From contig NZ_REFY01000001.1 in NCBI RefSeq assembly GCF_003841485.1, positions 434,001 to 498,000 on the forward strand: DNA of 64,000 nucleotides, given 5' to 3'. Shown here in pieces: positions 1 through 64,000 of the stretch. This stretch comes from Natrarchaeobius halalkaliphilus (GTDB lineage Archaea; Halobacteriota; Halobacteria; Halobacteriales; Natrialbaceae). Under the pieces are notes generated by a model. It saw nothing but the letters and a program-made list of their open reading frames with translations, was not told the DNA's origin and ran no database searches. Numbering within the stretch: the first letter of the stretch is position 1; each line of letters opens with the position of its first letter. A program made the translations under genes and the position numbers.

Positions 1-8
1 GGATAACC

Positions 9-668
9 ATGACACGAACCGCATACAGAGCCCAGCTCGAACAGCTCCGAACGAACGTTTTCGAGATGAGCGAGACGGTCTGTCGCCGGCTGCGGCAATC
101 GCTCGACGCACTCGAGGCGAACGACGACGAGCTCGCTGACGCCGTGATCGCCGGCGACGACGAGGTCAACCGCCGCTATCTCGAACTGGAGAGCGACTGC
201 ATCGAACTGCTCGCCCTCCAGCAACCGGTCGCGAGCGACCTGCGATTCATCGCGTCGTCGTTCAAGATAATCACCGACCTCGAGCGAATCGGGGATCTCG
301 CGGTGAACCTGGCCGAGTACTCACGGCGGGCCGAACGGGATCGCTATCCGGAAATCGATATCGTTCACATCGGCACCGAGACGGTGTTCCTGGTCGAGGA
401 CGCCATGCGGGCGTACGCGACCGACGACGCCGACGCGACCCGCGACATCGCCGCGAGAGACGACGAGATCGACGCGCTGTGTGAACGAGCCAGCCGGACC
501 GTCGTTCGCGGCCTCGTCGACGCCGACGCCGCAGACGACGCGCTTCTGGCGGACGTCTCGCGGATGCTGTTGACGATCCGCGATCTGGAACGAGTCGGTG
601 ATCACGCGGTCAACGTCGCGGCCCGGACGCTGTACATGGTCGACAACGACGACGAGTTGATCTACTGA
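9..668 (+). CDS. phoU: PhoU-domain phosphate uptake regulator
   Basis: A 219-residue cytoplasmic protein with two PhoU-like three-helix repeats. The first repeat carries the SDLRFIASSFKIITDLERIGD block (about residues 76-97), and the second repeats the signature as LLTIRDLERVGDHAVNVA near residues 185-203. The E/D-x3-D metal-binding pattern is visible in both. PhoU proteins link the Pst phosphate transporter to phosphate signalling. No pst genes are visible, but any upstream genes lie outside the window. The length is normal for the family. Lying next to an arsenic operon is suggestive because arsenate enters cells through phosphate transporters, but a functional link is inference. Confidence 0.93.
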   Translation: MTRTAYRAQLEQLRTNVFEMSETVCRRLRQSLDALEANDDELADAVIAGDDEVNRRYLELESDCIELLALQQPVASDLRFIASSFKIITDLERIGDLAVNLAEYSRRAERDRYPEIDIVHIGTETVFLVEDAMRAYATDDADATRDIAARDDEIDALCERASRTVVRGLVDADAADDALLADVSRMLLTIRDLERVGDHAVNVAARTLYMVDNDDELIY

Positions 669-974
669 CGGCGCAGAGATGTCCGGCGGAGGAGAAACGC
701 GAACCGACCGAAGGACGGTTCAGCCCGTCGGAACCGCCACGTCCGTCGCGTCGGTCCCGAAGCCGGTGCGAGAGAGCACGAACTCGAGTCGGAGGACTCG
801 ATCGCGTGCCGTCTTTTCACTCACGGGTATTATTGACTGTATACTCAATCGTTATTAGACGGAGGGGCTGGTACAGGGCATAATATCACTGTATTGGGCC
901 ACAGTAGTGCATCTTCGAGATTCTCCGAAACTGAATCGGAAGATGTACTTGAGAGAACATTCAACTATATCTCG
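669..974. other. Intergenic region between phoU and arsR
   Basis: About 306 bases without a supported gene. An AT-rich stretch at 828-860 and another at 879-895 stand out from the GC-rich surroundings and probably hold the promoter and operator of the arsenic operon. I see no perfect ArsR-type palindrome and no terminator I would defend. Confidence 0.5.
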
Positions 975-1373
975 ATGGCACACGCGACGGAACGCCTGCG
1001 ACGGTACCTCGAGGACGAACTCGAGGAGTGTCGAAGCGAGGACGTCGACCGCCGGCTCGACGAACTCGGGACGCTCGAGGCGACGATCGGACACGAGCGG
1101 GTCAGCGACGAACTCGACGTGCTCTCGGCGCTCGCAAACGAGACGCGGTACGCGATCGTCCGCGTTCTCGTGGCCGCTCGCGAGGAGCTCTGCGTCTGCG
1201 AGTTGAACGCGGTGGTCGACGTGACCGAGAGCGGCCTCAGTCACGCGCTCTCCGCGCTCGTCGAAGCTGGCCTCGTCACCGCACGCAAGGAGGGGAGATG
1301 GAGGAAGTACCGGGCGACGAACCGCGCCGTCGCCCTCGTGACGGTTCTCGAGGGGAGCCTCGAGGATGCGTGA
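975..1373 (+). CDS. arsR: ArsR family arsenic-responsive repressor
   Basis: A 132-residue winged-helix regulator. The wHTH spans about residues 45-120 (DVLSALANETRYAIVRVL, then ESGLSHALSALVEAGLV and the wing KEGRWRKYRAT). ELCVCEL contains Cys73 and Cys75, the classic CVC arsenite/antimonite sensing pair in the recognition region. About 40 charged N-terminal residues precede the domain. I chose the ATG at 975 because the upstream in-frame extension has AT-rich, non-coding-like composition. The end overlaps acr3 by 8 bases, so the two are probably translationally coupled. It likely represses its own operon until As(III) binds. Confidence 0.9.
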   Translation: MAHATERLRRYLEDELEECRSEDVDRRLDELGTLEATIGHERVSDELDVLSALANETRYAIVRVLVAAREELCVCELNAVVDVTESGLSHALSALVEAGLVTARKEGRWRKYRATNRAVALVTVLEGSLEDA

Positions 1374-2523
1374 CGCTCACGATCACGGGCCGAACTGCGA
1401 CTGTGGGAGCTGTGGGGATCCGCGGGCGATGGACGTCCTCGATAAGTACCTCACCGTCTGGATCTTCGCCGCGATGGCGGTCGGCGTCGGACTCGGATAC
1501 GTCGCACCCGGAGTCGTCGATCCGATCCGGGAGTACTCCCTCGTCGAACTCGGCCTGATACTGATGATGTACCCGCCGCTTGCGAAGGTCAACTACCGGC
1601 GGCTCCCGACGGTGTTCAGCCAGTGGCGCATCCTCAGCCTGAGCCTCCTCCAGAACTGGCTGATCGGGCCGACCGTCATGTTTCTGCTGGCGGTGATCTT
1701 CTTCAGCGGGGCGGTCCCCTGGTTCCCCGCCCGTCCGGAGTACTTCCTCGGGCTGATCTTCATCGGGATGGCTCGCTGTATCGCCATGGTGCTCGTCTGG
1801 AACGACCTCGCGGACGGCTCGAGCGAGTACGCCGCCGGCTTAGTCGCGTTCAACAGCGTCTTCCAGATCGTCACCTACGGGGTGTACATCTGGGCGTTCG
1901 CGCTGGTTCTCCCGCCCCTGCTCGGCCTCGACGCGTTAGCCAGCGGGATCTCCGCCTTCGACATCACGACGATGCAGGTGTTCGAAGCGATCGTCATCTT
2001 CCTCGGAATCCCGTTCGCCGCCGGCATGCTCACCCGCTTTGGCGGCGTCCGAGCCAGGGGCGAGGCGTGGTACGCCGACGAACTGGTTCCGAAGATCAGC
2101 CCGCTCACGCTGCTGGCACTCCTGTTTACCATCGTCGTGATGTTCGCGACACAGGGAGACGCGATCGTCGCTCAGCCGACCGACGTCCTGTGGATCGCCG
2201 TCCCACTGACGATCTACTTCGTCGTCATGTTCCTCGTGAGCTTCGCGATGGGCCGCGGGATCGGCGCGGATTACTCGACGACGACGGCGATCGGCTTTAC
2301 CGCGGCCTCGAACAACTTCGAACTGGCCATCGCGGTGGCGGTCGCTGTCTTCGGCATCGGCTCCGGCGTCGCCTTCGCGACCGTCGTCGGCCCGCTCATC
2401 GAGGTGCCGGTGCTCCTCGCGCTGGTCCACGTCGCGCTGTACTTCGGGCGGCGGTTCGACTGGGACGGGTTCGAAACCGGCCGACTCGACGGCTCTCCCT
2501 CCGAAACCACGACTGACGACTGA
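1366..2523 (+). CDS. acr3: ACR3 family arsenite efflux permease
   Basis: A 385-residue integral membrane protein with about ten hydrophobic segments that exports As(III) using the proton-motive force. It has the ACR3 hallmark in the fourth helix (GMARCIAMVLVWND, with the essential Cys138) and the conserved SNNFELAIAVA segment with its Glu in a late helix. The start overlaps the end of arsR. The first 20 residues are Cys/His-rich (HDHGPNCDCGSCGDP) and precede the usual family start near Met22. If translated, this would be a cytoplasmic metalloid-binding tail. A start at 1429 is the conservative alternative. The substrate assignment is strong because of ArsR and ArsC on either side. Confidence 0.93.
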   Translation: MRDAHDHGPNCDCGSCGDPRAMDVLDKYLTVWIFAAMAVGVGLGYVAPGVVDPIREYSLVELGLILMMYPPLAKVNYRRLPTVFSQWRILSLSLLQNWLIGPTVMFLLAVIFFSGAVPWFPARPEYFLGLIFIGMARCIAMVLVWNDLADGSSEYAAGLVAFNSVFQIVTYGVYIWAFALVLPPLLGLDALASGISAFDITTMQVFEAIVIFLGIPFAAGMLTRFGGVRARGEAWYADELVPKISPLTLLALLFTIVVMFATQGDAIVAQPTDVLWIAVPLTIYFVVMFLVSFAMGRGIGADYSTTTAIGFTAASNNFELAIAVAVAVFGIGSGVAFATVVGPLIEVPVLLALVHVALYFGRRFDWDGFETGRLDGSPSETTTDD

Positions 2524-2549
2524 TCACACCCGACGACTCATCACCAGCC

Positions 2550-2999
2550 ATGTCCACCACAACCGAACCGACGGACGCGATCCGCCTCGCGTTCGTCTGC
2601 GTCCGAAACGCCGGCCGGTCACAGATGTCCGCCGCGATCGCAGAACGCGAACGCGACCGCCGCGACCTCGCTGGCCGCGTCGAGATCCGCTCGGGCGGGA
2701 CGGATCCCGCCGATCGCGTCCACGAAACCGTCCGCGAGGTGATGGCCGCGGACGGCTACGACTGCTCCGATCGGGTCCCCAGGGAGATCTCGCCCGAGGA
2801 GCTTCGCTCCTGTGAGTACGTCCTGACGATGGGGTGTTCGACCCTCGACATCGAGGACGCCGACGCGGTCGACGTCCGCGACTGGGCGCTCTCGGATCCC
2901 CACGGTCGCGACCCCACGGAGGTCCGTCGCATTCGCGACGAGATCGAACGGAAGGTGAACGCGCTCTTCGACGAAATCGAACGAGCGCTCGAGCCGTAG
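2550..2999 (+). CDS. arsC: Arsenate reductase, low-molecular-weight phosphatase type
   Basis: A 149-residue LMW protein tyrosine phosphatase-fold enzyme. The P-loop CVRNAGRSQMSAA (Cys17-x5-Arg23) is near the N terminus and the general-acid loop reads RDWALSDPHG near residue 112. Further cysteines in the middle (SCEYVLTMGCS) fit the thioredoxin-type disulfide cascade of ArsC reductases. It reduces arsenate to arsenite, which the upstream ACR3 exports. It follows acr3 by 26 bases in the same operon. A protein tyrosine phosphatase role is the alternative, but the operon makes arsenate reductase far more likely. Confidence 0.9.
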   Translation: MSTTTEPTDAIRLAFVCVRNAGRSQMSAAIAERERDRRDLAGRVEIRSGGTDPADRVHETVREVMAADGYDCSDRVPREISPEELRSCEYVLTMGCSTLDIEDADAVDVRDWALSDPHGRDPTEVRRIRDEIERKVNALFDEIERALEP

Positions 3000-3083
3000 C
3001 CAGCACCGAACCGGACGGTTCACCCGCAGACAGCGAACGCGCCCGGTCGCGGGCGTCTCGCGACTGACCCGGTGCCGACCGCC

Positions 3084-3932
3084 TCAGACGCCGGCCTCCG
3101 TCAGCCGGCCGACCTCCTCGTCGCTCAGCGACACCGCTCGAGCCTCGAGGTTCGACTCGAGGTGGGCCGGATTCGACGTGCCGGGGATCGGCAGGATCAC
3201 GTCCGATCGCTCGAGGAGCCAGGCGAGCGCGACCTGTCGACGCGTCGCGTCGTGGGCGGTCGCGATCTCGTCGAGCAGGTCGCCGTGTGCCGCGAGGTCG
3301 TCGGCGTCGATGGGACACCAGGGAACGAACCCGATGTCGTTGTCGGCACAGACCTCGAGTACGTCGCGGGAGGACCGATCGGAGACGTTGTAGCGGTTCT
3401 GGACGGTCGCGACGTCGACGTGCTCGCGGGCCGTCTCGAGTTCGTCGACGGTGACGTTGCTCAGGCCGACCTGTCGAACCAGTCCCTCGTCTTTGAGCTG
3501 TGCGAACGCCCCGACGGAGTCTTCGAAGGGAGTGTCGGGATCGGGGCGGTGGAACTGGTAGAGGTCGATCGTCTCGGTTCGGAGGCGGTCGCGGGAGGCG
3601 AGGACCTGATTGCGGACGTAGTCGGGATCGCCGCGGGCGAGCCACTCCTCGTCGCTGTTTCGCAGGAGGCCGGCTTTGGTCGCCACCACGACGTCGTCGG
3701 GATCACCGATCGCCTGGCCGATGAGGCGTTCGCTCACGCCGGGTCCGTAGGAGTCCGCCGTGTCGATGAAGTCGACGCCGCGGTCGACCGCGCGCCGGAC
3801 GACCTCGCGGGCGGTTTCTTCGTCGTCCGGCGGACCGATGATCTCCTCGCCACAGAGGCGCATCGCCCCGAATCCGAGCCGGTTGACGGTCGTTTCTCCG
3901 ATGTCGAACGTCTCGGCGCTGTCGGTGCTCAC
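3084..3932 (-). CDS. Aldo/keto reductase
   Basis: A cytoplasmic NAD(P)H-dependent oxidoreductase of the AKR (beta/alpha)8 barrel family, 282 residues from the GTG at 3932. The catalytic tetrad is visible: Asp in VDFIDTADSYG, Tyr in the same segment, Lys in VVATKAGLL and His in LYQFHRPDPD. The C-terminal cofactor loop LPIPGTSNPAHLESNLEA is typical. An in-frame upstream start at 4001 adds 23 basic residues unlike the family. A TATA-like GCGTAT near 3958 sits about 25 bases before 3932, which favours the GTG as a leaderless start. The substrate is unknown. It is convergent with arsC. Confidence 0.9.
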   Translation of the reverse strand: MSTDSAETFDIGETTVNRLGFGAMRLCGEEIIGPPDDEETAREVVRRAVDRGVDFIDTADSYGPGVSERLIGQAIGDPDDVVVATKAGLLRNSDEEWLARGDPDYVRNQVLASRDRLRTETIDLYQFHRPDPDTPFEDSVGAFAQLKDEGLVRQVGLSNVTVDELETAREHVDVATVQNRYNVSDRSSRDVLEVCADNDIGFVPWCPIDADDLAAHGDLLDEIATAHDATRRQVALAWLLERSDVILPIPGTSNPAHLESNLEARAVSLSDEEVGRLTEAGV

Positions 3933-4008
3933 GTGTCGATATCGGACGCCGCGGGGGATACGCTTTGGGCGTGTGGTCACCCGCTCGTTTACAGAGCGCA
4001 TCGGGGGG

Positions 4009-5178
4009 TCACTCCCGAAGCGGCATCGACTCGCTCCCGGAGGCGTCCGTACCCGACGAGCCCCCGTGTCCCGTCGACGCGCCGCGTTCGGTCGGGGCCG
4101 GCCGATCGACCGGAGCCGACTCCGCGCCGAGGAGGCGTGGGAGCGCCGTATCCGCGAACGTCAATCCGAGGACGAGGATGATCGGTGCCAGAAAGAGCCC
4201 GTAGAAGCCGAAGACGATCGGCCCGAAGATGTACGCGAGCATCAACAGTCCGACGTGGGTTCGCTTCCCGCTCAGGTACGGCCGGAGCACGAGATCCGGA
4301 ATGGTATCGACGACGACGACCGCCAGCGCGAGAAAGCCGAGCAGATACACCAGCAACGCGGTCTGCCCGTCTAGAACGAGCGGAACCGCCGCCGCGATCG
4401 CCACCGGGACGTAGACGATCTTCATCCCGACCACCGGGATCAGGCTCGCGACGCCCGTCAGCGCCCCCGCGAGCGCGGGGTAGGGTATCTCGACCGCGGC
4501 CGGAACCAGCGCGTTGTACCCCATGAACGTGATGACGGCGATCAGGGAGATGAGGATCACGTTCAACAGGTTGCCGAACAGGACCGCCTCGAGTTCCTCG
4601 TCGACCGCCTCCAGATACTCGCGGACGATGGCGTCGTCGTCGAACCTGAGCAGCCACTCGTGGGCCTTCGAGCCGTCGATCAAGAGGTAGTAGGTGACCA
4701 CGACGACGATGAGCAGGTTCAACAGAAAGCCCGTGACGAGGTCCGTCAGCAGACCGGCGTTGTCGATCGTGAAATCCAGAAACGGATCGAACGTGCCCGC
4801 TCGATAGGCCTCCGCGAGCCCCTGGATAGTCAGTTCGGGCGGGTTCTCGAGCCCCTGAACCCAGCCGACGTCGTCCGGCAGCATCTCCGCGACCGGATAC
4901 TCCGCGACGAAGTTTCGAACCTCGATCACGAGCAACGCGACGGTGTAGCTGACGAGCGCGAGAAACGGAACCGCGAGAAAGGAGATGACGAGCACGGCGC
5001 GCACCTTGTCCGGGAGGTGGAGTCGCTCGAGGGAGGTGTAGAACCGACGCGTCGAGTAGTACAGAAAGACCGCAACCGTCAGCGCGGCGATAAATCGGTA
5101 GGCGATGTAGGTCGTGACGGCGGCTACGGCGAACCCGAAGAACGTCACGGCCGTCCGTTTCTCGTTCATATCTGTCAA
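4009..5178 (-). CDS. AI-2E family transporter (permease-like membrane protein)
   Basis: A 389-residue membrane protein of the AI-2E transporter/PerM family with about eight hydrophobic segments. It starts with a two-helix hairpin, has the characteristic soluble loop (about residues 95-140) and ends with paired helices around GALTGVASLIPVVGMKIVYVP, a family-typical glycine-rich segment. The C-terminal 40 residues are Ser/Thr/Asp-rich and probably disordered. A TATA-like TTTTATGTG at about 5200-5208 lies about 25 bases before the start, consistent with a leaderless monocistronic mRNA. The substrate cannot be read from sequence; some relatives are Na+/H+ antiporters rather than autoinducer exporters. 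Confidence 0.85.
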   Translation of the reverse strand: MTDMNEKRTAVTFFGFAVAAVTTYIAYRFIAALTVAVFLYYSTRRFYTSLERLHLPDKVRAVLVISFLAVPFLALVSYTVALLVIEVRNFVAEYPVAEMLPDDVGWVQGLENPPELTIQGLAEAYRAGTFDPFLDFTIDNAGLLTDLVTGFLLNLLIVVVVTYYLLIDGSKAHEWLLRFDDDAIVREYLEAVDEELEAVLFGNLLNVILISLIAVITFMGYNALVPAAVEIPYPALAGALTGVASLIPVVGMKIVYVPVAIAAAVPLVLDGQTALLVYLLGFLALAVVVVDTIPDLVLRPYLSGKRTHVGLLMLAYIFGPIVFGFYGLFLAPIILVLGLTFADTALPRLLGAESAPVDRPAPTERGASTGHGGSSGTDASGSESMPLRE

Positions 5179-5298
5179 CCTGGAGTCGTGAGGACGGTCA
5201 CATAAAACGTCCGATCGGAGTCCACACCGGGACGGGGTCGTCCGGCGCGACGGACTCGCTGAATCGGATCGGTCGCGCGTCGAAAATACCGGATCGGA

Positions 5299-5940
5299 TC
5301 AGTCGGCCGCGTCCGGAATCTGCTCGTCAGTCACGTACGGCAGGTCCCGGGCGGTCTTGCGGACTTCGCCCGCGTTCGACTTCATCAGCGCCGTCGTATC
5401 CCAGACGCCCTCGACGAGGGCTTTGCGCTGGGCGTCGTCGACGGTGACGTCGATCGTCTGTCCACCGTAGGTGACCGTCTCGGCCTCGACGTCGATCTCG
5501 AGTTCGCCGTCGGGGTTCGCCTCGACCCACTCCTGCAGTTCCCCGATCGTCTCGCTGTCGGCGGTGACGGTCGGGATGCCGAGTGCCAGACAGTTGCCGG
5601 CGAAGATCTCGGCGAAGCTCTCGCCGATGAGCGCGTCGATTCCCCAGCGCATCAGCGCCTGGGGGGCGTGCTCGCGCGAGGAGCCACAGCCGAAGTTGCT
5701 GTTGACGACCATCACCGACGAATCCTGGAACCGCTCCTCGTTCATCGGATGCTCCTTGAGGTCGTCGTTCTCGTCGAACCGGAGGTCGAAGAACGCGAAC
5801 TCGCCCAGTCCGTCGAAGGTGACGACCTTCATGAACCGGGCCGGGATGATCTGGTCCGTGTCGATGTCGTTGCCCCGGATCGGAACGCCCGATCCCGACG
5901 CGGAGTCGACCTCGGGGATGTCGACGTCGGTTCCGCTCAT
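5299..5940 (-). CDS. leuD: 3-isopropylmalate dehydratase small subunit
   Basis: A 213-residue LeuD subunit that pairs with LeuC to isomerise 2- to 3-isopropylmalate in leucine synthesis. The swivelling-domain signatures are clear: [17 protein letters not shown] near the N terminus and [15 protein letters not shown] around residues 78-92. Its ATG overlaps the leuC stop in an ATGA arrangement, so the subunits are probably made in a fixed ratio by coupled translation. It is the last gene of the operon. The leuB gene, which commonly follows leuD in haloarchaea, is absent here. Confidence 0.96.
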
Positions 5941-7358
5941 ACCGTCTGCACCTCCGGTAGATCGCGGACGTCAGTGACCGCCCCGGTGATCGCCGCCGCG
6001 GCGACCATCTGCGGGTTCATCAGGACGGTCCGCCCGTCTTTCGATCCCTGTCGGCCGACGAAGTTCCGGTTCGAGGAGGAGGCACAGGCCTCGTCGCCCT
6101 CGAGTTGGTCTTCGTTCATGCCGAGACACATCGAACAGCCGGCGTTGCGCCAGTCGAAGCCGGCCTCCTCGAAGACGTCCTTGAGGCCCTCCTCCTCGGC
6201 GGCCCGCTGGACGCGCTGGCTGCCGGGGACGACCATCGCGCGGACGTCGTCGTCGACCTGACGGCCCTCGACGATCGCCGCGGCGCGACGGAGGTCCGGA
6301 AGGCGCGCGTTGGTACAGGAGCCGAGGAACGTGACGTCGATCTCGTAGCCCTCCATCGTCTCGCCGGGTTCGACGCGCATGTGCTCCTGGGCGCGTCGAG
6401 CGGTGTCTCGCTTGTCCTCTGGGAGGGAGTCGGGTGCCGGAATCGGCTCCGTGATGCCGATTCCCTGACCGGGAGTCGTCCCCCAGGTGACGACCGGCTC
6501 GAGGTCGTCGGCGTCGATGGTGACGACGTCGTCGTACGCCGCGTCGTCGTCCGAGCGGATGGACTCCCAGTAGGGTTTGAGTTCGTCGAACTGCTCGGGG
6601 TTCTCCTGGAAGTAGTCCGTCCCCTCGAGCCACTCGTAGGTGGTCTCGTCGGGGTTGACGTAGCCCGCGCGAGCGCCGCCCTCGATCGACATGTTACAGA
6701 TCGACATCCGACCCTCCATGCCGAGGTCCTCGACGGCGGAGCCGGCGTACTCGTAGACGTAGCCGACGCCGCCCTCCGTGCCGAGTCGGCGGATGATCTC
6801 CAAGATGACGTCTTTGGCCTCGACGCCCTCGCCCAGTTCGCCGTCGACTTCGATCTTGCGAACCTTCTGTTTCTCGAAGGCGAGCGTGCCCGTCGCGAGC
6901 ACGTCCCGGATCTGGCTGGTACCGATCCCGAACGCGAGCGCGCCGAACGCGCCGTGGGTGCTCGTATGCGAGTCGCCACAGACGATCGTCTTGCCGGGCT
7001 GGGTGAGTCCCTGCTCCGGCCCGATGACGTGGACGATCCCCTGATCGCCGGAGGTCGGATCGGAGAAGTCGATGCCGGCCTCGCGGACGTTCTCCTCGAG
7101 TTCGGACATCATCTCCTCGGCCGCGTCCTCGTCGTACGGACGGGACTGATCGGACGTCGGGACGATGTGGTCGACCGTCGCGTGGGTGAGTTCGGGGTAG
7201 GCGACCTCGAGGTCGCGCTCGCGCAGCATGCCGAACGCCTGCGGGCTGGTCACCTCGTGGATGAGGTGGAGACCGACGAACAGCTGGTCCTGTCCGGTCG
7301 GCAGCGTGGTTACCTTGTGACGGTCCCAGACCTTGTCGTACAGCGTGCCCTCGCTCAT
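5937..7358 (-). CDS. leuC: 3-isopropylmalate dehydratase large subunit
   Basis: A 473-residue aconitase-superfamily protein that carries the [4Fe-4S] cluster of isopropylmalate isomerase. The cluster ligands are seen as [15 protein letters not shown] (about residue 350) and [13 protein letters not shown] (about residue 410). The substrate-binding [13 protein letters not shown] block is near residue 130. The start overlaps the stop of the preceding 98-residue gene (ATGA) and the end overlaps leuD (ATGA). Length and motifs are intact. Confidence 0.97.
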
Positions 7359-7651
7359 TCGTTCTCCCCGGCTCGGTCGTGGCCGCGCTCGAAGACGCGA
7401 TTCGCGTCGTCGGCCTTTTTCGGCGGCGTGTGATCGACGCTCGCCATCGTTCGTCCGCGCTCTTCTTCCGTCGTGTCGGCCGAATCCGTCGACGCCGGTC
7501 GATCGTCGTCGACCCGCTCGCCGCCGTCCGCCGCGACGATCGGCCCGCGAGTGAACAGCTGGCCGGTCGCCCGCCCGGTGTAGGGGTTCGCGTGACTGAC
7601 GTCGGCCATCGTCTCGCCGTCGTCGGAGTTCGGCTCCGTCGTTCGTGTCAT
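7355..7651 (-). CDS. Small acidic protein of unknown function inside the ilv-leu operon
   Basis: A 98-residue hydrophilic, Asp/Thr/Gly-rich protein with no membrane segment and little predicted structure. Two short segments look motif-like: [18 protein letters not shown] (about residues 20-37) and [20 protein letters not shown] (about 71-90). It lies 16 bases after ilvC and shares an ATGA overlap with leuC, so it is translated as part of the branched-chain amino acid operon. From memory, small genes of this kind occur at this place in other haloarchaeal operons. I do not know its function; a small regulator or complex-stabilising subunit is possible. Confidence 0.75.
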
Positions 7652-7667
7652 CGTAACTGTCTCCGTG

Positions 7668-8720
7668 TTATTCGGTCGCCGTGACGCGCGTCTGATCCTC
7701 GTCTTCGGTCCCTTCGGTTGCTTCCTCCCAGGCGAACAGCGCGCGCAGTCGCTCCCCGACCCGCTCGATGTCGTGGTCCTTTTCGGCCTGGTTGAGCTGC
7801 GTGTAGACCGGCCGGTTCGCCTGGTTCTCCGCGATCCACTCGGTCGCGAACTCGCCGTTTTGGACCTGCTCGAGCACTTCTTCCATGTTCTCGCGGACGT
7901 GATCGTCGATCACGTCGTCGCCGCGAGTGAGGCCGCCGTACTCGGCGGTGTCGGAGACGGAGTCCCACATCGCGCCGAGGCCGCCTTCGTACATGAGATC
8001 GACGATGAGCTTCATCTCGTTCATGCACTCGAAGTAGGCCATCTCGGGGCTGTAGCCCGCGTCGATCAGCGTCTCGTAGCCGACCTTGATCAGCTCGGCG
8101 ATCCCGCCACAGAGGACGGCCTGTTCCCCGAAGATGTCGGTCTCGGTCTCCTCTTTGAACGACGTCTCGACGACGCCGGCGCGGGTACAGCCGATCCCTT
8201 TGCCGTAGGCGAGCGCCCGCTCTCTCGCGTCGCCGGTGTAGTCCTGATAGACCGCGAGCAGACCGGGCGTCCCCTCGTCGTTCTCGTAGTTCCGTCGGAC
8301 GAGGTGACCCGGCGACTTCGGCGCGATCATCGTCACGTCGACGTGCTCGGGCGGCTGGATCTGGTTGTAGTGAATGTTGAAGCCGTGGGCGAACTGGAGG
8401 GTGTTACCCTCCTCGAGTTCGGGCTCGATCCGTTCGTAGACGGCGGGCTGGACCGTATCGGGGACCAGCACGGAGACGACCTCGGCCCGCGCCGCGGCCT
8501 CGACCGGCGTCGTCACGGTGAGTCCGTCCTCTTCGGCGGCCGCACGCGAGGCGGAGTCCTCGCGGAGGCCGACGACGACGTCGACGCCGCTCTCGTGGAG
8601 GTTGAGCGCGTGGGCGTGGCCCTGGCTGCCGTAGCCGAGTACGGCGACCGTGGTGGTTGCGAGATACGATCCGTCGACGTCGTCGTCGTAGTAGATGTCG
8701 GTGGTGAATTCGTCAGTCAT
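7668..8720 (-). CDS. ilvC: Ketol-acid reductoisomerase
   Basis: A 350-residue class I ketol-acid reductoisomerase that converts 2-acetolactate and 2-aceto-2-hydroxybutyrate to dihydroxy acids for valine, leucine and isoleucine. The Rossmann motif [17 protein letters not shown] lies at about residues 30-46, [15 protein letters not shown] follows near residue 130, and the Mg-binding E-x3-D/E pattern is in the C-terminal knotted domain ([35 protein letters not shown]). The start overlaps ilvN by 8 bases. All catalytic regions appear intact. Confidence 0.97.
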
Positions 8721-9384
8721 CGGTAGGTGTCTGTGTGTATTCGTGGCTCTGATTCGCCGCGTCGGCGGACGATACGGCCGTCGCGGGGTCGCGCCCCGCG
8801 GTCTCGTCGGTTCCGCGCGCGAGCGCCGTCGTGCCGGTTCGGGAGATCTCCCGGATGCCGAACTGCCCGAACGTCTCGATCGCCGCGTCGATCTTCTGGC
8901 GCGCGCCGGTGATCTCGAACGTCGCCGTCTCCGGACTCGAGTCGACGGTCTTTGCGTCGTACATGTCCGCGACGGCGGCGACCTGATCCGGGCGCTCGGC
9001 GTCGACTTTCACGAGCGCGAGCTCGCGACGCATCGCGTCGGACGCGAGTTCGCGCACGGAGATGACCGGAACCAGCTTCCGGAGCTGTTTTTTGATCTGG
9101 TCGATGCCGGGATCGGGCTCCTCGACGACCAGCGTGATTCGGGCGCGGTCGTCGGCCGTCGTGGGGCCGACGGTCAGGCTCTCGATGTTGAACTGCCGCC
9201 TCGAGAACAGGCCCGAGGCCTCCGCGAGCACTCCGGGTTCGTGTTCGACCAGCACGGAGATGACGGTGCGTCGGGGATCGTGGGTCGCTTCGATCTCGGG
9301 ATCGATGCGGATCCCCTGTTTGTTTCGCCGCCCCGCCGGCGTCGGCCGCTCTTCCGGCGGCGGCCCCTCGAGTCCGCGCTTCAT
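8713..9384 (-). CDS. ilvN: Acetolactate synthase small (regulatory) subunit
   Basis: A 223-residue regulatory subunit of acetohydroxyacid synthase with an N-terminal ACT domain ([22 protein letters not shown], about residues 42-63) and an IlvN/IlvH C-terminal domain ([26 protein letters not shown]). It binds the IlvB catalytic subunit and gives feedback control by branched-chain amino acids. I prefer the ATG at 9384 over the in-frame GTG at 9393 because a mini-ORF that begins at the ilvB stop ends exactly there with an ATGA overlap. The first ~30 residues are a charged haloarchaeal extension. Confidence 0.94.
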
Positions 9385-9440
9385 GCGGACCACCCCGTGG
9401 CTCGCGTACGGTCGGACGACGCCGTCGGTCCGACGGTCAT
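9381..9440 (-). CDS. Mini-ORF bridging ilvB and ilvN
   Basis: A 19-codon ORF (MTVGPTASSDRT...) whose ATG overlaps the ilvB stop as ATGA and whose own TGA overlaps the ilvN ATG as ATGA. This double overlap would let a ribosome that finishes ilvB pass through the mini-ORF and re-initiate at ilvN without a gap. The peptide has no recognisable motif. It may be only a coupling device. Whether it is translated is inference. Confidence 0.45.
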   Translation of the reverse strand: MTVGPTASSDRTRATGWSA

Positions 9441-11248
9441 AGCTGGTCCTCCGTCAGCGCGAACTGACCGTTGTCGCCGCCGCTTGGAACCATCGGGTAG
9501 ACATTCGCCTGGGGGTCGATATGCGCGTCGATCACGGACGGGCCGTCGTAGGCCAGCGCCTCGGTGACGGCGTCGGCGACGTCGTCGTAGTCGTCGATCC
9601 GGAAGCCCTGCGCGCCGAAGGCCTCCGCGAGCTTGTCGAACTCGGGCATCCAGCCGTAGTCCGACGCGGAGTGACGTCCCTCGAAGAAGGCGTCTTGCCA
9701 CTGGCGGACCATGCCGATGTACTCGTTGTTGAGGACGACGACCGTGATGTCCAGGTTCTCGCGGACGGCCACGGACAGCCCCTGTAGCGTCATCAGGAAC
9801 GAGCCGTCGCCGTCGATGCAGACGACCTCCTGATCGTCGGCGGCGGCGACCCGCGCGCCGATGGCGGCGGGAAGGCCGTATCCCATCGTCCCGAGGCCGT
9901 GACTCGAGACCCAGGTTCGCGGTTCGGTGTAGGTCCAGTACTGACAGGCCCACATCTGGTGTTGACCGACGCCGGTCGTGACGACCGCCCGGTCGCTCGT
10001 GGCCTCGTCCAGCGCTTCGACGATGAACTCGGGGCGAACCGGTTCGTCCTCGGGGGCGTCGTAGGCCATCGAGTAGTCGGATTTCCACTGCTGGCACTGG
10101 GCGCGCCACTTCTTCGCTTCGGGCGAGGCGTCGACGGCCTCGCCCAGCTGGTCGACGACCGTCGCGGCGTCGCCGACCAGCGGGTAGTCGGCGTGGATGT
10201 TCTTCGAAATTTCGGCGGGATCGATGTCGACGTGGATGATCTCGGCGTCGGGCGCGAAGGTCTCGATGCCGCCGGTCAGGCGGTCGTCGAAGCGCGTGCC
10301 GACGGCGATCATCGTATCGCAGTGCGTGACCGCCATGTTGGCGAAGCCGGTGCCGTGCATCCCCGCCATCTCCATGGCGAGTTCGTGATCCTCGGGGAAC
10401 GAGCCGATGCCCGGCATCGTCGTGACGACCGGGATCTCGTGTTCGGTCGCGAACGCCCGGCAGGCCTCGCTCGCCTCGCCCTTGATCACGCCGCCGCCGA
10501 GCAGCATGATCGGACGGGCGGCGTTCTCGACGCGTTCGGCCGCGGCCGCGACGATCTCCGCGTCCGCGCGCTCTTGGACCTCGTAGGTGTCCGGCACCCG
10601 CGGGCCGTCGGGCTCGCGGTCCGTCTCCCCGTTCGTGACGTCCTTCGGCAGGTCGACCAGCGTCGGTCCCGGTCGGCCCTCGCCGGCGAGCGCGAAGGCC
10701 TCGCTGACGTCGGTTCCGACCCGGTCGGGATCGGTCGAGAAGGTGTTGTCCTTCGTAACCGGCGTCGTGACGCCGATCGTGTCCGTCTCCTGGAAGGCGT
10801 CGTTGCCGACGAACTCCGTCGGGACCTGGCCCGTCAGGGCGATCATCGGGTCCGAGTCCATGTCGGCGTCCGCGATGCCCGTGACGAGGTTGGTCGCGCC
10901 CGGACCCGACGTCGCGAGACAGACGCCCGGCTCGCCCGAGACGATGCCGTAGGCGTCCGCGGCGTGCGACGCTCCCTGCTCGTGAGCCATCGTGATGTGG
11001 TAGATGTCCGAGTCGTAGAGGGCGTCGTAGACGGGCATGATCGCCCCGCCCTGGACGCCGAAGGCGTACTCGACGCCCGCGTTCTCGAGCGCGCGGATAA
11101 CCGACTCGGCGCCCGTCGTGACGGGCGTCGGCGTCGTCTCGGCGTCACTCGAGGCGGCCCCGTCGTCTCCCGACTCGTCGGCGTCGGTCGTCGTCTGGTC
11201 GTCGTGCTGTTCCTCAGTCGGCGTGACCGATGCTGCGCGTTCGCTCAT
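9437..11248 (-). CDS. ilvB: Acetolactate synthase large (catalytic) subunit
   Basis: A 603-residue thiamine-diphosphate enzyme that condenses pyruvate to acetolactate, the first common step to valine and leucine. After about 50 acidic disordered residues come the PYR domain (ALENAGVEYAFGVQGGAIMP, the catalytic Glu in AHEQGASHAADAYG and SGPGATNLVTGIADA), the central FAD-like domain and the TPP domain (GDGSFLMTLQGLSVAVRENL ... LNNEYIGMVRQWQ). The start overlaps a 20-residue upstream ORF (ATGA). The end is coupled to ilvN through a mini-ORF. All motifs look intact. Confidence 0.97.
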   Translation of the reverse strand: MSERAASVTPTEEQHDDQTTTDADESGDDGAASSDAETTPTPVTTGAESVIRALENAGVEYAFGVQGGAIMPVYDALYDSDIYHITMAHEQGASHAADAYGIVSGEPGVCLATSGPGATNLVTGIADADMDSDPMIALTGQVPTEFVGNDAFQETDTIGVTTPVTKDNTFSTDPDRVGTDVSEAFALAGEGRPGPTLVDLPKDVTNGETDREPDGPRVPDTYEVQERADAEIVAAAAERVENAARPIMLLGGGVIKGEASEACRAFATEHEIPVVTTMPGIGSFPEDHELAMEMAGMHGTGFANMAVTHCDTMIAVGTRFDDRLTGGIETFAPDAEIIHVDIDPAEISKNIHADYPLVGDAATVVDQLGEAVDASPEAKKWRAQCQQWKSDYSMAYDAPEDEPVRPEFIVEALDEATSDRAVVTTGVGQHQMWACQYWTYTEPRTWVSSHGLGTMGYGLPAAIGARVAAADDQEVVCIDGDGSFLMTLQGLSVAVRENLDITVVVLNNEYIGMVRQWQDAFFEGRHSASDYGWMPEFDKLAEAFGAQGFRIDDYDDVADAVTEALAYDGPSVIDAHIDPQANVYPMVPSGGDNGQFALTEDQL

Positions 11249-11307
11249 CGTGTCTCTCCCGCCGTCTGACGGCGATCCGTGGGTTTCGGTGTGGGGTGTG
11301 TTCTCAT
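11245..11307 (-). CDS. Upstream ORF overlapping the ilvB start
   Basis: A 20-residue ORF (MRTHPTPKPTDRR...) whose TGA overlaps the ilvB ATG as ATGA. A TATA-like element at 11328-11333 lies about 24 bases before its ATG, so the main transcript may start at this codon and be leaderless, with ilvB translated by re-initiation. The peptide is rich in Thr, Pro and Arg and has no run of Leu, Ile or Val, so it does not look like a classical attenuator peptide. Confidence 0.4.
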   Translation of the reverse strand: MRTHPTPKPTDRRQTAGETR

Positions 11308-11327
11308 CTGCTGTCTGACTGGTCGCT

Positions 11328-11333
11328 GTAAAG
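11328..11333 (-). promoter_or_regulatory. TATA-like element for ilvB operon
   Basis: Minus-strand TTTACA preceded by GGC, about 24 bases before the upstream ORF start at 11307. A second TATA-like AGTTATGTG near 11494-11502 would give a ~220-base leader. The 347-base leuA-ilvB gap holds no other gene. Confidence 0.4.
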
Positions 11334-11595
11334 CCGGTACGAACCTGAACTCGACGGTGCGAAAGGAGAGATGAGGGGCTAGACCGCCCCTACGATCCGA
11401 ACCGATACGAACGCGCCGGTGTCGACTGGCCGCGAACGAGCCGACAGCGATGCGCGATGCGCCATTATCGTACTCGTAGCTCCGGCGAGACACATAACTC
11501 TTGTGAGTCGCGTTGCCGGTCGGCGGCCGAACACCGTCGCCGGTCGGACGCCACAGCGGGCGCTCGCGAACGCGAGCGAACGGAGCGGACATCGT

Positions 11596-12909
11596 TTAGA
11601 CGCGCACCTCCTCCTGTTCGTGCTGGCGTTCGACGCCAGCCTCTTCGGCAAAGCGCTCCAGGTCGCTGACCGTGACCCGGCGCTTTTCCGCTCCGTAATC
11701 TTTGACCCGGCGGGTGACCGCCCGGACCTGCTCTTCGGTCGGATCGAAGCCGACCTCGAGCAGCCGTTCTCGGACCGAGTGCGTACCGGTGTGTTTCCCC
11801 ATGACCAGCCGGCGTTCGGCGCCGACCATCTCGGGGGTCATCACGCCGGGTTCGAAGGTGTCCGAGTTCTCGATGACGCCGGCGGCGTGGATGCCGCTCT
11901 CGTGAGAGAAGGCGTTGTCCCCGACGACGGGCTTGTTGCCCGGCGTGGGAACGCCGCTTTTCTCCGCGACGACCTCCGAGAGCTCGGTGATTCGGGTCGT
12001 GTCGATGCCGGTGTCGCCCTGATAGAGCGACTCGACGGCCATCACGAACTCCTCGTAGGCGGCGTTGCCGGCGCGCTCACCGATCGAGTTGACCGAGACT
12101 TGCGCCTGCTCCGCGCCGACTTCGATGCCGGCCAGCGCGTTGGCGGTCGCCAGCCCGAAGTCGTCGTGGGCGTGGACGTCGATGCGCGCGTCGGTGTGGT
12201 TCAGGACCTTCTCGATCAGGGCCCGGAACCGACCCGGCGTGGCGACGCCGCAGGTGTCCGGAATGTTGATCCAGTCGGTACCGGCCTCCGTCACCGCCTC
12301 GATGACGTCGATCAGGTACGCCTCGTCGGTTCGCGTCGCATCCATGGGCGAGTACATGCAGGTCGCGCCCGCCGCTTTGATGCGTTCGACCGACTCGACC
12401 GAGCGTCGTACGACCTCCTCCCGCGTGGCGTGCATCGAATCCTCGATCTGGACGTCGCTGGTGCTCACGAAGATGTGAACCATCTCGACGCCCGAATCGA
12501 GTGCGGCCTCGATGTCGCCGTCGACGACGCGGGCCAGTCCCGCGGTCGTCGTCGACGTCGAGGAGGCGATGTCACGAACGGCTTCGAACTCCGCGTCGGA
12601 GTTGACGGGGAACCCAGCCTCTATGACGTGGGTCCCCATCTCGTCTAGAATCGACGCGATCTGCCGTTTGTCGTCGTACGAAAACGACGTTCCGGGCGAC
12701 TGTTCGCCGTCCCGGAGCGTGGTGTCGAAGACACGTGCTGACTCTATTTCGTCAGTGGAATCTAACGTGCCCTGGAAGAACTCGACCCCCCTGACTGGTG
12801 TCAGAGGAAGAGCTGTCTTGTGAAGACATTGTATTTGAACTCGAGGCGCGACGGCATATATAAATGTGACGCTGTCACGGCCCGCCACCCCCGTGATAGC
12901 TCGAGGCAC
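11596..12909 (-). CDS. leuA: 2-isopropylmalate/(R)-citramalate synthase family protein
   Basis: An HMGL-like TIM-barrel acyltransferase. The block VFDTTLRDGEQSPGTSFSYD with its metal-binding Asp starts the domain; HAHDDFGLATANALAGIE supplies the HxH ligands and GERAGNAAYEE follows. It lacks the long C-terminal leucine-binding LeuA domain, so a synthase giving isopropylmalate or citramalate cannot be decided by eye. The only canonical in-frame starts (GTG 12909, GTG 12888) lie upstream of a strong TATA box (12857-12864), so the natural start is probably near 12829, where an ATG exists one frame off. See findings. It is the first gene of the operon and lies 347 bases before ilvB. Confidence 0.88.
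   Translation of the reverse strand: MPRAITGVAGRDSVTFIYAVAPRVQIQCLHKTALPLTPVRGVEFFQGTLDSTDEIESARVFDTTLRDGEQSPGTSFSYDDKRQIASILDEMGTHVIEAGFPVNSDAEFEAVRDIASSTSTTTAGLARVVDGDIEAALDSGVEMVHIFVSTSDVQIEDSMHATREEVVRRSVESVERIKAAGATCMYSPMDATRTDEAYLIDVIEAVTEAGTDWINIPDTCGVATPGRFRALIEKVLNHTDARIDVHAHDDFGLATANALAGIEVGAEQAQVSVNSIGERAGNAAYEEFVMAVESLYQGDTGIDTTRITELSEVVAEKSGVPTPGNKPVVGDNAFSHESGIHAAGVIENSDTFEPGVMTPEMVGAERRLVMGKHTGTHSVRERLLEVGFDPTEEQVRAVTRRVKDYGAEKRRVTVSDLERFAEEAGVERQHEQEEVRV
12752..12829 (-). other. Out-of-frame ATG ORF over the leuA start (candidate true N-terminus)
   Basis: A 25-codon ORF begins with the ATG at 12829, about 30 bases after the leuA TATA box, which is the usual leaderless distance. 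It reads Ser/Asp-rich residues (MSSQDSSSSDTSQ) into a run of six G at about 12787-12792, beyond which only the +1 frame encodes the conserved VEFFQGTLDS start of LeuA. A one-base change in the G run would fuse the two. Confidence 0.45.
12857..12864 (-). promoter_or_regulatory. TATA box and leader of leuA
   Basis: Minus-strand TTTATATA is the strongest TATA box seen in the operon and predicts a transcript start near 12833. I recall a published conserved RNA motif upstream of haloarchaeal leuA genes (leuA-Halobacteria); this leader is where it would lie, but I could not check the match. Confidence 0.55.
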
Positions 12910-13219
12910 GGACGACCGACCGGGTCGAAAACCGAAGGACGTAAACGCCCTAGTATATCCACCAGTTCCTTATATTGTACCGGTCAGGTCTTCCCGCTGG
13001 TGCGATCGATCGTCGATCGGGGGTATTATTCGCCCGGCGACGGCCGAAACGCGCTCGGACGCGCCGGTGCGCGCTCTCGGTGGACGAGCGGTCAGTACTC
13101 GAGTGCGATCTCGAGCGGTTTTCGTCGTTCGTCCATCCGTCGGCGGTCGAACTGAGGAATCGGTCGGAATATGGGTCGAGTTGGCGCGCGATTGCGGAAC
13201 CGAACGACACCCCTCGAGA
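12910..13219. other. Gap between leuA and the Lrp-type regulator
   Basis: About 310 bases with no supported gene. An AT-rich stretch at 12950-12980 holds a minus-strand TATA-like ATATAAG (about 12970-12976) that could be an alternative, farther upstream promoter for leuA. Nothing else is evident. Confidence 0.4.
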
Positions 13220-13813
13220 TCACTCGAGGGCGTCCCGATGGGACTCGTACCGGCTGACGTACCGATCCTCACAGGAGGGACAACAGAACGTCTTGACCTC
13301 GCCGCCGACCGTCGCCGTCACGCCGTCACCGACGACCTCCTTCCCGCAGACGACGCACTCGAGTGCGAAGCCGGTCGCCGTCACGCCGGTGATCCGGTCC
13401 GACCGAGAGAGCACGGTGACGTCGTAGCTCGAGAGCATCTCGAGGTCGAGGTGCTCACCGAGCCACGCCCGCACGTCCGTCCCGGGGAGCGTCGCGTGGA
13501 CGACGACCCGGCCGTCCGCCCCCTCGAAGACGGTCTCGACGCCCTCGAGCGATCTCGCGTCCGCGTAGACCTCGTCGACGGTCGCCGGGGTCGGCGCCAG
13601 TTCGACCAGGACGGGCGTCTCGCCGTGAAGCGTCTCCCGATCGACGTCGATCGTGAACCCCCGGATGATCCCCTGCTCGGAGAGCCGCGAGATCCGATCC
13701 GAGACGGCCGGCGGCGTCAGCCCGACCGCCTCAGCGATCTCCCTGTAGGGCCGCCGGGCGTCCTCGGTGAGCAACTCGAGGATCTCGAGGTCGGTCTCGT
13801 CGAGTTCTCGCAT
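13220..13813 (-). CDS. Lrp/AsnC family regulator with C-terminal TRASH domain
   Basis: A 197-residue DNA-binding protein. The N-terminal HTH (LDETDLEILELLTEDARRPY, then GLTPPAVSDRISRLSEQGII) covers residues 1-60, and an Lrp-type ligand/oligomerisation domain follows. The last ~50 residues form a metal-binding TRASH module (CVVCGKEV ... FCCPSCEDRYVSRY). In haloarchaea such Lrp-TRASH proteins are associated with metal (often copper) response. It lies upstream of leuA on the same strand but 310 bases away, so control of the leucine operon is only a possibility. Tandem repeats begin 43 bases upstream of its start. Confidence 0.88.
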   Translation of the reverse strand: MRELDETDLEILELLTEDARRPYREIAEAVGLTPPAVSDRISRLSEQGIIRGFTIDVDRETLHGETPVLVELAPTPATVDEVYADARSLEGVETVFEGADGRVVVHATLPGTDVRAWLGEHLDLEMLSSYDVTVLSRSDRITGVTATGFALECVVCGKEVVGDGVTATVGGEVKTFCCPSCEDRYVSRYESHRDALE

Positions 13814-13856
13814 GGGCGGCCGTTGGGTCGGGACGACAAAGAGTGTATCCCGGCGC

Positions 13857-13970
13857 TCGTGGTTGTTCTGTTCGTGGTTGTTCTTGTTCGTGGTTGTTCT
13901 GTTCGTGGTTGTTCCGTTCGTGGTTGTTCTGTTTGGGGTTGTTCTGTTCGTGGTGGTTCTCGCTTTCTCG
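13857..13970 (+). repeat. 15-bp GT-rich tandem array (about 7 copies)
   Basis: Seven or so direct copies of a unit close to GTTCGTGGTTGTTCT, with small insertions and point changes. One strand is almost free of A. The array starts 43 bases before the Lrp-TRASH start codon and so overlaps its probable promoter region. Confidence 0.85.
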
Positions 13971-14060
13971 AGCGGGGCGTCGGCGGACTGCGGGAGGGAG
14001 TGGACGTCGGCGGACTGCGGGAGAGAATGGATGGGGGCGGCGGACTGCGAGACGGTGTGG
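13971..14060 (+). repeat. ~27-bp tandem array (about 3 copies)
   Basis: Three imperfect direct copies of a unit containing GTCGGCGGACTGCGGGAG follow the GT-rich array directly and lead into the long GC-rich repeat. There is no coding gene here. Confidence 0.75.
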
Positions 14061-14068
14061 ACGGGACG

Positions 14069-14332
14069 TCGAAAGCCCTCCGCGCGTTCGCGGCCGCTCC
14101 GACGGATATCCTCACTCCGTTCGGACAGTGCCGCCGGAGCGACGCTCCCGGCTCACGGCTCCCGCTGGTCGCCGTTCGCCCGCGCGGCCCTCTCGAGGTT
14201 CGGGCCGCGCTCAGCGCGAACGCCCGTCGCCCTTTCAGTCCGCCAGGAACGGGAACCGCAGGCGGCCTCCGCGGGCCTGCCCTTCCCCGGGTCGCACGAC
14301 CCGCGCAGGGCGCGGGCACGCGCTCCCGGCCA
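14069..14332 (+). repeat. Long GC-rich dispersed repeat, copy A
   Basis: About 264 bases that match, base for base over long blocks, the reverse complement of 39725-39991. Conserved blocks include GCTCCGACGGATATCCTC, GCCGCCGGAGCGACGCTCC, CGCCCTTTCAGTCCGCCAGG and GGGTCGCACGACCCGCGC. Between blocks the copies differ by whole stem-loops: here a 9-bp stem (GCGCGGCCC/GGGCCGCGC) replaces a different hairpin in copy B. No convincing protein is encoded. The structure fits a non-coding RNA or a non-autonomous mobile repeat. Confidence 0.9.
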
Positions 14333-14429
14333 TCCCGATGTGTGGATGTGTGGTACGGACGACGGCGGCGGGGAAACGAATCAGTTGGATCCGTGGCGTT
14401 TTTCACCCAGTCGCTCGGCTATGGGAGCA

Positions 14430-15416
14430 ATGAAGATCCTGGTTACCGGCGGCGCGGGGTTCATCGGCGGACACCTCGCGGAGCAGTTCGTCCGCGACGG
14501 CCACGACATCGTCGTCCTCGACACCCTCGTGCCGTTCTACGACCTCGGCATCAAGGAACGAAACGTCGAGATCGCACGCACCGCCGCGGCCGGCGGCGAC
14601 GGGACCTACGAGTTCGTCGAAGGGAGCATCACCGACGCGGACGTCGTAGAGGACGTCGTTTCCGACGTCGAGTTCGTGTTCCACCAGGCGGCCCAGGCGG
14701 GCGTCCGCGCGAGCGTCTCGAATCCCGAAAAGACCACCCGGACGAACATCGAGGGGACGTTCACGCTCCTCGAGGCGGCTCGAGACGCCGACGTGAAGCG
14801 GGTCGTGAACGCGAGTTCCTCCTCGGTGTACGGGAAACCCGAGTACCTGCCGTACGACGAAGATCATCCGACTACTCCAGTCAGCCCGTACGGAGCCTCG
14901 AAAGTCGCAGCCGAACACTACGTGCGCGTGTACAACGAGGTGTACGGTCTGCCGACGGTGTCGCTGCGGTACTTCACGGTGTACGGACCCCGAATGCGCC
15001 CCAACATGGCCTTCACCAACTTCGTCTCCCGCTGCCTTCACGGCGAGTCGCCCGTGATCTACGGCGACGGCACCCAGACGCGGGACTTCACCTACGTCGA
15101 GGACGTCGTCGGCGTCAACCGCGACCTGCTCTCGACCGACGCCGCCGACGGCGAGGTGCTGAACGTCGGCTCGACCGGCCGGATCACGATCGACGACCTC
15201 GCGCGAGTGATCCGCGACGAGATCGATCCGTCGCTCGAGATCGAGTACGACGACCCTCGAGAGGGCGACGCAAAGCACACCCACTCGGACGTCTCGAAGG
15301 CCCGCGAGTTGATCGGGTACGAGCCGAGCGTCTCGATCGAGGAGGGTGCAAAGCGGTTCGTCGACTGGTACCGGGAGAACGAGGACTGGTACGATCCGCT
15401 GGTTCGTCGGTCGTAA
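14430..15416 (+). CDS. NAD-dependent sugar epimerase/dehydratase
   Basis: A 328-residue extended short-chain dehydrogenase (UDP-glucose 4-epimerase/dehydratase class) for nucleotide-sugar interconversion. It has the N-terminal GGAGFIGGHLAEQ NAD motif, NASSSSVYG, the catalytic SPYGASKVAAEHY (Tyr-x3-Lys) and a C-terminal sugar-binding part (RDFTYVEDVV). A start at 14421 would add three residues; I chose the ATG that opens directly onto KILVTGG. It is the first gene of the surface-glycan region, and its distance from copy A of the GC-rich repeat is about 100 bases. The exact substrate is unknown. Confidence 0.92.
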   Translation: MKILVTGGAGFIGGHLAEQFVRDGHDIVVLDTLVPFYDLGIKERNVEIARTAAAGGDGTYEFVEGSITDADVVEDVVSDVEFVFHQAAQAGVRASVSNPEKTTRTNIEGTFTLLEAARDADVKRVVNASSSSVYGKPEYLPYDEDHPTTPVSPYGASKVAAEHYVRVYNEVYGLPTVSLRYFTVYGPRMRPNMAFTNFVSRCLHGESPVIYGDGTQTRDFTYVEDVVGVNRDLLSTDAADGEVLNVGSTGRITIDDLARVIRDEIDPSLEIEYDDPREGDAKHTHSDVSKARELIGYEPSVSIEEGAKRFVDWYRENEDWYDPLVRRS

Positions 15417-15494
15417 GCGACTCGAGGAGGTCTCGCGGTGTTGTGGTGGAAGAGTACTGATAGCGCTAAGAGGATGTCAAGAATAGGTCTATTG

Positions 15495-15514
15495 TATTGG
15501 CCCATGTACCAATA
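15495..15514 (+). promoter_or_regulatory. Candidate operator upstream of HTH regulator
   Basis: Inverted repeat TATTGG-8-CCAATA, 34 bases before the start codon at 15549. Its position suggests autoregulation by the downstream DNA-binding protein, but this is inference. Confidence 0.4.
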
Positions 15515-15548
15515 GTCGAGATAGCCTCACCGACCGACGACAATACCC

Positions 15549-15998
15549 ATGACTGATACCACCCCGCCGCTGCATCCGATGGAACGCGAACAGCTTCGCG
15601 CCGAGTCCACGCTCGTCGTGACCGTAAAGTCGTCCGGTGAGCTCCACGATGACGTTACGGACGGTGTCGAGACGCTCGAACGAGGCGACGCGGTGGACTC
15701 CACGCCGACGCTCTCGTTTACTAGCTACGACGACCTCATGGAGACACTGACGCCGCGCGTCCTCGAGCTCATCAAGGCCATCCGCCGAGCGGAGCCTGCT
15801 AGCATCAACGAAACCGCACGCGTCGTCGACCGGGACGTGAAAAACGTGTACGAGGAGCTCAGCCAACTGGCACAGCTGGGAATCATCTTCTTCGAAGAGA
15901 ACGGCCAGAGCAAACGCCCGATCGTCTGGTTCGACGAACTCGTAATTACCCTTGCGTTCGATTCGGAAACCGGCGACAGAGCAACCGCCGCACCGTGA
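15549..15998 (+). CDS. HTH DNA-binding protein (HVO_A0114-like)
   Basis: A 149-residue predicted transcription factor. A winged HTH is visible at about residues 75-130 (LELIKAIRRAEPASINETARVVDRDVKNVYEELSQLAQLGII, then a wing). The N-terminal 60 residues contain the SFTSYDDLMETLTPRVLELI lead-in typical of the haloarchaeal HVO_A0114 group. Such proteins often sit beside a toxin-like partner as the antitoxin/regulator. No partner is visible in the 130 bases upstream, so this copy looks solitary. It may regulate the neighbouring glycan genes. Confidence 0.8.
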   Translation: MTDTTPPLHPMEREQLRAESTLVVTVKSSGELHDDVTDGVETLERGDAVDSTPTLSFTSYDDLMETLTPRVLELIKAIRRAEPASINETARVVDRDVKNVYEELSQLAQLGIIFFEENGQSKRPIVWFDELVITLAFDSETGDRATAAP

Positions 15999-16108
15999 GA
16001 AACTGCGAACCGTTTCATCGCTCGAGATGCTATTAGATGGGTGCGTTCACACGAGATCCCGTCCAGTCGATGATTCGGGACGACGGACGACCGTTCATCG
16101 AATCGATC

Positions 16109-16816
16109 CTATCGCAGTTTCCGTTCGGCCTCCGAGAGATCCGCCTCCGTGTTCACATTCACCCGCCAGCCCTCGAGTTCGACCGTCTCGACGACTCCAC
16201 CGTGCTCTCGGAGGCGGGCGATCGCGTCCGGGAGTTCGTACTCGCCGCGATCCGATGGGGCGATCGCCCGACAGTGCTCGAAGATCGATTCCGGGAGGGC
16301 GTAGACGCCGGTCGTCACGAGCGTCGACGGCGGCTCGTCCGGCTTTTCGACGAGTTCGGTCACGGTTCCCGACTCGTCCGTGACGACGACGCCGGTCGTC
16401 CGCGCGACAGCCGGCGAGGCCCGCTCGACGAGCAACGCTGCGTCGACGTCCGACCGACGCCTGGTTTCGACGACGGACTCGAGCGACGTGCCGAAGACGT
16501 TGTCACCGTTACAGACGAGGACGTCGCCCTCGACCGCGTCCGCCGCCTGTGCGATCGCGTGTGCCAGGCCCTTCCGTTCGGGCTGTCGAACGTACCGGAT
16601 CGGCGCCTCACCGTAGCAGTCGCCGTAGTAGTCGACGATCTGGGCACCCCGATAGCCGATCACGACGACGATGACCGTGACGCCGACCTCGCACAGCCGA
16701 TCGAAACAGTGTGAGAGGATCGGACGGTTGTCGACCTCGAGCAATCCCTTCGGGCGGTCGCTCGTCAGCGGTCGGAGTCTGGTCCCCTCGCCGGCCGCGG
16801 GAACGATCGCGTGCAT
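16109..16816 (-). CDS. Sugar-1-phosphate nucleotidyltransferase
   Basis: A 235-residue NTP-transferase of the glucose-1-phosphate thymidylyl/uridylyltransferase type that makes an NDP-sugar. The signature AAGEGTRLRPLTSDRPKGLLEVD opens the protein, CNGDNVF carries the metal-binding Asp and ELVEKPDEPPS is the usual loop. I used the internal ATG at 16816 because it opens directly onto the fold; 9 more residues are possible from 16843. It is similar in layout to the AglF-like gene at 37987, so the region has at least two such activating enzymes. Confidence 0.9.
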   Translation of the reverse strand: MHAIVPAAGEGTRLRPLTSDRPKGLLEVDNRPILSHCFDRLCEVGVTVIVVVIGYRGAQIVDYYGDCYGEAPIRYVRQPERKGLAHAIAQAADAVEGDVLVCNGDNVFGTSLESVVETRRRSDVDAALLVERASPAVARTTGVVVTDESGTVTELVEKPDEPPSTLVTTGVYALPESIFEHCRAIAPSDRGEYELPDAIARLREHGGVVETVELEGWRVNVNTEADLSEAERKLR

Positions 16817-16965
16817 GGATTGTCGTTGTCGGTCTAGCTCCATGAAGTCGGTTGGTCGACACGCGTCTCGAGTCAGATATCAACCAGTTTAGTGAGATCG
16901 GTCTTCTACGGGTCGAGGACAACGACACCGGTTGTTTCATTACTGTTCTGCGTCGATGCCGGTAT

Positions 16966-17946
16966 ATGCAGACGAATATTCGCGCGTGGGTCGCTGAAAT
17001 GCGCGATCGGTTTCGCGATCATCCGCTCCGGGCTCCCCTCTACGTTATCTTCACCTGGTATCTGGTGTTCTGGTATGCGGTGACATCGAGAGTTCCGATC
17101 GGAACCAACGTCTACGAGCGCGACTGGGATGTGCTCATCGTCCTCGATGCGTGCCGCGTCGATACGCTCGAAGCCGTCGCCGAGGAGTACGAGTTTATCG
17201 AAAGCGTTGACTCGATCCGATCCGTCGGGAGCCAATCCGACGAGTGGATGGCAAAGACGTTCACAGAGCGGTTTCGGTCCCAGATCGCCCGGACGCACTA
17301 TGTGACGGCAAACGGCCACGCGACACAGTTATTCGAACAGGGGGAGTTGCCCCCGAAGAACAACACGACTCCAATCGACGTTTCGTCGTGGGATCTCGTC
17401 GATCTGGACGTTTTCGACGACGTTACGATGGTCTGGCAGGACCACCACGACGAGACGTATCGCGTCGTTCTCCCGCGAACGATGACGGATCACGCGATCC
17501 AGGCCGGACGAGCGAACGAGTCGGATCGGTTGATCGTCCATTATATGCAACCGCATCTGCCGTATATCGGCCAGGCTCTCGACGAGGGGCGACCACCCAC
17601 GGATCTCGAGATGGAGGGATACAATCGACTCGAGTCCAACGAGGCGAACCGATCCGAGGTGTACGACCTGTACGAAGACACGCTTCGACTGGTACTCGAC
17701 GATGTGGCGATCCTGCTCGAGAACCTGGACGCTGATGACGTCGTCATCACTGCAGACCACGGGGAGGCTTTCGGTGAGTTCGCCGCGTACGGTCACCCCG
17801 AGGGGTTTCCACACCCCGTCGTGAAGAACGTGCCCTGGGTTCGCACGTCCGCAACCGACACGGGGAGTCGGGATCCGGATCTCGAGATTAGTTCCGGGGC
17901 CAGCGTCGACGTCGAAGAGCACCTGCGCGATCTCGGCTATCGATAA
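16966..17946 (+). CDS. Sulfatase/alkaline phosphatase-superfamily protein
   Basis: A 326-residue protein with one N-terminal hydrophobic segment (about residues 20-42, APLYVIFTWYLVFWYAVTS) and an alkaline-phosphatase-like hydrolase domain. Features are LIVLDACRVDTLEAVA (metal Asp and nucleophile region), HYMQPHLPYIG and VVITADHGEAFGEF...YGHP, which supplies D-H and H ligands. Relatives in glycan clusters cleave or transfer sulfate or phospho-groups on surface polymers. I chose the ATG at 16966 because the upstream extension is non-conserved. The activity (sulfatase or phospho-transferase) is not decidable here. Confidence 0.85.
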   Translation: MQTNIRAWVAEMRDRFRDHPLRAPLYVIFTWYLVFWYAVTSRVPIGTNVYERDWDVLIVLDACRVDTLEAVAEEYEFIESVDSIRSVGSQSDEWMAKTFTERFRSQIARTHYVTANGHATQLFEQGELPPKNNTTPIDVSSWDLVDLDVFDDVTMVWQDHHDETYRVVLPRTMTDHAIQAGRANESDRLIVHYMQPHLPYIGQALDEGRPPTDLEMEGYNRLESNEANRSEVYDLYEDTLRLVLDDVAILLENLDADDVVITADHGEAFGEFAAYGHPEGFPHPVVKNVPWVRTSATDTGSRDPDLEISSGASVDVEEHLRDLGYR

Positions 17947-18047
17947 CCCTCTTTTCGAGAGTTTCTGAGAGAGGGGCCGGAGACCGTTCCGGGGGGCACC
18001 AAACGAAGGCTATAACCGCCTTCCATCGAAACGGCACTGACAACCGA

Positions 18048-18998
18048 ATGTCGACTGCCGACGATCTTTCCGTCCTTCACCTCGTGACCGCGAGGGAGGT
18101 CTTCTTCGATCAGCAGATCGAGACGCTCGAGGCGAAGGGCGTCGACTGCACGGTCTGCGTCGTTCCCGGTGCCGATCAGATCGACGGCGCGATGGGACGC
18201 GGTCGCGGCGTGACGGAGTACCTGCAGTACGTTCCGAAAGTTCGCCGGGCGCTCCGTCGCGGGGAGTTCGATCTCGTCCACGCGAACTACGGGCTGACGG
18301 CACCGTACGCGGCGACGCAGTTCCGATTGCCGATCGTGTTGACGCTATGGGGATCCGACGTCGTCGGCGTCGACGGCTGGGTGACGAAAAGCTGTGCGTG
18401 GCGAGCGGACGCGGTGACCGTTCGAAGCGAGGAGATGCGAGAGCTGCTGAGTCGGCCGGACGCACACATCGTCCCCAGTGGCGTGGACATGGACCGGTTC
18501 CGACCGATCGATCGGACGGCCGCTCGAGAGCGAGTCGGGTGGGAACTCGAGGAGACGCACGTCCTGTTTCCGTACTCGCCCGACTACGAGCGCAAGAACT
18601 ACCCGCTGGCCGAGCGGGTCGTGGATCGGGCTGGGACGGAGTTGGGGGAGGACGTGACGTTACAGACGATTTCGGGCGTGGCCCACGAGGACGTTCCGTA
18701 CTACGTGAACGCGGCCGACTGTCTGCTGTTGACCTCGAGACACGAAGGCTCACCGAACACCGTCAAAGAAGCGATGGCGTGTAACGTGCCCGTGGTCTCG
18801 ACGGACGTCGGTGACGTCCGAGAGCGACTCCGCGATGTAAAACCGTCGGCTGTCGGATCGAATGCCACAGAACTAGCAGAGTGTTTGTCGACAGTAATCG
18901 AATCCGAGGAACGATCCAACGGTCGAGAAATCGTTCGAGAGATCAGTTGGGACCGAATTGGCGAAAGACTCGTGAATATTTATCGAGCCGTGACGTAA
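18048..18998 (+). CDS. Glycosyltransferase family 4 protein
   Basis: A 316-residue GT-B fold glycosyltransferase. The C-terminal half has the GT4 donor-binding signature with two acidic residues (LLLTSRHEGSPNTVKEAMACNVPVV), and an N-terminal acceptor domain precedes it (FDLVHANYGLTAPYAATQFRLP). It lacks part of the usual N-terminal domain length (typical 350-400). It lies in the same direction as the next GT4 gene, with 79 bases between. It probably adds a sugar to a lipid-linked or exported glycan. Confidence 0.9.
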   Translation: MSTADDLSVLHLVTAREVFFDQQIETLEAKGVDCTVCVVPGADQIDGAMGRGRGVTEYLQYVPKVRRALRRGEFDLVHANYGLTAPYAATQFRLPIVLTLWGSDVVGVDGWVTKSCAWRADAVTVRSEEMRELLSRPDAHIVPSGVDMDRFRPIDRTAARERVGWELEETHVLFPYSPDYERKNYPLAERVVDRAGTELGEDVTLQTISGVAHEDVPYYVNAADCLLLTSRHEGSPNTVKEAMACNVPVVSTDVGDVRERLRDVKPSAVGSNATELAECLSTVIESEERSNGREIVREISWDRIGERLVNIYRAVT

Positions 18999-19077
18999 AT
19001 CTCGAAACAAACGGATACGGACGACACGGATTATCAGCAACTGTTTAAACAGGACTCTTCGTAGACGAGTAGTACTA

Positions 19078-20184
19078 ATGGTAGAGGCGACCTTTTTCAC
19101 ACATAATCTCGGTGTCGGTGGCGCACAGCGGGTATTAGTCAATTTGTCAACAGAATTGGCGAAACGCGGCCGGGAGATTGAAATTGTCGTTCATACCGAC
19201 AAAGGAAAACTCGCATCAGAGGTACACGACGACGTCAACATCTATTATACGAACACTCCCAATTTCGTTCCGACGATCCGTTCGCTTCGATCCTACCTCC
19301 GAGATAGACATCCAGACGTGTTGCTATCGACGGTAAACATCGCGAACCTGGCTGCAATTATTGCTGGAAAAACTACGAATACTGATACACATCACGTGGT
19401 CAGAATGGCTAATACACCCTCCAAGAAGGCACAAGATTACGAGAATAAGCAAATCAGACATAAGGTTGTGCCATATATGATGCGGGGTCTCTATCCATTA
19501 TCTGATGAGATATTAGCCGTCTCTGCCGGTTTAAAAGACGATCTAGTCCAGAGCTACGGTATCGATCCGAGCAAGATTCGTGTGATCTATAATCCGACTG
19601 TGACACAGGCTGTTTTTGAAAAAGCCGAACAACCGGTTGATCACCGTTGGCTCGACGATCCAAGCCAAGACGTTATCCTCGGAGTCGGAAGCCTAATCAA
19701 ACAGAAGGATTTCGAGACGTTGATAAAATCGTTTTGTCGTGTTCAGCAACGTATCGATGCGAAGTTATTGATCCTCGGAAAAGGCAACCAACGGGACGCA
19801 CTCGGTCGGTTAGTCCAAGATCTAGGACTTACTTCTCAGGTTGATCTCTACGGTGCAGTCGCTAATCCGTATTCATATATGGCCAATGCGGACCTTTTCG
19901 TCCTCTCTAGTCGGTGGGAGGGGTGCCCGAACGTTTTGATCGAAGCGATGGCGTGTGACACGCCTGTCGTATCGACCGATTGTCCAAACGGTCCGCGTGA
20001 GATACTCCGTAACGGGGAGTATGGACCACTCGTTCCAATGGGTGATTCTAACACGATGGCGACGGCGATTGTCGATCAGTTAGAAAACACGTCTCAGTTC
20101 TCGAACGTCAAAGACCGAGCGATGGATTTCCACGTCAACGTAATTGCCGACGAATATGAAAAACTTCTCTTTGGGGATGCGTGA
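19078..20184 (+). CDS. Glycosyltransferase family 4 protein
   Basis: A 368-residue GT-B enzyme with the acceptor-side motif THNLGVGGAQRVLVNLSTELA at the N terminus and the donor-site FVLSSRWEGCPNVLIEAMACDTPVVST at about residues 275-301. Length and organisation are typical for GT4. Base composition falls sharply from here on compared with the genes upstream, marking the left edge of the AT-richer block. It probably acts on the cytoplasmic face of the membrane in glycan assembly. Confidence 0.93.
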   Translation: MVEATFFTHNLGVGGAQRVLVNLSTELAKRGREIEIVVHTDKGKLASEVHDDVNIYYTNTPNFVPTIRSLRSYLRDRHPDVLLSTVNIANLAAIIAGKTTNTDTHHVVRMANTPSKKAQDYENKQIRHKVVPYMMRGLYPLSDEILAVSAGLKDDLVQSYGIDPSKIRVIYNPTVTQAVFEKAEQPVDHRWLDDPSQDVILGVGSLIKQKDFETLIKSFCRVQQRIDAKLLILGKGNQRDALGRLVQDLGLTSQVDLYGAVANPYSYMANADLFVLSSRWEGCPNVLIEAMACDTPVVSTDCPNGPREILRNGEYGPLVPMGDSNTMATAIVDQLENTSQFSNVKDRAMDFHVNVIADEYEKLLFGDA

Positions 20185-20587
20185 AGACAGAGAAGAAGCC
20201 TTGGAACAGATCATTACACAAAGAGCAAGGCGAACACCAAGATACTCTGTCGGATTTTCCTCAGTGGTTTGCGGCCCAACGGATGACTTATGCGTCTGGA
20301 CGGGGTTTTGAATGCTCGGACTCGTCCGATAAAGCGTACCTTTCAGCAAATATGTTTGTTGTAAGCATCCAGACATCTGTTTAGAATTGACGCGACTAAT
20401 GTTGAACGTCGCAACGATAATAATCACATTTTGTGATGAGTCCGCAAGAGTCACTCCGTGATTCACATCGGGTATATTATAGATTGGGTGATCGTCGCTT
20501 GATGCTTTAAAAGCAGTTTTAAGATGTATCTGGAGGCTCACTCTAGCATCAAACCATTTATTTACTACAATATTCAAACTCTGACCA
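20185..20587. other. AT-rich intergenic stretch
   Basis: About 400 bases with several short overlapping frames on both strands and none with a recognisable domain. The composition suggests decayed sequence. I see no tRNA, repeat or terminator I would defend. Confidence 0.4.
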
Positions 20588-21313
20588 ATGTCACACATAG
20601 AGTTTCTTGGTATATCTGGGGCAGGAAAATCAACACTGATGAAAGAGTTACTGTCATATGATAATTATATGGGTGGTAAAGAATTGTATGACATTAGATA
20701 TTGGGGCCTGGATAATAGAGAGGTACTCGAAAACATATTAAGGATTTTAAATACTTCCCCAAAACCAATTCGAATGAAATTTGGAAGATTTATATATGAA
20801 TATGTTCTTCGTCCTCAGTTATTTATTAACTTCTTTAGTAGAAATACCGAATTTATAAACGAACTTGTTCCATATTTTGAACGTAGCTATGAGAAACGTA
20901 CTGAGGAAAAACTCCGAGGTTTCGCAAATGGTATTTCAAAATACGAGCTAGGAAAGCGAGTCAACCATCCAGCAGATTACATATGCCTCGATGAATGCTT
21001 TTATCACCGAACTCGAGCAGTTCGTCATGCGAAGGACCTCCCCAATGATTCGTATTTTGATGTAATGCCTACACCATCTATACTGATCTGGGTTGAACCT
21101 CCACCAAAATTAATATATAAGCGAAGAAAAGAACGCGATGGTAAGGAATTCTCCATGAACGCTATTAAAAGATCAAAGAAAATAAATGCAGTATTAGCTG
21201 AAAAAGCAATTGATAGAGGTTCAAAAGTAATTCAGGTGAAAAATGTAAAATCCCCTAAAGCCGAAGCCAATTACATCCACAGTGAAATAGAAAACCATCC
21301 TTCAAGTATATAG
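20588..21313 (+). CDS. P-loop kinase-like protein
   Basis: A 241-residue protein starting with a Walker A loop (EFLGISGAGKSTLMKELL) and a likely Walker B/catalytic region (DYICLDECFYHRTRAVRHAKD). ILIWVEPPPKLIYKRRKERDG resembles the base-recognition and lid region of nucleoside or small-molecule kinases. The AT content is high and codon use differs from the core genes, so it looks transferred. It may phosphorylate a sugar or other precursor in the glycan pathway; a sulfotransferase-like fold is less likely because the P-loop is a true GxxGxGKST. Confidence 0.7.
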   Translation: MSHIEFLGISGAGKSTLMKELLSYDNYMGGKELYDIRYWGLDNREVLENILRILNTSPKPIRMKFGRFIYEYVLRPQLFINFFSRNTEFINELVPYFERSYEKRTEEKLRGFANGISKYELGKRVNHPADYICLDECFYHRTRAVRHAKDLPNDSYFDVMPTPSILIWVEPPPKLIYKRRKERDGKEFSMNAIKRSKKINAVLAEKAIDRGSKVIQVKNVKSPKAEANYIHSEIENHPSSI

Positions 21314-21616
21314 GTGATAACCCATACTTTTATTCACATAGAATGTATAATGTGTACCATAGATTCTGTCTTGTAGGTCAGGCTTCTCATTGGCTGGCCC
21401 ATCCTTTCAGTCATAGTGGATGTTATAACATTAATCCGGGAGTGCTGTGATCACAGGGTGGGAGCCATTCTACAACACTCCATGGGAGAAATTATACTGT
21501 AGTCCACAATAGACATGTACGCGTGTATAATAATTCATTTATAGTATCATATGGGCGTATACTAGAACAGGACACAAAATCTATAAGCGTCTACTCAAAA
21601 CGAATCTGTAGTAAAT
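21314..21616. other. AT-rich intergenic with promoter of the next operon
   Basis: About 300 bases without a gene. A TATA-like CTATAAG at about 21580-21587 stands roughly 30 bases before the GTG at 21617. The rest shows nothing recognisable. Confidence 0.45.
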
Positions 21617-22345
21617 GTGAAAGTGGTTATTACAATGGCCGGGAAGGGATCTCGGTTCAAAGACGCGGGCATATCATGTCCAAAGCATGAGGTTATCGTG
21701 GACGATCGTCCAATGTTCGACTGGGCTATGCAAAGCCTGAAATCGTTTTACGACGACGAATTCGTTTTCATCACTCAAGCGGCAGATTCTCCGAGTGAGT
21801 TCTTAGCGGAGCGTTGTGAAACCCTGGGAATTGACAGGTACGAAGAAGTTACGCTCACCGAGTACACCGACGGGCAAGCGTCAACGGCGCTGGCTGCTGA
21901 CGACAGTATCAATGACTCTCAATCGGTTGCGATATTTAACATCGACACATATGTCGAGGAAGGTAAACTCTCACCCGAAATTATCAAGGGCGACGGATTC
22001 ATTCCTGTTTTCGAAACGACCGGCGAACGATGGAGTTTCGTGAAAGAAGACTCCAAGGGGAACGTCGTAAGCGTCTCCGAAAAAGAAAAGATATCGGACC
22101 TCGCAACGGTTGGGTTCTATTATTTCGATCAGTGGTCGTATTTTGCTGATGCGTATGCGGAGATCGCGTCAGAGACCAAATCGAAATACGGCGAAACCTA
22201 CGTCGCACCGCTGTACAATTCTCTAATCGACAGCGGCGAATCCGTCGAAACACATTGTCTCGACGAGAGCGCCGTTCACGTCCTGGGGACGCCACAAGAC
22301 CTTTGCAGCTTCTATCCTGAATTCGATCCGAACAACCATCCCTAG
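21617..22345 (+). CDS. Nucleotidyltransferase family protein (capsule-type)
   Basis: A 242-residue sugar-nucleotidyltransferase-fold protein. MAGKGSRFKDAGISCPKHEV is the NTP-binding loop and VAIFNIDTYVEEG includes the metal-binding Asp. Start is a GTG, because the overlapping ATG is out of frame. It is followed after one base by the NTase-kinase fusion and then by a HAD-type gene, a three-gene set typical of capsule clusters in bacteria. It probably activates a phosphorylated precursor as an NDP derivative; the precursor is unknown. Confidence 0.82.
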   Translation: MKVVITMAGKGSRFKDAGISCPKHEVIVDDRPMFDWAMQSLKSFYDDEFVFITQAADSPSEFLAERCETLGIDRYEEVTLTEYTDGQASTALAADDSINDSQSVAIFNIDTYVEEGKLSPEIIKGDGFIPVFETTGERWSFVKEDSKGNVVSVSEKEKISDLATVGFYYFDQWSYFADAYAEIASETKSKYGETYVAPLYNSLIDSGESVETHCLDESAVHVLGTPQDLCSFYPEFDPNNHP

Positions 22346-22346
22346 C

Positions 22347-24047
22347 ATGAGCGACACTGACGATATCCTTCTGGTTCCTTCCGCCGTACTCGTCCCGGAC
22401 GAGCTACGCCTGGATGTGGGCTCAATTCCGACCGGAATGATCCCACTCAAGGGCAAGCCGATGATCGAACGAATTGCGGAGGCATACGAATCGACGCCCG
22501 TTTCTCGGATCGTGGCCGTTGGTGAATCCAGTGATGCTATTCGTGAATACGCACAACGGAGTGTCTACGATTGGCGCGTAATAGACGTCGGCGACACCAT
22601 CAGTGTCGGTGAAACGATACTGACGACGTTAGAACAATTGCCAAAAGCATCACTAGAGGGTTCGAAACTGTACATCAACTTTGCAGACACGTTAATCCAG
22701 CCGATACCCGTTTTGGACGGCCAGGACTACGTTTCCTACGAAGAAGTCGATCGAACGTACCGGTGGACGAATTTCGATATCGAATCGGACGCGATCGGTG
22801 CTGTAACACCGAAGAACAAGCTTAGCGGAACGTCGTCACCGGTTTTCGTTGGACAGTTTGGTATCACCGACGCAAGTGAATTTCGTGACGAACTCGAACG
22901 TGCTGTGACCGCTCGAAGCAGCCAACTCGATCCATTCTTCGCGGGTCTCCTGTCATATCTGTCCGAACGAGAATACGATTTGTTCAAGCCCGACACCTGG
23001 CTGGATGTCGGCCACCTCGATACGTTCCACCAGGCCAAAAAGCAGTTCTTGAACACACGATCGTTCAACAAACTATATGCAGATAACAAGAATACGATCA
23101 CGAAACGGAGCGACGATGTCGAGACGCTAATTAACGAAATAGAGTGGTACAATCAGATCCCAAACGACTTACAACCGTACTTGCCTCGTGTGTACGATTG
23201 GTCCACAAACGAGGACGAACCGTTCATCAAACTGGAGTACATCGGTTACCCCTCGTTAAGTGACCTTCAGTTGTACAGCGCCCACGGACAACACATCTGG
23301 AACGGCGTCTTCGATCGACTACTCGAGATGATCGAAGAGTTTCAACGAAATACGTTGACGATGCAAGATGGGGATATCGAATCCGCTCTCGAAACGATTT
23401 ACATCGAGAAGACGCGACATCGACTCGAACGGACGTACAACAGGGGGACGTTCACAGAACTGTTCGACTCGGATGGAGTTACGATCAATGGAGTGAACTA
23501 TCCGTCAGTCCGCGAAATTCTCGCTCAGCTACAACTGATAGCGGACAAGATCGGCCTCCTCGAAACCCGAACGCTTTCAGTTATCCACGGTGATCTCTGC
23601 TTCCCGAATATTCTGTACGATCCTCGAAACGGAATCCTCAAATTAATCGACCCTCGCGGGGAATTTGGTGATTTTACTATTTACGGTGATTCACGATACG
23701 ATCTTGCGAAGCTCCGCCACAGCGTCGTCGGTCACTATGAGCACCTCATTAACGATCAGTTCGACGTCTCGTACGATCCTGAAGAGGCGGCTATTTCGTA
23801 CCGAATTCATACCACGGAGGGTCAGGATCACCGGGAATCGTTGTTCGATTCGAAGCTTGCATCCCATCCCGAGATCGACCTCGGAACGATAAAGTTCATC
23901 GAGGCGCTGCTCTTTCTCAGTATGGTACCGCTCCACGCGGATCGGCCCGCGAGGCAACAGTGTATGATCGCTCAGGGAATCCAGAAAATCGCTCCGTATA
24001 TGGAGTCAGCCACGACCGAAACGTTCGAAAGCCGTGAACACACATGA
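22347..24047 (+). CDS. Nucleotidyltransferase-kinase fusion protein
   Basis: A 566-residue two-domain protein. Residues 1-230 form an NTP-transferase-like domain (GSIPTGMIPLKGKPMIERI, LYINFADTLIQPI). Residues about 280-540 form an aminoglycoside-phosphotransferase/choline-kinase domain with the Brenner motif VIHGDLCFPNILYD and the metal Asp in LKLIDPRGEFGDFTIYGD. The order of domains suggests phosphorylation and nucleotidyl transfer of the same small molecule, as LicA and LicC do as separate proteins for choline. The usual LAAGxGxR loop is altered to LVPSAVLVPDELR, so the N-terminal domain may have lost activity. It lies one base after the previous gene. Confidence 0.85.
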   Translation: MSDTDDILLVPSAVLVPDELRLDVGSIPTGMIPLKGKPMIERIAEAYESTPVSRIVAVGESSDAIREYAQRSVYDWRVIDVGDTISVGETILTTLEQLPKASLEGSKLYINFADTLIQPIPVLDGQDYVSYEEVDRTYRWTNFDIESDAIGAVTPKNKLSGTSSPVFVGQFGITDASEFRDELERAVTARSSQLDPFFAGLLSYLSEREYDLFKPDTWLDVGHLDTFHQAKKQFLNTRSFNKLYADNKNTITKRSDDVETLINEIEWYNQIPNDLQPYLPRVYDWSTNEDEPFIKLEYIGYPSLSDLQLYSAHGQHIWNGVFDRLLEMIEEFQRNTLTMQDGDIESALETIYIEKTRHRLERTYNRGTFTELFDSDGVTINGVNYPSVREILAQLQLIADKIGLLETRTLSVIHGDLCFPNILYDPRNGILKLIDPRGEFGDFTIYGDSRYDLAKLRHSVVGHYEHLINDQFDVSYDPEEAAISYRIHTTEGQDHRESLFDSKLASHPEIDLGTIKFIEALLFLSMVPLHADRPARQQCMIAQGIQKIAPYMESATTETFESREHT

Positions 24048-24054
24048 GTAATAT

Positions 24055-24438
24055 ATGAACCCTGACGAACACAACCGCCTCGTCGTCGACGTCGATGGTG
24101 TACTAGTAAAGAAGGACTCCGACACGGAATATGCGAACCGCGAGCCCCATGAGGACGTCGTCGAACGGCTTCGCGAATACGCAGACGACGGATTCTATAT
24201 CATACTCTATACTGCGAGAAACATGCGGACGCACGAGGGGCGTATCGGAAAGATCAACGCCGAGACGGCACCGGTGTTAAACGAGTGGCTCGACGAACAC
24301 GATATTCCGTACGACGAAATCCACTACGGAAAACCGTGGTGTGGTTATGATGGGTTCTATGTTGACGACAAGGCAATTCGGCCATCGGAATTTACTGAAT
24401 TGTGTGTGGAAGAAATACGCGAGGATATAATAGAGTGA
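24055..24438 (+). CDS. HAD-superfamily protein, capsule biosynthesis type
   Basis: A 127-residue HAD-fold protein: motif I LVVDVDGVLVKKD with the nucleophile Asp, motif II in IILYTARNMRTHEG and a late acidic motif in YDGFYVDDKAIRPSEF. It lacks a cap domain. It follows the NTase-kinase fusion by 7 bases. In bacterial capsule clusters similar small HAD proteins sit with nucleotidyltransferases, so it probably removes or transfers phosphate in making an activated precursor. It is still GC-moderate; the following genes are more AT-rich. Confidence 0.85.
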   Translation: MNPDEHNRLVVDVDGVLVKKDSDTEYANREPHEDVVERLREYADDGFYIILYTARNMRTHEGRIGKINAETAPVLNEWLDEHDIPYDEIHYGKPWCGYDGFYVDDKAIRPSEFTELCVEEIREDIIE

Positions 24439-24532
24439 CGGGCCCACTTAATTAAGTATTATTTTGCGACAGGATAATCTGGATCCACAAGAAACCGGTT
24501 AAACTAACTATCCTAAATCACATTTGCTAAAT

Positions 24533-24922
24533 ATGGATCATCACAGCACTTCAAATCACTTTTCAACTCTTTTATGTAGGTGTGAATTTGAACCTTCCTC
24601 TCAAATTAATTTTATCAGTGTTGTTGATAATGTTGGTGAACATATTTGTATCTGCATCTCCCACGTCCGAATTGAGTTCACCGTGAGTGAATTTCTCGAA
24701 TTTGGAAAACGATTACAAAAATTTTATAGTGAAACTGACGGGAAACCGAAACATTTCTCAATGGAAAACGGTTTAGATATTAAGATATGTGAATATGACT
24801 TGACTATCATTGGAAATGGAAATATTCGTATCGAATTAATAGATTCTATGGCTAGCAAATTCATAGAAACGATAAAGGAAGCAATCAACAAAGTAATAGA
24901 GTGTAAAAACATTTGCCTATGA
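24533..24922 (+). CDS. Hypothetical protein, AT-rich
   Basis: A 129-residue protein from the ATG at 24533. I do not recognise a family. It has alternating beta-like segments (INFISVVDNVGEHICICIS, HVRIEFTVSEF) and several cysteines. Its TGA overlaps the ATG of the next gene (ATGA), so it is probably translated together with the NTase-like protein. Codon use is strongly AT-biased compared with core genes, a sign of transfer. Confidence 0.6.
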   Translation: MDHHSTSNHFSTLLCRCEFEPSSQINFISVVDNVGEHICICISHVRIEFTVSEFLEFGKRLQKFYSETDGKPKHFSMENGLDIKICEYDLTIIGNGNIRIELIDSMASKFIETIKEAINKVIECKNICL

Positions 24923-25737
24923 AATACACTAGTAATGAACAGGATAAGTTCTGTTCTGTGATTGACGCTCTCCACAGTAGAAAAATACCATACGTCATTC
25001 TTCGAGGATATGAAAAACTTCCAGAAAGGACACCAGGGAGTGATATTGATTTTTATATTCCATCGGAGTACTTTGACCGAGCGGTTACAATTTGTCTCCA
25101 GAAAGAGTTTCAGTGGAGGTCCGAAGTAACTGCACCACCTATCTATCAACCAGCTATCAATTCATTAAGACTTGTAACAGATGCAGTTCAAAAACCTAAG
25201 AAAGCGGCCGAATATACTCTCTATAGACAAAATGAGCTATTCGATCTTTTAAAACAGTCGCTCATTATCAGTAAAAACTCTGATGAAATCAAAGAACATG
25301 GTCAGGGCGAATTGGGGATAAGAGAAGCAATGGTGTTGTTTGATAATCTTCAGATTCACATATTTGACCACCTTGCATACTGGAATATTGATGGGACAAA
25401 TAAACTACGTGTTAGCAAATTCGTAGAAGATTCTATTATTCAAAACAGAGTTCATGAAAATGGTCTTTACATTCCTTCACTACCAGATGAATTAGCCCAC
25501 TTGATTTGCCGCACAGTTTTTGACTATAATTACAAAGGTAAGCAAATACCGGAATACCATATCTCCAAGTGTGAGAGTTTAGCGACAGATATAGTAGATA
25601 ACAAAAAACATTGGGATATATTTAAAGATCTTGTTTCCCTTTTGTTTCATGGTGCAGATGAGGTTGTATTAGAATCTGTCGAGAATAGGGAATTTGAGAA
25701 TATTAGGGATAAATTGTATGCGTATTCTAATTACTGA
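24919..25737 (+). CDS. Nucleotidyltransferase-fold protein
   Basis: A 272-residue protein with a GSDIDFYIP motif at about residues 36-44 after a hydrophobic strand (YVILRGYEKL), the GS-x-D-x-D pattern of NTase-fold proteins, close to the uncharacterised NTP_transf_5 type. A C-terminal helical half follows (LPDELAHLICRTVFDYNYKGK). I chose the ATG that overlaps the preceding stop; a TTG two codons upstream is possible. It may transfer a nucleotide or act as a sensor; the substrate is unknown. Confidence 0.65.
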   Translation: MKYTSNEQDKFCSVIDALHSRKIPYVILRGYEKLPERTPGSDIDFYIPSEYFDRAVTICLQKEFQWRSEVTAPPIYQPAINSLRLVTDAVQKPKKAAEYTLYRQNELFDLLKQSLIISKNSDEIKEHGQGELGIREAMVLFDNLQIHIFDHLAYWNIDGTNKLRVSKFVEDSIIQNRVHENGLYIPSLPDELAHLICRTVFDYNYKGKQIPEYHISKCESLATDIVDNKKHWDIFKDLVSLLFHGADEVVLESVENREFENIRDKLYAYSNY

Positions 25738-25760
25738 TCAATGGAAGATGGTATATATAG

Positions 25761-27296
25761 ATGATAAGTAAATATGACGCAAGTGCCGATCGTGTAAACC
25801 ATTTTGGAGAGATATTGCGGATCGTAAGTGAACATCATGTTGACCGAAACCAGGTTCATATAATCGGGGATGCAGCATTAGCATTTTACGGTGTTTGTGA
25901 CAATGAGGAATTAAATATCTTAATCTATAACGATAAGGTGCGGCGGACTTTATTAAATTCAGAAGATACAGGCGAGTGTATTAATATTTTGGACCGTAAC
26001 CCGTTCGGGATAATTGGTATCTCAAACTCAGAACTAAGGTCAAACTCGAATTATTGGATAACTGTCCGGGGATTTAAAGTTGTAAAACCCGAATTATTAA
26101 TGGCACTCAAAGGAGCTCGAAGGACACAAAAAGATTTAGATGATGTCAAACTAATGTACGACAATCTGCGTATAAAAAGTGACAGTTGGGATTGGGACCT
26201 TGTTCGTATCATTCCTGTTTGGGATAGAAAATCATTAACCAAAGAAACAAAATTGCAAACGTTAGGAAGACTCCCCTTCTCTTTTTTCAATAGTTTAAAA
26301 TCAGATGGGGGAATCAAAACCGCGAAGAAGACACTTCGGTTTATAATTGACGCCTTCACACCTATAGATGTTTCTTCAAAAGAATCGAACACAGTGTCAC
26401 TTTTAGACCTTATCAAAGAAAATAAGGATAATTGCCCAATTGTCTATGTTTTATCCAATCAATTTTCCGACAATGGTGTATTTGTGCGGAATGATGTTGT
26501 GGCTCGTATAATGATGTTGGAAGGATTTGAATTCCAGTCAGAGTGTATTAATCCTCACCTGGAAACTGGTGGACGCAATGAATATCTATGCTTATCCGAT
26601 GAAGGCGACATCCAAACAGGGATCGGACAGTTGGCAAAGGAGATATTTATCCAAGGTCAGAACCAGTCAAATTTAAACACGGAGGCCACATTGAAAGTTG
26701 ATTTTGTTAAGGATGGAAATTCTAGACGAACAGGCCCTGACTGGCTCAAAAACAATTTTACCCGATCCGAACAGGAGAAGATCATTGATCGACGTCGTCA
26801 AATGTTCCACAATTATGGAGTATTGTTTCATATGATCCTCTGGCCAGGAGCCACAAATTATTTTCCAGAAATTGGGAGATTTGTCAACCCCATGGGAAAT
26901 ATCCGCTCATCGATGAAATATAATATATCTAAAAATTTTGACCGACTGGTTAAAGATATATACAGTATTGACCAACGAAATGAGCGATGGTTTAGAGATA
27001 AAAAAATCTATGAATTGAAAAAATATAAGCCTAGCATTCAGGTACTAACTATTCAGGTAGATAACCCGACATTTAAACTTGATGGTGGAGGAATGATGTG
27101 CAAGGAGGTATATAATATGAAGGTGGATATACGTAAAAATATACAAAAAGATAGGCGCGATTATATCTATGGAACCTGTGTTCATGCAACTGATGAATTT
27201 AAACACAATATCCATGTGGAGAGAGTGTTAAGCGAGATTGAGAATGGAGAATATAATCCAGAAAAAAGCACAGAAGAATTTCAAAATGACAAATGA
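25761..27296 (+). CDS. Large NTase-like hypothetical protein
   Basis: A 511-residue protein. Residues 1-150 resemble an NTase-fold domain of the type found beside sugar or toxin pathways (VHIIGDAALAFYGVCDNEELNILIYND, then VVKPELLMALKGARRTQKDLDDV). The C-terminal 300 residues form a separate unknown domain rich in charged and aromatic residues and ending with YGTCVHATDEFKHNIHVERVL. It is AT-rich and continues the same-direction gene run. I cannot assign a function; a glycan-modification role is suggested only by context. Confidence 0.6.
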   Translation: MISKYDASADRVNHFGEILRIVSEHHVDRNQVHIIGDAALAFYGVCDNEELNILIYNDKVRRTLLNSEDTGECINILDRNPFGIIGISNSELRSNSNYWITVRGFKVVKPELLMALKGARRTQKDLDDVKLMYDNLRIKSDSWDWDLVRIIPVWDRKSLTKETKLQTLGRLPFSFFNSLKSDGGIKTAKKTLRFIIDAFTPIDVSSKESNTVSLLDLIKENKDNCPIVYVLSNQFSDNGVFVRNDVVARIMMLEGFEFQSECINPHLETGGRNEYLCLSDEGDIQTGIGQLAKEIFIQGQNQSNLNTEATLKVDFVKDGNSRRTGPDWLKNNFTRSEQEKIIDRRRQMFHNYGVLFHMILWPGATNYFPEIGRFVNPMGNIRSSMKYNISKNFDRLVKDIYSIDQRNERWFRDKKIYELKKYKPSIQVLTIQVDNPTFKLDGGGMMCKEVYNMKVDIRKNIQKDRRDYIYGTCVHATDEFKHNIHVERVLSEIENGEYNPEKSTEEFQNDK

Positions 27297-27320
27297 GTAT
27301 TCTAGTTCGGAAATAACAAA

Positions 27321-28139
27321 ATGAACAAAAAGATCAATCAGGCATTGAATCTGATATCTGATGAAGGATTAACAGCCCTATTAAAATCTACTATATCATA
27401 TATTCGATGGCGAGGTTCCCCAAGTGACGGGGTGCAATTCCATTATAAAACTAAACTCAGACATCGGGTGCAACAGTTGCAGTATAAAGCACCAGCACAC
27501 CCATATAAAATGATTTATGTGGACCCATCTGAAATTGAATATTATTGTCCAAGTATTCCACACAAATCCGGGTTATCTCAAATTTTAGACGATCATTCTA
27601 AACACTTTGAGCACCGTCTCCCAATTGAAAACCACTGGATATTTCGGGGTCTCACAGAACGCTTTGTCGAAAATAAAGAATGGGAGGCAACCGAGTATTA
27701 TGGAGTGGCTGAAAAAAAATTCGAAAATAATGATTCCTTTTGGGGGTATGACAGCTTAAACCAATTCAAAAAAGAACGTTTGCATTTCAATGAGCTCCTT
27801 TATAATTCTATCAAAGAAAGTGGTTACCTGCCTAATTATAGAGGAAAACATAATGTTCCTAAAAATGATAAGCGACAAACCCAACTTAAGTATAGAGATA
27901 GTTTGGAACCTCTTGTTGGAATCGGTAAATGTGGTGAGATTTACTGGAGAAATGGTTTTCATCGTTTCACAATAGCGCGTATTTTGGATGTTGGTGAAAT
28001 CCCAGTAAATGTCCTTGCCAGACATGAACAATGGCAAAAGACACGAGATCATGTATATGAAAATACCTATTCAACCTCTCCCGAAAATGTTGATAATCAC
28101 CACGATCATCCAGACATGATGGACATAGTTCAAATTTAA
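27321..28139 (+). CDS. ParB-like domain protein of glycan clusters, paralog 1
   Basis: A 272-residue protein with a C-terminal ParB/sulfiredoxin-like segment (GKCGEIYWRNGFHRFTIARILDVGEIPVNVLARHEQWQ, given here as GFHRFTIARIL and IPVNVLARHEQW). The canonical DGRHRF of relatives is NGFHRF here, so the acidic residue is lost. It has a clear paralog at 30187-31086 that keeps DGRHRF. Both are followed directly by IS1595 transposase remnants, so they arose by a segmental duplication. Function unknown; such genes recur in haloarchaeal polysaccharide loci. Confidence 0.65.
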   Translation: MNKKINQALNLISDEGLTALLKSTISYIRWRGSPSDGVQFHYKTKLRHRVQQLQYKAPAHPYKMIYVDPSEIEYYCPSIPHKSGLSQILDDHSKHFEHRLPIENHWIFRGLTERFVENKEWEATEYYGVAEKKFENNDSFWGYDSLNQFKKERLHFNELLYNSIKESGYLPNYRGKHNVPKNDKRQTQLKYRDSLEPLVGIGKCGEIYWRNGFHRFTIARILDVGEIPVNVLARHEQWQKTRDHVYENTYSTSPENVDNHHDHPDMMDIVQI

Positions 28140-28310
28140 TGTTTAATGTTGTGTGACACTTTGTTGATATCACAGCGTAGCTTTAATGGCATGTTTGAGC
28201 GCTTTTTTCTCCGGTTTCCGCAGTAATTCCCACCGAAGTTGGCAGGCTTGAAGATACTGAGTGAGTTTCTCCTTAGAGATGCCCGATGTGGCGAGAGCCA
28301 CGGATCGCTG
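28140..28310 (-). pseudogene. C-terminal fragment of an IS1595 transposase
   Basis: Read on the minus strand in shifted frames this gives KEKLTQYLQACQLRWELL and KKALKHAIKATL, the end of the haloarchaeal IS1595 (ISXO2-like) transposase. The outermost ~40 bases match those at 31095-31140. The N-terminal part is missing and the sequence runs into an IS630 remnant. Confidence 0.7.
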
Positions 28311-28314
28311 GGGT

Positions 28315-29110
28315 GATCAGCGAGACTTTTGACCATCTGGGAGGAATGCGTTGATCCAGTCACTAGCGAAGCTCAGTTGGTGACTCAACCGGAAAAATGT
28401 ATCGGTGAGGAACGCGCTAGAATGGTCTTGGTCTGCGAAGATCTCTGGTAAGATCTCGCGCTTCAGGTCTTTCCATAGCGATTCTATGGCGTCTAATGTC
28501 GGCGAATACAGCGGAATGAAGGCGAACCGCTGCCGAGTTCGTCGGCCTGTTCCTGCGTAAGTTTCGCATGGTGGGAGCCGTAATCGTCGGCTACGATCAG
28601 AATCCGGTTGGACGGATTCTGCTCGCGAATTTCTTCGAGTGCCTCAACGATCGTCTCCTTGGCCAACCGCTTCTTAAATGAGATTACGCTCTGGCCAGTC
28701 AGCGCATAGAAGTTGATCGACCGCTTGGGAAACGTACCAGTGGTTTCTCGATCGTCACTGTCCGGTCAAACGGCCACATCTTCTGGAAGTTTTCAAACAG
28801 CTGTAGACACGGCTCATCGAAAAAACCCGAACACAACGGGTCTTCTTCCTCTTCTGCTGCCTCGTCTTCTTTGTCTGTCTCCTCGTTGTCATCGAGCGCC
28901 TGGAGAGGCGCTCGGCGAGAATCTCGTCTGTATCGTCGGGGCGGCGTGGTCCATCGGCCGTGGTTGGGCGTAATTCATCCCCGCTTCTCGGAGTTTCCGA
29001 CTTAGGTGGGCTGGATAGTACGTGACGTCGTAGTGATCTTCGATGAACGCGTGAATCTGATTCGGAGTCCACGGTTGCCCTCTTCGAAAACGTTACAGAG
29101 TTCATCCCAC
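28315..29110 (-). pseudogene. Decayed IS630-family transposase
   Basis: Frameshifted remnant. Pieces in different frames align with the intact IS630 copy at 32730-33836: WDELCNVFEEG, INFYALTGQSVISFKKR, EEIREQNPSNRILIVADDYGSHH (catalytic Asp), FAFIPLYSPTLDAIESLWKDLKRE (second Asp/Glu) and the end DWINAFLPDGQKSR. At least two frameshifts are needed. The N-terminal ~100 residues are missing where the IS5 element begins. Confidence 0.85.
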
Positions 29111-30041
29111 TGCTCTATTGAAAACGCCATACGGAAGCGGGATTAGAGTGTTTCACTGAGACCCTCGATGTTGTGGATAGCAAACATAAGGACGATTTCA
29201 CGAAACTGTCGATACCAGGCTAGTGACCGAACGTCAGGGCCCAGAGACCGCTTCGTCGAGGAATAGGACGTTTCTGCCATCCATCGCTGATTGTAGCCGT
29301 TCGTGCGTATCAGCGCGTTGTGAAGATGTGGACCGAGCGTTGAGCCACTTCGTAAGAGAAGTGGCTCGATGCTCTCGGCATAGTATTCGTATCGTATCGG
29401 CCAGTTATGAAAAGCCTTATCAGCCGCGACAGAGACCAACTCGTCCGCATTCCGGCGGACGAGCTTCCGCCCGAGTATCGTGTCATGACGCCATTTGACC
29501 GAGCAATGAACATCAAGCACTGCCAGTGACTCAACATCCGTCAGTGTCGTCACTTTCAGGGTCTGGATCGTGCGATCGACCCGTTTGAGGTAGTAATGGG
29601 ACGCATGTCCACGCTCGAAAAACGTGCTGTCGAGGGCCACGTGTCCGGAATTCGGGTGTTGCTGCGCGGAGACGCGCAGCAACGCTCGCCAGACGCGCAT
29701 TGCGAACCGATCGAACGAGTACCAGAACGTCGTTGGGTCTGGCAGTGCCTCCGGCAACAAGTCCAGCAGCTCACAAATCGCCGGCATCAACCTGAGCCGA
29801 TCGATCACTTCCGTATACGTCCAACCTTCTTCCAATCGAAGACAGTGAACGACGACGTGGACCCAGCGGGGAAGCCCGCCAGAGGCGGGTTTCCCCGCAT
29901 ACGACCCAAACGCTTGTTTAGCCAGCCGTCGACAGATCCGAGTGAAGTCGAGGAGGTTTATTGCCATATAATTCGCTTCTCGACTTCATCTCGTTACCAA
30001 GCACAGCATACGCCCCGACGCAGTCGTCCATTTTCAATAGA
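29111..30041 (-). mobile_element. IS5-family insertion sequence
   Basis: An element of about 931 bases carrying one transposase. Its ends are perfect 15-base inverted repeats, CTGCTCTATTGAAAA at 29111-29125 and its complement at 30027-30041. I cannot find a matching target duplication, perhaps because flanking sequence was lost. It truncates the IS630 remnant. Confidence 0.7.
29143..29967 (-). CDS. IS5-family transposase
   Basis: A 274-residue transposase with an N-terminal DUF772-like helical domain (WVHVVVHCLRLEEGWTYTEVIDRL) and the DDE nuclease: first Asp in HVALDSTFFERG, second Asp in VSVAADKAFHNWPIR and the late Glu in RWMAETSYSSTKRSLG. The reading frame is complete, so the element may be active. 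The start codon lies about 75 bases inside the right-hand inverted repeat. Confidence 0.92.
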   Translation of the reverse strand: MAINLLDFTRICRRLAKQAFGSYAGKPASGGLPRWVHVVVHCLRLEEGWTYTEVIDRLRLMPAICELLDLLPEALPDPTTFWYSFDRFAMRVWRALLRVSAQQHPNSGHVALDSTFFERGHASHYYLKRVDRTIQTLKVTTLTDVESLAVLDVHCSVKWRHDTILGRKLVRRNADELVSVAADKAFHNWPIRYEYYAESIEPLLLRSGSTLGPHLHNALIRTNGYNQRWMAETSYSSTKRSLGPDVRSLAWYRQFREIVLMFAIHNIEGLSETL

Positions 30042-30186
30042 GCAGATCGAAGAACCACAGAGGATCCACCAGACACGAGAAGCATGTTACGTCACTAAAC
30101 TGAGGTGTGGCCCTTAACTAGAGACGAATACACATGCCACTTCACTTCCTCAACTCGCCTTGTGAAGTACTGATAGTGTTTCTAAA

Positions 30187-31086
30187 ATGATTTTGAACTG
30201 GATCGTAATAGTGCGAGTGGAGGATCATCGGAATTTATATTATGCTCTATCGCCAATGTTTACAAAAATATGGGGTTTTATGACTTCTGCTCGTAATATA
30301 CCCAATTTGACTATAAGGTTATTCGAATACTCAGAGGACCTTGCTGCGCATTCAACTGTATACAATGACATTTCTCCAAAGGTGTATAATGTTATAAGAA
30401 GAATTGGTTCCGAGAGATGTGACCAATCAATAAAACCCTATAAATTACTATATATAGATCCTGAGGAAGTATCTGAATTCACGAGGAGAAGAAGGCCGAT
30501 ATCAAGAACAGGGTTTGGAGTAATAAAGGGAGGAGATTGGGATATTAGAAATAAGCAACAATTTGGAACTAGTTATCCTGAACCGATGGAGGAATATTTC
30601 AATCAGGTATATCCATCAACTGAGTACAATGATTATGTATTTTATAAAAGTCTGGAGAAACATTTTATTGAGGGTGTTGAGTGGAAAAATACAGAGTATA
30701 TCGAAATCTGTCTACACCATCTTGATAAATACAGTGGACCGATCTGGCATGGGTGCAAGACTGAAAACGAGATATATGAACGAGCGTCATATGTCGATGA
30801 ACTTTATGACAAAATCAAATCAGATGGGTTCAAACCTTACCACGAGCTTGAACCTAAGCGATTACCAAAATCACGAGCAAATGAAGTAACAGTCGATATT
30901 GGGAGGAATGGTGACTTCCTTTTTGTTGATGGCCGCCATCGATTTTCAATTGCGAGACTTATTGGAATTGATAGAATTCCTGTGGCAGTACTGGTTAGAC
31001 ACGAAAAATGGATGGAAACACGAAAGCAGTATAAAAAAGGTGAGATTAAGTCTGATCATCCTGACTTTGAAGCTTTAAGACCGTGA
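30187..31086 (+). CDS. ParB-like domain protein of glycan clusters, paralog 2
   Basis: A 299-residue paralog of the protein at 27321-28139. Shared anchors are PYKLLYIDPEEV, a middle EGVEWKNTEY segment (EWEATEY in paralog 1) and the ParB-like core VDGRHRFSIARLIGIDRIPV with VLVRHEKWMETR. Here the DGRHRF motif is intact. The region between positions 60 and 130 differs most. The gene is AT-rich, in the same orientation as its paralog, and followed by an IS1595 remnant in the same relative place. Function unknown. Confidence 0.65.
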   Translation: MILNWIVIVRVEDHRNLYYALSPMFTKIWGFMTSARNIPNLTIRLFEYSEDLAAHSTVYNDISPKVYNVIRRIGSERCDQSIKPYKLLYIDPEEVSEFTRRRRPISRTGFGVIKGGDWDIRNKQQFGTSYPEPMEEYFNQVYPSTEYNDYVFYKSLEKHFIEGVEWKNTEYIEICLHHLDKYSGPIWHGCKTENEIYERASYVDELYDKIKSDGFKPYHELEPKRLPKSRANEVTVDIGRNGDFLFVDGRHRFSIARLIGIDRIPVAVLVRHEKWMETRKQYKKGEIKSDHPDFEALRP

Positions 31087-32725
31087 ATAATTCAGCGCTC
31101 TTGTGTAGCACTTTGTTTATCTCACAGCGTAGATTTAATAGCGTATCTGAGCGCTTCTTTCCTCGGCTTTCGTAGTAATTCTGGTCGAAGTTCAAAGGCA
31201 CGGGATACTGTGTGGGTTTATCCTTCGAGATGCTCGATGTGGCGAGAGCCACGCTCGTAGCAGTGATCTGTGGCTCTCGCAGTTTTGACGTGGACATTTT
31301 TGTCCGCGTATTCACCGTCGACATTGACGACGTAATCGCGCTCGAATGCGGTATCCTTGTTGAGTGGAACATAGGCACGAAATCCAACAGTATCGATGAT
31401 CAATGGCTCGTTCCCCGATTTGCGAGAAAGATCCGAATCATCGACAAATTTCGCGGGGAGCATATACCGGTTGCTGATGCCACGATCGACGATTGTAAAC
31501 ACCGGTGGTTTGTCCTGTTTTTGTGATCCTCGTCCGCGCGTAGGGAGACCACGCAAGCGTGACCGGCCATCCCGCTCGTGGCCTTTCATTCCCGCAGAGA
31601 GGTAGACTTCGCCAATCTCGACCGAGCTAACGAGGGTGAGCGAAACCTTCTCGGGCACCTTCGTGAAACTAATGGAGACTCGTGTTAAAGTGGAGATACG
31701 CGTAAATTGGAAGCAGCCACTTTCTAAGCGCAATCTTCAAATGGGTGAAGATCGTTCCCGTCTTGTTGTTGAACGTGCAGTCGCAATTCTTGCAAAGATA
31801 GCGCTAAAGGTGTCTATAGCTGCCATTCTTGACCGCATGGTCAGAACGGCAGTGGGAACAGGAACTCTGTTACGCCGGAAAATCTGCTGTAGCAGGTCCG
31901 CTGTAACCGATTGGTCGTGTCCCAAACTCGTCTAGAGTCGTAACTGACTCCTGTGGAAACAGGGTCACCTCTGGTACCTACCCCGAAGTGACCCATGCAC
32001 GCCACAATCGACGCGCAATTCACAGTTAGTCTCGACCCAGACAAAACGCTACCGCTTGCCACGCTCGCTGAATCTCTTACCGAGATTCAGCTCGAGGCCA
32101 CTATCCTCGAGGAGATCGTCAGAAGCCTCGACGAGCGCCTCGTCGAGGCGTATTGCGGGGAGAAACACGCGCGCGGAAACGGCGACCGCCGTTTCCAGCG
32201 CGCTGGCACCACGACACGAACAGCCGTTACAACTGCTGGAGAACACGAATTCACTCTCCACCACGTCAAAGATACCGCTGCTACTGAGGACAATCCAACC
32301 TACTTCCGTCCACTCGAGGATCTCGTCGAATTCGACGGACAGCGCATCTATCAAGAGGATGTTTCGCTCCAGAGTACCGACCTCGCTACGTCGCTCAGCT
32401 TTCGTGATGCCGTCGCCCACGGCGACGGCTTCACTCCGATGCCTTCGAAAACGACGATCAACCGCCGAGTCCGTGAGTACGGCAGCAAACTCGGTGACTT
32501 CGTTCGTGATCGGCTTCCTGGGACGAACGCAGACACTGTCGTTCCTGACGGAACGAAGTGTCACAGCCAGGACGATCACTGCACGTACCACGACGTCAAC
32601 GTCACCCTCGGACAGACCACCGAGGAAGACACGGAAACGACGCTCTTAGACGTCAATCTCAACGATTCTTGGGATGATACAGCCGAGACTCTCGAGGAGA
32701 ACGAGGCGGTCACTGACGACGCGTA

Positions 32726-33879
32726 GTGGTTAACGTAACTTCTTGATGAATTTGCTGAGATGGTTTTCTATCCACGAGCCTGCGAAGCTCAGTCGGTTAG
32801 TGAGGTTCGTGAAGATTCTATCGAGGAGGGCGCGGTACTCGTCCGCGCCCTCCACGATCAGGGGCGATGATTCCCATTTGAGACTCTTCCAGACCGGCTC
32901 GATTGGATTAAGATGCGGTGAGCCGACGGGAAGAAAGATGAGGTCGATCCCAAGTTCGTGGGCGCGTTTCCGCGTGTGCGCACAAATGTGTGACGAGAAG
33001 TTGTCCAAGACGAGCAGAATCCGCTGGCTCGGATTCTGCTCGCGGATCTCCTCGAAACACGCGCAGATCCGTTCTTTTTCTTGATTCAGAGGAAACTGAA
33101 GGACGCTCTCACCGTTGAGCGCATAGAACCCGGCCGCTGGTGTATCGATTTTCACCAGCGGCCGGGTGATTGTCGGCTCGCTCACCGTGTAGAGTCGCTG
33201 TGAATTGTCCCATGGTTGCGGATGCGAGATATCGAAGAACCCGATAGTTGTTCCACCGTCCGTCCGAATATCGTCGTCAACCGTCCATTCCTCATCACCG
33301 TCGTCCTCAGGTTGCTTGTTGTGAGGCTCATCTTTCTTATCCTCGGCGAACGCGTCGGAAACGCGTTCGTCGAGGATTTCGTCAGCGTTCTCTGGGCGGT
33401 CTGGCCTCTCTGTACGCGGAATCGCGTACGAGAGGCCAAGATCATCCAACAGTCGCGGGATGTAGTTTGGATGGAATTCGATGTCAAATTCTTCGTTCAG
33501 GAGGTGCTGAATCTCCTGTTTCTTCCACGGTTCGCCGTCTTCGAGGAGGTCAAGAAGACGCTCGCGCTCGTCTTCGCCGAGCTTCGGGGGACGTCCGTCC
33601 CCGAAGTTCGGGGTGAGTTTCCCGAGTCCACCTTCATTCCAGCGCTTCGCCCAGAGACTCCCGGTTGATTGAGACATTCCAACATCATCGGCTGCATCTT
33701 CGAGTGTTGCGCCCTTGTACAGCCGTTTGATGAAGGTAAGCCGCTTGCTCACCTTCTCGTCGTCAGTTTGTGTGAGTAAGCGGTCGAGATCGTCCTCACT
33801 GAGGTGACGGACGATCTCTTTTTCTCGTCCCGTCATTACTCTCTCAACTCAGGGTACACCTAAATCTTCTGTGACTCAC
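32726..33879 (-). mobile_element. IS630-family element with TA target duplication
   Basis: 1154 bases flanked by TA at 32724-32725 and 33880-33881, the IS630/Tc1 target rule. The ends are short imperfect inverted repeats (both begin GTG after the TA, with matching T and AC further in). It carries one complete transposase on the minus strand. Confidence 0.9.
32730..33836 (-). CDS. IS630-family transposase
   Basis: A 368-residue protein. The N-terminal half has an HTH pair (RLTFIKRLYKGATLEDAADDVGMSQ ... GRPPKLGEDERERLLDLLEDG). The DDE catalytic core follows: GFFDISHPQPW region for the first Asp, RILLVLDNFSSHICAH for the second, and FLPVGSPHLNPIEPVWKSLKW for the Glu. The acidic linker EDKKDEPHNKQPEDDGDEEW is a haloarchaeal adaptation. 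It is complete, and a decayed relative lies at 28315-29110. Confidence 0.95.
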   Translation of the reverse strand: MTGREKEIVRHLSEDDLDRLLTQTDDEKVSKRLTFIKRLYKGATLEDAADDVGMSQSTGSLWAKRWNEGGLGKLTPNFGDGRPPKLGEDERERLLDLLEDGEPWKKQEIQHLLNEEFDIEFHPNYIPRLLDDLGLSYAIPRTERPDRPENADEILDERVSDAFAEDKKDEPHNKQPEDDGDEEWTVDDDIRTDGGTTIGFFDISHPQPWDNSQRLYTVSEPTITRPLVKIDTPAAGFYALNGESVLQFPLNQEKERICACFEEIREQNPSQRILLVLDNFSSHICAHTRKRAHELGIDLIFLPVGSPHLNPIEPVWKSLKWESSPLIVEGADEYRALLDRIFTNLTNRLSFAGSWIENHLSKFIKKLR

Positions 33880-34549
33880 TATACGGTCGTCAGTGACGCC
33901 GAGAACGCGCTCGTCGATGCGTTCGAGAATGGTGACCGATCTCACCAGCTCGACCTCGTTCACGTCGATCGAACGCTCGGGTACAAGCTCTGGAAAGACG
34001 ATGCGTTTCCGCTCTCCGAGCGGAAAGCAATCGTCTCTGGCGTTACGAATGATCTGTTCCATCTGAAGAACTCTGTCGCATTCCATGCACCGAGGAATGA
34101 GCGTTTGGCGATCCGCGAGCGGATCGACCAAACGCTCGAGAACCTTCGGAAAGAAGCCTGGAGGTTAGAGCACCAACACTCCCCAAAAGCAGCGGCGTAC
34201 CTTCGGGAATGGGCGGAAGCAACCGTGACGTTCGCGGAGTTCGCGCTGAACCAACAGCAGGTTCCGTGGACATCAAACGTGGTCGAACGAGCCATGGGTG
34301 AAGTTTCGAAACGGTGTAAGAATCAATGGATGAGGTGGTCAGAAACAGGGCTAGAGTCGCTTCTCTGGTTGAATCTGGTGCAGTACGCTGATCCCGAGCA
34401 GTTCGCGGCGTTCGCCGACGAACTGCTCGAGCGGTCAGCCAAAACAGCCATCACAATGGAGGTGTCAACTGAAGCTACCAGAGGCAAACTCTAGACGACT
34501 TTGGGACGGGACCAACCGATTTCGGCCCAAACATCTCTAGCGGAATCAT

Positions 34550-34736
34550 ACGTATCGGGTACCGTTGACGCGGTGTCCTTGTCCTCTTCGATCCCACAGG
34601 GCCAGCTGAACAGTATCAACGATCTCCTACAGAGGGGCGTAAAATCATACGAAATCCGGCTGACGGTCTGATGGGAAGGCAATCACTGAAAATAAAACAG
34701 CTTGCGATGATCCGGTTGGTTTAGCAAAATCTTAAG
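34550..34736. other. Flank of the IS nest
   Basis: Presumably the terminal part of the IS1595 remnant and short unassigned sequence. I could not identify its inverted repeat. Confidence 0.35.
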
Positions 34737-35930
34737 TTACAGATCATTGGGATGATGTCTAGTATTATATGTATTCATGAAATGCTTTCCTCGTAAATCC
34801 TCTGGGAGAGTATCTTTATTAAGTGCTTGAGTGTAGTGCTTGTGAAGATCAAGTTCTTTCGTCTTGCGCTCTGTTCTTATGTCCGGTGAACTGTCTCCCA
34901 TAAGTTGTTGAAACCGATCATAGACCCCATTCGCTAACACGTCTACATTGTGTCCCAGGACCTTCATCATTTTCTCCCGGCCATCGAGATCAGTAAACTC
35001 AACAATATCTCGAGTGCTCCGTCCGAGTGAGCTCGTTGAGACGCCGTAGTACCACTTCAGTTCCTCGTCAAATTGTGCGTAGTAGCCAGCAATGTCGTCG
35101 AAAAGTGTGTCCCGATCCCGAAGGTGGTCCGTCAGTAACTCGTCGATGTATTCCCCTTCAGTCAGTCCGTGTTCGTCGAGGTAATACGCCTGGAGCGACT
35201 TTCCCTGTCCTGGACCGAAGTCCTCACGAGCGATGTGAACCTGTGCGTACTTTGGATTGTACGTCATCGGACGAACCCGGCGTCCCGCTCGTAGCGTGGG
35301 TTCACCGTCCCAGAGGACTTCCTCCGATCGGTTCGAGTAGTGCCAGATGCTTCCCCATCCGAACGCGACGAGACACACCATCGGTAGTAGCCGATGCGAG
35401 TGGATCCCTGGGGGATACTCGAGTAATTCGCGTTCGAAGAGGCCCGCGGACCGACAGTCGGTGGCATTAAAGAGAAGAAACTGGTCCATGAAATGCCCAG
35501 GCGGATACTGTTCCAGAAATTTCTCTGTACTCGTTTTGAACGCTACGGAGGCGTCACGTTCGTCCATCGAATCGATAAGCGACTGTAACCCTTCTTCCGA
35601 GAGCGGCCAGGCATCGGAGTGAAGGTGCAAGACGTGATCGACCTCGTCACACGAGAGGGCTCCTCGAATCGCGGTTCGAATAGTATTGTTGACTCTGAGC
35701 AGAAAATTCACTCGTTTCGATCGACCGGCTATCGATTCATCGGCATCGATTTGTGCACCCTGTTCAAAATGGTCGATTTCCGAGCTTAGATCCGACACCT
35801 TTTCGTGAGCATTCGGGTGATTCGAACAGACTGAAACGAAGTATTCGTCTTCCCAGTTGTTCCGAACGATATCCAGTAAGACACCGAGGTCCTCGAACTT
35901 GTCGTAAAGGGAGACGGATACACCGATCAT
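34737..35930 (-). CDS. Glycosyltransferase-like protein of the glycan cluster
   Basis: A 397-residue protein from the ATG at 35930. The N-terminal part looks like a GT-A nucleotide-binding fold (IGVSVSLYDKFEDLGVLLDIVRNN), with HVLHLHSDAWPLSEEG at about residues 100-115 in the place of a DxD-type metal motif. FNATDCRSAGLF and HSHRLLPMVCLVAFGWGS follow. No membrane segment is seen. A TATA-like TTTATAG at about 35955-35961 places the transcript start near 35930, supporting this start over 35963. Family uncertain; a sugar transferase acting in this locus is the best reading. Confidence 0.65.
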   Translation of the reverse strand: MIGVSVSLYDKFEDLGVLLDIVRNNWEDEYFVSVCSNHPNAHEKVSDLSSEIDHFEQGAQIDADESIAGRSKRVNFLLRVNNTIRTAIRGALSCDEVDHVLHLHSDAWPLSEEGLQSLIDSMDERDASVAFKTSTEKFLEQYPPGHFMDQFLLFNATDCRSAGLFERELLEYPPGIHSHRLLPMVCLVAFGWGSIWHYSNRSEEVLWDGEPTLRAGRRVRPMTYNPKYAQVHIAREDFGPGQGKSLQAYYLDEHGLTEGEYIDELLTDHLRDRDTLFDDIAGYYAQFDEELKWYYGVSTSSLGRSTRDIVEFTDLDGREKMMKVLGHNVDVLANGVYDRFQQLMGDSSPDIRTERKTKELDLHKHYTQALNKDTLPEDLRGKHFMNTYNTRHHPNDL

Positions 35931-36060
35931 AGGTCTGAGTCGCTGAGCGACCACTATAAACATATTGAACGTAGAGGGGACCCGAAAACGAATCAGAGGT
36001 GAGATTTCGTTCCGATCAAATCAAGATCGGAATCAGATTTGGAACTGGCAGTCCTGCGGT

Positions 36061-37854
36061 TTACCCCCTAGATTGGATGGTGTACAGTTCCGCGTACTCG
36101 CCTTCTTTATTAAGCAATTCGTCGTGGGTACCCGATTCGATAATCTCTCCGTCATCGACCGTGTGGATTCGATCGGCATTCTTCACCGTCGACAGCCGAT
36201 GGGCGATCGCGATGATCCCGTACTCACGATCCATCGCTTCGATCGCGGCCTGTACTTCACGCTCGAGGCTCGAGTCGAGGTCGCTCGTCGCTTCGTCGAG
36301 GACGAGGAAATCGGCATCTTTCAACAGTGCTCGCGCAAGTGCGACTCGCTGGCGCTGCCCGCCAGATAACCGCACACCGTCGTCACCTAACTGTGACTCG
36401 TAACCGTCCGGGAGTTCGTCCACAAACTCGTCGACCTTCGCGATCCTACAGACTCGTTCGATGTCCTCTCGTGTCGCATCTCGGTTTCCGATCGTGATAT
36501 TGTTCTCGAGCGTATCGTTGAAAATGAACGGTTGTTGACGGACGACTGCAATCGACTCACGCCACTCCTCGAGCGAATATTCTTCGATTGGGCAACTATT
36601 GGCCCGTATCTCCCCGCTGTCTGGACGATACATTTGTGCTAACAACGAAACGATAGTAGACTTTCCAGCCCCAGATTGTCCAACGAACGCGACGAGCTCG
36701 CCCTTCTCAACCTCGAAGGAAATCCCGTTGAGAATCGTTTCGTCATTATCGTACGAGAAGTGGACGTTGTCAAACGAGATGTGCTGGATATCCGGAACTG
36801 AGCGTTCGCCATCAGTCTCTTGGCGTTTTTCGAGCTGATCCAGGAACTTCTGAGTTCGGACGAGATGAGAGATATGGCCTTCAACCGAGTACAGACGGCT
36901 GTTCAACTTGCTGACCTGGGGAGCGAGTTGGAACATCGCAATGAGGAAGATACCGAGCTCGCCCAGCGAAAGCCCGGTAAAGACGAATCCGATGTAGATC
37001 AGGACGAATAGCGTGACGGCTGCAGATAATCGATAAAAGTTGTCGATGGCGGCTTCGTTGCGGGTGAGTTCGATCGATGACGTTGCATACTGTTCGACAG
37101 ATCCGAAAAAGTTAGAGAATACCTCGTCGGCCAGTCCAAAGAGCTTCACGTCCCGAATACCCTGCGTACCTGCTTGTACAGATTCTTGAACGCGTTCGTT
37201 CGCCTCCGCGACTCGTGTTCCGACAGTAACGGCCGGCTCGACGACGAATCGTAGCAGAATCGTAATTCCTCCGAGGAGGACAACCGCGAACACCGTCATC
37301 GACGGCGTAATGTACAACATTACTGCGAAGTACATCAAGATTAGAAAGAGCGTCTCCATGAGTTCGACTCCCTTTTGAATGACTTTTCCGGAATATCGGG
37401 TTTCGGTGATGATCGCGTTCAAAACGTCGTCGGATCCTTCCTCGTCGAAGTATCCAACCTCCGCACCCAGCGCGTGTTCGAACGCTCGAGCCCTGAGCGT
37501 CTGCTCATACCGGTAACTCAGAACGCCCTTGAGCCATGCCACAAGAAACGACATCGTGTACCGGAACGTCATCACGGCCGCGACCCCCAGGATCAGATAA
37601 CCGAGCGTGAAGGGAATACCAGCGAACTCGTAGAACGCGATGAAGGCGTCCATAACCGGTCCGTCGCTTGCAACCGGTTCTTCGGCCTGTGCAACTTCGA
37701 TAATCGGATAGATGAAGCCGAGGCCGACTCCCTCGAAGAACGCGACGAATCCGCCGAGGAGGACCAGGCCGAACGTAAGGAGTGGCCGATATCGAGCGAC
37801 TCGAGCCAGTGCGTTGGCCTTTTCGCGCCAGGTGAGATCTGCAGCGTCCGTCAT
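36061..37854 (-). CDS. ABC exporter (fused membrane and ATPase domains)
   Basis: A 597-residue half-transporter of the MsbA/lipid-flippase type. Six membrane helices lie in residues 20-320, then an ATPase domain with Walker A VAFVGQSGAGKST (about residue 390), Q-loop VVRQQPFIF, signature LSGGQRQRVALARAL, Walker B FLVLDEATSDLD and the H-loop AHRLST. It would act as a homodimer in the cytoplasmic membrane. In a glycan locus it probably flips or exports a lipid-linked oligosaccharide. A TATA-like TTTATGA about 30 bases upstream suggests a near-leaderless mRNA. Confidence 0.93.
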   Translation of the reverse strand: MTDAADLTWREKANALARVARYRPLLTFGLVLLGGFVAFFEGVGLGFIYPIIEVAQAEEPVASDGPVMDAFIAFYEFAGIPFTLGYLILGVAAVMTFRYTMSFLVAWLKGVLSYRYEQTLRARAFEHALGAEVGYFDEEGSDDVLNAIITETRYSGKVIQKGVELMETLFLILMYFAVMLYITPSMTVFAVVLLGGITILLRFVVEPAVTVGTRVAEANERVQESVQAGTQGIRDVKLFGLADEVFSNFFGSVEQYATSSIELTRNEAAIDNFYRLSAAVTLFVLIYIGFVFTGLSLGELGIFLIAMFQLAPQVSKLNSRLYSVEGHISHLVRTQKFLDQLEKRQETDGERSVPDIQHISFDNVHFSYDNDETILNGISFEVEKGELVAFVGQSGAGKSTIVSLLAQMYRPDSGEIRANSCPIEEYSLEEWRESIAVVRQQPFIFNDTLENNITIGNRDATREDIERVCRIAKVDEFVDELPDGYESQLGDDGVRLSGGQRQRVALARALLKDADFLVLDEATSDLDSSLEREVQAAIEAMDREYGIIAIAHRLSTVKNADRIHTVDDGEIIESGTHDELLNKEGEYAELYTIQSRG

Positions 37855-37986
37855 TCGGAATTATCTACGGTTCCGGTTCGCGGTTCATAAACATGCTGTT
37901 TCGCGTGATTGGACCAGCCGCTGCCGGTATGAACGGAGAACGATCGCTCACAAAGTATATGTCGCCCTGTCAGAACCATGTAGAAC

Positions 37987-38718
37987 ATGCAAGCAGTCGT
38001 TCTGGCAGCCGGAAAGGGCACCCGCCTCCGGCCGCTCACCGAAGACAAGCCGAAGGTCCTCGTGGAAGTCGACGGCAAACCCCTCGTCGAGGACGTCTTC
38101 GACAACCTGCTCGAGATCGGCGTCACGGAACTGATCGTCGTCGTGGGCTACCGGAAAGAACAGATCATCGAGCGCTACGGCGACGAGTACGAGGGCGTCC
38201 CGATAACCTACACGCACCAGCGCGAACAGCTGGGACTCGCACACGCCATCCTCCAGGCGGAGCCACACGTCGACGACGACTTCGTGCTCATGCTGGGCGA
38301 CAATATCTTCCGGGGCAACCTCGGGGACGTCGTCAACCGCCAGCGAGAAGACCGCGCCGACGCCGCCTTCCTCGTCGAGGAGGTTCCCATGGAGGAAGCC
38401 TCCCGGTACGGCGTCCTCGACACCAACGAGTACGGCGAGATCGTCGAGGTGATGGAAAAGCCCGACGACCCGCCGTCGAACCTGGTCATGACCGGCTTTT
38501 ACACGTTCACGCCGGCGATCTTCCACGCCTGCCATCTCGTGCAGCCGAGCGATCGCGGCGAGTACGAACTCCCGGACGCGATCGACCTGCTGATCCAGTC
38601 CGGGCGAACGATCGACGCCATCCGGATGGACGGCTGGCGCATCGATGTCGGCTACCCGGAGGATCGCGAGCGAGCCGCCGAGCGACTCGAGGAGAAAGCG
38701 CAAACGCCTGCCGAGTAG
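37987..38718 (+). CDS. aglF: Sugar-1-phosphate nucleotidyltransferase (AglF-like)
   Basis: A 243-residue NTP-transferase with LAAGKGTRLRPLTEDKPKVLVEV at the start, MLGDNIFRGN holding the catalytic Asp and EKPDDPPSNLVMTGFY. It resembles haloarchaeal AglF, which makes UDP-glucose for the N-glycosylation pathway; the substrate is assigned by similarity of organisation (AglM- and AglJ-like genes follow within 7 kb). A TATA-like AGTATATG at about 37953-37960 fits a leaderless start. It is divergent from the ABC exporter. Confidence 0.88.
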   Translation: MQAVVLAAGKGTRLRPLTEDKPKVLVEVDGKPLVEDVFDNLLEIGVTELIVVVGYRKEQIIERYGDEYEGVPITYTHQREQLGLAHAILQAEPHVDDDFVLMLGDNIFRGNLGDVVNRQREDRADAAFLVEEVPMEEASRYGVLDTNEYGEIVEVMEKPDDPPSNLVMTGFYTFTPAIFHACHLVQPSDRGEYELPDAIDLLIQSGRTIDAIRMDGWRIDVGYPEDRERAAERLEEKAQTPAE

Positions 38719-38862
38719 CACCCCATCAGTCCGACCCGACACCCGTCGTTACCTCTCTAACCTCGTGTTTCTGAGTTGCTCGATTGATAGCAGTGATGAA
38801 TGTGCAGGCTTCGAAAACGACCATACACAATCTCTATACCATTTCTACACATATGTATACAC

Positions 38863-39087
38863 ATGAGCACAGATAGACGATCGATCCCCGTCTCCATTCC
38901 GGAAGGGTTAGTCGAGGAGCTCGACGATCTCGTGGACGAAGGGCAGTTCGGGTCACGATCCGAAGCACTCCGATACGGTGCACGGCTGGTTACTCGCGAA
39001 GCACACCAGAAACGTCTCCACGAACGAGCAGCAGACGATGCCGAGCAGGACATCGAGGATCGGCTGGAGAGAAAGCGTGTCCGTTGA
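38863..39087 (+). CDS. Ribbon-helix-helix antitoxin-like protein
   Basis: A 74-residue RHH (CopG/VapB-type) DNA-binding protein: beta strand RSIPVSIPEGLVEELDDLV, then GSRSEALRYGARLVTREA. A TATA-like TCTATACC near 38833 is about 28 bases upstream, so the ATG is probably leaderless. A shortened PIN-like frame overlaps its 3' end, so it is an antitoxin whose toxin has been lost or truncated. Confidence 0.8.
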   Translation: MSTDRRSIPVSIPEGLVEELDDLVDEGQFGSRSEALRYGARLVTREAHQKRLHERAADDAEQDIEDRLERKRVR

Positions 39088-39235
39088 TACTGATGTCGTT
39101 CTCGCTATTTGGAACGTTGACGATCGATTCAGCTTAGCAGTCGATCTCGAGTCGATTTCAGACCCAAAAGCGGTGTGTCCTGTCGCTCAGCCCCAGTTTC
39201 TACCTCGAGTCCCCCTTGTCGAGAACGTCCGCTGA
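39078..39235 (+). pseudogene. Truncated VapC/PIN-like toxin remnant
   Basis: A GTG frame overlapping the end of the RHH gene encodes SVDTDVVLAIWNVDDRFS, which looks like the start of a PIN-domain toxin, then ends after 52 codons without the later acidic residues of the fold. The usual length is about 130. Probably a decayed toxin. Confidence 0.45.
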
Positions 39236-39409
39236 AACCTGACAGCCACAGGGTGTGGCGATGTGGGTCAGTGGCCCGGTACTCGAGACCATGGCGATCG
39301 GGGTATTACAGCGGGGACAGCGCGTTGGACCGGGAGGGTCGGCGTCTCCGGTACCGGACGTGGTGTCCGACGATACTCTGTCGGTCATCGGCTCCTCTTG
39401 GGGTTCCAT
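39200..39409 (-). CDS. Small zinc-ribbon-like haloarchaeal protein
   Basis: A 69-residue protein with CPRCNTPIAMV and a second pair in ATPCGCQVSADVL, a four-Cys ribbon. Such small CPxCG-related zinc-finger proteins are widespread in haloarchaea and mostly uncharacterised. The start may instead be Met8 (39388). It is the first gene downstream, on the minus strand, of the structured element at 39488-39598, which could form its 5' leader. Confidence 0.7.
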   Translation of the reverse strand: MEPQEEPMTDRVSSDTTSGTGDADPPGPTRCPRCNTPIAMVSSTGPLTHIATPCGCQVSADVLDKGDSR

Positions 39410-39461
39410 AGCGAAGGCTCCTCGAGCGCAAATCGTGTTTGTTGGCGGTTCGGCGGTCGTG

Positions 39462-39479
39462 CGAGACGTTTATGTCTCG
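39462..39479. promoter_or_regulatory. Inverted repeat with embedded TATA-like core
   Basis: CGAGAC-GTTTAT-GTCTCG, a perfect 6-bp inverted repeat around a TATA-like hexamer. It may be an operator over a plus-strand promoter, or a terminator-like hairpin in a minus-strand transcript. Confidence 0.4.
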
Positions 39480-39487
39480 TGGGGGGT

Positions 39488-39598
39488 AAGTTGAACATGG
39501 CCTCGTAACGAGGTCGACTTGGAAGCCAGCCTCGGGTGCCTCTAACACCCGGGGCATTTCCGTACATGCCCCCTGTACCTGTTGGAGTACTGACTTCC
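39488..39598 (+). ncRNA. Candidate structured RNA with four stems
   Basis: Helices by eye: AAGTTGA (39488-39494) with TCGACTT (39514-39520) enclosing CCTCG-TAA-CGAGG; GGAAGCCAG (39521-39529) with CTGACTTCC (39590-39598) closing a junction; GCCTCGGGTG (39529-39538) with CACCCGGGGC (39546-39555) across a 7-base loop; GTACA (39562-39566) with TGTAC (39574-39578). Two wobble pairs favour the plus strand and one favours the minus strand. A strong minus-strand TATA (GATATAAG, about 39623-39630) would start a transcript near 39600, exactly at the end of the closing stem. No known family recognised. Confidence 0.45.
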
Positions 39599-39724
39599 AT
39601 CACTATGTTCGACTGTGTGTGACTTATATCTACTGGAAATCGAGTGAATATTGGTCAGGACTCGTCCAGTGAATCGGTTACGAGACACGCGTACCATCCT
39701 GTAAAACGGTAACCGAGAATGACG

Positions 39725-39991
39725 TGGCCGAGAGCACGTGCCCGCGCCGTAGCGCGGGTCGTGCGACCCGGGGAAGGGCAGGCGCGCGGAGGCCGTTGCG
39801 GTGTCCGTTCCTGGCGGACTGAAAGGGCGAGCCGTTCTCGCGCCGGGCGAACGGCGACCCGCGGGAGCCGTGAGCGCGGAGCGTCGCTCCGGCGGCCCTG
39901 TCCGAGCGCCGCGCGGTTCGAACGGGAGTGAGAACCGCGGCAAGCGAGGATATCCGTCGGAGCGACCGCGAGGACGGCGAGGGCTTTCGAA
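39725..39991 (-). repeat. Long GC-rich dispersed repeat, copy B (inverted relative to copy A)
   Basis: The minus strand matches copy A (14069-14332) through all conserved blocks. Here the GCCGCGGTTC...GAACCGCG hairpin is an extra insertion relative to A, while A's 9-bp stem is replaced by a GGCGCGAG...CTCGCC hairpin. Loop and arm changes keep pairing, for example CCCGCGC-tacg-GCGCGGG here against CCCGCGC-agg-GCGCGGG in A. Confidence 0.9.
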
Positions 39992-40176
39992 GCGTCACGC
40001 ACGACTCGAGAATTCGTTCCGAACCCATCCTCACCATTGGTGGTGGCCCGGTGTGTTCTACCCAATCCACACCACACAATCCCACCACCGCACATAGCCA
40101 CACTCCAAAAAAACCCACCACACCCACACCAACGACCCAAACACTCATACACAGACCAGTCCAACACCTGTCACGT
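39992..40176. repeat. Strand-skewed CA-rich tract beside copy B
   Basis: From about 40060 to 40170 the plus strand is almost only C and A. On the minus strand this is a GT-rich tract directly upstream of the long repeat, the same arrangement as the GT-rich array before copy A. It also forms the 5' region of the membrane protein gene at 40177. Confidence 0.6.
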
Positions 40177-41058
40177 ATGTCGCCCTCCACGATATCGGAT
40201 CGCCTCCGCGCGTCCCCCGCGGACGGTATCCTCGGCGTCGCGATCGAGCCCCGGACGTACAAGAACCTGTGTTACCTACTGCTGGCGATACCCCTCGGGT
40301 TCGCGTACGGGTTCATCCTCCTGTTCGGGTTCCTCTTCGGCGCGATCCTCTCGCTGTTCGGTATCGGCCTCGTGATCCTGCTCGCGGTCCTCGTCAGCGC
40401 TCGAGTCCTGGCGGGCTTCGAACGCGTCCTCGCGAACGCGCTGTTGGATCTCGAGTTGGAGCGTCCGGAAGACACGCGCACGGGGTCGTCCGGACTCTGG
40501 GGAACGTTCAAGCGCTATCTCGAGGCGGCCTCGACCTGGCGGGGCGTGGGCTTTCTCGTGTTGAAGTCCTGGCTGGCCGTGGTGGCGTTCGTCCTCCTGA
40601 TCGTGTTCGCGACGCTCGTCTCGCTGGTGTCGTCGCCGCTTCGCTACCCCCACGAGGTCGAGTTCGTCACGGTCAACGACGAGCCGATCGCCTGGGCGAT
40701 CGGGACGCTCCCGGAGGCGGCCCTCGCCGCGTTCCTCGGACTCGTCGGCCTCGTTCTCTTCGCCCACGTCTCGAACGCGGTGGCGTACGTCGCCGGCCGG
40801 ATGGCGCTCGCCATGCTCGACGGATCGGCGTCGACCGACGAGGCGGAGCCACCCACCGAACCCGAGTCATCCGACGGATCGAATGCGGCCACCGAACCCG
40901 AGTCGCTCGAGGGGAGGGATGAACCCGAGAACGCGGACCCACTCGAGAACCCGAACGCACCCGAAAACCCGGACTCGTCCGAGGGGTCGAATGCGCTCGA
41001 TGACTCGAGTGCACCCGAGGATTCCGACCCGTCCGAGGATCCCTCGAGTCGGCCGTGA
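40177..41058 (+). CDS. Sensor-domain membrane protein with acidic tail
   Basis: A 293-residue protein. Four hydrophobic segments (two near residues 30-70, LLAIPLGFAYGFILLFGFLFG and following, then two near 125-150 and 185-210) and the short extracellular loop fit the putative sensor domain of the PF13796 type seen in haloarchaeal proteins. The C-terminal ~75 residues are a low-complexity Glu/Ser/Asp/Pro tail. The final 14 codons and stop are identical to those of the RHH gene at 41143. No kinase domain follows. Role unknown. Confidence 0.75.
   Translation: MSPSTISDRLRASPADGILGVAIEPRTYKNLCYLLLAIPLGFAYGFILLFGFLFGAILSLFGIGLVILLAVLVSARVLAGFERVLANALLDLELERPEDTRTGSSGLWGTFKRYLEAASTWRGVGFLVLKSWLAVVAFVLLIVFATLVSLVSSPLRYPHEVEFVTVNDEPIAWAIGTLPEAALAAFLGLVGLVLFAHVSNAVAYVAGRMALAMLDGSASTDEAEPPTEPESSDGSNAATEPESLEGRDEPENADPLENPNAPENPDSSEGSNALDDSSAPEDSDPSEDPSSRP
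41014..41058 (+). repeat. 45-bp shared 3' end, copy 1
   Basis: Identical to 41395-41439, including the stop codon. It encodes the tail PEDSDPSEDPSSRP in the same frame in both genes. Confidence 0.9.
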
Positions 41059-41142
41059 CGCGAGAGGGGGTGGAACAACCGCGAGTCAGGTGACGATCAC
41101 GTCTCGCGTGGACGAACGGTTATACCACGCGGCCTGTAACAC

Positions 41143-41439
41143 GTGCGTATGTCGAGTGGGGATACACAAAACGGGGACGACCCGGAGAAGACGAACATCA
41201 ACATTCGATTGACCGAGACGTTTCTCGAGGATATCGACGCGACGTGGGCTGAAGAAGGATACAACAGCCGGAGCGAGTTCATCCGCGAAGCGCTCCGCGA
41301 TGCCGTCCGGCATCCTGGACTGACCCGCAAGAGTTGGAAGGAGATCGCGGCCGTCGAACATGCCCGTCGGACAGGAGAGAGCGACGCGTTCGCCCCCGAG
41401 GATTCCGACCCGTCCGAGGATCCCTCGAGTCGGCCGTGA
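41143..41439 (+). CDS. Ribbon-helix-helix protein with shared acidic tail
   Basis: A 98-residue RHH regulator (NINIRLTETFLEDIDATWAEEGYNSRSEFIREALRDAV, residues about 17-54), with a basic/helical middle (LTRKSWKEIAAVEHARR). Its last 14 residues repeat the tail of the upstream membrane protein exactly. The PIN-type remnant at 42963 is too far away to be its partner with confidence. It may regulate the neighbouring glycan genes. Confidence 0.75.
   Translation: MRMSSGDTQNGDDPEKTNINIRLTETFLEDIDATWAEEGYNSRSEFIREALRDAVRHPGLTRKSWKEIAAVEHARRTGESDAFAPEDSDPSEDPSSRP
41395..41439 (+). repeat. 45-bp shared 3' end, copy 2
   Basis: Direct repeat of 41014-41058, 381 bases away. The two host genes are otherwise unrelated. 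Confidence 0.9.
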
Positions 41440-41510
41440 ACCCGACCCGCTCGAGTCAGGCCCGACGCGAACCCAAAAACGACTAACGCTCGCCCCTCGT
41501 TTGACGCGCT

Positions 41511-42905
41511 ATGTACGTCTCCATCGTCGGCAGCGGCTACGTCGGGACGACCGTCGCCGCCTGTCTCGCGGACCTGGGCCACGACGTCGTCAACGTCGAG
41601 ATCGACGAGGGCATCGTCGAGACGATCAACGCGGGCGAGGCACCCATCCACGAGGAGGGACTCGCGGAGCGCATCGAGGAACACGCCGGAACGTCTCTCA
41701 GGGCGACGACGGAGTACGCGGACGTTCGCGAGACGGACGTTACGTTCCTCTGTCTCCCGACGCCCCAGGCCGACGACGGCAGCCTCGAGCTCGCGCCCAT
41801 GCGCGCCGGCACGGAGATGCTGGGCGAGGCCCTCGCCCCGAAACTCGAGGCGGGCGACGACCACCTCGTCGTCGTCAAGAGCACCGTCCTTCCGGGGACC
41901 ACGGAGGACGTCGTCGGGCCGATCCTCGAGGAGACCGCCGATACGACGATCGGAACGGGCGTCGAACTCGCGATGAACCCGGAGTTCCTCCGGATGGGGA
42001 CCGCAGTCGAGGACTTCCTCGAGCCGGACAAGGTCGTGATCGGCGCGACGAGCGAGGACGCCGCCGCGACGCTCCGGGAGCTGTACGCGCCGATCCTCGG
42101 AGCCGCGACCGCCGCGGGCTCGAGCGGCGACGAACCGAACGCGTCCGACAACTCGAGCGGCGACGACTCGACCGCCGCGGGCTCGAACGCGTCCGATCCG
42201 CCGGATCTCGTCGAGACCGGCGTTCGCGAGGCCGAGCTCATCAAGTACGCGAACAACGCCTTTCTCGCCGCGAAGGTGTCGCTGGTCAACGAGCTCGGCA
42301 ACGTGGCCAAGGCCTACGGCGCGGACGCCTACGAGGTGCTCGCGGCCGTCGGCCTCGACGACCGGATCGCAGAGCGGTTCATGCGCTCGGGACTGGGCTG
42401 GGGCGGCTCGTGTTTCCCGAAGGACGTCGACGCGCTGCGAGCGGGCGCGCGAGAGCAGGGCTACGAGCCCGCACTGTTAGACGCCGCCGTCGCCGTCAAC
42501 GACGCCCAGCCGCGCCGGCTCGTCTCCGTACTCGAGGAGCACGTCGATCTCGAGGGCGCACGGGTCGCGGTGCTCGGACTCTCGTTCAAGCCGGGGACCG
42601 ACGACGTGCGAAAGTCCCGCGCGCTGGACGTCATCGACGCGCTCCTCGAGCGAGGCGCACGCCCCGTCGCCTACGATCCCGTCGCGATGGAGAACGTCCG
42701 GAGCGCCCATCCCGACCTCCCGGTCGAGTACGCCGACTCGGCCGCGGACGCACTCGAGGGAGCCGAGGGTGCCGTCGTCGCCACCGACTGGCCCGAGTTC
42801 GACGACCTCTCTGTTGCGGGGATGGCCCGGCGCGTCCTCGTCGACGGCCGACGGATCGACGTCGACCGAGGCGAACTCGAGGTGTACGAAGGACTGACGT
42901 GGTGA
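41511..42905 (+). CDS. aglM: UDP-sugar 6-dehydrogenase (AglM-like)
   Basis: A 464-residue UDP-glucose/GDP-mannose dehydrogenase family enzyme that oxidises an NDP-hexose to the uronate, here likely UDP-glucuronate for N-glycans. It has SIVGSGYVGTTVAACLADLGHDV, VKSTVLPGTT, AMNPEFLRMG, the central ELIKYANNAFLAAKVSLVNE and the active site GLGWGGSCFPKDV with the catalytic Cys. A low-complexity insert of about 30 residues (SSGDEPNASDNSSGDDSTAA) separates the N-terminal and central domains, unusual for the family. The length is otherwise normal. Confidence 0.94.
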   Translation: MYVSIVGSGYVGTTVAACLADLGHDVVNVEIDEGIVETINAGEAPIHEEGLAERIEEHAGTSLRATTEYADVRETDVTFLCLPTPQADDGSLELAPMRAGTEMLGEALAPKLEAGDDHLVVVKSTVLPGTTEDVVGPILEETADTTIGTGVELAMNPEFLRMGTAVEDFLEPDKVVIGATSEDAAATLRELYAPILGAATAAGSSGDEPNASDNSSGDDSTAAGSNASDPPDLVETGVREAELIKYANNAFLAAKVSLVNELGNVAKAYGADAYEVLAAVGLDDRIAERFMRSGLGWGGSCFPKDVDALRAGAREQGYEPALLDAAVAVNDAQPRRLVSVLEEHVDLEGARVAVLGLSFKPGTDDVRKSRALDVIDALLERGARPVAYDPVAMENVRSAHPDLPVEYADSAADALEGAEGAVVATDWPEFDDLSVAGMARRVLVDGRRIDVDRGELEVYEGLTW

Positions 42906-42962
42906 GAACGAGCGAAGCGAACGGGCGGTCGGACGGAGCGTATTGATCGGCGGATCGCCGGC

Positions 42963-43090
42963 TCACAGAGACGATTCGACCGGAACGCCGAGCGTCCGGA
43001 AATCGTCTATGTTGGCAGAGACGACGGTCGCGTCGTATTCCGAGGCCACGCCGGCGATTATTACGAGTGGATGGTACAGTCGCACAACGA
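42963..43090 (-). pseudogene. VapC/PIN domain C-terminal remnant
   Basis: The minus strand reads HPLVIIAGVASEYDATVVSA and NIDDFRTLGVPVESSL before a stop. This is the characteristic end of a VapC PIN toxin, including the late Asp. The rest of the gene is absent. Confidence 0.65.
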
Positions 43091-43526
43091 TAACTAATAA
43101 GAAGAGTACTAAGAGATGAAAGGATAAAGCGTTAGCCAGGGAAAATCGGATACAAGCATATCTGTGTTGATCTCTAAAATCGTGCTAGCTTGCCGTTCCG
43201 CTGGTGAGCGAAACGCTGCTTCGCGATCCTCGTCAGAACTCGCTTCTGACGCTGGCACGCGGCTCACGTTCGGATCTGGCATCGTTGCCTACGAACCCGA
43301 ACAGGCAGCGGCGACCACTGGTGGTGGGTCGGCTGTCATAGCACCCGCTGTCGCCGTGCCCGAGTCGAACGCAGATGGTAGTGATGGACGCGGCCCAGTC
43401 GTCCAACAGTGTACCCGTTTCTTACGGTGTACTACTGAAGGCTACTGAAATTGGAACGGTTGAAAGCGGATCGGGCCGTGACCGCGACCAGTATCCTTTT
43501 GCGGGCTGACCAACGAGTGGCTGGCG
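43091..43526. other. Gap with hairpin-rich element
   Basis: No supported gene. Perfect hairpins lie at 43208-43224 (GCGAA/TTCGC), at 43231-43251 (CGTCAGAA-ctcgc-TTCTGACG) and across GTTCGG/CCGAAC at about 43267-43305. The GC-rich half (43190-43420) differs sharply from the AT-rich first 90 bases, so it may be a separate inserted repeat. Confidence 0.5.
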
Positions 43527-44549
43527 ATGGAGAATGAAGGAGCCCGCACGGAGACGCTCGAGCGTGGTGGGGAGGTTCTCGCCATGACCGAGCGGACCCA
43601 CGAAATCTCTGCGGACGAGGTCTGTATCCTGATCCCGACGCTCGAGGAGGCGGCCACGATCGGGGACGTGATCGACGGGTTCCACGACCACGGCTATACG
43701 AACGTCGTCGTCGTCGACGGCGGCTCCGAGGACGACACGCGCCGGATCGCGACGGACCGCGGGGCGCAGGTGCTGGTCCAGTCGGGAACCGGCAAGGGAC
43801 AGGCGATCCGGGAGGTCCTCGAGTACGTCGACGTCCCGTACGTGTTGATGCTCGACGGCGACGGGACCTACGACCCGGCGGACGCAGAACGAATGCTCGA
43901 GCCGCTCGCCCGGGGTTACGAACACGTCATCGGGAACCGGTTCGCGGACATGGACGACGACGCGATGCGGGCGCTCAACGGCTTCGGCAACCGGCTGATC
44001 AACCGCTCGTTCCGGTTCATCCACGGTGCCGATTACGACGACATCCTCTCGGGCTATCGCGCCTTTACCACCGAGTCCTTCGAGCGACTGTCGCTCGATT
44101 CGGACGGCTTTACCATCGAGACGGAACTCGCCGTCGAGTGCGTCAAACACGGCGTCGACACCGCGATCGTCCCGATCAGTTACAGCGCCCGACCGGAGGA
44201 GTCTGAGACGAACCTCCACCCGGTCACGGACGGCGGGACGATCATCTTCGCGCTGTACTCGCTGGCCAAGACGAACAACCCGCTGTTTTACTTCGGGAGC
44301 CTCGGCGTCGCCGGCATCGCCTCCGGCGGAATCGTCGCGGCCTACGTCCTCTGGCGGTGGGTCCAGTACGGCGCTGGCCACGAGATCCTGGCGCTCGTCT
44401 CGGCGGCCGCGGTCTTGCTCGGCGTCCAGTTGCTCATGTTCGGCGTCCTCTCGGACATGCTCGTGACGTTACACCGCGAGCAGCGCCGTCGCCTCGAGCA
44501 GATCACGCGGGACGCACGCGAGCACGAATCCGGCCGAAAGGAGGACTGA
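43527..44549 (+). CDS. aglJ: Dolichyl-phosphate glycosyltransferase (AglJ-like)
   Basis: A 340-residue GT2 enzyme with a C-terminal pair of membrane helices (about residues 255-320). The GT-A domain has ILIPTLEEAATIGDVIDGF, VVVDGGSEDDTRRI, MLDGDGTYDPADA (the DxD metal site) and SGYRAFTTESFERL. It resembles DPM1-like enzymes and haloarchaeal AglJ, which loads the first hexose onto dolichol phosphate at the cytoplasmic face. Together with AglF- and AglM-like genes this marks the locus as N-glycosylation. A start at 43584 is possible. Confidence 0.9.
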   Translation: MENEGARTETLERGGEVLAMTERTHEISADEVCILIPTLEEAATIGDVIDGFHDHGYTNVVVVDGGSEDDTRRIATDRGAQVLVQSGTGKGQAIREVLEYVDVPYVLMLDGDGTYDPADAERMLEPLARGYEHVIGNRFADMDDDAMRALNGFGNRLINRSFRFIHGADYDDILSGYRAFTTESFERLSLDSDGFTIETELAVECVKHGVDTAIVPISYSARPEESETNLHPVTDGGTIIFALYSLAKTNNPLFYFGSLGVAGIASGGIVAAYVLWRWVQYGAGHEILALVSAAAVLLGVQLLMFGVLSDMLVTLHREQRRRLEQITRDAREHESGRKED

Positions 44550-44570
44550 TCCGTCCGCGAGAAGGAGTCG

Positions 44571-44720
44571 CCCTCCGGCTCCGATTCCATCGACGATCAC
44601 TCGCCCGGCTCCGATTCCATCGACGATCACTCGCCCGGCTCCGATTTCATCGATGACTACCCGCCCGGCTCCGGTCCCATCGATGACTACCCGCCCGGCT
44701 CCGGTCCCATCGACGACGAC
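44571..44720 (+). repeat. 30-bp tandem repeat, 5 copies
   Basis: Five contiguous 30-base copies built on CGCCCGGCTCCGAT and CCATCGACGA, fading from left to right. They occupy nearly the whole gap between two convergent genes, so they are non-coding by position. The unit length is a multiple of three. Confidence 0.9.
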
Positions 44721-44743
44721 CGATGAGCGAAGCGAACCCGCGT

Positions 44744-45073
44744 TCAGAACGGGAGCATCGACCGCATCTGCTGGATAACCCCGCCCGAGTTCTCCTTGCG
44801 GTAGACTTCGAAGGGGCCGTGTAGCTCGTTCAACAGCACCTGGCGGGACTTGAACTCGGACGTCTCGACCTCCTCGAGGATGTCTCCGAGCGGGACGTCG
44901 TTCCCGTGAACGTCGTAGGGAATTCGCTCGTGGCCGAGTTCGGCCGCGACGTCGTCTTTGGTCGCCGGAAACGAGAGATCCGCGTGTTTCAGCCGGGCGG
45001 CGACGGCCGCGATGCCGAACTCGACGCTCTTCGGTTCCTCGTCGTCTCCGCTCGATGGTGGCCGGACTCCCAT
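44744..45073 (-). CDS. DUF5789-type conserved haloarchaeal protein
   Basis: A 109-residue protein with the pattern of a common haloarchaeal family: EFGIAAVAARLKHADLSFPATKDDVAAELG, IPYDVHG, then LGDILEEVETSEFKSRQVLLNEL near the C terminus. No catalytic motif is evident and function is unknown. It is monocistronic and convergent with the AglJ-like gene. Confidence 0.75.
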   Translation of the reverse strand: MGVRPPSSGDDEEPKSVEFGIAAVAARLKHADLSFPATKDDVAAELGHERIPYDVHGNDVPLGDILEEVETSEFKSRQVLLNELHGPFEVYRKENSGGVIQQMRSMLPF

Positions 45074-45174
45074 ACACCACGATTGGAAGCCCGGTATGAA
45101 AATCGCTACGAAGACGACGTCCGCCGCGCGACGACGAGCCGCCCCGACGTACGGGACGTGTTCGTCACGCGCTC

Positions 45175-45260
45175 TGTACGGAGCTCGTCACGTGTCCTGT
45201 ACGGAACTCGTACGTGTCCTGTACGGAGCTCGTCACGTGTCCTGTACGGAGCTCGTCGAC
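45175..45260 (+). repeat. 22-23-bp tandem repeat upstream of an RHH gene
   Basis: Four copies (45175, 45198, 45220, 45243) of a unit starting TGTACGGAGCTCGTCACG. The spacing of 22-23 bases is two turns of DNA. The array ends 32 bases before the ATG at 45293, so it lies just upstream of the expected TATA position, a natural place for an operator array. Confidence 0.8.
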
Positions 45261-45292
45261 ACGCCTTTGATCCCGGCGACGGAGTACCGAGT

Positions 45293-45502
45293 ATGACCGA
45301 GTACACCACGGTTTCGATCCCGAAGGATCTCGCCGGGCGCGTCGAGGAGACCATCGAGGGGACGAGCTTTCAGAGCACGAGCGACCTCGTTCGGTTCCTG
45401 TTGCGCAGCATCGTCATCCAGCACCAGAAAGAAGGCGAACTAACTGAAGCCGAGTTCGAAGAGATCACCGAACAGCTCAGGGGCCTCGGCTACCTCGAGT
45501 AG
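45293..45502 (+). CDS. Ribbon-helix-helix DNA-binding protein
   Basis: A 69-residue CopG-like protein (TTVSIPKDLAGRVEETIEG, STSDLVRFLLRSIVIQHQ, then an acidic C-terminal helix TEAEFEEITEQLRGLGYLE). It starts at the ATG after the 22-23-bp repeat array and probably binds it. No toxin partner is adjacent; the downstream gene is only 39 residues. A stand-alone transcription factor is likely. Confidence 0.82.
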   Translation: MTEYTTVSIPKDLAGRVEETIEGTSFQSTSDLVRFLLRSIVIQHQKEGELTEAEFEEITEQLRGLGYLE

Positions 45503-45596
45503 TTCGCACCCGGCCGATCGCGTCCGTCTCGAGGATCGTCGCCGGCCCGACGTTTTTCCGTCTCGAGACGGACAGTTCTTGGTGGAGGCGAGTTCG

Positions 45597-45716
45597 ATGC
45601 CACACGTTCCGAACTTCCCATCCGAGGACGGGACCGACGGCGAGGAATCGAACCGAGAGAGCATCATCGACCGGCTCATCGACGACGGGAACTGGCCGTC
45701 GCCGGCCGGCGACTGA
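45597..45716 (+). CDS. 39-residue small acidic protein
   Basis: An ORF MPHVPNFPSEDG... ending in NWPSPAGD. GGAGG stands 9 bases before the ATG, a clear Shine-Dalgarno. The acidic, Asp/Glu/Ser-rich composition is haloarchaeal. Function unknown; the SD and the codon use make it a plausible real small gene. Confidence 0.5.
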   Translation: MPHVPNFPSEDGTDGEESNRESIIDRLIDDGNWPSPAGD

Positions 45717-45808
45717 TCGACCGACGACTCGAGTCCGCCGGTACCGGACGGCGGCGTGGAGTCCGGCGACGGCGGCCGACGACTCGAGATCCGAATTCTT
45801 TCCGCGAG

Positions 45809-46231
45809 CTAGCCGGCGAGCGACTGCGCCGGCGGTTCGGCGTCGATGATCTCGAGGCGCTTTCGCTCGCCGTCGCGACCGAAGGCGGCGAAGGAGTCGT
45901 CGTCGGTGGTCCACGGCGGAACCGCGACGAAGATCACCTGCGCGAGGTCGTCGCGTTTGGTCACCTCGAGTTCCCGGACCGGATGCGAGACGAACTGTCC
46001 CTGGGCCTGTCGGGCGGGCGTCGAGAGGTCGACGCCGAAGACGGCGTTGACGGCGTTACCGGAATTGGGGAGGTAGAAATCGGTGAAGACGGGCGTCTCG
46101 GGCGGCAGGCCGTCGGCACCCTCGAGTTCGCTCGCGTTCGTCACGGAGACGCCGGTCGTCACGCGGTTCGGATCGGCGTCGTTCGCCAGATCGAGCAGAA
46201 CGTCGACGAGCGCACGCGTGATATACACCAT
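45809..46231 (-). CDS. Conserved haloarchaeal protein of unknown function
   Basis: A 140-residue mixed alpha/beta protein opening MVYITRALVDVLLDLANDADP and containing TGVSVTNASEL, TPVFTDFYLPNSG and FGVDLSTPARQAQGQFVSHP. No signal peptide or membrane helix. The length and codon use support a real gene. I do not recognise a family. Confidence 0.7.
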   Translation of the reverse strand: MVYITRALVDVLLDLANDADPNRVTTGVSVTNASELEGADGLPPETPVFTDFYLPNSGNAVNAVFGVDLSTPARQAQGQFVSHPVRELEVTKRDDLAQVIFVAVPPWTTDDDSFAAFGRDGERKRLEIIDAEPPAQSLAG

Positions 46232-46299
46232 ACGAATCCTAGGGAGAGCACGTAGTTAGCTGTATGCCCGATACTCGACGGCGGCCCCCGGAGTCGGGC

Positions 46300-46983
46300 T
46301 CAGAACGGCCGCATCCCCCAGGCGGTCTTCGCGTACAGCCGCGGGGTCCGCCACCGGGACCCGGAGAGCGCGTGCTCGAGTATCTTCGGGGCGTGCTCGT
46401 GGACGCCGGGGCCGTGGCCGACGAGAATCCGGGTCGGGCTGAGCCCCTCGAGTTGTGCCCGCGGCGGGACGAGCCGGCGCATCGGATGGACGCCGAGACG
46501 TTCGGAACCCGTGACGAAGAACTCGGCCGTTCCGAGCGACTCGGGGACGACGAGCGTCCCGTCCGCCGGATCGTAGAGCGCGACCTCGCACCAGAACCGA
46601 TTGTCGACCAGCGTGTGGGCCTCGATGCCGGTGTCCGAGAGCTCGTCCGAAAAGCGAGCGACCGGCGCGTCGATCTCCTCGGAAACCCCGTCGAACTGTC
46701 GGGGGAGATACACCGGAACGTCGTGGCGGTTCGCGACGGCCGCCGCGTCGCGCTTGTGGCGATCGAGCAGGACGACGACGCCGGCGACGTCGCCGTGTTC
46801 GACGAGCAGTTCGTCCAGCCCGTCGGCGTCGACCGGATCGACGACCCAGAGCTCTCCGTCGACGTCGATCGCGTGGCTCGCCCGCTGCATCCGCTCGTCG
46901 GGGTGGGCGATCCAGCCGACGCCGCGGTCGTAGCGGTCGATCTCTCGAAGGTCGGTTGCGCGCTCGTCGACGCGAAACGTCAT
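46300..46983 (-). CDS. MBL-fold-like haloarchaeal protein
   Basis: A 227-residue protein from ATG 46983. It has the strand/helix pattern of the metallo-beta-lactamase fold (GELWVVDPVDADGLDELLVEHGDVAGVVVLLDRHKRDAAAVAN, given in parts as VDPVDADGLDEL and VVLLDRHKRDA) with a reduced metal motif, and a late ILVGHGPGVHEH. The first HxH pair of the fold is replaced by DRHKRD. TATA-like TTTATG at 47010-47016 fits a near-leaderless start. Enzymatic role unknown. Confidence 0.7.
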   Translation of the reverse strand: MTFRVDERATDLREIDRYDRGVGWIAHPDERMQRASHAIDVDGELWVVDPVDADGLDELLVEHGDVAGVVVLLDRHKRDAAAVANRHDVPVYLPRQFDGVSEEIDAPVARFSDELSDTGIEAHTLVDNRFWCEVALYDPADGTLVVPESLGTAEFFVTGSERLGVHPMRRLVPPRAQLEGLSPTRILVGHGPGVHEHAPKILEHALSGSRWRTPRLYAKTAWGMRPF

Positions 46984-47111
46984 GGTGGCCAATTCGGTCG
47001 CTCGACGCATAAAACCAACCAGCGATGGAGGTCTGTCGACACGCGGGCTGTGAGTGGCCAGACCGGTCGACGGACGACGGAACTTTGGCGCTCCCGAGCG
47101 CAGACTGTACC

Positions 47112-47801
47112 ATGCTCACCGGACTCTCCCGGCTCGCACTCGAGGTGAAGTTCCTCGAGCCGGCGCGTCGATTCTACGGCGGCGAGCTGGGGATGGCCGT
47201 TCGCGAGCGCGGCGAGAGCGAACTCGTCTTCGCCGCGGGCGACACCGACCTCGTCTGTCGACGACCGACCGGATTCCCTCGGGGCGGCCTCCACACCCAC
47301 TACGCGCTTTCGATCCCCGCGGAGGAGTACGACGAGTGGTGGGAGAGCCTCGAGGAGTCCCACGACCTAGAGGAGATGCGATTCGGTGAGGCGTCGTCGC
47401 TGTACCTGTACGATCCCGACGGAAACTGCGTCGAACTCGGTCAGCGGGACGTCCCGGGACCGGGGATCGACGGGATCTTCGAGGTGGTTCTCGAGGTCGA
47501 ATCGGTGGATCGAGCCGAGTCGTTCTACGCCGACCTGGGTTTCGAGACGATCGATACGGGCACAGAACGGAAACGCGTCCGAATGGACGGGCCGATGGCC
47601 CTCGAGCTCTGGGAGCCCCAGCTCGGACTGGCCGACGCCCGCGGTGGCGTCCACGTCGACCTCGGCTTCGACGCGCCGGACCCGACGGCCGCGCTCGAGG
47701 CGGTCGTCGACCGCGCGTGTCGAGTCGAGTCGCTCGAGGACGGCGACCGCACCCGAGTCGTCGTCAGGGATCCGGACGGTCATCACCTCGTCTTCGAGTG
47801 A
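47112..47801 (+). CDS. VOC-family glyoxalase/dioxygenase-like protein
   Basis: A 229-residue protein of two vicinal-oxygen-chelate modules: residues 1-115 (LSRLALEVKFLEPARRFYGGELG ... YDPDGNCVELGQRD) and 120-229 (IFEVVLEVESVDRAESFYADLGF ... VRDPDGHHLVFE). Each ends with the metal-binding Glu in its C-terminal strand. A His is present in GLHTHYALS and GGVHVDLGF. The substrate is unknown. A start at 47025 would add 29 unconserved residues. Confidence 0.85.
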   Translation: MLTGLSRLALEVKFLEPARRFYGGELGMAVRERGESELVFAAGDTDLVCRRPTGFPRGGLHTHYALSIPAEEYDEWWESLEESHDLEEMRFGEASSLYLYDPDGNCVELGQRDVPGPGIDGIFEVVLEVESVDRAESFYADLGFETIDTGTERKRVRMDGPMALELWEPQLGLADARGGVHVDLGFDAPDPTAALEAVVDRACRVESLEDGDRTRVVVRDPDGHHLVFE

Positions 47802-47874
47802 GCGGCGTCCGGAACGCCGGCGAGATCGGCCGATCTCCTGTCCATTTATCGGCCCCCCGTTCGGAGTGGACAGT

Positions 47875-48543
47875 ATGCGAATCGCACTACTCGGTGGCAC
47901 CGGCGATATTGGCGAAGGGCTCGCGCTTCGGTTCGCGCGCGACACCGACCACGAGATCCTCATCGGCTCGCGCGACCCGGAGAAAGCGCGGGAGGCGGTC
48001 GCGAGCTACGAGGCCGAACTCGAGGCGCGAGGCGCCGACGCGGATCTCAACGGGTTCGGCAACGAGATGGCGGCCGACCGGGCCGACGTCGCGATCCTTT
48101 CGGTGCCGCCGTACTACGCCGGCGACACCGTCGAAGCGATCGACGGGAGCCTCGACGCGGAAACCGTCCTCGTCACGCCCGCGGTCGGCATGAACGGCGA
48201 CGAGGACGGAATGCACTACCACCCGCCGGGAGTGGGAAGCGTGAGCGAACTCGTCGCCCAGCGAGCGTCGGACGACGTCCCCGTCGTCGGCGCGTACCAC
48301 AACCTGGCGGCGGGCAAACTCGGGGACCTCGACGTCGAGTTCGACCTCGATACGCTCGTCGTCGGTGACGACACCGACGCGAAAGCGACCGTGACCGACC
48401 TCACGAACGAGATCGACGGGCTCCGCGCGCTCGACGCCGGCCCGCTCGCGAACGCCGCGGAAGTCGAGAGCGTGACGCCGCTGGTCATCAACATCGCCAA
48501 GTACAACGACGAGATGCACGACGTCGGCGTGAAGTGGATCTAG
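47875..48543 (+). CDS. npdG: F420-dependent NADP reductase
   Basis: A 222-residue Rossmann-fold enzyme that moves hydride between coenzyme F420 and NADP. It has LLGGTGDIGEGLALRFARD, the NADP-recognising IGSRDPEKA and the conserved GMHYHPPGVGSVSEL and VGAYHNLAAGKLGD segments. The length is normal. F420 use is typical of haloarchaea. Confidence 0.92.
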   Translation: MRIALLGGTGDIGEGLALRFARDTDHEILIGSRDPEKAREAVASYEAELEARGADADLNGFGNEMAADRADVAILSVPPYYAGDTVEAIDGSLDAETVLVTPAVGMNGDEDGMHYHPPGVGSVSELVAQRASDDVPVVGAYHNLAAGKLGDLDVEFDLDTLVVGDDTDAKATVTDLTNEIDGLRALDAGPLANAAEVESVTPLVINIAKYNDEMHDVGVKWI

Positions 48544-48590
48544 ACTCCGCGAAAAGACGGTTCGTGCGTCGGTTGATTCCGCCCGTGTAC

Positions 48591-48653
48591 CGATCGACTC
48601 GAGTTACGCGCCGATCGACTCGAGTTACGCGCCGATCGACTCGAGTTACGCGT
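48591..48653. repeat. 21-bp tandem repeat derived from the thioredoxin gene end
   Basis: Three copies of CGATCGACTCGAGTTACGCG at 48591, 48612 and 48633. The last overlaps the thioredoxin stop codon (48646-48648), and the coding sequence continues with a partial fourth copy. Convergent npdG ends 47 bases before the array. Confidence 0.85.
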
Positions 48654-48915
48654 CGGCCGACTCGAGGGCGTCCTCGATATCGGTTCGCTGGGTCACCCCG
48701 ACGAAGCGCTCGACGACGCCGTCGTCGTTCTCGATGATGAGCGTCGGCAGCGAGCGTACCTGATACTCGTTCGCGACGTCCTGTTGTTCGTCGACGTTGA
48801 TCTTCTCGACCTCGAATCGCCCGTCCCAGTCGTCCTCGAGTTCCTCGAGGATCGGGTCTTGCGTCTTGCAGGGACCACACCAGTCGGCGTAGAAGTCCTT
48901 GAGCGTGACAGTCAT
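48646..48915 (-). CDS. trxA: Thioredoxin
   Basis: An 89-residue thioredoxin-fold protein with the redox active site DFYADWCGPCKTQDP (Cys-Gly-Pro-Cys near residue 13) and the cis-Pro loop VRSLPTLIIEND. Slightly short for thioredoxin (usually about 105) because the first strand and helix are reduced. I used ATG 48915 because an upstream TATA-like TTATGCG near 48948 predicts a start here; ATG 48987 adds unconserved residues. A possible partner of the arsenate reductase is only a guess. Confidence 0.88.
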   Translation of the reverse strand: MTVTLKDFYADWCGPCKTQDPILEELEDDWDGRFEVEKINVDEQQDVANEYQVRSLPTLIIENDDGVVERFVGVTQRTDIEDALESADA

Positions 48916-49082
48916 ACGGTTCATCGACAGTTGCCACGCGCCGCGCATAAGGGTTTCCCACTCGGAGGCGATGGCCTCCATCGACACCGTCAGCCCGACG
49001 GAGCGCCCGCGCTGAAAGCGGCGGGGACGGCGCTCGATCGAACGTCGAAAGGTTTAGTTCGCCGCGCCCAGTAACACGCTGT

Positions 49083-49244
49083 ATGGATAAAGGACAGAAT
49101 ACCGGCGGACTGATGTCCAGTGCCGGGCTCGTCCGGTACTTCGATACGGAGGACTCGAACGCGATTCTCATCAACCCGAAGACGGTCATCGCGACGGGCG
49201 TCATGATCGGCGTCCTCGTTCAGCTGCTCTCGTTCGTCTCGTGA
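49083..49244 (+). CDS. secG: Preprotein translocase subunit Sec61-beta (SecG)
   Basis: A 53-residue protein with [21 protein letters not shown] and a C-terminal membrane helix ([20 protein letters not shown]), the archaeal Sec61-beta pattern. It forms part of the SecYEG channel in the cytoplasmic membrane. A TATA-like GTTTAG near 49051-49056 is about 27 bases before the ATG, fitting a leaderless mRNA. Confidence 0.9.
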
Positions 49245-49382
49245 ACCGCCTCGGGGTCGATCCCCGGATCAGTCTTCTAGACCGCCTGTAGATGCGGCTT
49301 CGTTCTCGAGAAGCTCTAACTCGGTGAGCAGTTACGCCCTCGTGACGCGAGGTTTTTCAGCCCCTGCTCCGTACGCCGCGGT

Positions 49383-49997
49383 ATGTCCCTCGTTGCAGGC
49401 GTCGTCGCCGTCCAGGGCGACGTCGAAGAACACGCGAACGCGATCGAACGGGCGGCTCGAGCCCGCGACCGAGACGTCACCGTCCACGAGATCCGCGAGT
49501 CGGGGATCGTTCCGGACTGCGACCTCCTCGCGATGCCCGGCGGCGAATCGACGACGATCTCGCGGCTCGTCCACGGCGACGGGATCGCACCGGAGATTCG
49601 GGCGCACGTCGAGGCCGGTAAACCGCTGCTTGCGACCTGTGCGGGGTTGATCGTCGCCTCGAGCGACGCGGCCGACGATCGGGTCGACGAACTCGGGCTG
49701 CTCGACGTCACCGTCGAACGGAACGCCTTCGGCCGTCAGAAGGACAGCTTCGAAGCGCCGCTGTCGGTCGACGGACTCGGCGACGAGCCGTATCCAGCGG
49801 TGTTCATCCGCGCGCCGGCCATCGACGAGGTCGACGACGCGTCGGTGCTCGCGAGCTGGGACGATCGACCGGTCGCGGTCCGGCAGGGATCGGTCGTCGG
49901 CACCTCGTTTCACCCGGAACTGACGCCCGACAGTCGGATCCACGAGCTGACGTTCTTCGACACCGACGACGCGTCGGTTCCCCCGCAGTCCCCGTAG
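49383..49997 (+). CDS. pdxT: Pyridoxal 5'-phosphate synthase glutaminase subunit
   Basis: A 204-residue class I glutamine amidotransferase that supplies ammonia to PdxS. GVVAVQGDVEEH at the start, PGGESTTISRL, the nucleophile Cys in LLATCAGLIVAS and the final SFHPELT (His-Glu of the triad) are all present. No pdxS is next to it. The length is typical. Confidence 0.95.
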   Translation: MSLVAGVVAVQGDVEEHANAIERAARARDRDVTVHEIRESGIVPDCDLLAMPGGESTTISRLVHGDGIAPEIRAHVEAGKPLLATCAGLIVASSDAADDRVDELGLLDVTVERNAFGRQKDSFEAPLSVDGLGDEPYPAVFIRAPAIDEVDDASVLASWDDRPVAVRQGSVVGTSFHPELTPDSRIHELTFFDTDDASVPPQSP

Positions 49998-50084
49998 CGA
50001 TCCCCGTCCAGACGGATCCGTCGCGGACCGTGGCATGCACTCGCGACCGGACGTGTTTTCTCCCTTGCACACGATTGTCGTGGT

Positions 50085-50552
50085 ATGCAGGCATCCATCG
50101 ACGCGGTCCGCGTCGCGGGGACCCAACAGGGACCGGTTCCGGTAGTCGTCCTCGAGGTCGACGGCGAGGACGACGTCGTCCCGATCTTCATCGGGTTCAA
50201 CGAAGCCACCAGCATCGCCCGCGGTCTCGAGGCCGAGGACATCGGTCGACCGCTGACGCACGACCTCTTGCTCGACGTGATGGAAGAACTCGGGAGCCGA
50301 ATCGACCGCGTCGTCGTCACCGAGATCGAAACCCGCGACGACGGTCACGGCGGCACCTACATCGCCGATCTCCACGTCCAGACGCCGCGCGGCGAGACCG
50401 TCATCGACGCGCGCCCGAGCGATTCGCTCGCGCTGGCCGCGCGGACGAACGCCGCGATCGAGGTCTCGTCCGACGTCTTCGAGAACGGCCGAGACGACAG
50501 CGAGAAGTTCGAACAGCTGGAAGATATCCGCACCGTCTCCGGTGAACGTTAG
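50085..50552 (+). CDS. Bifunctional nuclease (DUF151) family protein
   Basis: A 155-residue protein with the DUF151 fold: VVVLEVDGEDDVVPIFIGFNEATSIARGLE at residues 22-52 and VIDARPSDSLALAARTNAAIEVSSDVFE in the second half. Family members cleave DNA and RNA in vitro. The stop is immediately followed by hisE, so they are cotranscribed. Confidence 0.88.
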   Translation: MQASIDAVRVAGTQQGPVPVVVLEVDGEDDVVPIFIGFNEATSIARGLEAEDIGRPLTHDLLLDVMEELGSRIDRVVVTEIETRDDGHGGTYIADLHVQTPRGETVIDARPSDSLALAARTNAAIEVSSDVFENGRDDSEKFEQLEDIRTVSGER

Positions 50553-50837
50553 ATGCAAGACATACTCGAAGAGCTGTTCGACGTTATCGAAGATCGCAAG
50601 GAAACGCTGCCCGAAGACTCCTATACGGCCTCGCTGTTCACGCACGAAAAGGGCGAGAACGCCGTCCTCGAGAAACTCGGAGAAGAGTCGACCGAGCTCG
50701 TACTGGCCGCCAAAGACGACGACCACGACGAAATCGCATACGAATCCGCCGACATCGTCTATCACCTGCTCGTCTTGCTCTCGATGAAAGGAATGGACAT
50801 AGAGGATCTCGAAGCGGAACTCGAAGCGCGCCGGTAG
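50553..50837 (+). CDS. hisE: Phosphoribosyl-ATP pyrophosphatase
   Basis: A 94-residue all-helical MazG-like enzyme for the second step of histidine biosynthesis. The signature KLGEESTELVLAAKD, with its metal-binding Glu pattern, is followed by ESADIVYHLLVLLSMKGM. The ATG abuts the previous stop. Confidence 0.94.
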   Translation: MQDILEELFDVIEDRKETLPEDSYTASLFTHEKGENAVLEKLGEESTELVLAAKDDDHDEIAYESADIVYHLLVLLSMKGMDIEDLEAELEARR

Positions 50838-50943
50838 TCCGTACCGAACCGGTCGGGATCTCGACTGACCGTCGCGGGACTCGCCTCGAGCCTTGCACTC
50901 GCTCGGCCCAGGTTGATGGCTGCGATCAGTGTGGGGCTATCCG

Positions 50944-51288
50944 ATGGCGCTCCAACGGATCGACCACGCCGACGACCACATGCAACGATGTATCGACAAC
51001 TGTCTCGAGGCGGCACAGGTCTGTGAGTGGTGTGCCGACGCCTGCGCCGACGAGGAGGGAATGGCCCGCTGTATCCGGCTCTGTCGCGACGTGGCGGACG
51101 TTACGACGCTTCACGCGCGGTGGATGGCGCGCAACTCGGGCTATCACCGAGAGCTGGCGGCGATCTGTGCGGACCTCTGCGAAGAGTGTGCTGAGGAGTG
51201 CGAACGACACGATCACGACCACTGTCAGGCCTGTGCGGACGTGCTCCCCGACTGCGTCGAAACCTGTCGCGAAATGGCGTCAACCTAG
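50944..51288 (+). CDS. Cys-rich four-helix protein (DUF326 type)
   Basis: A 114-residue protein with 13 or so cysteines spaced along four helices: CIDNCLEAAQVCEWCADACA, CIRLCRDVADVT, ICADLCEECAEECERH and CQACADVLPDCVETC. This pattern is typical of DUF326 copper-binding storage proteins (Csp-like). His-rich HDHDHC adds ligands. A role in copper or other metal buffering is likely. Confidence 0.82.
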   Translation: MALQRIDHADDHMQRCIDNCLEAAQVCEWCADACADEEGMARCIRLCRDVADVTTLHARWMARNSGYHRELAAICADLCEECAEECERHDHDHCQACADVLPDCVETCREMAST

Positions 51289-51314
51289 AGCCGCGAGTTT
51301 TCGCTTCGAGCGGA

Positions 51315-52082
51315 CTACAATCCCGTCGGGACATCGAGAAACGTCGTTTCGAGTCCCCACTCCTCGACCAGGCGCTGAAGCGATCGAACGCCGAACGTCT
51401 CGGTGGCGTAGTGGCCGGCCAGGACGACCGTAATGCCGGCTTCTCTGGCCTCGTGAAAGACCTGCTGTTTGCCCTCGCCGGTCACCAGCGCGTCCGCGCC
51501 GACGTCCGCGGCCTCCGCGAGCCAATCGGTGCCGCTTCCGGTGACGACCGCGACGTCTTCGACCTCCTCGGGGCCGAACTCGAGGAGACGAACCGGCTGA
51601 TCGCCGGTGTCCAGTTCGGACTCGAGTCGGTCGCGCAACGCCGTCGGCGCGTAAGGCGCGGGTGCGCGACCCCGCTGGCCGATGTGCTCGGGGCCGAGTT
51701 CACCGAACGGCGCTCGGTTCTCGAGTTCGAGGACGTCCGCGACCCCGGCGGCGTTGCCCAGTCGCTGATGGCCGTCGAGTGGGAGGTGTGAGACGTACAG
51801 CGCGAGGTCGGATTCGATCAGCGCGGCGACGCGGTCGTACGTGCCGTCGGTCACCCGATCGAACCCACCCCAGGAGATGCCGTGGTGAGTCACGAGCGCG
51901 TCCGCACCGACGTCGGCCGCCCGCTCGAACGTCTCGAGGACGCCGTCGACGGCGAAGGCGACGTGCTCGACGGTTCCCTCGGCCGGGCCGATCTGCAGTC
52001 CGTTCGCGCTGGCGTCCAGCTCCGCGTAGTCGTCGTGACACAGCGTCTCGTCGAGTCGATCGACGAACGTCGAGAGTTCCAT
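51315..52082 (-). CDS. Nif3-like dinuclear metal centre protein
   Basis: A 255-residue member of the NIF3/DUF34 family (GTP cyclohydrolase I-like type 2 name in databases). It has DALVTHHGISWGGF with the paired His ligands, YVSHLPLDGH, and the second set GEGKQQVFHEAREAGITVVLAGHYATET. The biological role of the family is still debated. The start at 52082 is preferred to 52130 because the extra residues do not fit the fold. Confidence 0.88.
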   Translation of the reverse strand: MELSTFVDRLDETLCHDDYAELDASANGLQIGPAEGTVEHVAFAVDGVLETFERAADVGADALVTHHGISWGGFDRVTDGTYDRVAALIESDLALYVSHLPLDGHQRLGNAAGVADVLELENRAPFGELGPEHIGQRGRAPAPYAPTALRDRLESELDTGDQPVRLLEFGPEEVEDVAVVTGSGTDWLAEAADVGADALVTGEGKQQVFHEAREAGITVVLAGHYATETFGVRSLQRLVEEWGLETTFLDVPTGL

Positions 52083-52190
52083 GTGTCCGGATTGGCCCGC
52101 CGACGGTATGTATCCTGTCGGTTCGGACACGACCGGGATCGAAAACTCGCAGTCGCGATCGACCGAGTCGGGGCTGCTCGACCGAGCGCG

Positions 52191-53039
52191 TCAGTCGGCG
52201 GCGCTGGCGTAAACGAACTCCCGGGCCAACTTGCCGGCGAGCGACGCGGCCTGACCGTCGTCCCGATCGTTGACTTCGACGGCGTCGAACCCCGCCGCAC
52301 GGGAACCGACCCGTCGGACGACGTCGCGCATCTCCCGCGGCTCGAGGCCGAACGGCTCCATCGTCCCGGTTCCGGGCGCGTACGCCGGATCGGCACCGTC
52401 GATATCGACGCTCAGGTAACACGTCCGGGAGCCGACTCGCTCCGCGATATCGACGGCTCCGACGTCCTCGGGGGCGATCACCGTCACGTCGTCGCCCGCC
52501 GCTCGCCCCCACTCGTCTTCGCTACCGGTCCGAGCGCCGACGATGATCGCCTCCTCGACGGCCGCGACGTCCTCGAGAACTCGACGGGTCACGCAGGCGT
52601 GTGAGAGCCGATTGCCGTCGTACTCCTCGCGGAGATCGAGGTGAGCGTCCAGACAGACGAACACCTCGGGTTCGACGGCTCGCACGCCGGCGAGCGATAC
52701 CGTGTGTTCCCCGCCGAGCGTCACCGGGACGGCGTCGTCCCAGACGACGTCGCGAAGCGTCCCCGCGAGAAACTCGAGATAGGCGTCGGCGTCGTCCCAC
52801 GCGTAGACGTCGCCGTGGTCGACGACGCCGAGATCCGAAAAGTACTGGTCGGTTCGACGGTCGTAATCGTCGAACGTCTCCGCGTACGTCCTGATACGCC
52901 GGGGGCCGAACCGGGTCCCCGGCTGAAAAGTCGTCGATACGTCCAGGGGCGCACCGACGACCACGAAGTTCGCGTCCTCACGATCGGATCGACCCGATGC
53001 GTCGGTCACCTCGCGTTCGTCGATCGCCCCCGGAAACAT
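52191..53039 (-). CDS. speB: Agmatinase/ureohydrolase
   Basis: A 282-residue arginase-family enzyme. Manganese ligands are visible in TLGGEHTVSLAG, CLDAHLDLREEYD and YLSVDIDGADPAYAPGTGTMEP. It splits agmatine or a related substrate to urea and an amine. The ATG overlaps the aIF5A stop by one base, so they are cotranscribed. In haloarchaea this pairing matters because aIF5A is modified with an agmatine-derived group that needs an agmatinase-like step. Confidence 0.93.
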   Translation of the reverse strand: MFPGAIDEREVTDASGRSDREDANFVVVGAPLDVSTTFQPGTRFGPRRIRTYAETFDDYDRRTDQYFSDLGVVDHGDVYAWDDADAYLEFLAGTLRDVVWDDAVPVTLGGEHTVSLAGVRAVEPEVFVCLDAHLDLREEYDGNRLSHACVTRRVLEDVAAVEEAIIVGARTGSEDEWGRAAGDDVTVIAPEDVGAVDIAERVGSRTCYLSVDIDGADPAYAPGTGTMEPFGLEPREMRDVVRRVGSRAAGFDAVEVNDRDDGQAASLAGKLAREFVYASAAD

Positions 53040-53413
53040 TAGAGGATCTTTCGCTGGTCTTCCATCTCGAGGAATTCGATCTCGTCGTCGGGCGAGACGT
53101 CCTCACCGTCGGGGATGCGCATCGTGATCGTCTCGTAGGTCTCCAAGTCCATGATCTGCATGTCGTCGCCGTCGACCGAGACGACCTGACCCTGCTTTCG
53201 CTCGATGATCGGCACCCAGATCTTCGCGTCGACCGGCTGTGAGAACGACCGCTTCTTGCCGTCGAAGACGCCCCGCGCCTCGACGCGAGCCTTCGCACTG
53301 CCGTGTTTGCCCGGCTTCGCCGTCGAGTAGGCGTCGATCCGGCAGGCCGCATCGTCGATCATTACGTAGCTCCCCTCCTGGAGATCGCGAACTTCGTTTT
53401 GCTGTTTCGCCAT
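53039..53413 (-). CDS. eif5A: Translation initiation factor aIF5A
   Basis: A 124-residue IF5A with an N-terminal SH3-like domain and a C-terminal OB fold. Lys36 in [11 protein letters not shown] is the hypusination/deoxyhypusine site. It helps ribosomes through difficult peptide bonds. The operon with the agmatinase fits the modification pathway. Confidence 0.96.
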
Positions 53414-53691
53414 ACCCCGCAGTAATCAATCGAGGGCCATAAACTGATTGGATCACTCGAGAACGGTACGATCCACCGAGACGGACTGCTGTCCCCGTTT
53501 TCGGATACAATCGCGTGCTGTGCGAGAGTTGTACCGACGCTTGTGACGGCAGTCCGTCCGAAACGGACCGGCTGTGAACGGACGGACCGGCCACGACTCG
53601 AGGAATCGGCTCGCAGACGCTACGAAACCGCTTGCATCGACCGCATCCCTTTCGAAAGGGCTTTAATGGCGACGGGGCTACGGTGAGATGA
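53414..53691. promoter_or_regulatory. aIF5A and tRNA-Arg promoters
   Basis: A divergent intergenic region. CTTTAATGG at about 53661-53669 lies about 25 bases before the tRNA and is a likely TATA box. No gene seen. Confidence 0.45.
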
Positions 53692-53764
53692 GTCCTGGTA
53701 GGGTAGTGGACTATCCTCTTGGCTTGCGGAGCCAGGGACCGGAGTTCAAATCTCCGTCAGGACG
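53692..53764 (+). tRNA. tRNA-Arg (GCG)
   Basis: 73 bases fold as a cloverleaf: acceptor GTCCTGG with TCAGGAC (one G-U), D-arm around GGGTAGTGGACTATCC, anticodon stem TTGGC/GCCAG with loop TTGCGGA (anticodon GCG), T-arm CGGAG-TTCAAAT-CTCCG, discriminator G. No intron; CCA is not encoded. Confidence 0.9.
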
Positions 53765-53766
53765 CT

Positions 53767-53792
53767 ACGGGCTACGCCCGTCCTGCAGTTTT
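53767..53792 (+). terminator. Hairpin and T-tract after tRNA-Arg
   Basis: ACGGGC-TAC-GCCCGT followed by CCTGCAGTTTT. A probable terminator, or part of the element end. Confidence 0.5.
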
Positions 53793-53957
53793 CGGCTGTG
53801 TCACGACGTGATGAAAAGTCATGACGCAAGCCAAGTACATAATTCGAAACCGACGAACAGTCCGCCCTCTTGCGATTTCGGGTAACTGTCAGACCAGGCA
53901 AACAACCCTACGCAGTACGGCGGTTCTCGACTGGAAGCCAAGGACAAGGGTTCTCGA

Positions 53958-55076
53958 ATGAGCGAGAATCCAAACGAAATCGAAGGCATCAAACTCGTTC
54001 CCGAACCCACTCGAGAGATTCTCAGCGATCGCCAACAGATCGACTACACGGATCACCGGGAACAGTTCATTGACTGGTTACTTGTATTCGGCAAGAACCC
54101 CGCACAAGCGGACGGCTACGCACGCGCGACAACAAAGAATTCCGCTGAACGCCTCGATCGCTTCTACCGTTGGGTGTGGAGCGAGTTCGGGGGCTACACG
54201 ACCGATATAACCCACGATCACGCGGACGCCTACGTGAAGGATCTCGCGCGCAAAGACGAGGGTAACTACTCCCGAAACAATACCCAGAGTTCCCTCAAAC
54301 GGCTGTTCAAGTGGCAAAAGCACGAGCGCGGTGGCGAGCTGTGGGACCCCGAGATCGTCTTCTCGGAGCCGTCAGGAACCGGGGAGCCGCGCGACTACCT
54401 CACTCGGGAAGAACGCAGTAAGATCCGTGAGGCCGCGTTTGAGTACGGTTCTATCCCATCCTACAACAACCTCTCCACTACCGAACGCGATACGTGGAAA
54501 GCATACCTCGCACAGCGTCTCAGCAAACACAAACGGGATGTGACTGCCGATGATTGGGATCGAGCGAACAGCTGGAAGTTCCCCAGTCTGGTCTGGACAA
54601 GTCTTGACGCCGGACTACGACCGATCGAAGTCAAACGCGCTCGAACATCGTGGGTGGACATAGACAACGCCGTGCTACGGATTCCACGCCAGGAGAGTTC
54701 CAAGAACGACGGTAACTGGACCGTCAGCCTCCAGGAACGTACCGCAAAAGCGCTCGATCGATGGTTAGTGGAGCGCGAGCAGTACGACCTGTACGCGGAC
54801 ACAGACGCGCTCTGGCTGACCCGGTTCGGAAATCCTTACGAGACCAGTTCTCTCCGTCAGGTGTTGAAAAAGCTCTTTGAGATCGCTGGCATTCCCGCTG
54901 AAAATCGGAAAGTGTCGTGGTACATTATCCGCCATTCTGTCGGAACTTACATGGCCCGCGAGGAAGGCTTAGCAGCCGCTCGAGCGCAACTCCGTCACAA
55001 GTCGGTGCGAACTACTGCTCGGTACGATAACGCGCCTCCAGAGGATCGAAGGGATGCTCTGGACAGGATGGGTTGA
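53958..55076 (+). CDS. int: Tyrosine recombinase (phage-type integrase)
   Basis: A 372-residue integrase: N-terminal SAM-like core-binding domain (about residues 30-110) and a catalytic domain with Arg in LDAGLRPIEVKRART, the SWYIIRHSVGTYM segment (His of HxxR replaced by Tyr, as I recall from haloarchaeal integrases), LRHKSVRTTARYDNAP with the second His and the nucleophile Tyr. It begins 193 bases after tRNA-Arg, the usual location for an element integrated in a tRNA gene. Its 3' end recurs twice downstream. Confidence 0.93.
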   Translation: MSENPNEIEGIKLVPEPTREILSDRQQIDYTDHREQFIDWLLVFGKNPAQADGYARATTKNSAERLDRFYRWVWSEFGGYTTDITHDHADAYVKDLARKDEGNYSRNNTQSSLKRLFKWQKHERGGELWDPEIVFSEPSGTGEPRDYLTREERSKIREAAFEYGSIPSYNNLSTTERDTWKAYLAQRLSKHKRDVTADDWDRANSWKFPSLVWTSLDAGLRPIEVKRARTSWVDIDNAVLRIPRQESSKNDGNWTVSLQERTAKALDRWLVEREQYDLYADTDALWLTRFGNPYETSSLRQVLKKLFEIAGIPAENRKVSWYIIRHSVGTYMAREEGLAAARAQLRHKSVRTTARYDNAPPEDRRDALDRMG

Positions 55077-55101
55077 ATACAGCGGGAAGGGGCGCACCAT
55101 C
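55026..55101 (+). repeat. Integrase-tail repeat T1 (intact gene end)
   Basis: The last ~17 codons of int and 25 bases beyond the stop. Anchor: GGGTTGAATACAGCGGGAAG. Confidence 0.85.
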
Positions 55102-55206
55102 CCTCTTGCATAAGAATAGGGAGTATTGTTATCTTCTAACGCTTCGTGATTATACTTTCACTCTGCCATCAATGGACATTTTATATCAGTCGTAGAATTT
55201 CTGGTT

Positions 55207-55527
55207 ATGCGACGTAACAAGGGAGCTATGAATTACGCAACAGGAATGGCAACCTCACCATATAGTCTTAAAAACATGTACATCTATGGGGGTTCGATTA
55301 TGACATTATTTACGTTTTTCTTGGGTTTGCTGGTAAGACAGGATCTCGCAGAGGCATTGATTTACATGGTGGAGAATTATGCTCTCATGCTACTCCCACT
55401 TCGGTGGCCAGTTAACGAGATCATAGCTGCAGACACTGTTTCAGAATTTATTTTTTCTCACCTTCTCACTATCTCACTCGGGTTGTTTGTTGCAACGATA
55501 AAATATCGAATGAGCGTTAGATACTGA
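55207..55527 (+). CDS. Small membrane protein of unknown function
   Basis: A 106-residue protein with two or three hydrophobic segments (SIMTLFTFFLGLLVRQ, YMVENYALMLLPLRW and FIFSHLLTISLGLFVATIK). No family recognised. It is AT-rich and lies between integrase-tail copies T1 and T2, like a one-gene cargo. Defence effectors are often such membrane proteins, but this is inference. An internal ATG (Met8) is an alternative start. Confidence 0.6.
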   Translation: MRRNKGAMNYATGMATSPYSLKNMYIYGGSIMTLFTFFLGLLVRQDLAEALIYMVENYALMLLPLRWPVNEIIAADTVSEFIFSHLLTISLGLFVATIKYRMSVRY

Positions 55528-55952
55528 CCAGCGAAAACTGGACGCGCCACTCTACCCACTTCTTGTTGACAACAATGATTTGTACCAGTGGCTAATTTGT
55601 TCACTCGAGAAGCGCCATCAGAGGATCGCAAGGAGACTCTGGATCTGATTGGGTGAATACAGCGGGAAGGCGCACACCATTACGGCCGCTTCTCGCTGAT
55701 TAAAAGATACTGTTCCCCCTATTCCGGGGCCATGGATCTGTTGAATAGCATTGTCTACGGAACAATTGCTTACTACACCTGCGAAGCGGGCCTTGGAATT
55801 ATATCTTCTTTTCGTAGTGTCTGACAAGTTATGCTGAATAGAGTGTGCGGATGTGGCACTCAGATGTTGGCAGAAACAGCGTACAAGAACGAGAGGTTAC
55901 AAGCAACACAGGCCAGAATATTCAATAGGTGAGATGATTTTTATTCAAGCGG
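55528..55952. other. Gap with tail repeat T2 and hairpin motifs
   Basis: About 425 bases. It holds a CAGCGAAAACTGG motif (55529), repeat T2 (about 55604-55679) and the inverse motif CTTCTCGCTG (55689-55698). There is no coding gene. Confidence 0.6.
55604..55679 (+). repeat. Integrase-tail repeat T2
   Basis: Encodes REAPSEDRKETLDLIG-stop, like the RYDNAPPEDRRDALDRMG end of int, and keeps the post-stop GAATACAGCGGGAAG. No upstream integrase body remains. Confidence 0.85.
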
Positions 55953-57125
55953 ATGGTGTATCCGTTCTCGTCACCGAATGGCTACGAAGAACGTCTCAAC
56001 CAGCAGTTTTCTGGATACATCAATTATAGCCTACAGATCAGTCCAGAGCTTCTCAATAGTCTCCACGAAGATTTAGATATGTCGTTTTCAGAGGAGGCGA
56101 CCGTCGTCGCTCATCAGAACTCACCGCTACCACGATATACTGAAAGTGGACCCGACCGAGAGATTGACTGGGTTATTGCTGACAGAGACAAACTCGTTGG
56201 CTATGAGTCGAAGTATGGGGACTCTCTCAGTAGTAGTCAGTTGCAAGATGAACTCGAAAAGTTAGAGTTAAACGCAGAAGGGCGGGATTTTGTACTAATC
56301 ACCGTTACTCCGCACACGACACCACCACGGATTATTGGCCGATTTGAAAACGACCCCGTCCACTGGATAAGCTGGTTCAGCATCTCTCGACGGCTCCATC
56401 AAATTAAAGAGGCCGAAATTCAATCAGAACAACGCCCTATCCTCAGGATGTTGCAGGACCTTTTCGAGGCAGAAGATATGCACCCGTTCACAGGCTTCGA
56501 TCACCATGATAAGTTACAGTATCGATACTTCATCAGGGACCTTCGTCAAGAACTGGTCCAAACAGAACTCGAAAACCCTGGAAAGGTGAATACCTCATCG
56601 ACAAAAGATCCAGAACCGTCCTCGTGGAAACGACTCGTACCGAAACGGCTTGATGTACCGTTCGTTCGAGAATCCCGTGAAGATACTTGGAAACGCAGCC
56701 GGTCCTACCTGACGGCAACCGTGGATACGGAAACCCATGGGGTCCATGCTGGAATCGTGTTTAATCTCAGGGAAATTAAATCTCACCGCAATTACGTCGC
56801 TAATTCACTGGAGGATCTTATCGAATATGCGGCCGACAGGGATTTGCAACTCTGGGCTTCAATGAACAGCCTCAATCAGTGGAAGGTTGGCGTCCCGAGG
56901 ACAGATGACCCAGCTGAGATGCGAAGTTGGCTCGAAGATGGAAATAAGAATGCTGTGAGAGTCAACGGGACAAATTTCAAGAAGGCGATTTTTGTTAATG
57001 AGTGTTCAGCCTCCAAGCCTTCTGCAATCGTTCAAAAAGCTAAGAAAGAGCTGCTTAGACAATACGAGGACTTCTTAGTTTCCGATGAGCTGTACCCGTG
57101 GTCAACATTAGAGGAACACGAGTAG
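55953..57125 (+). CDS. Predicted PD-(D/E)XK nuclease-like protein
   Basis: A 390-residue protein. EIDWVIADRDKLVGYESKYGD at residues 69-89 gives the D...ExK pattern of the PD-(D/E)XK fold, preceded by a helix. The middle (EDMHPFTGFDHHDKLQYRYF) and C-terminal domain (IVFNLREIKSHRNYVANSLEDLIEYAADR) are unknown. The ATG at 55953 opens MVYPFSS. Placed as single-gene cargo between integrase-tail copies T2 and T3, it is a good candidate for a defence or DNA-processing nuclease. Confidence 0.6.
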   Translation: MVYPFSSPNGYEERLNQQFSGYINYSLQISPELLNSLHEDLDMSFSEEATVVAHQNSPLPRYTESGPDREIDWVIADRDKLVGYESKYGDSLSSSQLQDELEKLELNAEGRDFVLITVTPHTTPPRIIGRFENDPVHWISWFSISRRLHQIKEAEIQSEQRPILRMLQDLFEAEDMHPFTGFDHHDKLQYRYFIRDLRQELVQTELENPGKVNTSSTKDPEPSSWKRLVPKRLDVPFVRESREDTWKRSRSYLTATVDTETHGVHAGIVFNLREIKSHRNYVANSLEDLIEYAADRDLQLWASMNSLNQWKVGVPRTDDPAEMRSWLEDGNKNAVRVNGTNFKKAIFVNECSASKPSAIVQKAKKELLRQYEDFLVSDELYPWSTLEEHE

Positions 57126-57642
57126 CTCCCGTATATTATACCGCCACTGAACCTCCTCCTTGTATTCATCACGACTCGAAAGACCTTAGCTGAGTCTAAC
57201 AAAAACTCGGTGATCGGTAAGCACGCTTCTCTTTCGGATAGTTTAGAGGCAACTTGGCGGAATAAAGTAGGCGGCTGTGCTATATCCATACTCTGTAGTC
57301 AGTACGCAACTCTTGACAGTTACCGGATAGACCGATAACCCTGCTAATAACGTTCTCACCTGTACTGAAAGCCGAGATTCTGTTCCCCTCTTTCACTGAG
57401 GATCAACAGGCTATCTAACTTAGACTCTCAACATTGGTTAAGAGTCGATCAACGATACGCCTCCAGAGAACCGGAAAAGACGCTCTGGATATGAGGGGTT
57501 GAATACAGCTGGAAGCGGCGCGCTCTGGATTGTTTAGTTAACTATTGGATATATTGGCTGGTGGGGCCACAAGCGTTTAGAACAATTGGTCTCTCTTTGC
57601 GTTGTGTCCCAGGGAACCCCACTCCTTCGGTTCATTAAGGGG
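57126..57642. other. Gap with tail repeat T3
   Basis: About 517 bases. Repeat T3 lies at about 57449-57525. The rest is AT-rich with no supported gene. A TTG at 57586 in frame with the next gene is possible but weak. Confidence 0.5.
57449..57525 (+). repeat. Integrase-tail repeat T3
   Basis: Frame-shifted remnant (DTPPENRK then DALDMRG-stop) followed by GGTTGAATACAGCTGGAAGC. The match again runs past the stop codon. Confidence 0.8.
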
Positions 57643-58314
57643 ATGACTCTTGACGAATTGAATGCGATTCGACGCCGTTGCGATTGGTGTAATGTTCGGT
57701 CCTATGATGACAAATCAGACTTGGCAAAACGAATTCGAGACTCAATAAATCGGTCTGTTGATAGCGGTGCCCTGACCTACAGTGATGCCATGCGAGATAT
57801 TCGTCTCCAAGTCCTCATACCGGGGCCAGAGACGATCGAAACCACGGTTCGACAAACTCTCTACGAGGCTCCGATCACAGACCCGACTGGCGATGTTCGA
57901 TTAATCGAAGAATGGTTTTCAGCGCAACTGTACGGGGCCTTAAGCGCGAAAGTGTATGACCCGTATGAGGTATATCTCGAGTACGAAGTTAACAATCGAA
58001 GCCGTCATCAAGCCGATGTATATGTCAAACATGCTGAAGGCGGAGGAGATCTCCTTGTCGAAGTAAAACGGGACGGGGAAATCGAGAACGGTGAGGCGGT
58101 CAAACGCCAGATACGGAGATACCGTCGCCATATTGAGGGCCGATCAGATCTGGATCACGAAATGACCTATCTCTGTATTATCACTGAGAAAGATCGATCA
58201 GAGTGGGATCCAAATGAAATGGTTCTATCCGACTTTTTGGAGGTTCCCGATACGATCGACAATATTGAGTCCGAGATCGAGGATCTGGAATTAGTGATAA
58301 CGACAATAGAATAG
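57643..58314 (+). CDS. Predicted PD-(D/E)XK nuclease with SAP-like N terminus
   Basis: A 223-residue protein from ATG 57643 (AAGGGG just upstream). Residues 1-45 resemble a SAP-type DNA-binding helix pair (LDELNAIRRRCDWCNVRSYDDKSDLAKRIRDSI). The C-terminal half has the nuclease pattern QADVYVKHAEGGGDLLVEVKRDG (D ... ExK), and YRRHIEGRSDL follows. A start at TTG 57586 would add 19 residues. Cargo of the third integrase-tail segment; DNA cleavage is inferred. Confidence 0.65.
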   Translation: MTLDELNAIRRRCDWCNVRSYDDKSDLAKRIRDSINRSVDSGALTYSDAMRDIRLQVLIPGPETIETTVRQTLYEAPITDPTGDVRLIEEWFSAQLYGALSAKVYDPYEVYLEYEVNNRSRHQADVYVKHAEGGGDLLVEVKRDGEIENGEAVKRQIRRYRRHIEGRSDLDHEMTYLCIITEKDRSEWDPNEMVLSDFLEVPDTIDNIESEIEDLELVITTIE

Positions 58315-58437
58315 CTATGCTATCATGCCCGCTTCTTGCTGATACCGATAAGCCGTACTATCAATAACTGAATGAGTGGATCCAGCAGGTGACTGACGAC
58401 CCATTACTTACCTGTTTGGCGGCCTGTCGAACAAACA

Positions 58438-58857
58438 ATGCCACCAGTAGATTTCCGACAATCTCAGTCGGATATTGACTCTGGCCACCCGGCCATCCAT
58501 TGCAATGAGTGCCAGTCTGCTCTCCAATCTGATAGCCAGCAGGCCGTTTCGTTTCTCTTACTGGATCAACTCACGATTCCGATTGTAAGCTGTGATGACC
58601 ACCTCGAGCGGTTTGCCTCCGTCTGTGGGTTGACCACCGAAGACACGGCGACGCTCCTGGACCATCGACCAGCTGGCGGGATCTGTTGCCCTGGCTGTCG
58701 CCTCGCACGGTACAATGCCGCCCAACCAATGGTACCAGTCGAAGAAGGGGCGATCGTCGCGATGGCATGCCCAACTCACCAGACAGAGATCGTCCAGCGG
58801 TTCCACACTGGACTCGAAACACAACACCACCTATCATCTGATGTTAGTTCATTGTAA
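58438..58857 (+). CDS. Cys/His-rich hypothetical protein
   Basis: A 139-residue protein with four metal-ligand pairs: CNECQ, CDDHLERF, CCPGCRLA and CPTHQ. They probably bind two zinc ions. Similar proteins occur in haloarchaeal mobile regions. No function known. The start is the ATG at 58438. Confidence 0.6.
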   Translation: MPPVDFRQSQSDIDSGHPAIHCNECQSALQSDSQQAVSFLLLDQLTIPIVSCDDHLERFASVCGLTTEDTATLLDHRPAGGICCPGCRLARYNAAQPMVPVEEGAIVAMACPTHQTEIVQRFHTGLETQHHLSSDVSSL

Positions 58858-59266
58858 GTCCTGGATGAATTCGGAAACACGAACCCGGAAAACCAGGCGA
58901 TGTTCATATATGTATCAGCATTATTACTGCCAGTTATCCCCTAATACCACCCGTTTCCGATTACGACGTAACTCGCGATTGGAGAGTTAATCTGAGTATA
59001 TATCGTATATTTAAAATTCCAAACCCGGTCCAGCTTTCGCCTTTTGAATAAACTCCCGAGAGTTTGATTGCTTTTCATGTTCCAACCTGATCAATCTTGT
59101 TTAAAGAATACTGACTTTCAGTAGACAATAGTGTTAATACGTTACTCCTCGTTTGAGATAGAGGGAACAAGCGGCTTCTTCGGACACAGCTCATCAGAGA
59201 GCTAATAGCGTATTTTTCTCCCCGAATCGTCTTGCACGATCGGAATAGCAAGCACAAGAAGATAGA
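58858..59266. other. AT-rich intergenic stretch
   Basis: About 400 bases with no supported gene, repeat or RNA. The AT-rich end near 59220-59260 probably includes the promoter of the next gene. Confidence 0.4.
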
Positions 59267-59629
59267 ATGACTACAGAAAATTCATCCGACAATCTCGATC
59301 GCCTACTCAACAAACGCTGTTCTGAAGATCCTTACCGACTGCCTCATGAGAAAGAGACCGGAATCCACCTCAAAGGAGACGAAGACCATATCTCCGTAAC
59401 TTCCTTCAAAGAAGTGGTCTACGGAAAGTTGCTCCGACGACCTGACTTTGATCTGGACCAGCTTATTATCCAAGACGTGGACGGCCGCGAGTACACGGTG
59501 GACTCACTCGAGGAAGTTCTTGCAGACCCCGCTGTGCAGATCGTTGGTGCCAACGGGAAGCTTCCCGCCGGTGCCTTGTCGATCAGGAAACCTCGAAACA
59601 GCGACTCACATGCAAGAATCGTAGCGTAG
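59267..59629 (+). CDS. Hypothetical protein
   Basis: A 120-residue hydrophilic protein with VYGKLLRRPDFDLDQLIIQDVDGREYTVDSLEEVLADPAVQIVG in the C-terminal half (stated here as LIIQDVDGREYTVDSLEE), a compact alpha/beta segment. No membrane helix, no Cys pair. I do not recognise it. It lies just before the primase-like gene and could be part of a replication module. Confidence 0.55.
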   Translation: MTTENSSDNLDRLLNKRCSEDPYRLPHEKETGIHLKGDEDHISVTSFKEVVYGKLLRRPDFDLDQLIIQDVDGREYTVDSLEEVLADPAVQIVGANGKLPAGALSIRKPRNSDSHARIVA

Positions 59630-59931
59630 TACGAGTATCTTGTATCGGAATTGTACCAGTATCAGTTGCAATAGGGTTGGTATCAGTCTCTCTCCCAGTT
59701 TGCTATTGATACAAAGTCTGCCACAGTCTTTGTAGACAGTACTCCTACAACCCTTTTCCCACTAAGTTATGTTGCGAAAATCGCCATACTGCGGATTGGT
59801 GTGGAGATCCCGATCCTTATTCACTTATAAATAATATAGGCCGTCTTCGAGCTACCACTGCCAGAGTATTGACCAGCGAGAAGCGGCGCGTTCTCGTTAA
59901 AAAAGCCTTCAATTACAAACCAAATAGAATC
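59630..59931. promoter_or_regulatory. Leader of the primase-like gene
   Basis: About 300 bases. TTATAAATAATATA at 59825-59838 is a strong TATA box predicting a start near 59860. A CAGCGAGAAGCGGCGCGTTCTCG inverted motif lies at 59874-59896 (given as CAGCGAGAAG and TTCTCG arms). Confidence 0.5.
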
Positions 59932-61602
59932 ATGTCCGTAAAACCTGAATCAACGTCCAGTACATCAACCGCGATTGTCTACGATTTGAACAAGATCCAG
60001 TGCGTCCAGTACGGGTTTCCCGAGGACAAGGGACCTCACCGCTCCCCAAAACTCCGCACAATCTTCGAACCTGTTCCAGAGAACGCCACCATTGTCAGTC
60101 CGATATATGGTCTGACTCGAGATCAGTACAATCGGCAGCATGCAGACTGGCGTAAAACAGGCTATCAGGTGAACGGAGATTATAATTCAATTGCCACGAA
60201 ACTTCAAGATGAGTGTGAAGCCGAGGATCAGGTTCTCTACCCGATCCACATCGAGAGCGATGAGTTGCAGAGGGTAGGCCCCAAAGTTCTTACAGATTGG
60301 TTCCGAGAGTTCGTCGAAGACCATCTTGAGGTCCCGTTCCGGAGCTGTACGCAGTACTTTTCGGGAAGCCGATCAATTCACATCCACGTTCCTCGCTTCG
60401 TCTCAGGCGAGCGGCAACGCGAGAGACTCAAGCAGCAAGCCGAAAAATTCTGTGAGGACACCGGAGCCAAATTGGACTGTTGCATCTATGGTCGAAAGCG
60501 GCTCTTTCGGCTTCCCGGTGTCGAACACGAGAAAACTGGGGTTCCAAAGGTCGAGTTCGACGGTGAATGGGATGATTCCCAGATGTGCAAATTATACCAG
60601 AAGGCTACACCAGATGTTCCCGAATCATATGAAGCCGTCCTGCGTCATGTATTCGTCAAAGACTCGCTGACGATCGGCACGGTATCACAGGCTGCATACA
60701 CACCCCAGGATCTGTTTCAGGTGCTTGATAGCGACAAGACGATACTTGAGTTCGGATGTGATAAAAAGTCCATAGAGACGCCCCTGATTGAGCTGCAAGA
60801 GCCGCCGAACGAGGCCAGCACCAGCGAAATGAAACAGTGGTTGATGTGTAATGCCAAAGAGTTCTCACCGTATGCGCTTGCTGACGGCAATTTCCGGAGT
60901 GTCGCGGCGTTAAAAATAAAGGGAACGCCGTTCGCCAGGAAAGAGGTAACAGCTGGAAACTCCAGCCGTCCGGTTCATGCTCTTATTCCGGCATATTTTT
61001 ATGGAGCGCAAGGCTGTGCCGGTGAAAAGTTCACGAAAGCTGACGAACACGCGCCGCTCCAACTCTCGAAGGGGAAAGGAAAAGACTACGATAAATGGAC
61101 AAGTAGCAAATTCGTCCCAGGGGACAATATCGTCATAATTGGTGGAAAAAGTAGAAGTTCTAAAATTCACTCTGTCAAGTCATACCAGGCGATCGCCGTA
61201 GGCAATATATTGACCGGCGAGAACGGAAGCCGTGACAAGGCGCTTGAATATCTGGAAAATGAGGGCTTCGACATTGGATCTGCTGGGAGAACCGAGCCGA
61301 GATCTTTGACAAGGGAACTTGCGAAATCGAGGGGATACTCTGAGTCGGGGCCACGCAGTATGGAACTAACCAAAGCTCAGAAATTCAAGCAGCAGGCCGA
61401 ACGAGACGGTATCCAATCGCTATCTCCCGAAGAGCGTTTTCAAGTTGCCTGTCGCCTCCTATTGAGAGGCTGGCAACCAGCATGGGACTGGTTCAAGGAA
61501 CAGTTCGGCTCCGAATTCAAACCGGATGTAACACGAACTTATTTCACAAGTATCGTCAACAGGTGGCCTGAGTACGATCACGTCCAAATACCGACGATAT
61601 AA
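59932..61602 (+). CDS. Archaeo-eukaryotic primase-like replication protein
   Basis: A 556-residue protein. The N-terminal half resembles AEP primases: VLYPIHIESDEL region, FSGSRSIHIHVPRF (the SxH motif) and LDCCIYGRKRLFRLPGVEHEKTGVPKVEFD with late acidic residues. The C-terminal half is unknown and includes a FVPGDNIVIIGGKSRSSK stretch. A TTG start at 59869 would add 21 residues. In an integrated element such a protein is likely the replication primase. Confidence in the AEP fold is moderate. Confidence 0.65.
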   Translation: MSVKPESTSSTSTAIVYDLNKIQCVQYGFPEDKGPHRSPKLRTIFEPVPENATIVSPIYGLTRDQYNRQHADWRKTGYQVNGDYNSIATKLQDECEAEDQVLYPIHIESDELQRVGPKVLTDWFREFVEDHLEVPFRSCTQYFSGSRSIHIHVPRFVSGERQRERLKQQAEKFCEDTGAKLDCCIYGRKRLFRLPGVEHEKTGVPKVEFDGEWDDSQMCKLYQKATPDVPESYEAVLRHVFVKDSLTIGTVSQAAYTPQDLFQVLDSDKTILEFGCDKKSIETPLIELQEPPNEASTSEMKQWLMCNAKEFSPYALADGNFRSVAALKIKGTPFARKEVTAGNSSRPVHALIPAYFYGAQGCAGEKFTKADEHAPLQLSKGKGKDYDKWTSSKFVPGDNIVIIGGKSRSSKIHSVKSYQAIAVGNILTGENGSRDKALEYLENEGFDIGSAGRTEPRSLTRELAKSRGYSESGPRSMELTKAQKFKQQAERDGIQSLSPEERFQVACRLLLRGWQPAWDWFKEQFGSEFKPDVTRTYFTSIVNRWPEYDHVQIPTI

Positions 61603-62115
61603 AACTGACCTCGGCGCTCCCCTTCCCGCTGGTGTCAAAAGTGGGATTTTCTCGCCGCGTGTCGGGCACTGAGCCATCCAAATTGTCTCTATGACTCATA
61701 GCACTCAGAATACCTGAAGACGCGTTGTTCGTGTTCAGATTTTCCCGAGTCATAGTACAGACAATATCTGGCTACTCGCTGTTTCCCCCAGACCCCCTTC
61801 GTCTGTATTCAGTATCAGTTACCAGTGTTCCCTCTCAGGGTCGTGTACAGTGTCCCCTATCGGTTGTGTTACCCATAAAAAAACCAACTATGTTATGGTG
61901 CGAGAACCGACACACTGCGTCGGGTTCAGTGTGTTGAACCCGCGATGAGTATATAAATAGAAAATCTTACCGTCTAACAATTGGAGACCGACTTTTGACT
62001 GTCCCCGGTTATTCCCTTTCGGGTAGCCTACAGCTGGCTGCTACACCTTGTGAGAGGCGAAAAAAGTCACCAGTTGAACAAACAGAGACTGCCATTGAGC
62101 GAAACGAGACCGCTG
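61603..62115. other. Gap with hairpin and TATA box
   Basis: About 513 bases without a supported gene. GGGTTCA-GTGTGT-TGAACCC at 61922-61941 is a perfect hairpin, followed by a plus-strand TATA box (TATATAAAT, about 61950-61958). A short transcript from about 61980 that runs against the metallopeptidase gene is possible. Confidence 0.4.
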
Positions 62116-62838
62116 TCACAGATCTTCTTTCGAGAAAATCAACTGAGTGCTATTCGCTTCCAGCCACTCTGCGTGCTTCTTGTACTCTGGATCATGTTCT
62201 GCAACCAGTGACCAGAACTCCTCCGAATGGTTTGACTCACGGAGGTGAGCGAGTTCGTGGACGACAATGTAATCAATTACGTCTTGCGGGGCCATCATTA
62301 GTCGCCAATTCAATCCGAGGGTTCCCGTTGTTGAGCAACTCCCCCATTTAGTGCGTTGGTTCCGGATCTCGATCTGTTCGTATTCGACCCCCATCTCCGC
62401 TGCATATTGATCGGCCCATTCCTCAAACCACTCTCGAGCCTTCCGCCGATACAGTGTTTCCAGAGCGCGTTTCACTGACGTATCTTCGACGTGGTGCTTT
62501 GCCAATAGAAGTGTACCATCAGCAACGTCGGATGATGGACGCTTTTCGACTACGACTTCGTGTTGCTCCCCAAGATATGGAAACGTCTCACCCTCGTTGA
62601 ACCGGCGTTCCGGAACCTGCTTCCGGTATGAATCGTACTTTCGATTCTTCTCGAGGACCCATGCCGCATTCTCTCGAAGTAGCTCTGGTGGTCGAGTCTC
62701 CCCGGAATCCGGGATGACAACTGTGACTCCGTGTATGTCTACGTCTATTCGTGGCTCGGTTGCTTCGGAGCTGCAGCGGACAGTGTACTCAATGCTGTTT
62801 CCCAACAGCTCAATCTCTCGAGATTCTGGGTCAGCCAT
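62116..62838 (-). CDS. YgjP/DUF45-type metallopeptidase
   Basis: A 240-residue zinc metallopeptidase-like protein (SprT/WLM group). It has [21 protein letters not shown] and the zinc motif [18 protein letters not shown] (HExxH plus downstream His). The start overlaps the HsdR gene by 8 bases, so it is cotranscribed with the type I restriction subunit, a common pairing whose meaning is unclear. Confidence 0.9.
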
Positions 62839-64000
62839 GATTCTGCACGAGGTAGCCCCGAACAGTATCTACGAATTCGTCGTTAATCAGCTGACTGCAA
62901 TCGTGGTTCACAACCAGTACATCCAACAGGATGTGTTCGATCTCAGAGATCGTCTGCTGGTTCGTCTTCCATCCGTTGTAATCACGATCGACCCGATCGC
63001 GGAACTGTGAAACGATTTCGCCTGCGATCGCTTCGGCGTGTTCCTCGGAATCGGTCGCGTCAGGCGTTTCCTCTGTGAGATGGGTATAGATCGCGAACTT
63101 GGCTTCCTCCATCCCTTGCTCCTCGGCTTCTTCTTCGACTCCCAATATCTCGTCTTCGACCGATTTCAGTGCTTCGACGGCTTCTGGGTCGCTTATTTCG
63201 TCTCCCTGCCAACGTTCGACTACGTCCGTGACACGCTCGCTGAGACGCTTGTAGCGCGGGTTTTGGTTCTCCCGAGGGTGCAAGTGTTCACGAGTTGCGT
63301 GGGCGATCTGAGACGCTTTCACGCCGGGGTTGTCTAATCCTTCTACGTCTTCGAGGTATTCTTCGCCGAGTTTGTACGTCGGAAAGTCTCGCTTGATCTC
63401 CCCGATTTCGACGTGATTCTCAATAATGTCGCGGGTCTTCTCGCGCATATCGTTTTCAGGGGCATCGTCGCCCGCTGTCGTGCGCTTGAACGCGACTTGA
63501 ATCCGATTGAGCCATTTGTACTGGCGGTCGATCCCCTCGCTGACGAGGCGTCCATCAGGTGCAACAGCTTCGTAGAGATTTTCGAGCCGTCGGAAGCCCT
63601 GCTTGAACTCGCGGCGTTCCGGATGCGTACTGATCCGCTCGACGGCTTCGTAGGTTGCTTCTTGGGTGTCGTCTTTCGGAATTCCATCGAAGATACCCAT
63701 GACCATCTCCACCTGGTCAACGAGGTCGTCGAACAGCTCATCCTTGTCACGGGCAGCGTAGGCTTTCGTCTCGGCGTCGTAGTCGAGTGCCTCGTCGATG
63801 TTCTCGAAGACGCCCTGGAAGTCCACGATCTCACCGTTCTCTTTGCCATCGGCAGGCCGGTTCGTTCGCGCGATCGCCTGCATGAGATTGTGGTTCTTCA
63901 GGTTCCGATCCAAATACATCGTTTTCAAAATCGGAGCATCGAAGCCCGTTAACAGCATGTTGTGGACGACCAGCAGTTTCGGTGTCGTCGTTTCGGCTTC
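62831..64000 (-). CDS. hsdR: Type I restriction HsdR subunit, C-terminal part (cut by window edge)
   Basis: 389 residues are visible; the N-terminal nuclease and first helicase parts lie beyond 64000. The second RecA-like helicase lobe is clear ([49 protein letters not shown], helicase motif VI), followed by the long helical C-terminal region typical of HsdR. It translocates DNA and cuts unmethylated DNA in the R2M2S complex. hsdM/hsdS should be upstream, outside the window. Confidence 0.93.

What the first reader, a model, noticed from the sequence alone, without database searches (positions are those of the whole stretch)
21617..24438. NTase, NTase-kinase fusion and HAD protein form a compact precursor-activation module
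Three adjoining genes combine a nucleotidyltransferase, a fusion of an NTase-like domain with a choline/aminoglycoside-kinase domain, and a small HAD protein. This is the toolkit to phosphorylate and CDP- or UDP-activate a small molecule (LicA/LicC logic), perhaps a non-sugar decoration of the archaeal glycan. The altered NTP loop in the fusion suggests division of labour with the upstream NTase.
Basis: partly seen in the sequence, partly recalled or inferred. Interest (0 to 1): 0.5.

Follow-up and report, generated by a model that had tools for sequence, protein, structure and literature searches.

The report
Fructose-type sugar-activation module in an archaeon
Three neighbouring genes of a salt-loving archaeon, plus a fourth one nearby, resemble the gene kit needed to put fructose on the E. 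coli K4 capsule, which suggests a shared and apparently undescribed way for microbes to turn an everyday sugar phosphate into an activated surface sugar.

Summary
In detail: 21617-24438 encodes an intact nucleotidyltransferase (NTase), a fusion of an altered NTase-like domain with an APH-fold kinase, and an EcbF-like HAD phosphatase. The altered loop is not local decay: 49 of 49 aligned fusions have it. A separate NTase was found around 97 of 103 altered-loop fusions and around 0 of 32 with an intact glycine loop, so "division of labour" is well supported. The choline/glycerol reading is not. The same trio lies in an E. coli K4 capsule locus, and published deletion arms show that kfoE, needed for fructosylation, is this fusion. 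I infer that HAD, kinase and NTase turn a central sugar phosphate, most likely fructose 6-phosphate, into a nucleotide sugar. A fourth gene, a putative glycosyltransferase (34737-35963, minus), occurs in 5 of 5 haloarchaeal genomes found with the trio; one of them and a Chloroflexota bin share the same four-gene order. The sugar in this archaeon is unproven: the haloarchaeal clade is separate from KfoE, and C. jejuni HS1 makes fructose branches with no such trio listed.

The parts
21617..22345 (+). stand-alone nucleotidyltransferase (pyrophosphorylase), 242 aa, intact loop MAGKGSRF...PK, NIDT and EK motifs
   Evidence: PDB 4evw E 2e-33; G9, R13, F14, P22, K23, D110, E155, K156 invariant in 9 of 9; 36% to the K4 NTase
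22347..24047 (+). KfoE-type fusion, 566 aa: altered NTase-like domain (residues 1-235) and APH-fold kinase (236-566)
   Evidence: (27% over 571 columns to K4 KfoE, E 2e-54)
22374..22445 (+). altered NTP loop of the fusion (residues 10-33, VPSAVLVPDELRLDVGSIPTGMIP): no GxGxR followed by PK
   Evidence: none of the 49 printed rows shows the motif; D114 invariant in 49 of 49 (its metal-binding role is inferred from the NTase fold)
23052..24044 (+). kinase domain with HGDLCFPN and IDPRG motifs, K253, E264
   Evidence: fold
24055..24438 (+). EcbF-like HAD phosphatase, 127 aa, with DVDGVL, TAR, GKPWCG and VDDKAIRP motifs
   Evidence: TIGR01689 156.9 bits, under cut-off 162; PDB 1xpj E 1.2e-44; 49% to the K4 HAD
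34737..35963 (-). fourth module gene: putative glycosyltransferase without a Pfam family (408 aa); near the trio in relatives, about 10 kb away here
   Evidence: (no Pfam match at E up to 1; one relative weakly GT2, E 0.019)

Best explanation
The three genes, with the displaced fourth gene at 34737-35963, are an archaeal version of the kfoE-type capsule module. They make a nucleotide-activated sugar for a surface glycan out of a central sugar phosphate, most likely fructose 6-phosphate. Proposed route: the HAD removes the 6-phosphate, the APH-fold kinase phosphorylates the anomeric hydroxyl, and the stand-alone NTase couples the sugar phosphate to an NTP, giving an NDP-fructofuranose; the reverse order of the first two steps (a 2,6-bisphosphate intermediate) is equally possible. 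The NTase-like half of the fusion has lost the NTP loop and probably binds or channels substrate or serves as a scaffold. The fourth gene is the likely transferase. Shown here: gene order, conserved catalytic residues, the relation between loop and separate NTase, and that K4 kfoE is this fusion. Inferred: every reaction, the sugar in this archaeon, and the transferase role.
For: (1) The kfoE deletion arms printed in PMC7429809 match the K4-type locus L108 without mismatch and abut the fusion ORF 9270-10838; the locus holds the K4 chondroitin synthase (1449 bits to PDB 2z86); deletion is stated to give non-fructosylated chondroitin. (2) All three window proteins match the K4 trio along nearly their whole length: 27%, 36%, 49%. 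(3) Separate NTase in 97 of 103 altered-loop fusions, 0 of 32 with intact glycine loop, 34 of 46 kinases without the N-domain; within viral and phage records alone 9 of 12 against 0 of 31. (4) Serratia phage X20 has, in one run of genes, an arabinose-5-phosphate isomerase, an intact-loop fusion and an EcbF-like HAD (50.2 bits, cut-off 162); RB69's related fusion was proposed to help make UDP-arabinose (PMC6024577 passages). (5) A transaldolase lies within the held DNA of 31 of 46 kinase-only loci, all 31 viral; the one tested, from S-SKS1, matches PHROG transaldolase with 160.6 bits and fructose-6-phosphate aldolase with 30.3, under its cut-off. (6) The top two kinds in the Foldseek list for the kinase are methylthioribose kinase and N-acetylhexosamine 1-kinase, both anomeric kinases (recalled). 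(7) A KdsD-like isomerase was found in 1 of 103 altered-loop loci (L094, opposite strand); no other isomerase was searched for. (8) The fourth gene is in 5 of 5 haloarchaeal genomes found with the trio.
Against: C. jejuni HS1 makes fructofuranose branches, yet its published 11-gene locus lists no such trio; the 849-aa HS1.08 was named the fructose transferase and HS1.10 is listed as unknown (PMC7901785 passages), so another route to a fructose donor may exist. In the tree the haloarchaea plus an Anaerolineales form their own clade, apart from the KfoE clade, so the sugar may differ. The E. coli O20/O137 copy groups with KfoE, and the O20 repeat is, from memory only, a ribose-galactose polymer; the O78 repeat, also from memory, has no fructose. 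The kfoE phenotype does not separate activation from transfer. The kinase fold does not single out a substrate: APH, LicA, glucosamine kinase, maltokinase and fructosamine kinase all lie within Z 15.6-18.0. Altered-loop loci were mostly searched over wider flanks (up to 10 kb) than viral ones (4 kb); the counts are not corrected for kinship. No biochemistry of this module appeared in the passages I read.
Confidence: 0.55

Rival explanations
1. Same module logic, but the archaeal clade activates a pentose (ribose 5-phosphate or arabinose 5-phosphate) to an NDP-pentofuranose.
For: Haloarchaeal fusions form a clade apart from KfoE; a distant phage module carries an arabinose-5-phosphate isomerase and arabinosylated DNA is reported for that phage group (PMC6024577, PMC13390438, passages); Foldseek puts methylthioribose kinase first for the kinase.
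Against: A KdsD-like gene was found in 4 of 181 loci, none of them haloarchaeal. The window HAD carries KPWCG..GFYVDD as the K4 HAD does (27 of 76 HADs by my pattern have KPWC), unlike the X20 phage HAD.
Confidence: 0.25
2. One reading: LicA/LicC-like phosphorylation and CDP-activation of choline, ethanolamine or glycerol.
For: LicC 1jyl/1jyk and LicA 4r77 are among the fold matches.
Against: No choline-kinase family among the Pfam hits listed at E up to 1 (HMMER's filters drop most matches above about 0.1); sugar and aminoglycoside kinases match the fold as well or better; the one phenotype found for the family is a sugar; free choline or glycerol would not need a dedicated phosphatase (inference).
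Confidence: 0.07
3. The fusion is itself the fructosyltransferase, as the literature calls KfoE; the altered GT-A-like N-domain transfers the sugar.
For: KfoE is described as a fructosyltransferase (PMC7925653 and PMC10609508 passages); NTase and GT-A folds are related (recalled).
Against: The N-domain matches NTases in the 50 rows shown by each program; the C-terminal half is a kinase with intact catalytic residues; the fusion is shared from archaea to E. coli while the recurrent transferase-like neighbours differ between loci.
Confidence: 0.07
4. Aminoglycoside resistance or another detoxifying kinase.
For: APH motifs.
Against: Standing company of NTase and HAD, in annotated cases inside capsule, O-antigen and glycan loci.
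Confidence: 0.01

Closest known systems
E. coli K4 capsule genes: kfoE with its HAD and NTase neighbours (L108:8899-11566)
   Same: All three proteins match along nearly their whole length; same altered loop; KPWCG-type HAD; set among glycan genes
   Different: Order HAD-fusion-NTase in K4, NTase-fusion-HAD in the window; other neighbouring genes; window proteins 27-49% identical; sugar unknown
T4-like phage sugar modules (RB69 ORF53_52c, Serratia phage X20)
   Same: NTase-APH fusion; in X20 beside an EcbF-like HAD
   Different: In X20 the fused NTase loop is intact, there is no separate NTase in the held DNA, and an arabinose-5-phosphate isomerase is present; the proposed role is DNA modification
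EcbF/BcbF capsule biosynthesis phosphatase family (TIGR01689)
   Same: HAD motifs; matched over model positions 2-117 of 126; PDB relative 1xpj
   Different: Score 156.9, under the curated 162
Bacterial GDP-heptose route HddA-GmhB-HddC (recalled)
   Same: Same three chemistries: anomeric kinase, HAD phosphatase, NTase
   Different: GHMP kinase instead of an APH-fold kinase fused to an altered NTase domain
LicA/LicC
   Same: Shared folds
   Different: Other substrates; LicA not fused; no HAD (recalled)

Membership tests
kfoE-type capsule module | Fusion of altered NTase domain and APH kinase, aligned along the protein | tested here: met
kfoE-type capsule module | Adjacent EcbF-like HAD and separate intact NTase | tested here: met
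kfoE-type capsule module | Gene needed for fructosylation of a glycan | not testable with these tools
   found only for K4
TIGR01689 EcbF-BcbF | Score over the curated cut-off 162 | tested here: not met
   156.9 bits; 0 of 8 genomes over the cut-off; the K4 HAD passes with 193.4
TIGR01689 EcbF-BcbF | HAD residues D12, D14, T53, K93, D104, D105 | tested here: met
   invariant in 8 of 8 (catalytic roles recalled)
APH-fold kinases (PF01636) | Pfam gathering score 23.2 | tested here: not met
   19.4 bits
APH-fold kinases (PF01636) | Fold and catalytic residues | tested here: met
LicA/LicC | Choline-kinase family match | tested here: not met
   none among the Pfam hits at E up to 1
LicA/LicC | Activity on choline and phosphocholine | not testable with these tools
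   no assay
Active NTP_transferase (stand-alone gene) | GxGxR...PK loop, metal Asp, over the Pfam cut-off | tested here: met
   (26.3 over 21.2)

The most novel reading that the evidence does not exclude
A cross-domain pathway, not seen in the papers I could search, that makes nucleotide-activated fructofuranose from fructose 6-phosphate with a phosphatase, an anomeric ketose kinase carrying a non-catalytic NTase domain, and a separate NTase. It would explain the fructose donor of the K4 capsule, turn KfoE from a transferase into an activating enzyme, and predict fructosylated surface glycans in haloarchaea, made by a new glycosyltransferase family.
Probability: 0.4. Interest if true: 0.75.

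Novelty: new variant of a known kind. Interest (0 to 1): 0.55.

Why it matters
It ties an archaeal gene trio to a genetic phenotype in E. coli and makes a concrete prediction for how fructose is activated for capsules, a donor that none of the papers listed by my searches on it (listings, plus passages of some) was seen to describe. It also shows a clear evolutionary swap: where the fused NTase loop is altered a separate NTase is nearly always near, and where the glycine loop is kept none was found. The fourth gene is a candidate new glycosyltransferase family.

Tried and rejected
Choline/glycerol activation: considered first and dropped, for lack of a choline-kinase match and because of the K4 fructose phenotype. 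A KdsD-like isomerase as a standing partner: found in only 4 of 181 loci; other isomerases were not searched for, though none stood out among the neighbour families printed. WavE and another recurrent transferase-like family as relatives of the fourth gene: profile comparison gave no match, nor did one single protein. PDB search with the fourth gene's profile: 0 matches. Pfam scans of 20 further window proteins: transferases, transposases, an ABC transporter, housekeeping enzymes and several without a match. Papers: searches for V. cholerae core genes and for E. coli O-antigen and K52 structures gave nothing usable; passages of PMC10018396 and PMC11419355 held no structure that helped.

One search read the wrong column of the HMMER table and showed no hits; it was corrected and not used. 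In one search four loci (L209-L212) that my pattern had called altered were moved by hand to the intact-glycine-loop group, because their loop reads GRGVRF...SK; six more of that group also lack the PK proline-lysine pair in my pattern. The six altered-loop loci without a separate NTase are L060, L065, L091, L157, L181 and L185; L060, L065 and L157 lie at or near the end of the DNA held, and the L091 ORF begins upstream of the domain. The counts include near-identical viral contigs and several Enterococcus copies. L103 was left out as a duplicate of L022. Only the best 80 of 375 genome relatives and 80 of 141 viral relatives were held.
Full report
What is there. They lie in an AT-richer stretch (about 18-39 kb, GC 0.39-0.56 in 3-kb blocks; 0.61-0.68 in the blocks just outside) with glycosyltransferases at 18048 and 19078 and transposases at 29143 and 32730. 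The genome is haloarchaeal: one relative in the same order, G023, has a contig of the same length (266,234) as the Halobacterium sp. TGN-42-S1 contig that gave L022.

Each part. The NTase has an intact GKGSRF...PK loop; G9, R13, F14, P22, K23, D110, E155 and K156 are invariant in 9 of 9 aligned proteins, and its best solved relative is V. cholerae 4evw (E 2e-33; organism from the title). The HAD keeps D12, D14, T53, K93, D104 and D105 in 8 of 8 and matches PDB 1xpj (E 1.2e-44) and TIGR01689 at 156.9 bits, just under its cut-off of 162. The fusion is predicted with high confidence (pLDDT 94.1, pTM 0.91). Residues 3-243 have the NTase fold (Z 23.3 to GlmU, rmsd 2.6, 221 aligned). The kinase half, folded alone (pLDDT 93.8), has the APH fold; Foldseek ranks 5-methylthioribose kinase and N-acetylhexosamine 1-kinase first, but in the VIA-align list APH enzymes, glucosamine kinase, LicA, maltokinase and fructosamine kinase all lie within Z 15.6-18.0. 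Kinase residues K253, H414, G415, D416, N421 and D435 are invariant in 49 of 49, and E264 in at least 90%.

The altered loop. None of 49 aligned fusions (the window and 48 of the 80 loci) shows GxGxR followed by PK in the N-domain; at the position of the lysine the six letters listed are P, S, A, N, T and G, covering 48 of 49, while D114 is invariant. Over all loci held, 103 fusions have an altered loop (91 in cellular records, 12 in viral or phage records): a separate NTase was found in 97 and a HAD in 84. Another 32 fusions keep the glycine loop (31 viral or phage, 1 cellular): a separate NTase was found in 0 and a HAD in 28. Of 46 kinases without the N-domain, 34 had a separate NTase and 32 a HAD. 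Fisher's exact P is 2.7e-25, uncorrected for kinship. Cellular loci were mostly held with up to 10 kb of flank and viral ones with 4 kb; within viral and phage records alone the contrast is 9 of 12 against 0 of 31. The simplest reading is that the separate NTase does the coupling wherever the fused domain cannot.

Distribution. Of 292 haloarchaeal genomes, 4 (the window's included) carry the fusion at E below 1e-200; in a set of 391 there were 5. A scan of genome contigs gave 375 relatives, of which the best 80 were kept, from many bacterial phyla, Thaumarchaeota and Lokiarchaeota. In six loci the NTase and HAD are read in one ORF (L069, L070, L072, L085, L086, L092), which again links them. 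Annotated bacterial copies sit in capsule and O-antigen loci.

The link to fructose. E. coli SCU-115 locus L108 holds the trio among K4-type genes; its 686-aa protein is the K4 chondroitin synthase (1449 bits to 2z86); 20 of 5,426 E. coli genomes hold at least 80% of this region. The two 50-base arms used to delete kfoE (PMC7429809, passages read) match L108 without mismatch at 9220-9269 and 10839-10888, directly either side of the fusion ORF 9270-10838. So kfoE is the fusion. Its deletion is stated to give non-fructosylated chondroitin (PMC7925653, passages; the original report, Liu 2014, was not read). The literature calls KfoE a fructosyltransferase and lists kfoB, kfoD and kfoG as unknown (PMC10609508, passages). 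Its domains argue for activation instead. The window proteins match the K4 ones at 27%, 36% and 49%.

Phage parallels. Serratia phage X20 carries, in one run of genes, an arabinose-5-phosphate isomerase, an intact-loop fusion and an EcbF-like HAD (50.2 bits, under the cut-off). RB69's fusion was proposed to take part in UDP-arabinose synthesis (PMC6024577, passages), and the pathway was still called not fully characterised in 2026 (PMC13390438, passages). A homologue in Shewanella phage Thanatos, TH1_060, is likewise discussed for pentose activation, while another protein there was shown to be a UDP-xylose pyrophosphorylase (PMC12838424, passages). In viral loci with a separate kinase, a transaldolase lies in the held DNA of 31 of 46 kinase-only loci; the S-SKS1 one matches PHROG transaldolase (160.6 bits) and, under its cut-off, fructose-6-phosphate aldolase (30.3 bits). 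Both facts fit a route that starts from a sugar phosphate, and fructose 6-phosphate needs no extra isomerase.

The fourth gene. A 408-aa protein at 34737-35963 (minus) has relatives next to the trio in G028 (L102) and near it in G125 (L104), and between HAD and fusion in G300 (L142) and in an Anaerolineales bin (L023), the last two with the identical order HAD, fourth gene, fusion, NTase. In G023 an intact copy lies about 26 kb from the trio, with a remnant of 57 model positions beside the HAD. Of 292 haloarchaeal genomes 5 carry it: the 4 with the fusion plus G117, whose main copy lacks the first 35 model positions and which has no TIGR01689 HAD and only an 18.7-bit fusion match. G300, outside that set, has it too. 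So 5 of 5 trio genomes carry it, and 1 genome has it without the trio; the chance of 4 of 4 in the 292 is 1.7e-8, with the caveat that the profile was built from three of these genomes and L023. Among the bacterial loci held, L023 is the only clear relative. It has no Pfam match; one relative weakly matches GT2 (E 0.019), and it is unrelated by profile to WavE and to another recurrent family. A transferase role is an inference from the invariant D117-A-W in HLHSDAWPL and from co-occurrence. In the window no remnant was found next to the HAD; the intervening transposases suggest rearrangement.

Against this reading. C. jejuni HS1 has fructofuranose branches but no such trio in its published 11-gene list; the 849-aa HS1.08 is called the fructose transferase and HS1.10 is unknown (PMC7901785, passages). 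I could not inspect either. The haloarchaeal fusions form a clade with an Anaerolineales (99), apart from the KfoE clade (quick tree, SH-aLRT support only). The O20/O137 copy groups with KfoE (100), and I recall a ribose-containing O20 repeat and an O78 repeat without fructose; these are recollections, not tested. So fructose is the leading but not the only candidate, with pentoses next.

Novelty. The listings of my ten paper searches, and the passages I read, show no paper that joins kfoE to a nucleotide-sugar activation trio or describes an NDP-fructose route for capsules; several listings were cut to the best rows and subscription journals are mostly missing from the library. The enzyme classes are known and the arrangement resembles heptose activation (recalled), so I rate it a new variant of a known kind.

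Noticed in passing
window 18000-39000: AT-rich island with two IS-like elements: transposase 29143-29967 between 25-nt inverted repeats at 29100-29124 and 30031-30055, and transposase 32730-33836 inside a 39-nt inverted repeat pair at 31900-31938 and 34488-34526; these may have moved the fourth gene away from the trio.
   Followed up: partly
window 16109-16843 (-): ORF whose first residues show a canonical intact NTase loop (PAAGEGTRLRPLTSDRPKG), probably an ordinary sugar nucleotidyltransferase.
   Followed up: no
window 20588-21313: P-loop kinase-like protein just upstream of the trio, with no match in the stretches compared around the trio in L102, L103 and L104.
   Followed up: no
L007 (G041): A distant haloarchaeal NTase-APH fusion with an intact loop, behind a HAD that looks like KdsC, with a CDP-glycerol glycerophosphotransferase-like gene nearby (names by eye).
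   Followed up: partly
L115 and related viral loci: Synechococcus phage S-SKS1 has a separate kinase, HAD and transaldolase in a row, behind an NTase-like protein annotated 3,4-dihydroxy-2-butanone 4-phosphate synthase, apparently a fusion: a sugar-activation module of unknown purpose.
   Followed up: partly
L069, L070, L072, L085, L086, L092: NTase and HAD in one ORF, in three thaumarchaea, a Lokiarchaeote, a Kaiserbacteria bin and a Devosia bin.
   Followed up: partly
L107 (O78) and L110 (O20/O137): E. coli O-antigen clusters carry the trio although the repeats I recall contain no fructose; an acid-labile residue may have been missed in the structures.
   Followed up: no
L112: Enterococcus phage Planchet has an EcbF-like HAD (annotated polynucleotide kinase) and an intact-loop fusion near a pyrimidine hydroxymethylase, so probably a DNA-modification sugar module.
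   Followed up: partly
PHROG phrog_1238: This family is labelled phosphoheptose isomerase but matches two EcbF-like HAD proteins, so the label looks wrong.
   Followed up: no

Follow-up and report, generated by a model that had tools for sequence, protein, structure and literature searches.

A dispersed, structured RNA element at small zinc-ribbon genes of haloarchaea and its possible control by antisense RNA

A structured element beside a zinc-ribbon gene

The window, a stretch of 64,000 nucleotides of Natrarchaeobius halalkaliphilus DNA, carries at 39462–39600 a compact element that adjoins a small zinc-ribbon protein gene on the minus strand (Table 1). A preliminary description had proposed a structured RNA here, with four helices within 111 bases. 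Folding and comparison agree with this: folded alone, the plus strand reaches −59.9 kcal/mol (z −3.66, with 0 of 200 shuffles as good) and the minus strand −54.9 kcal/mol (z −3.68, with 1 of 200 as good), and the pairings are kept among aligned copies. The four helices lie where they had been placed, but the extent of the structure was understated, because the 5′ hairpin H0 and a palindrome at the left edge belong to it too. The H0 pairing is real, since native halves fold about 4 kcal/mol better than halves swapped between copies (p 2e-51). The arms of the palindrome covary (column 30–43 is A-T in 89 cases and G-C in 58), and the small hairpin S2 has 76% of its cells paired, with two-sided changes at all four pairs.

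Table 1. Positions of genes, predicted signals and RNA helices at the locus
Feature	Position	Strand	Remarks
Small zinc-ribbon protein gene (MTDRVSS...CPRCN...PCGC)	39200–39388	−	
Short leader ORF (MFNLPPTRHKRLARPPNRQQTRFALEEPSLWNPKRSR)	39385–39498	−	AUG at the RNA border
Palindrome CGAGAC-GTTTAT-GTCTCG	39462–39479		Surrounds the plus-strand TATA box; doubles as leader-ORF codons
Predicted antisense-RNA TATA box (TTTATG)	39469–39474	+	27 nt before CATGG
Predicted antisense RNA	39497–39600	+	Start near 39497; TATA spacing, and plus wobble in H0, H1 base and outer P1
H0 hairpin	39497–39528	+	Competes with P1 for 39520–39528; inner stem and loop hypervariable
Structured 5′ leader core: P1 (9 bp on minus), hairpin 1, P2	39520–39600	−	Inner P1 wobble and fold of the alignment
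Shared strand b (TGGAAGCCA)	39520–39528		Three alternative partners: H0 5′ arm, nearly invariant UUUC (39557–39560), P1 3′ arm
Hairpin 1, long form (GCCTCGGGTG / CACCCGGGGC)	39529–39555	+	99.7% of cells paired
Hairpin-1 loop (CCTCTAA in the window copy)	39539–39545		Hypervariable
P2 hairpin GGGGCAT/ATGCCCC	39551–39573		Exclusive with hairpin-1 base
Small alternative hairpin S2 (GTACA/TGTAC)	39562–39578	+	Present in only part of the family
P1 partner arm (TGACTTCCA)	39591–39599		99% of P1 cells paired
Predicted TATA promoter (CCAGTAGATATAAGT on minus) of the leader-ORF–zinc-ribbon mRNA	39622–39636	−	

A dispersed RNA family

A DNA search of relatives revealed that the element region recurs many times per genome. 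A covariance search, proposed in the preliminary description as a check, found the structure conserved: a model of the 80-position core recovers 1–30 copies in 75 of 125 Natrialbaceae genomes. This model had zero matches in a first class-wide sample beyond Natrialbaceae, and a second model detects weaker, divergent relatives in other haloarchaeal families, the richest genome having 13 copies. In GTDB species genomes, a DNA pattern matched at least 120 stretches; among the 80 matches listed, all are from Natrialbaceae save one Eisenbacteria record. Eighteen plasmid records, all from Natrialbaceae, match the element, and a viral or phage origin was rejected, with 0 viral contigs and 0 phage records carrying it. 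The subject is therefore larger than first described: the window copy is one member of a multi-copy, dispersed RNA family.

Neither an Rfam 15 cmscan of the window nor a permissive run on 37000–42000 matched the element, with nothing above the gathering threshold, and we found no earlier description of it in the open-licence literature. The zinc-ribbon proteins match no Pfam or NCBIfam family above cut-off, and a PDB profile search with them gave only weak, generic zinc-finger matches. The element would be a large archaeal structured-RNA family that is absent from Rfam and linked to small zinc proteins for which no curated family name exists.

Weaker, partly decayed-looking copies occur elsewhere in the window's own genome (G000; C8:59585-59652, C2:136762-136848, C1:687532-687600 and C2:582078-582158). 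In a genome of another family (G043), the loci L326 and L347 hold a degenerate element, missed by the models, with a palindrome remnant, a CTTTTATCTAC motif and a zinc-ribbon gene.

A short ORF coupled to the zinc-ribbon gene

Of 227 distinct copies, 185 have a minus-strand zinc-ribbon motif to the left of the element, compared with 2 at each of three control positions. Over 37 genomes, the counts of RNAs and zinc proteins rise together (rho 0.89) and their presence agrees (Fisher p 1.4e-4), shared ancestry being uncorrected in both figures. The protein types vary (CPRCG...PCGC; CYRCD...CCxDC; a HalOD1-like N-terminal part plus zinc ribbon) while the RNA stays. The fused form, with its N-terminal HalOD1-like part, occurs at L118–L127 (genome G071), and HalOD1-like genes also adjoin other copies (L077 and L172).

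The preliminary description missed a short ORF between the leader and the zinc gene, which ends in an ATGA overlap with the latter. The conserved CATGG reads CC-ATG on the minus strand, and the ORF that opens at this ATG is mostly 26–50 codons long. Among 213 copies, its codons 2–25 are nearly free of stops (0.0009 and 0.0 per codon, versus 0.013–0.07 in other frames, an imperfect comparison in that one other frame contains the fixed TAA of the palindrome), and over codons 0–13 third positions are 2.3 times more variable than first or second positions. Where the ORF ends is the stronger argument for coding: of 177 non-redundant copies, 119 join its stop to the zinc start in an ATGA overlap and 161 have the stop no more than 12 nt from that start, a pattern that control frames do not show. 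The earlier proposal that the element is, on the minus strand, the leader of a zinc-ribbon gene is supported by both the frequency of the adjacent gene and this coupling. Small ORFs also begin at this border AUG in other families, and several of them carry zinc-finger motifs. The predicted peptide (consensus M[IF]xx[IL]LP[RG][YH]K[RG][LP]AR) is basic and, judged by eye, not a membrane helix. Coding on the plus strand from the conserved AUG was rejected, as the frame is not kept and the stop bias is absent.

Almost every Natrialbaceae copy encodes the lysine of codon 9 as AAA. Two unrelated ORFs from other families (L355 and L361) have Leu-Lys (CTTAAG) at codons 8–9, inside palindromic arms of different sequence; codons 8–9 look fixed as if by a box on the opposite strand.

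No zinc gene was detected at 39 of 221 copies, although the RNA persists there, in most cases with both TATA boxes; the RNA may therefore have a role of its own. Solitary RNAs of this kind, with no recognisable zinc gene and both boxes retained, are L158 and L160–L166 in genome G026, and L071, L100, L102 and L109. At the solitary copies in G026, about 280 bp to the left is also conserved and is non-coding in appearance; some flanks read N.

Mutually exclusive folds

The preliminary description had noted a switch-like choice of partners for GGGGC (39551–39555), and this choice proves to be conserved. The segment pairs either with GCCTC at the base of hairpin 1 or with GCCCC in P2: column 39 forms a valid pair with column 14 in 219 of 221 copies and with column 56 in 213 of 221. 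The three columns covary (T-G-C 151, C-G-C 31, T-A-T 23), and because they change jointly, both pairings are maintained. Over 99 aligned copies, the two alternative folds have 95.1% and 96.2% of cells paired, compared with 35–57% in slid controls, in tests whose shuffles treat the copies as unrelated, with kinship uncorrected.

Predicted promoters and strand-specific pairing

The TATA box that had been noted at the border on the minus strand is a conserved feature: in 190 of 221 copies the distance between motif and structure is 21–27 nt, and in genus g3 it is kept upstream of zinc genes even though these loci have no recognisable RNA. Given this fixed spacing and the retention in g3, the simplest view is that transcription of the zinc unit begins at the right-hand promoter and runs through the RNA. 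At the other edge of the structure, 221 of 227 copies have a TATA-like box on the plus strand at a distance of 26–28 nt from CATGG, so that a convergent antisense RNA would start opposite the leader AUG. This box overlaps codons and the palindrome, and part of its conservation could therefore be due to coding or to mRNA structure; no terminator of the plus-strand RNA was found. The in-frame ORF that crosses the palindrome and the promoter retention in g3 both weaken the case for the palindrome as a bidirectional promoter of the zinc gene.

Wobble pairs discriminate between the strands, because wherever one strand forms G-U the complementary strand has an A-C mismatch. After similar copies had been collapsed into 98 clusters, the ratio of plus to minus wobbles was 33:5 in outer H0, 46:2 in outer P1 and 144:1 at the hairpin-1 (H1) base, versus 1:49 in inner P1. 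The opposite direction in different helices argues against mutation bias, and the counts indicate selection on both strands. The plus-strand preference that had been read from two wobble pairs is supported: H0, the H1 base and outer P1 favour the plus strand, and inner P1 favours the minus strand. The strand clues had been seen as conflicting; over 227 copies both look right, because each strand has its promoter spacing and its strand-specific wobble.

A structured leader before a gene, combined with exclusive folds, is what would be expected of a riboswitch, and the element has both. It might accordingly act on the minus strand only, with P1, P2 and hairpin 1 as a sensor, H0 hiding the AUG, a metal or metabolite shifting the balance and no antisense RNA involved. 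Its place directly before the AUG in several families and the wobble of inner P1 fit such a leader as well as the folds do, but H0, the H1 base and outer P1 gather plus-strand G-U pairs that are A-C mismatches on the minus strand, hypervariable loops (below) are unusual for a ligand pocket, and there is no Rfam riboswitch match. We consider this reading unlikely, as the wobble of most helices favours the plus strand. Metal sensing by the element is possible; the link to metals that the preliminary description drew from the downstream zinc-ribbon gene found no echo, as nothing in the comparative analysis points to it.

Hypervariable loops

Two hypervariable loops, like the solitary copies, had escaped the preliminary description. 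In five groups of paralogues, each from a single genome, identity is 38–63% in the hairpin-1 loop, compared with 90–100% in the promoter and 5′ core and 64–87% at third codon positions of the zinc gene. Hairpin-1 loops are also close to random between copies whose flanks have 95% identity or more: one of 15 such pairs shares its loop, and mean loop identity is about 0.6, versus 0.47 for random loops and 0.98 for control windows. In another family, two copies with 99.6% identical flanks have entirely different loops. Loop composition is constrained, being pyrimidine-rich on the 5′ side and purine-rich on the 3′ side. Within genomes, loops are not over-dispersed and differ no more than by chance; no signal was found for kissing between the H0 and hairpin-1 loops, and no partners of the loops were found in the RNA or the flanking genes.

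Identical hairpin-1 loops recur in unrelated genomes. This would suit a family of trans-acting small RNAs from the plus strand, in which variable loops serve as seeds for different mRNAs and the zinc-ribbon protein is a partner or merely linked. The plus-strand wobble, the promoter spacing and the copies with no zinc gene are in keeping with such a family, but it leaves unexplained the ATGA-coupled border ORF and the minus-strand wobble in P1, both of which contradict a small RNA of the plus strand only, and complements of the loops are not enriched in flanking genes, the regions covered by that search. We regard it as rather improbable.

Equally, the family could be a dispersing repeat cassette whose loops vary through easy mutation or replacement, without any role for the variation. 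Copies have blocks of about 0.4–0.5 kb in common and mostly unrelated flanks, whole loops have been replaced between otherwise near-identical copies, and over-dispersion within genomes is absent, all of which speaks for a cassette; no terminal inverted repeats or target-site duplications were seen by eye at the block ends of the five paralogue groups. Against idle variation stands the constrained composition of the loops. Moreover, the cassette is under function, since its coding, its promoter spacing and its exclusive pairings have all been preserved. We give this account little credence; it is compatible with antisense control, and excludes only a role of the loops.

A possible antisense switch at the leader

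What comparison of the copies establishes, at the level of sequence, is an element with strand-specific pairing in both directions, alternative folds, an ATGA-coupled ORF, two TATA-like boxes at fixed spacing and hypervariable loops. The explanation that we prefer, and to which we give an even chance, is that the element forms the structured 5′ leader of an mRNA from the minus strand, in which the ORF for the peptide would end in a stop overlapping the start of the zinc-ribbon gene, and that a convergent plus-strand antisense RNA overlaps this leader, starting opposite its AUG. Both strands would be transcribed, and the H0 and hairpin-1 loops would be where the antisense RNA meets the leader of its own copy. 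Access to the AUG would then be altered, either because the antisense RNA covers it or because the choice between H0 and P1 is shifted, and the divergence of the loops would give each of many copies a separate specificity, or ‘address’. Such an arrangement, with the loops as contacts between leader and antisense RNA, would account at once for the pair of promoters, wobble that points both ways, ORF coupling and divergent loops. More tentatively, haloarchaea may run a large chromosomal set of sense/antisense RNAs, in which loops diversified copy by copy, faster than neutral sites, into separately addressed switches of small zinc proteins.

Comparison with known systems

CopA and CopT are a plasmid antisense control pair. 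As in that pair, the proposed partners would be complementary structured RNAs whose loops make the first contact, whereas the element is chromosomal, lies mostly on main replicons in up to 30 copies per genome and has no replication gene. Antisense control also makes use of YUNR loops (PMC4485353), and the loops of the element have no clear YUNR motif. Translational riboswitches resemble it in their leader just before the AUG and their mutually exclusive helices, and differ from it in its hypervariable loops and the strand-specific wobble on the opposite strand.

A further parallel is Ibs/Sib, a type I toxin–antitoxin system of Escherichia coli made up of multi-copy chromosomal repeats, in which an antisense RNA lies over the translation start of a small ORF and two recognition domains matter for pairing (PMC4147584). 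The element is likewise multi-copy, with a small ORF, a convergent TATA box at fitting spacing, two loops and a predicted antisense transcript. It differs in being archaeal, in its strongly structured leader with exclusive folds and in the zinc-ribbon gene that follows the small ORF. Systems of this type are marked by a short, hydrophobic, toxic peptide and an antisense RNA that represses its ORF; we do not claim membership of the type I toxin–antitoxin systems, because the predicted peptide here is basic rather than hydrophobic. By analogy, antisense control in cis may work as it does in Ibs/Sib, and archaea may have in this element a counterpart to the antisense-RNA switches of bacteria.

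Among proteins, the nearest likeness is to Brz, a haloarchaeal small protein with a CPxCG zinc finger that regulates bop transcription (PMC2253796); the zinc-ribbon proteins at the element are also tiny, single-domain zinc-finger proteins. No RNA element accompanying Brz-type small proteins turned up in the literature searched. The element offers a handle on the role of haloarchaeal small zinc-finger proteins. If the antisense reading holds, it would also provide a collection of naturally occurring RNA pairs, near-identical except mainly in two loops, with which RNA–RNA specificity and its evolution could be tested by loop swaps.

A second intergenic repeat, GC-rich and strongly folding, adjoins the element at 39716–40010 in the window. 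A 78% copy of it lies elsewhere in the window (14069–14332), and others occur in genomes of several families, with up to 13 matches in one.
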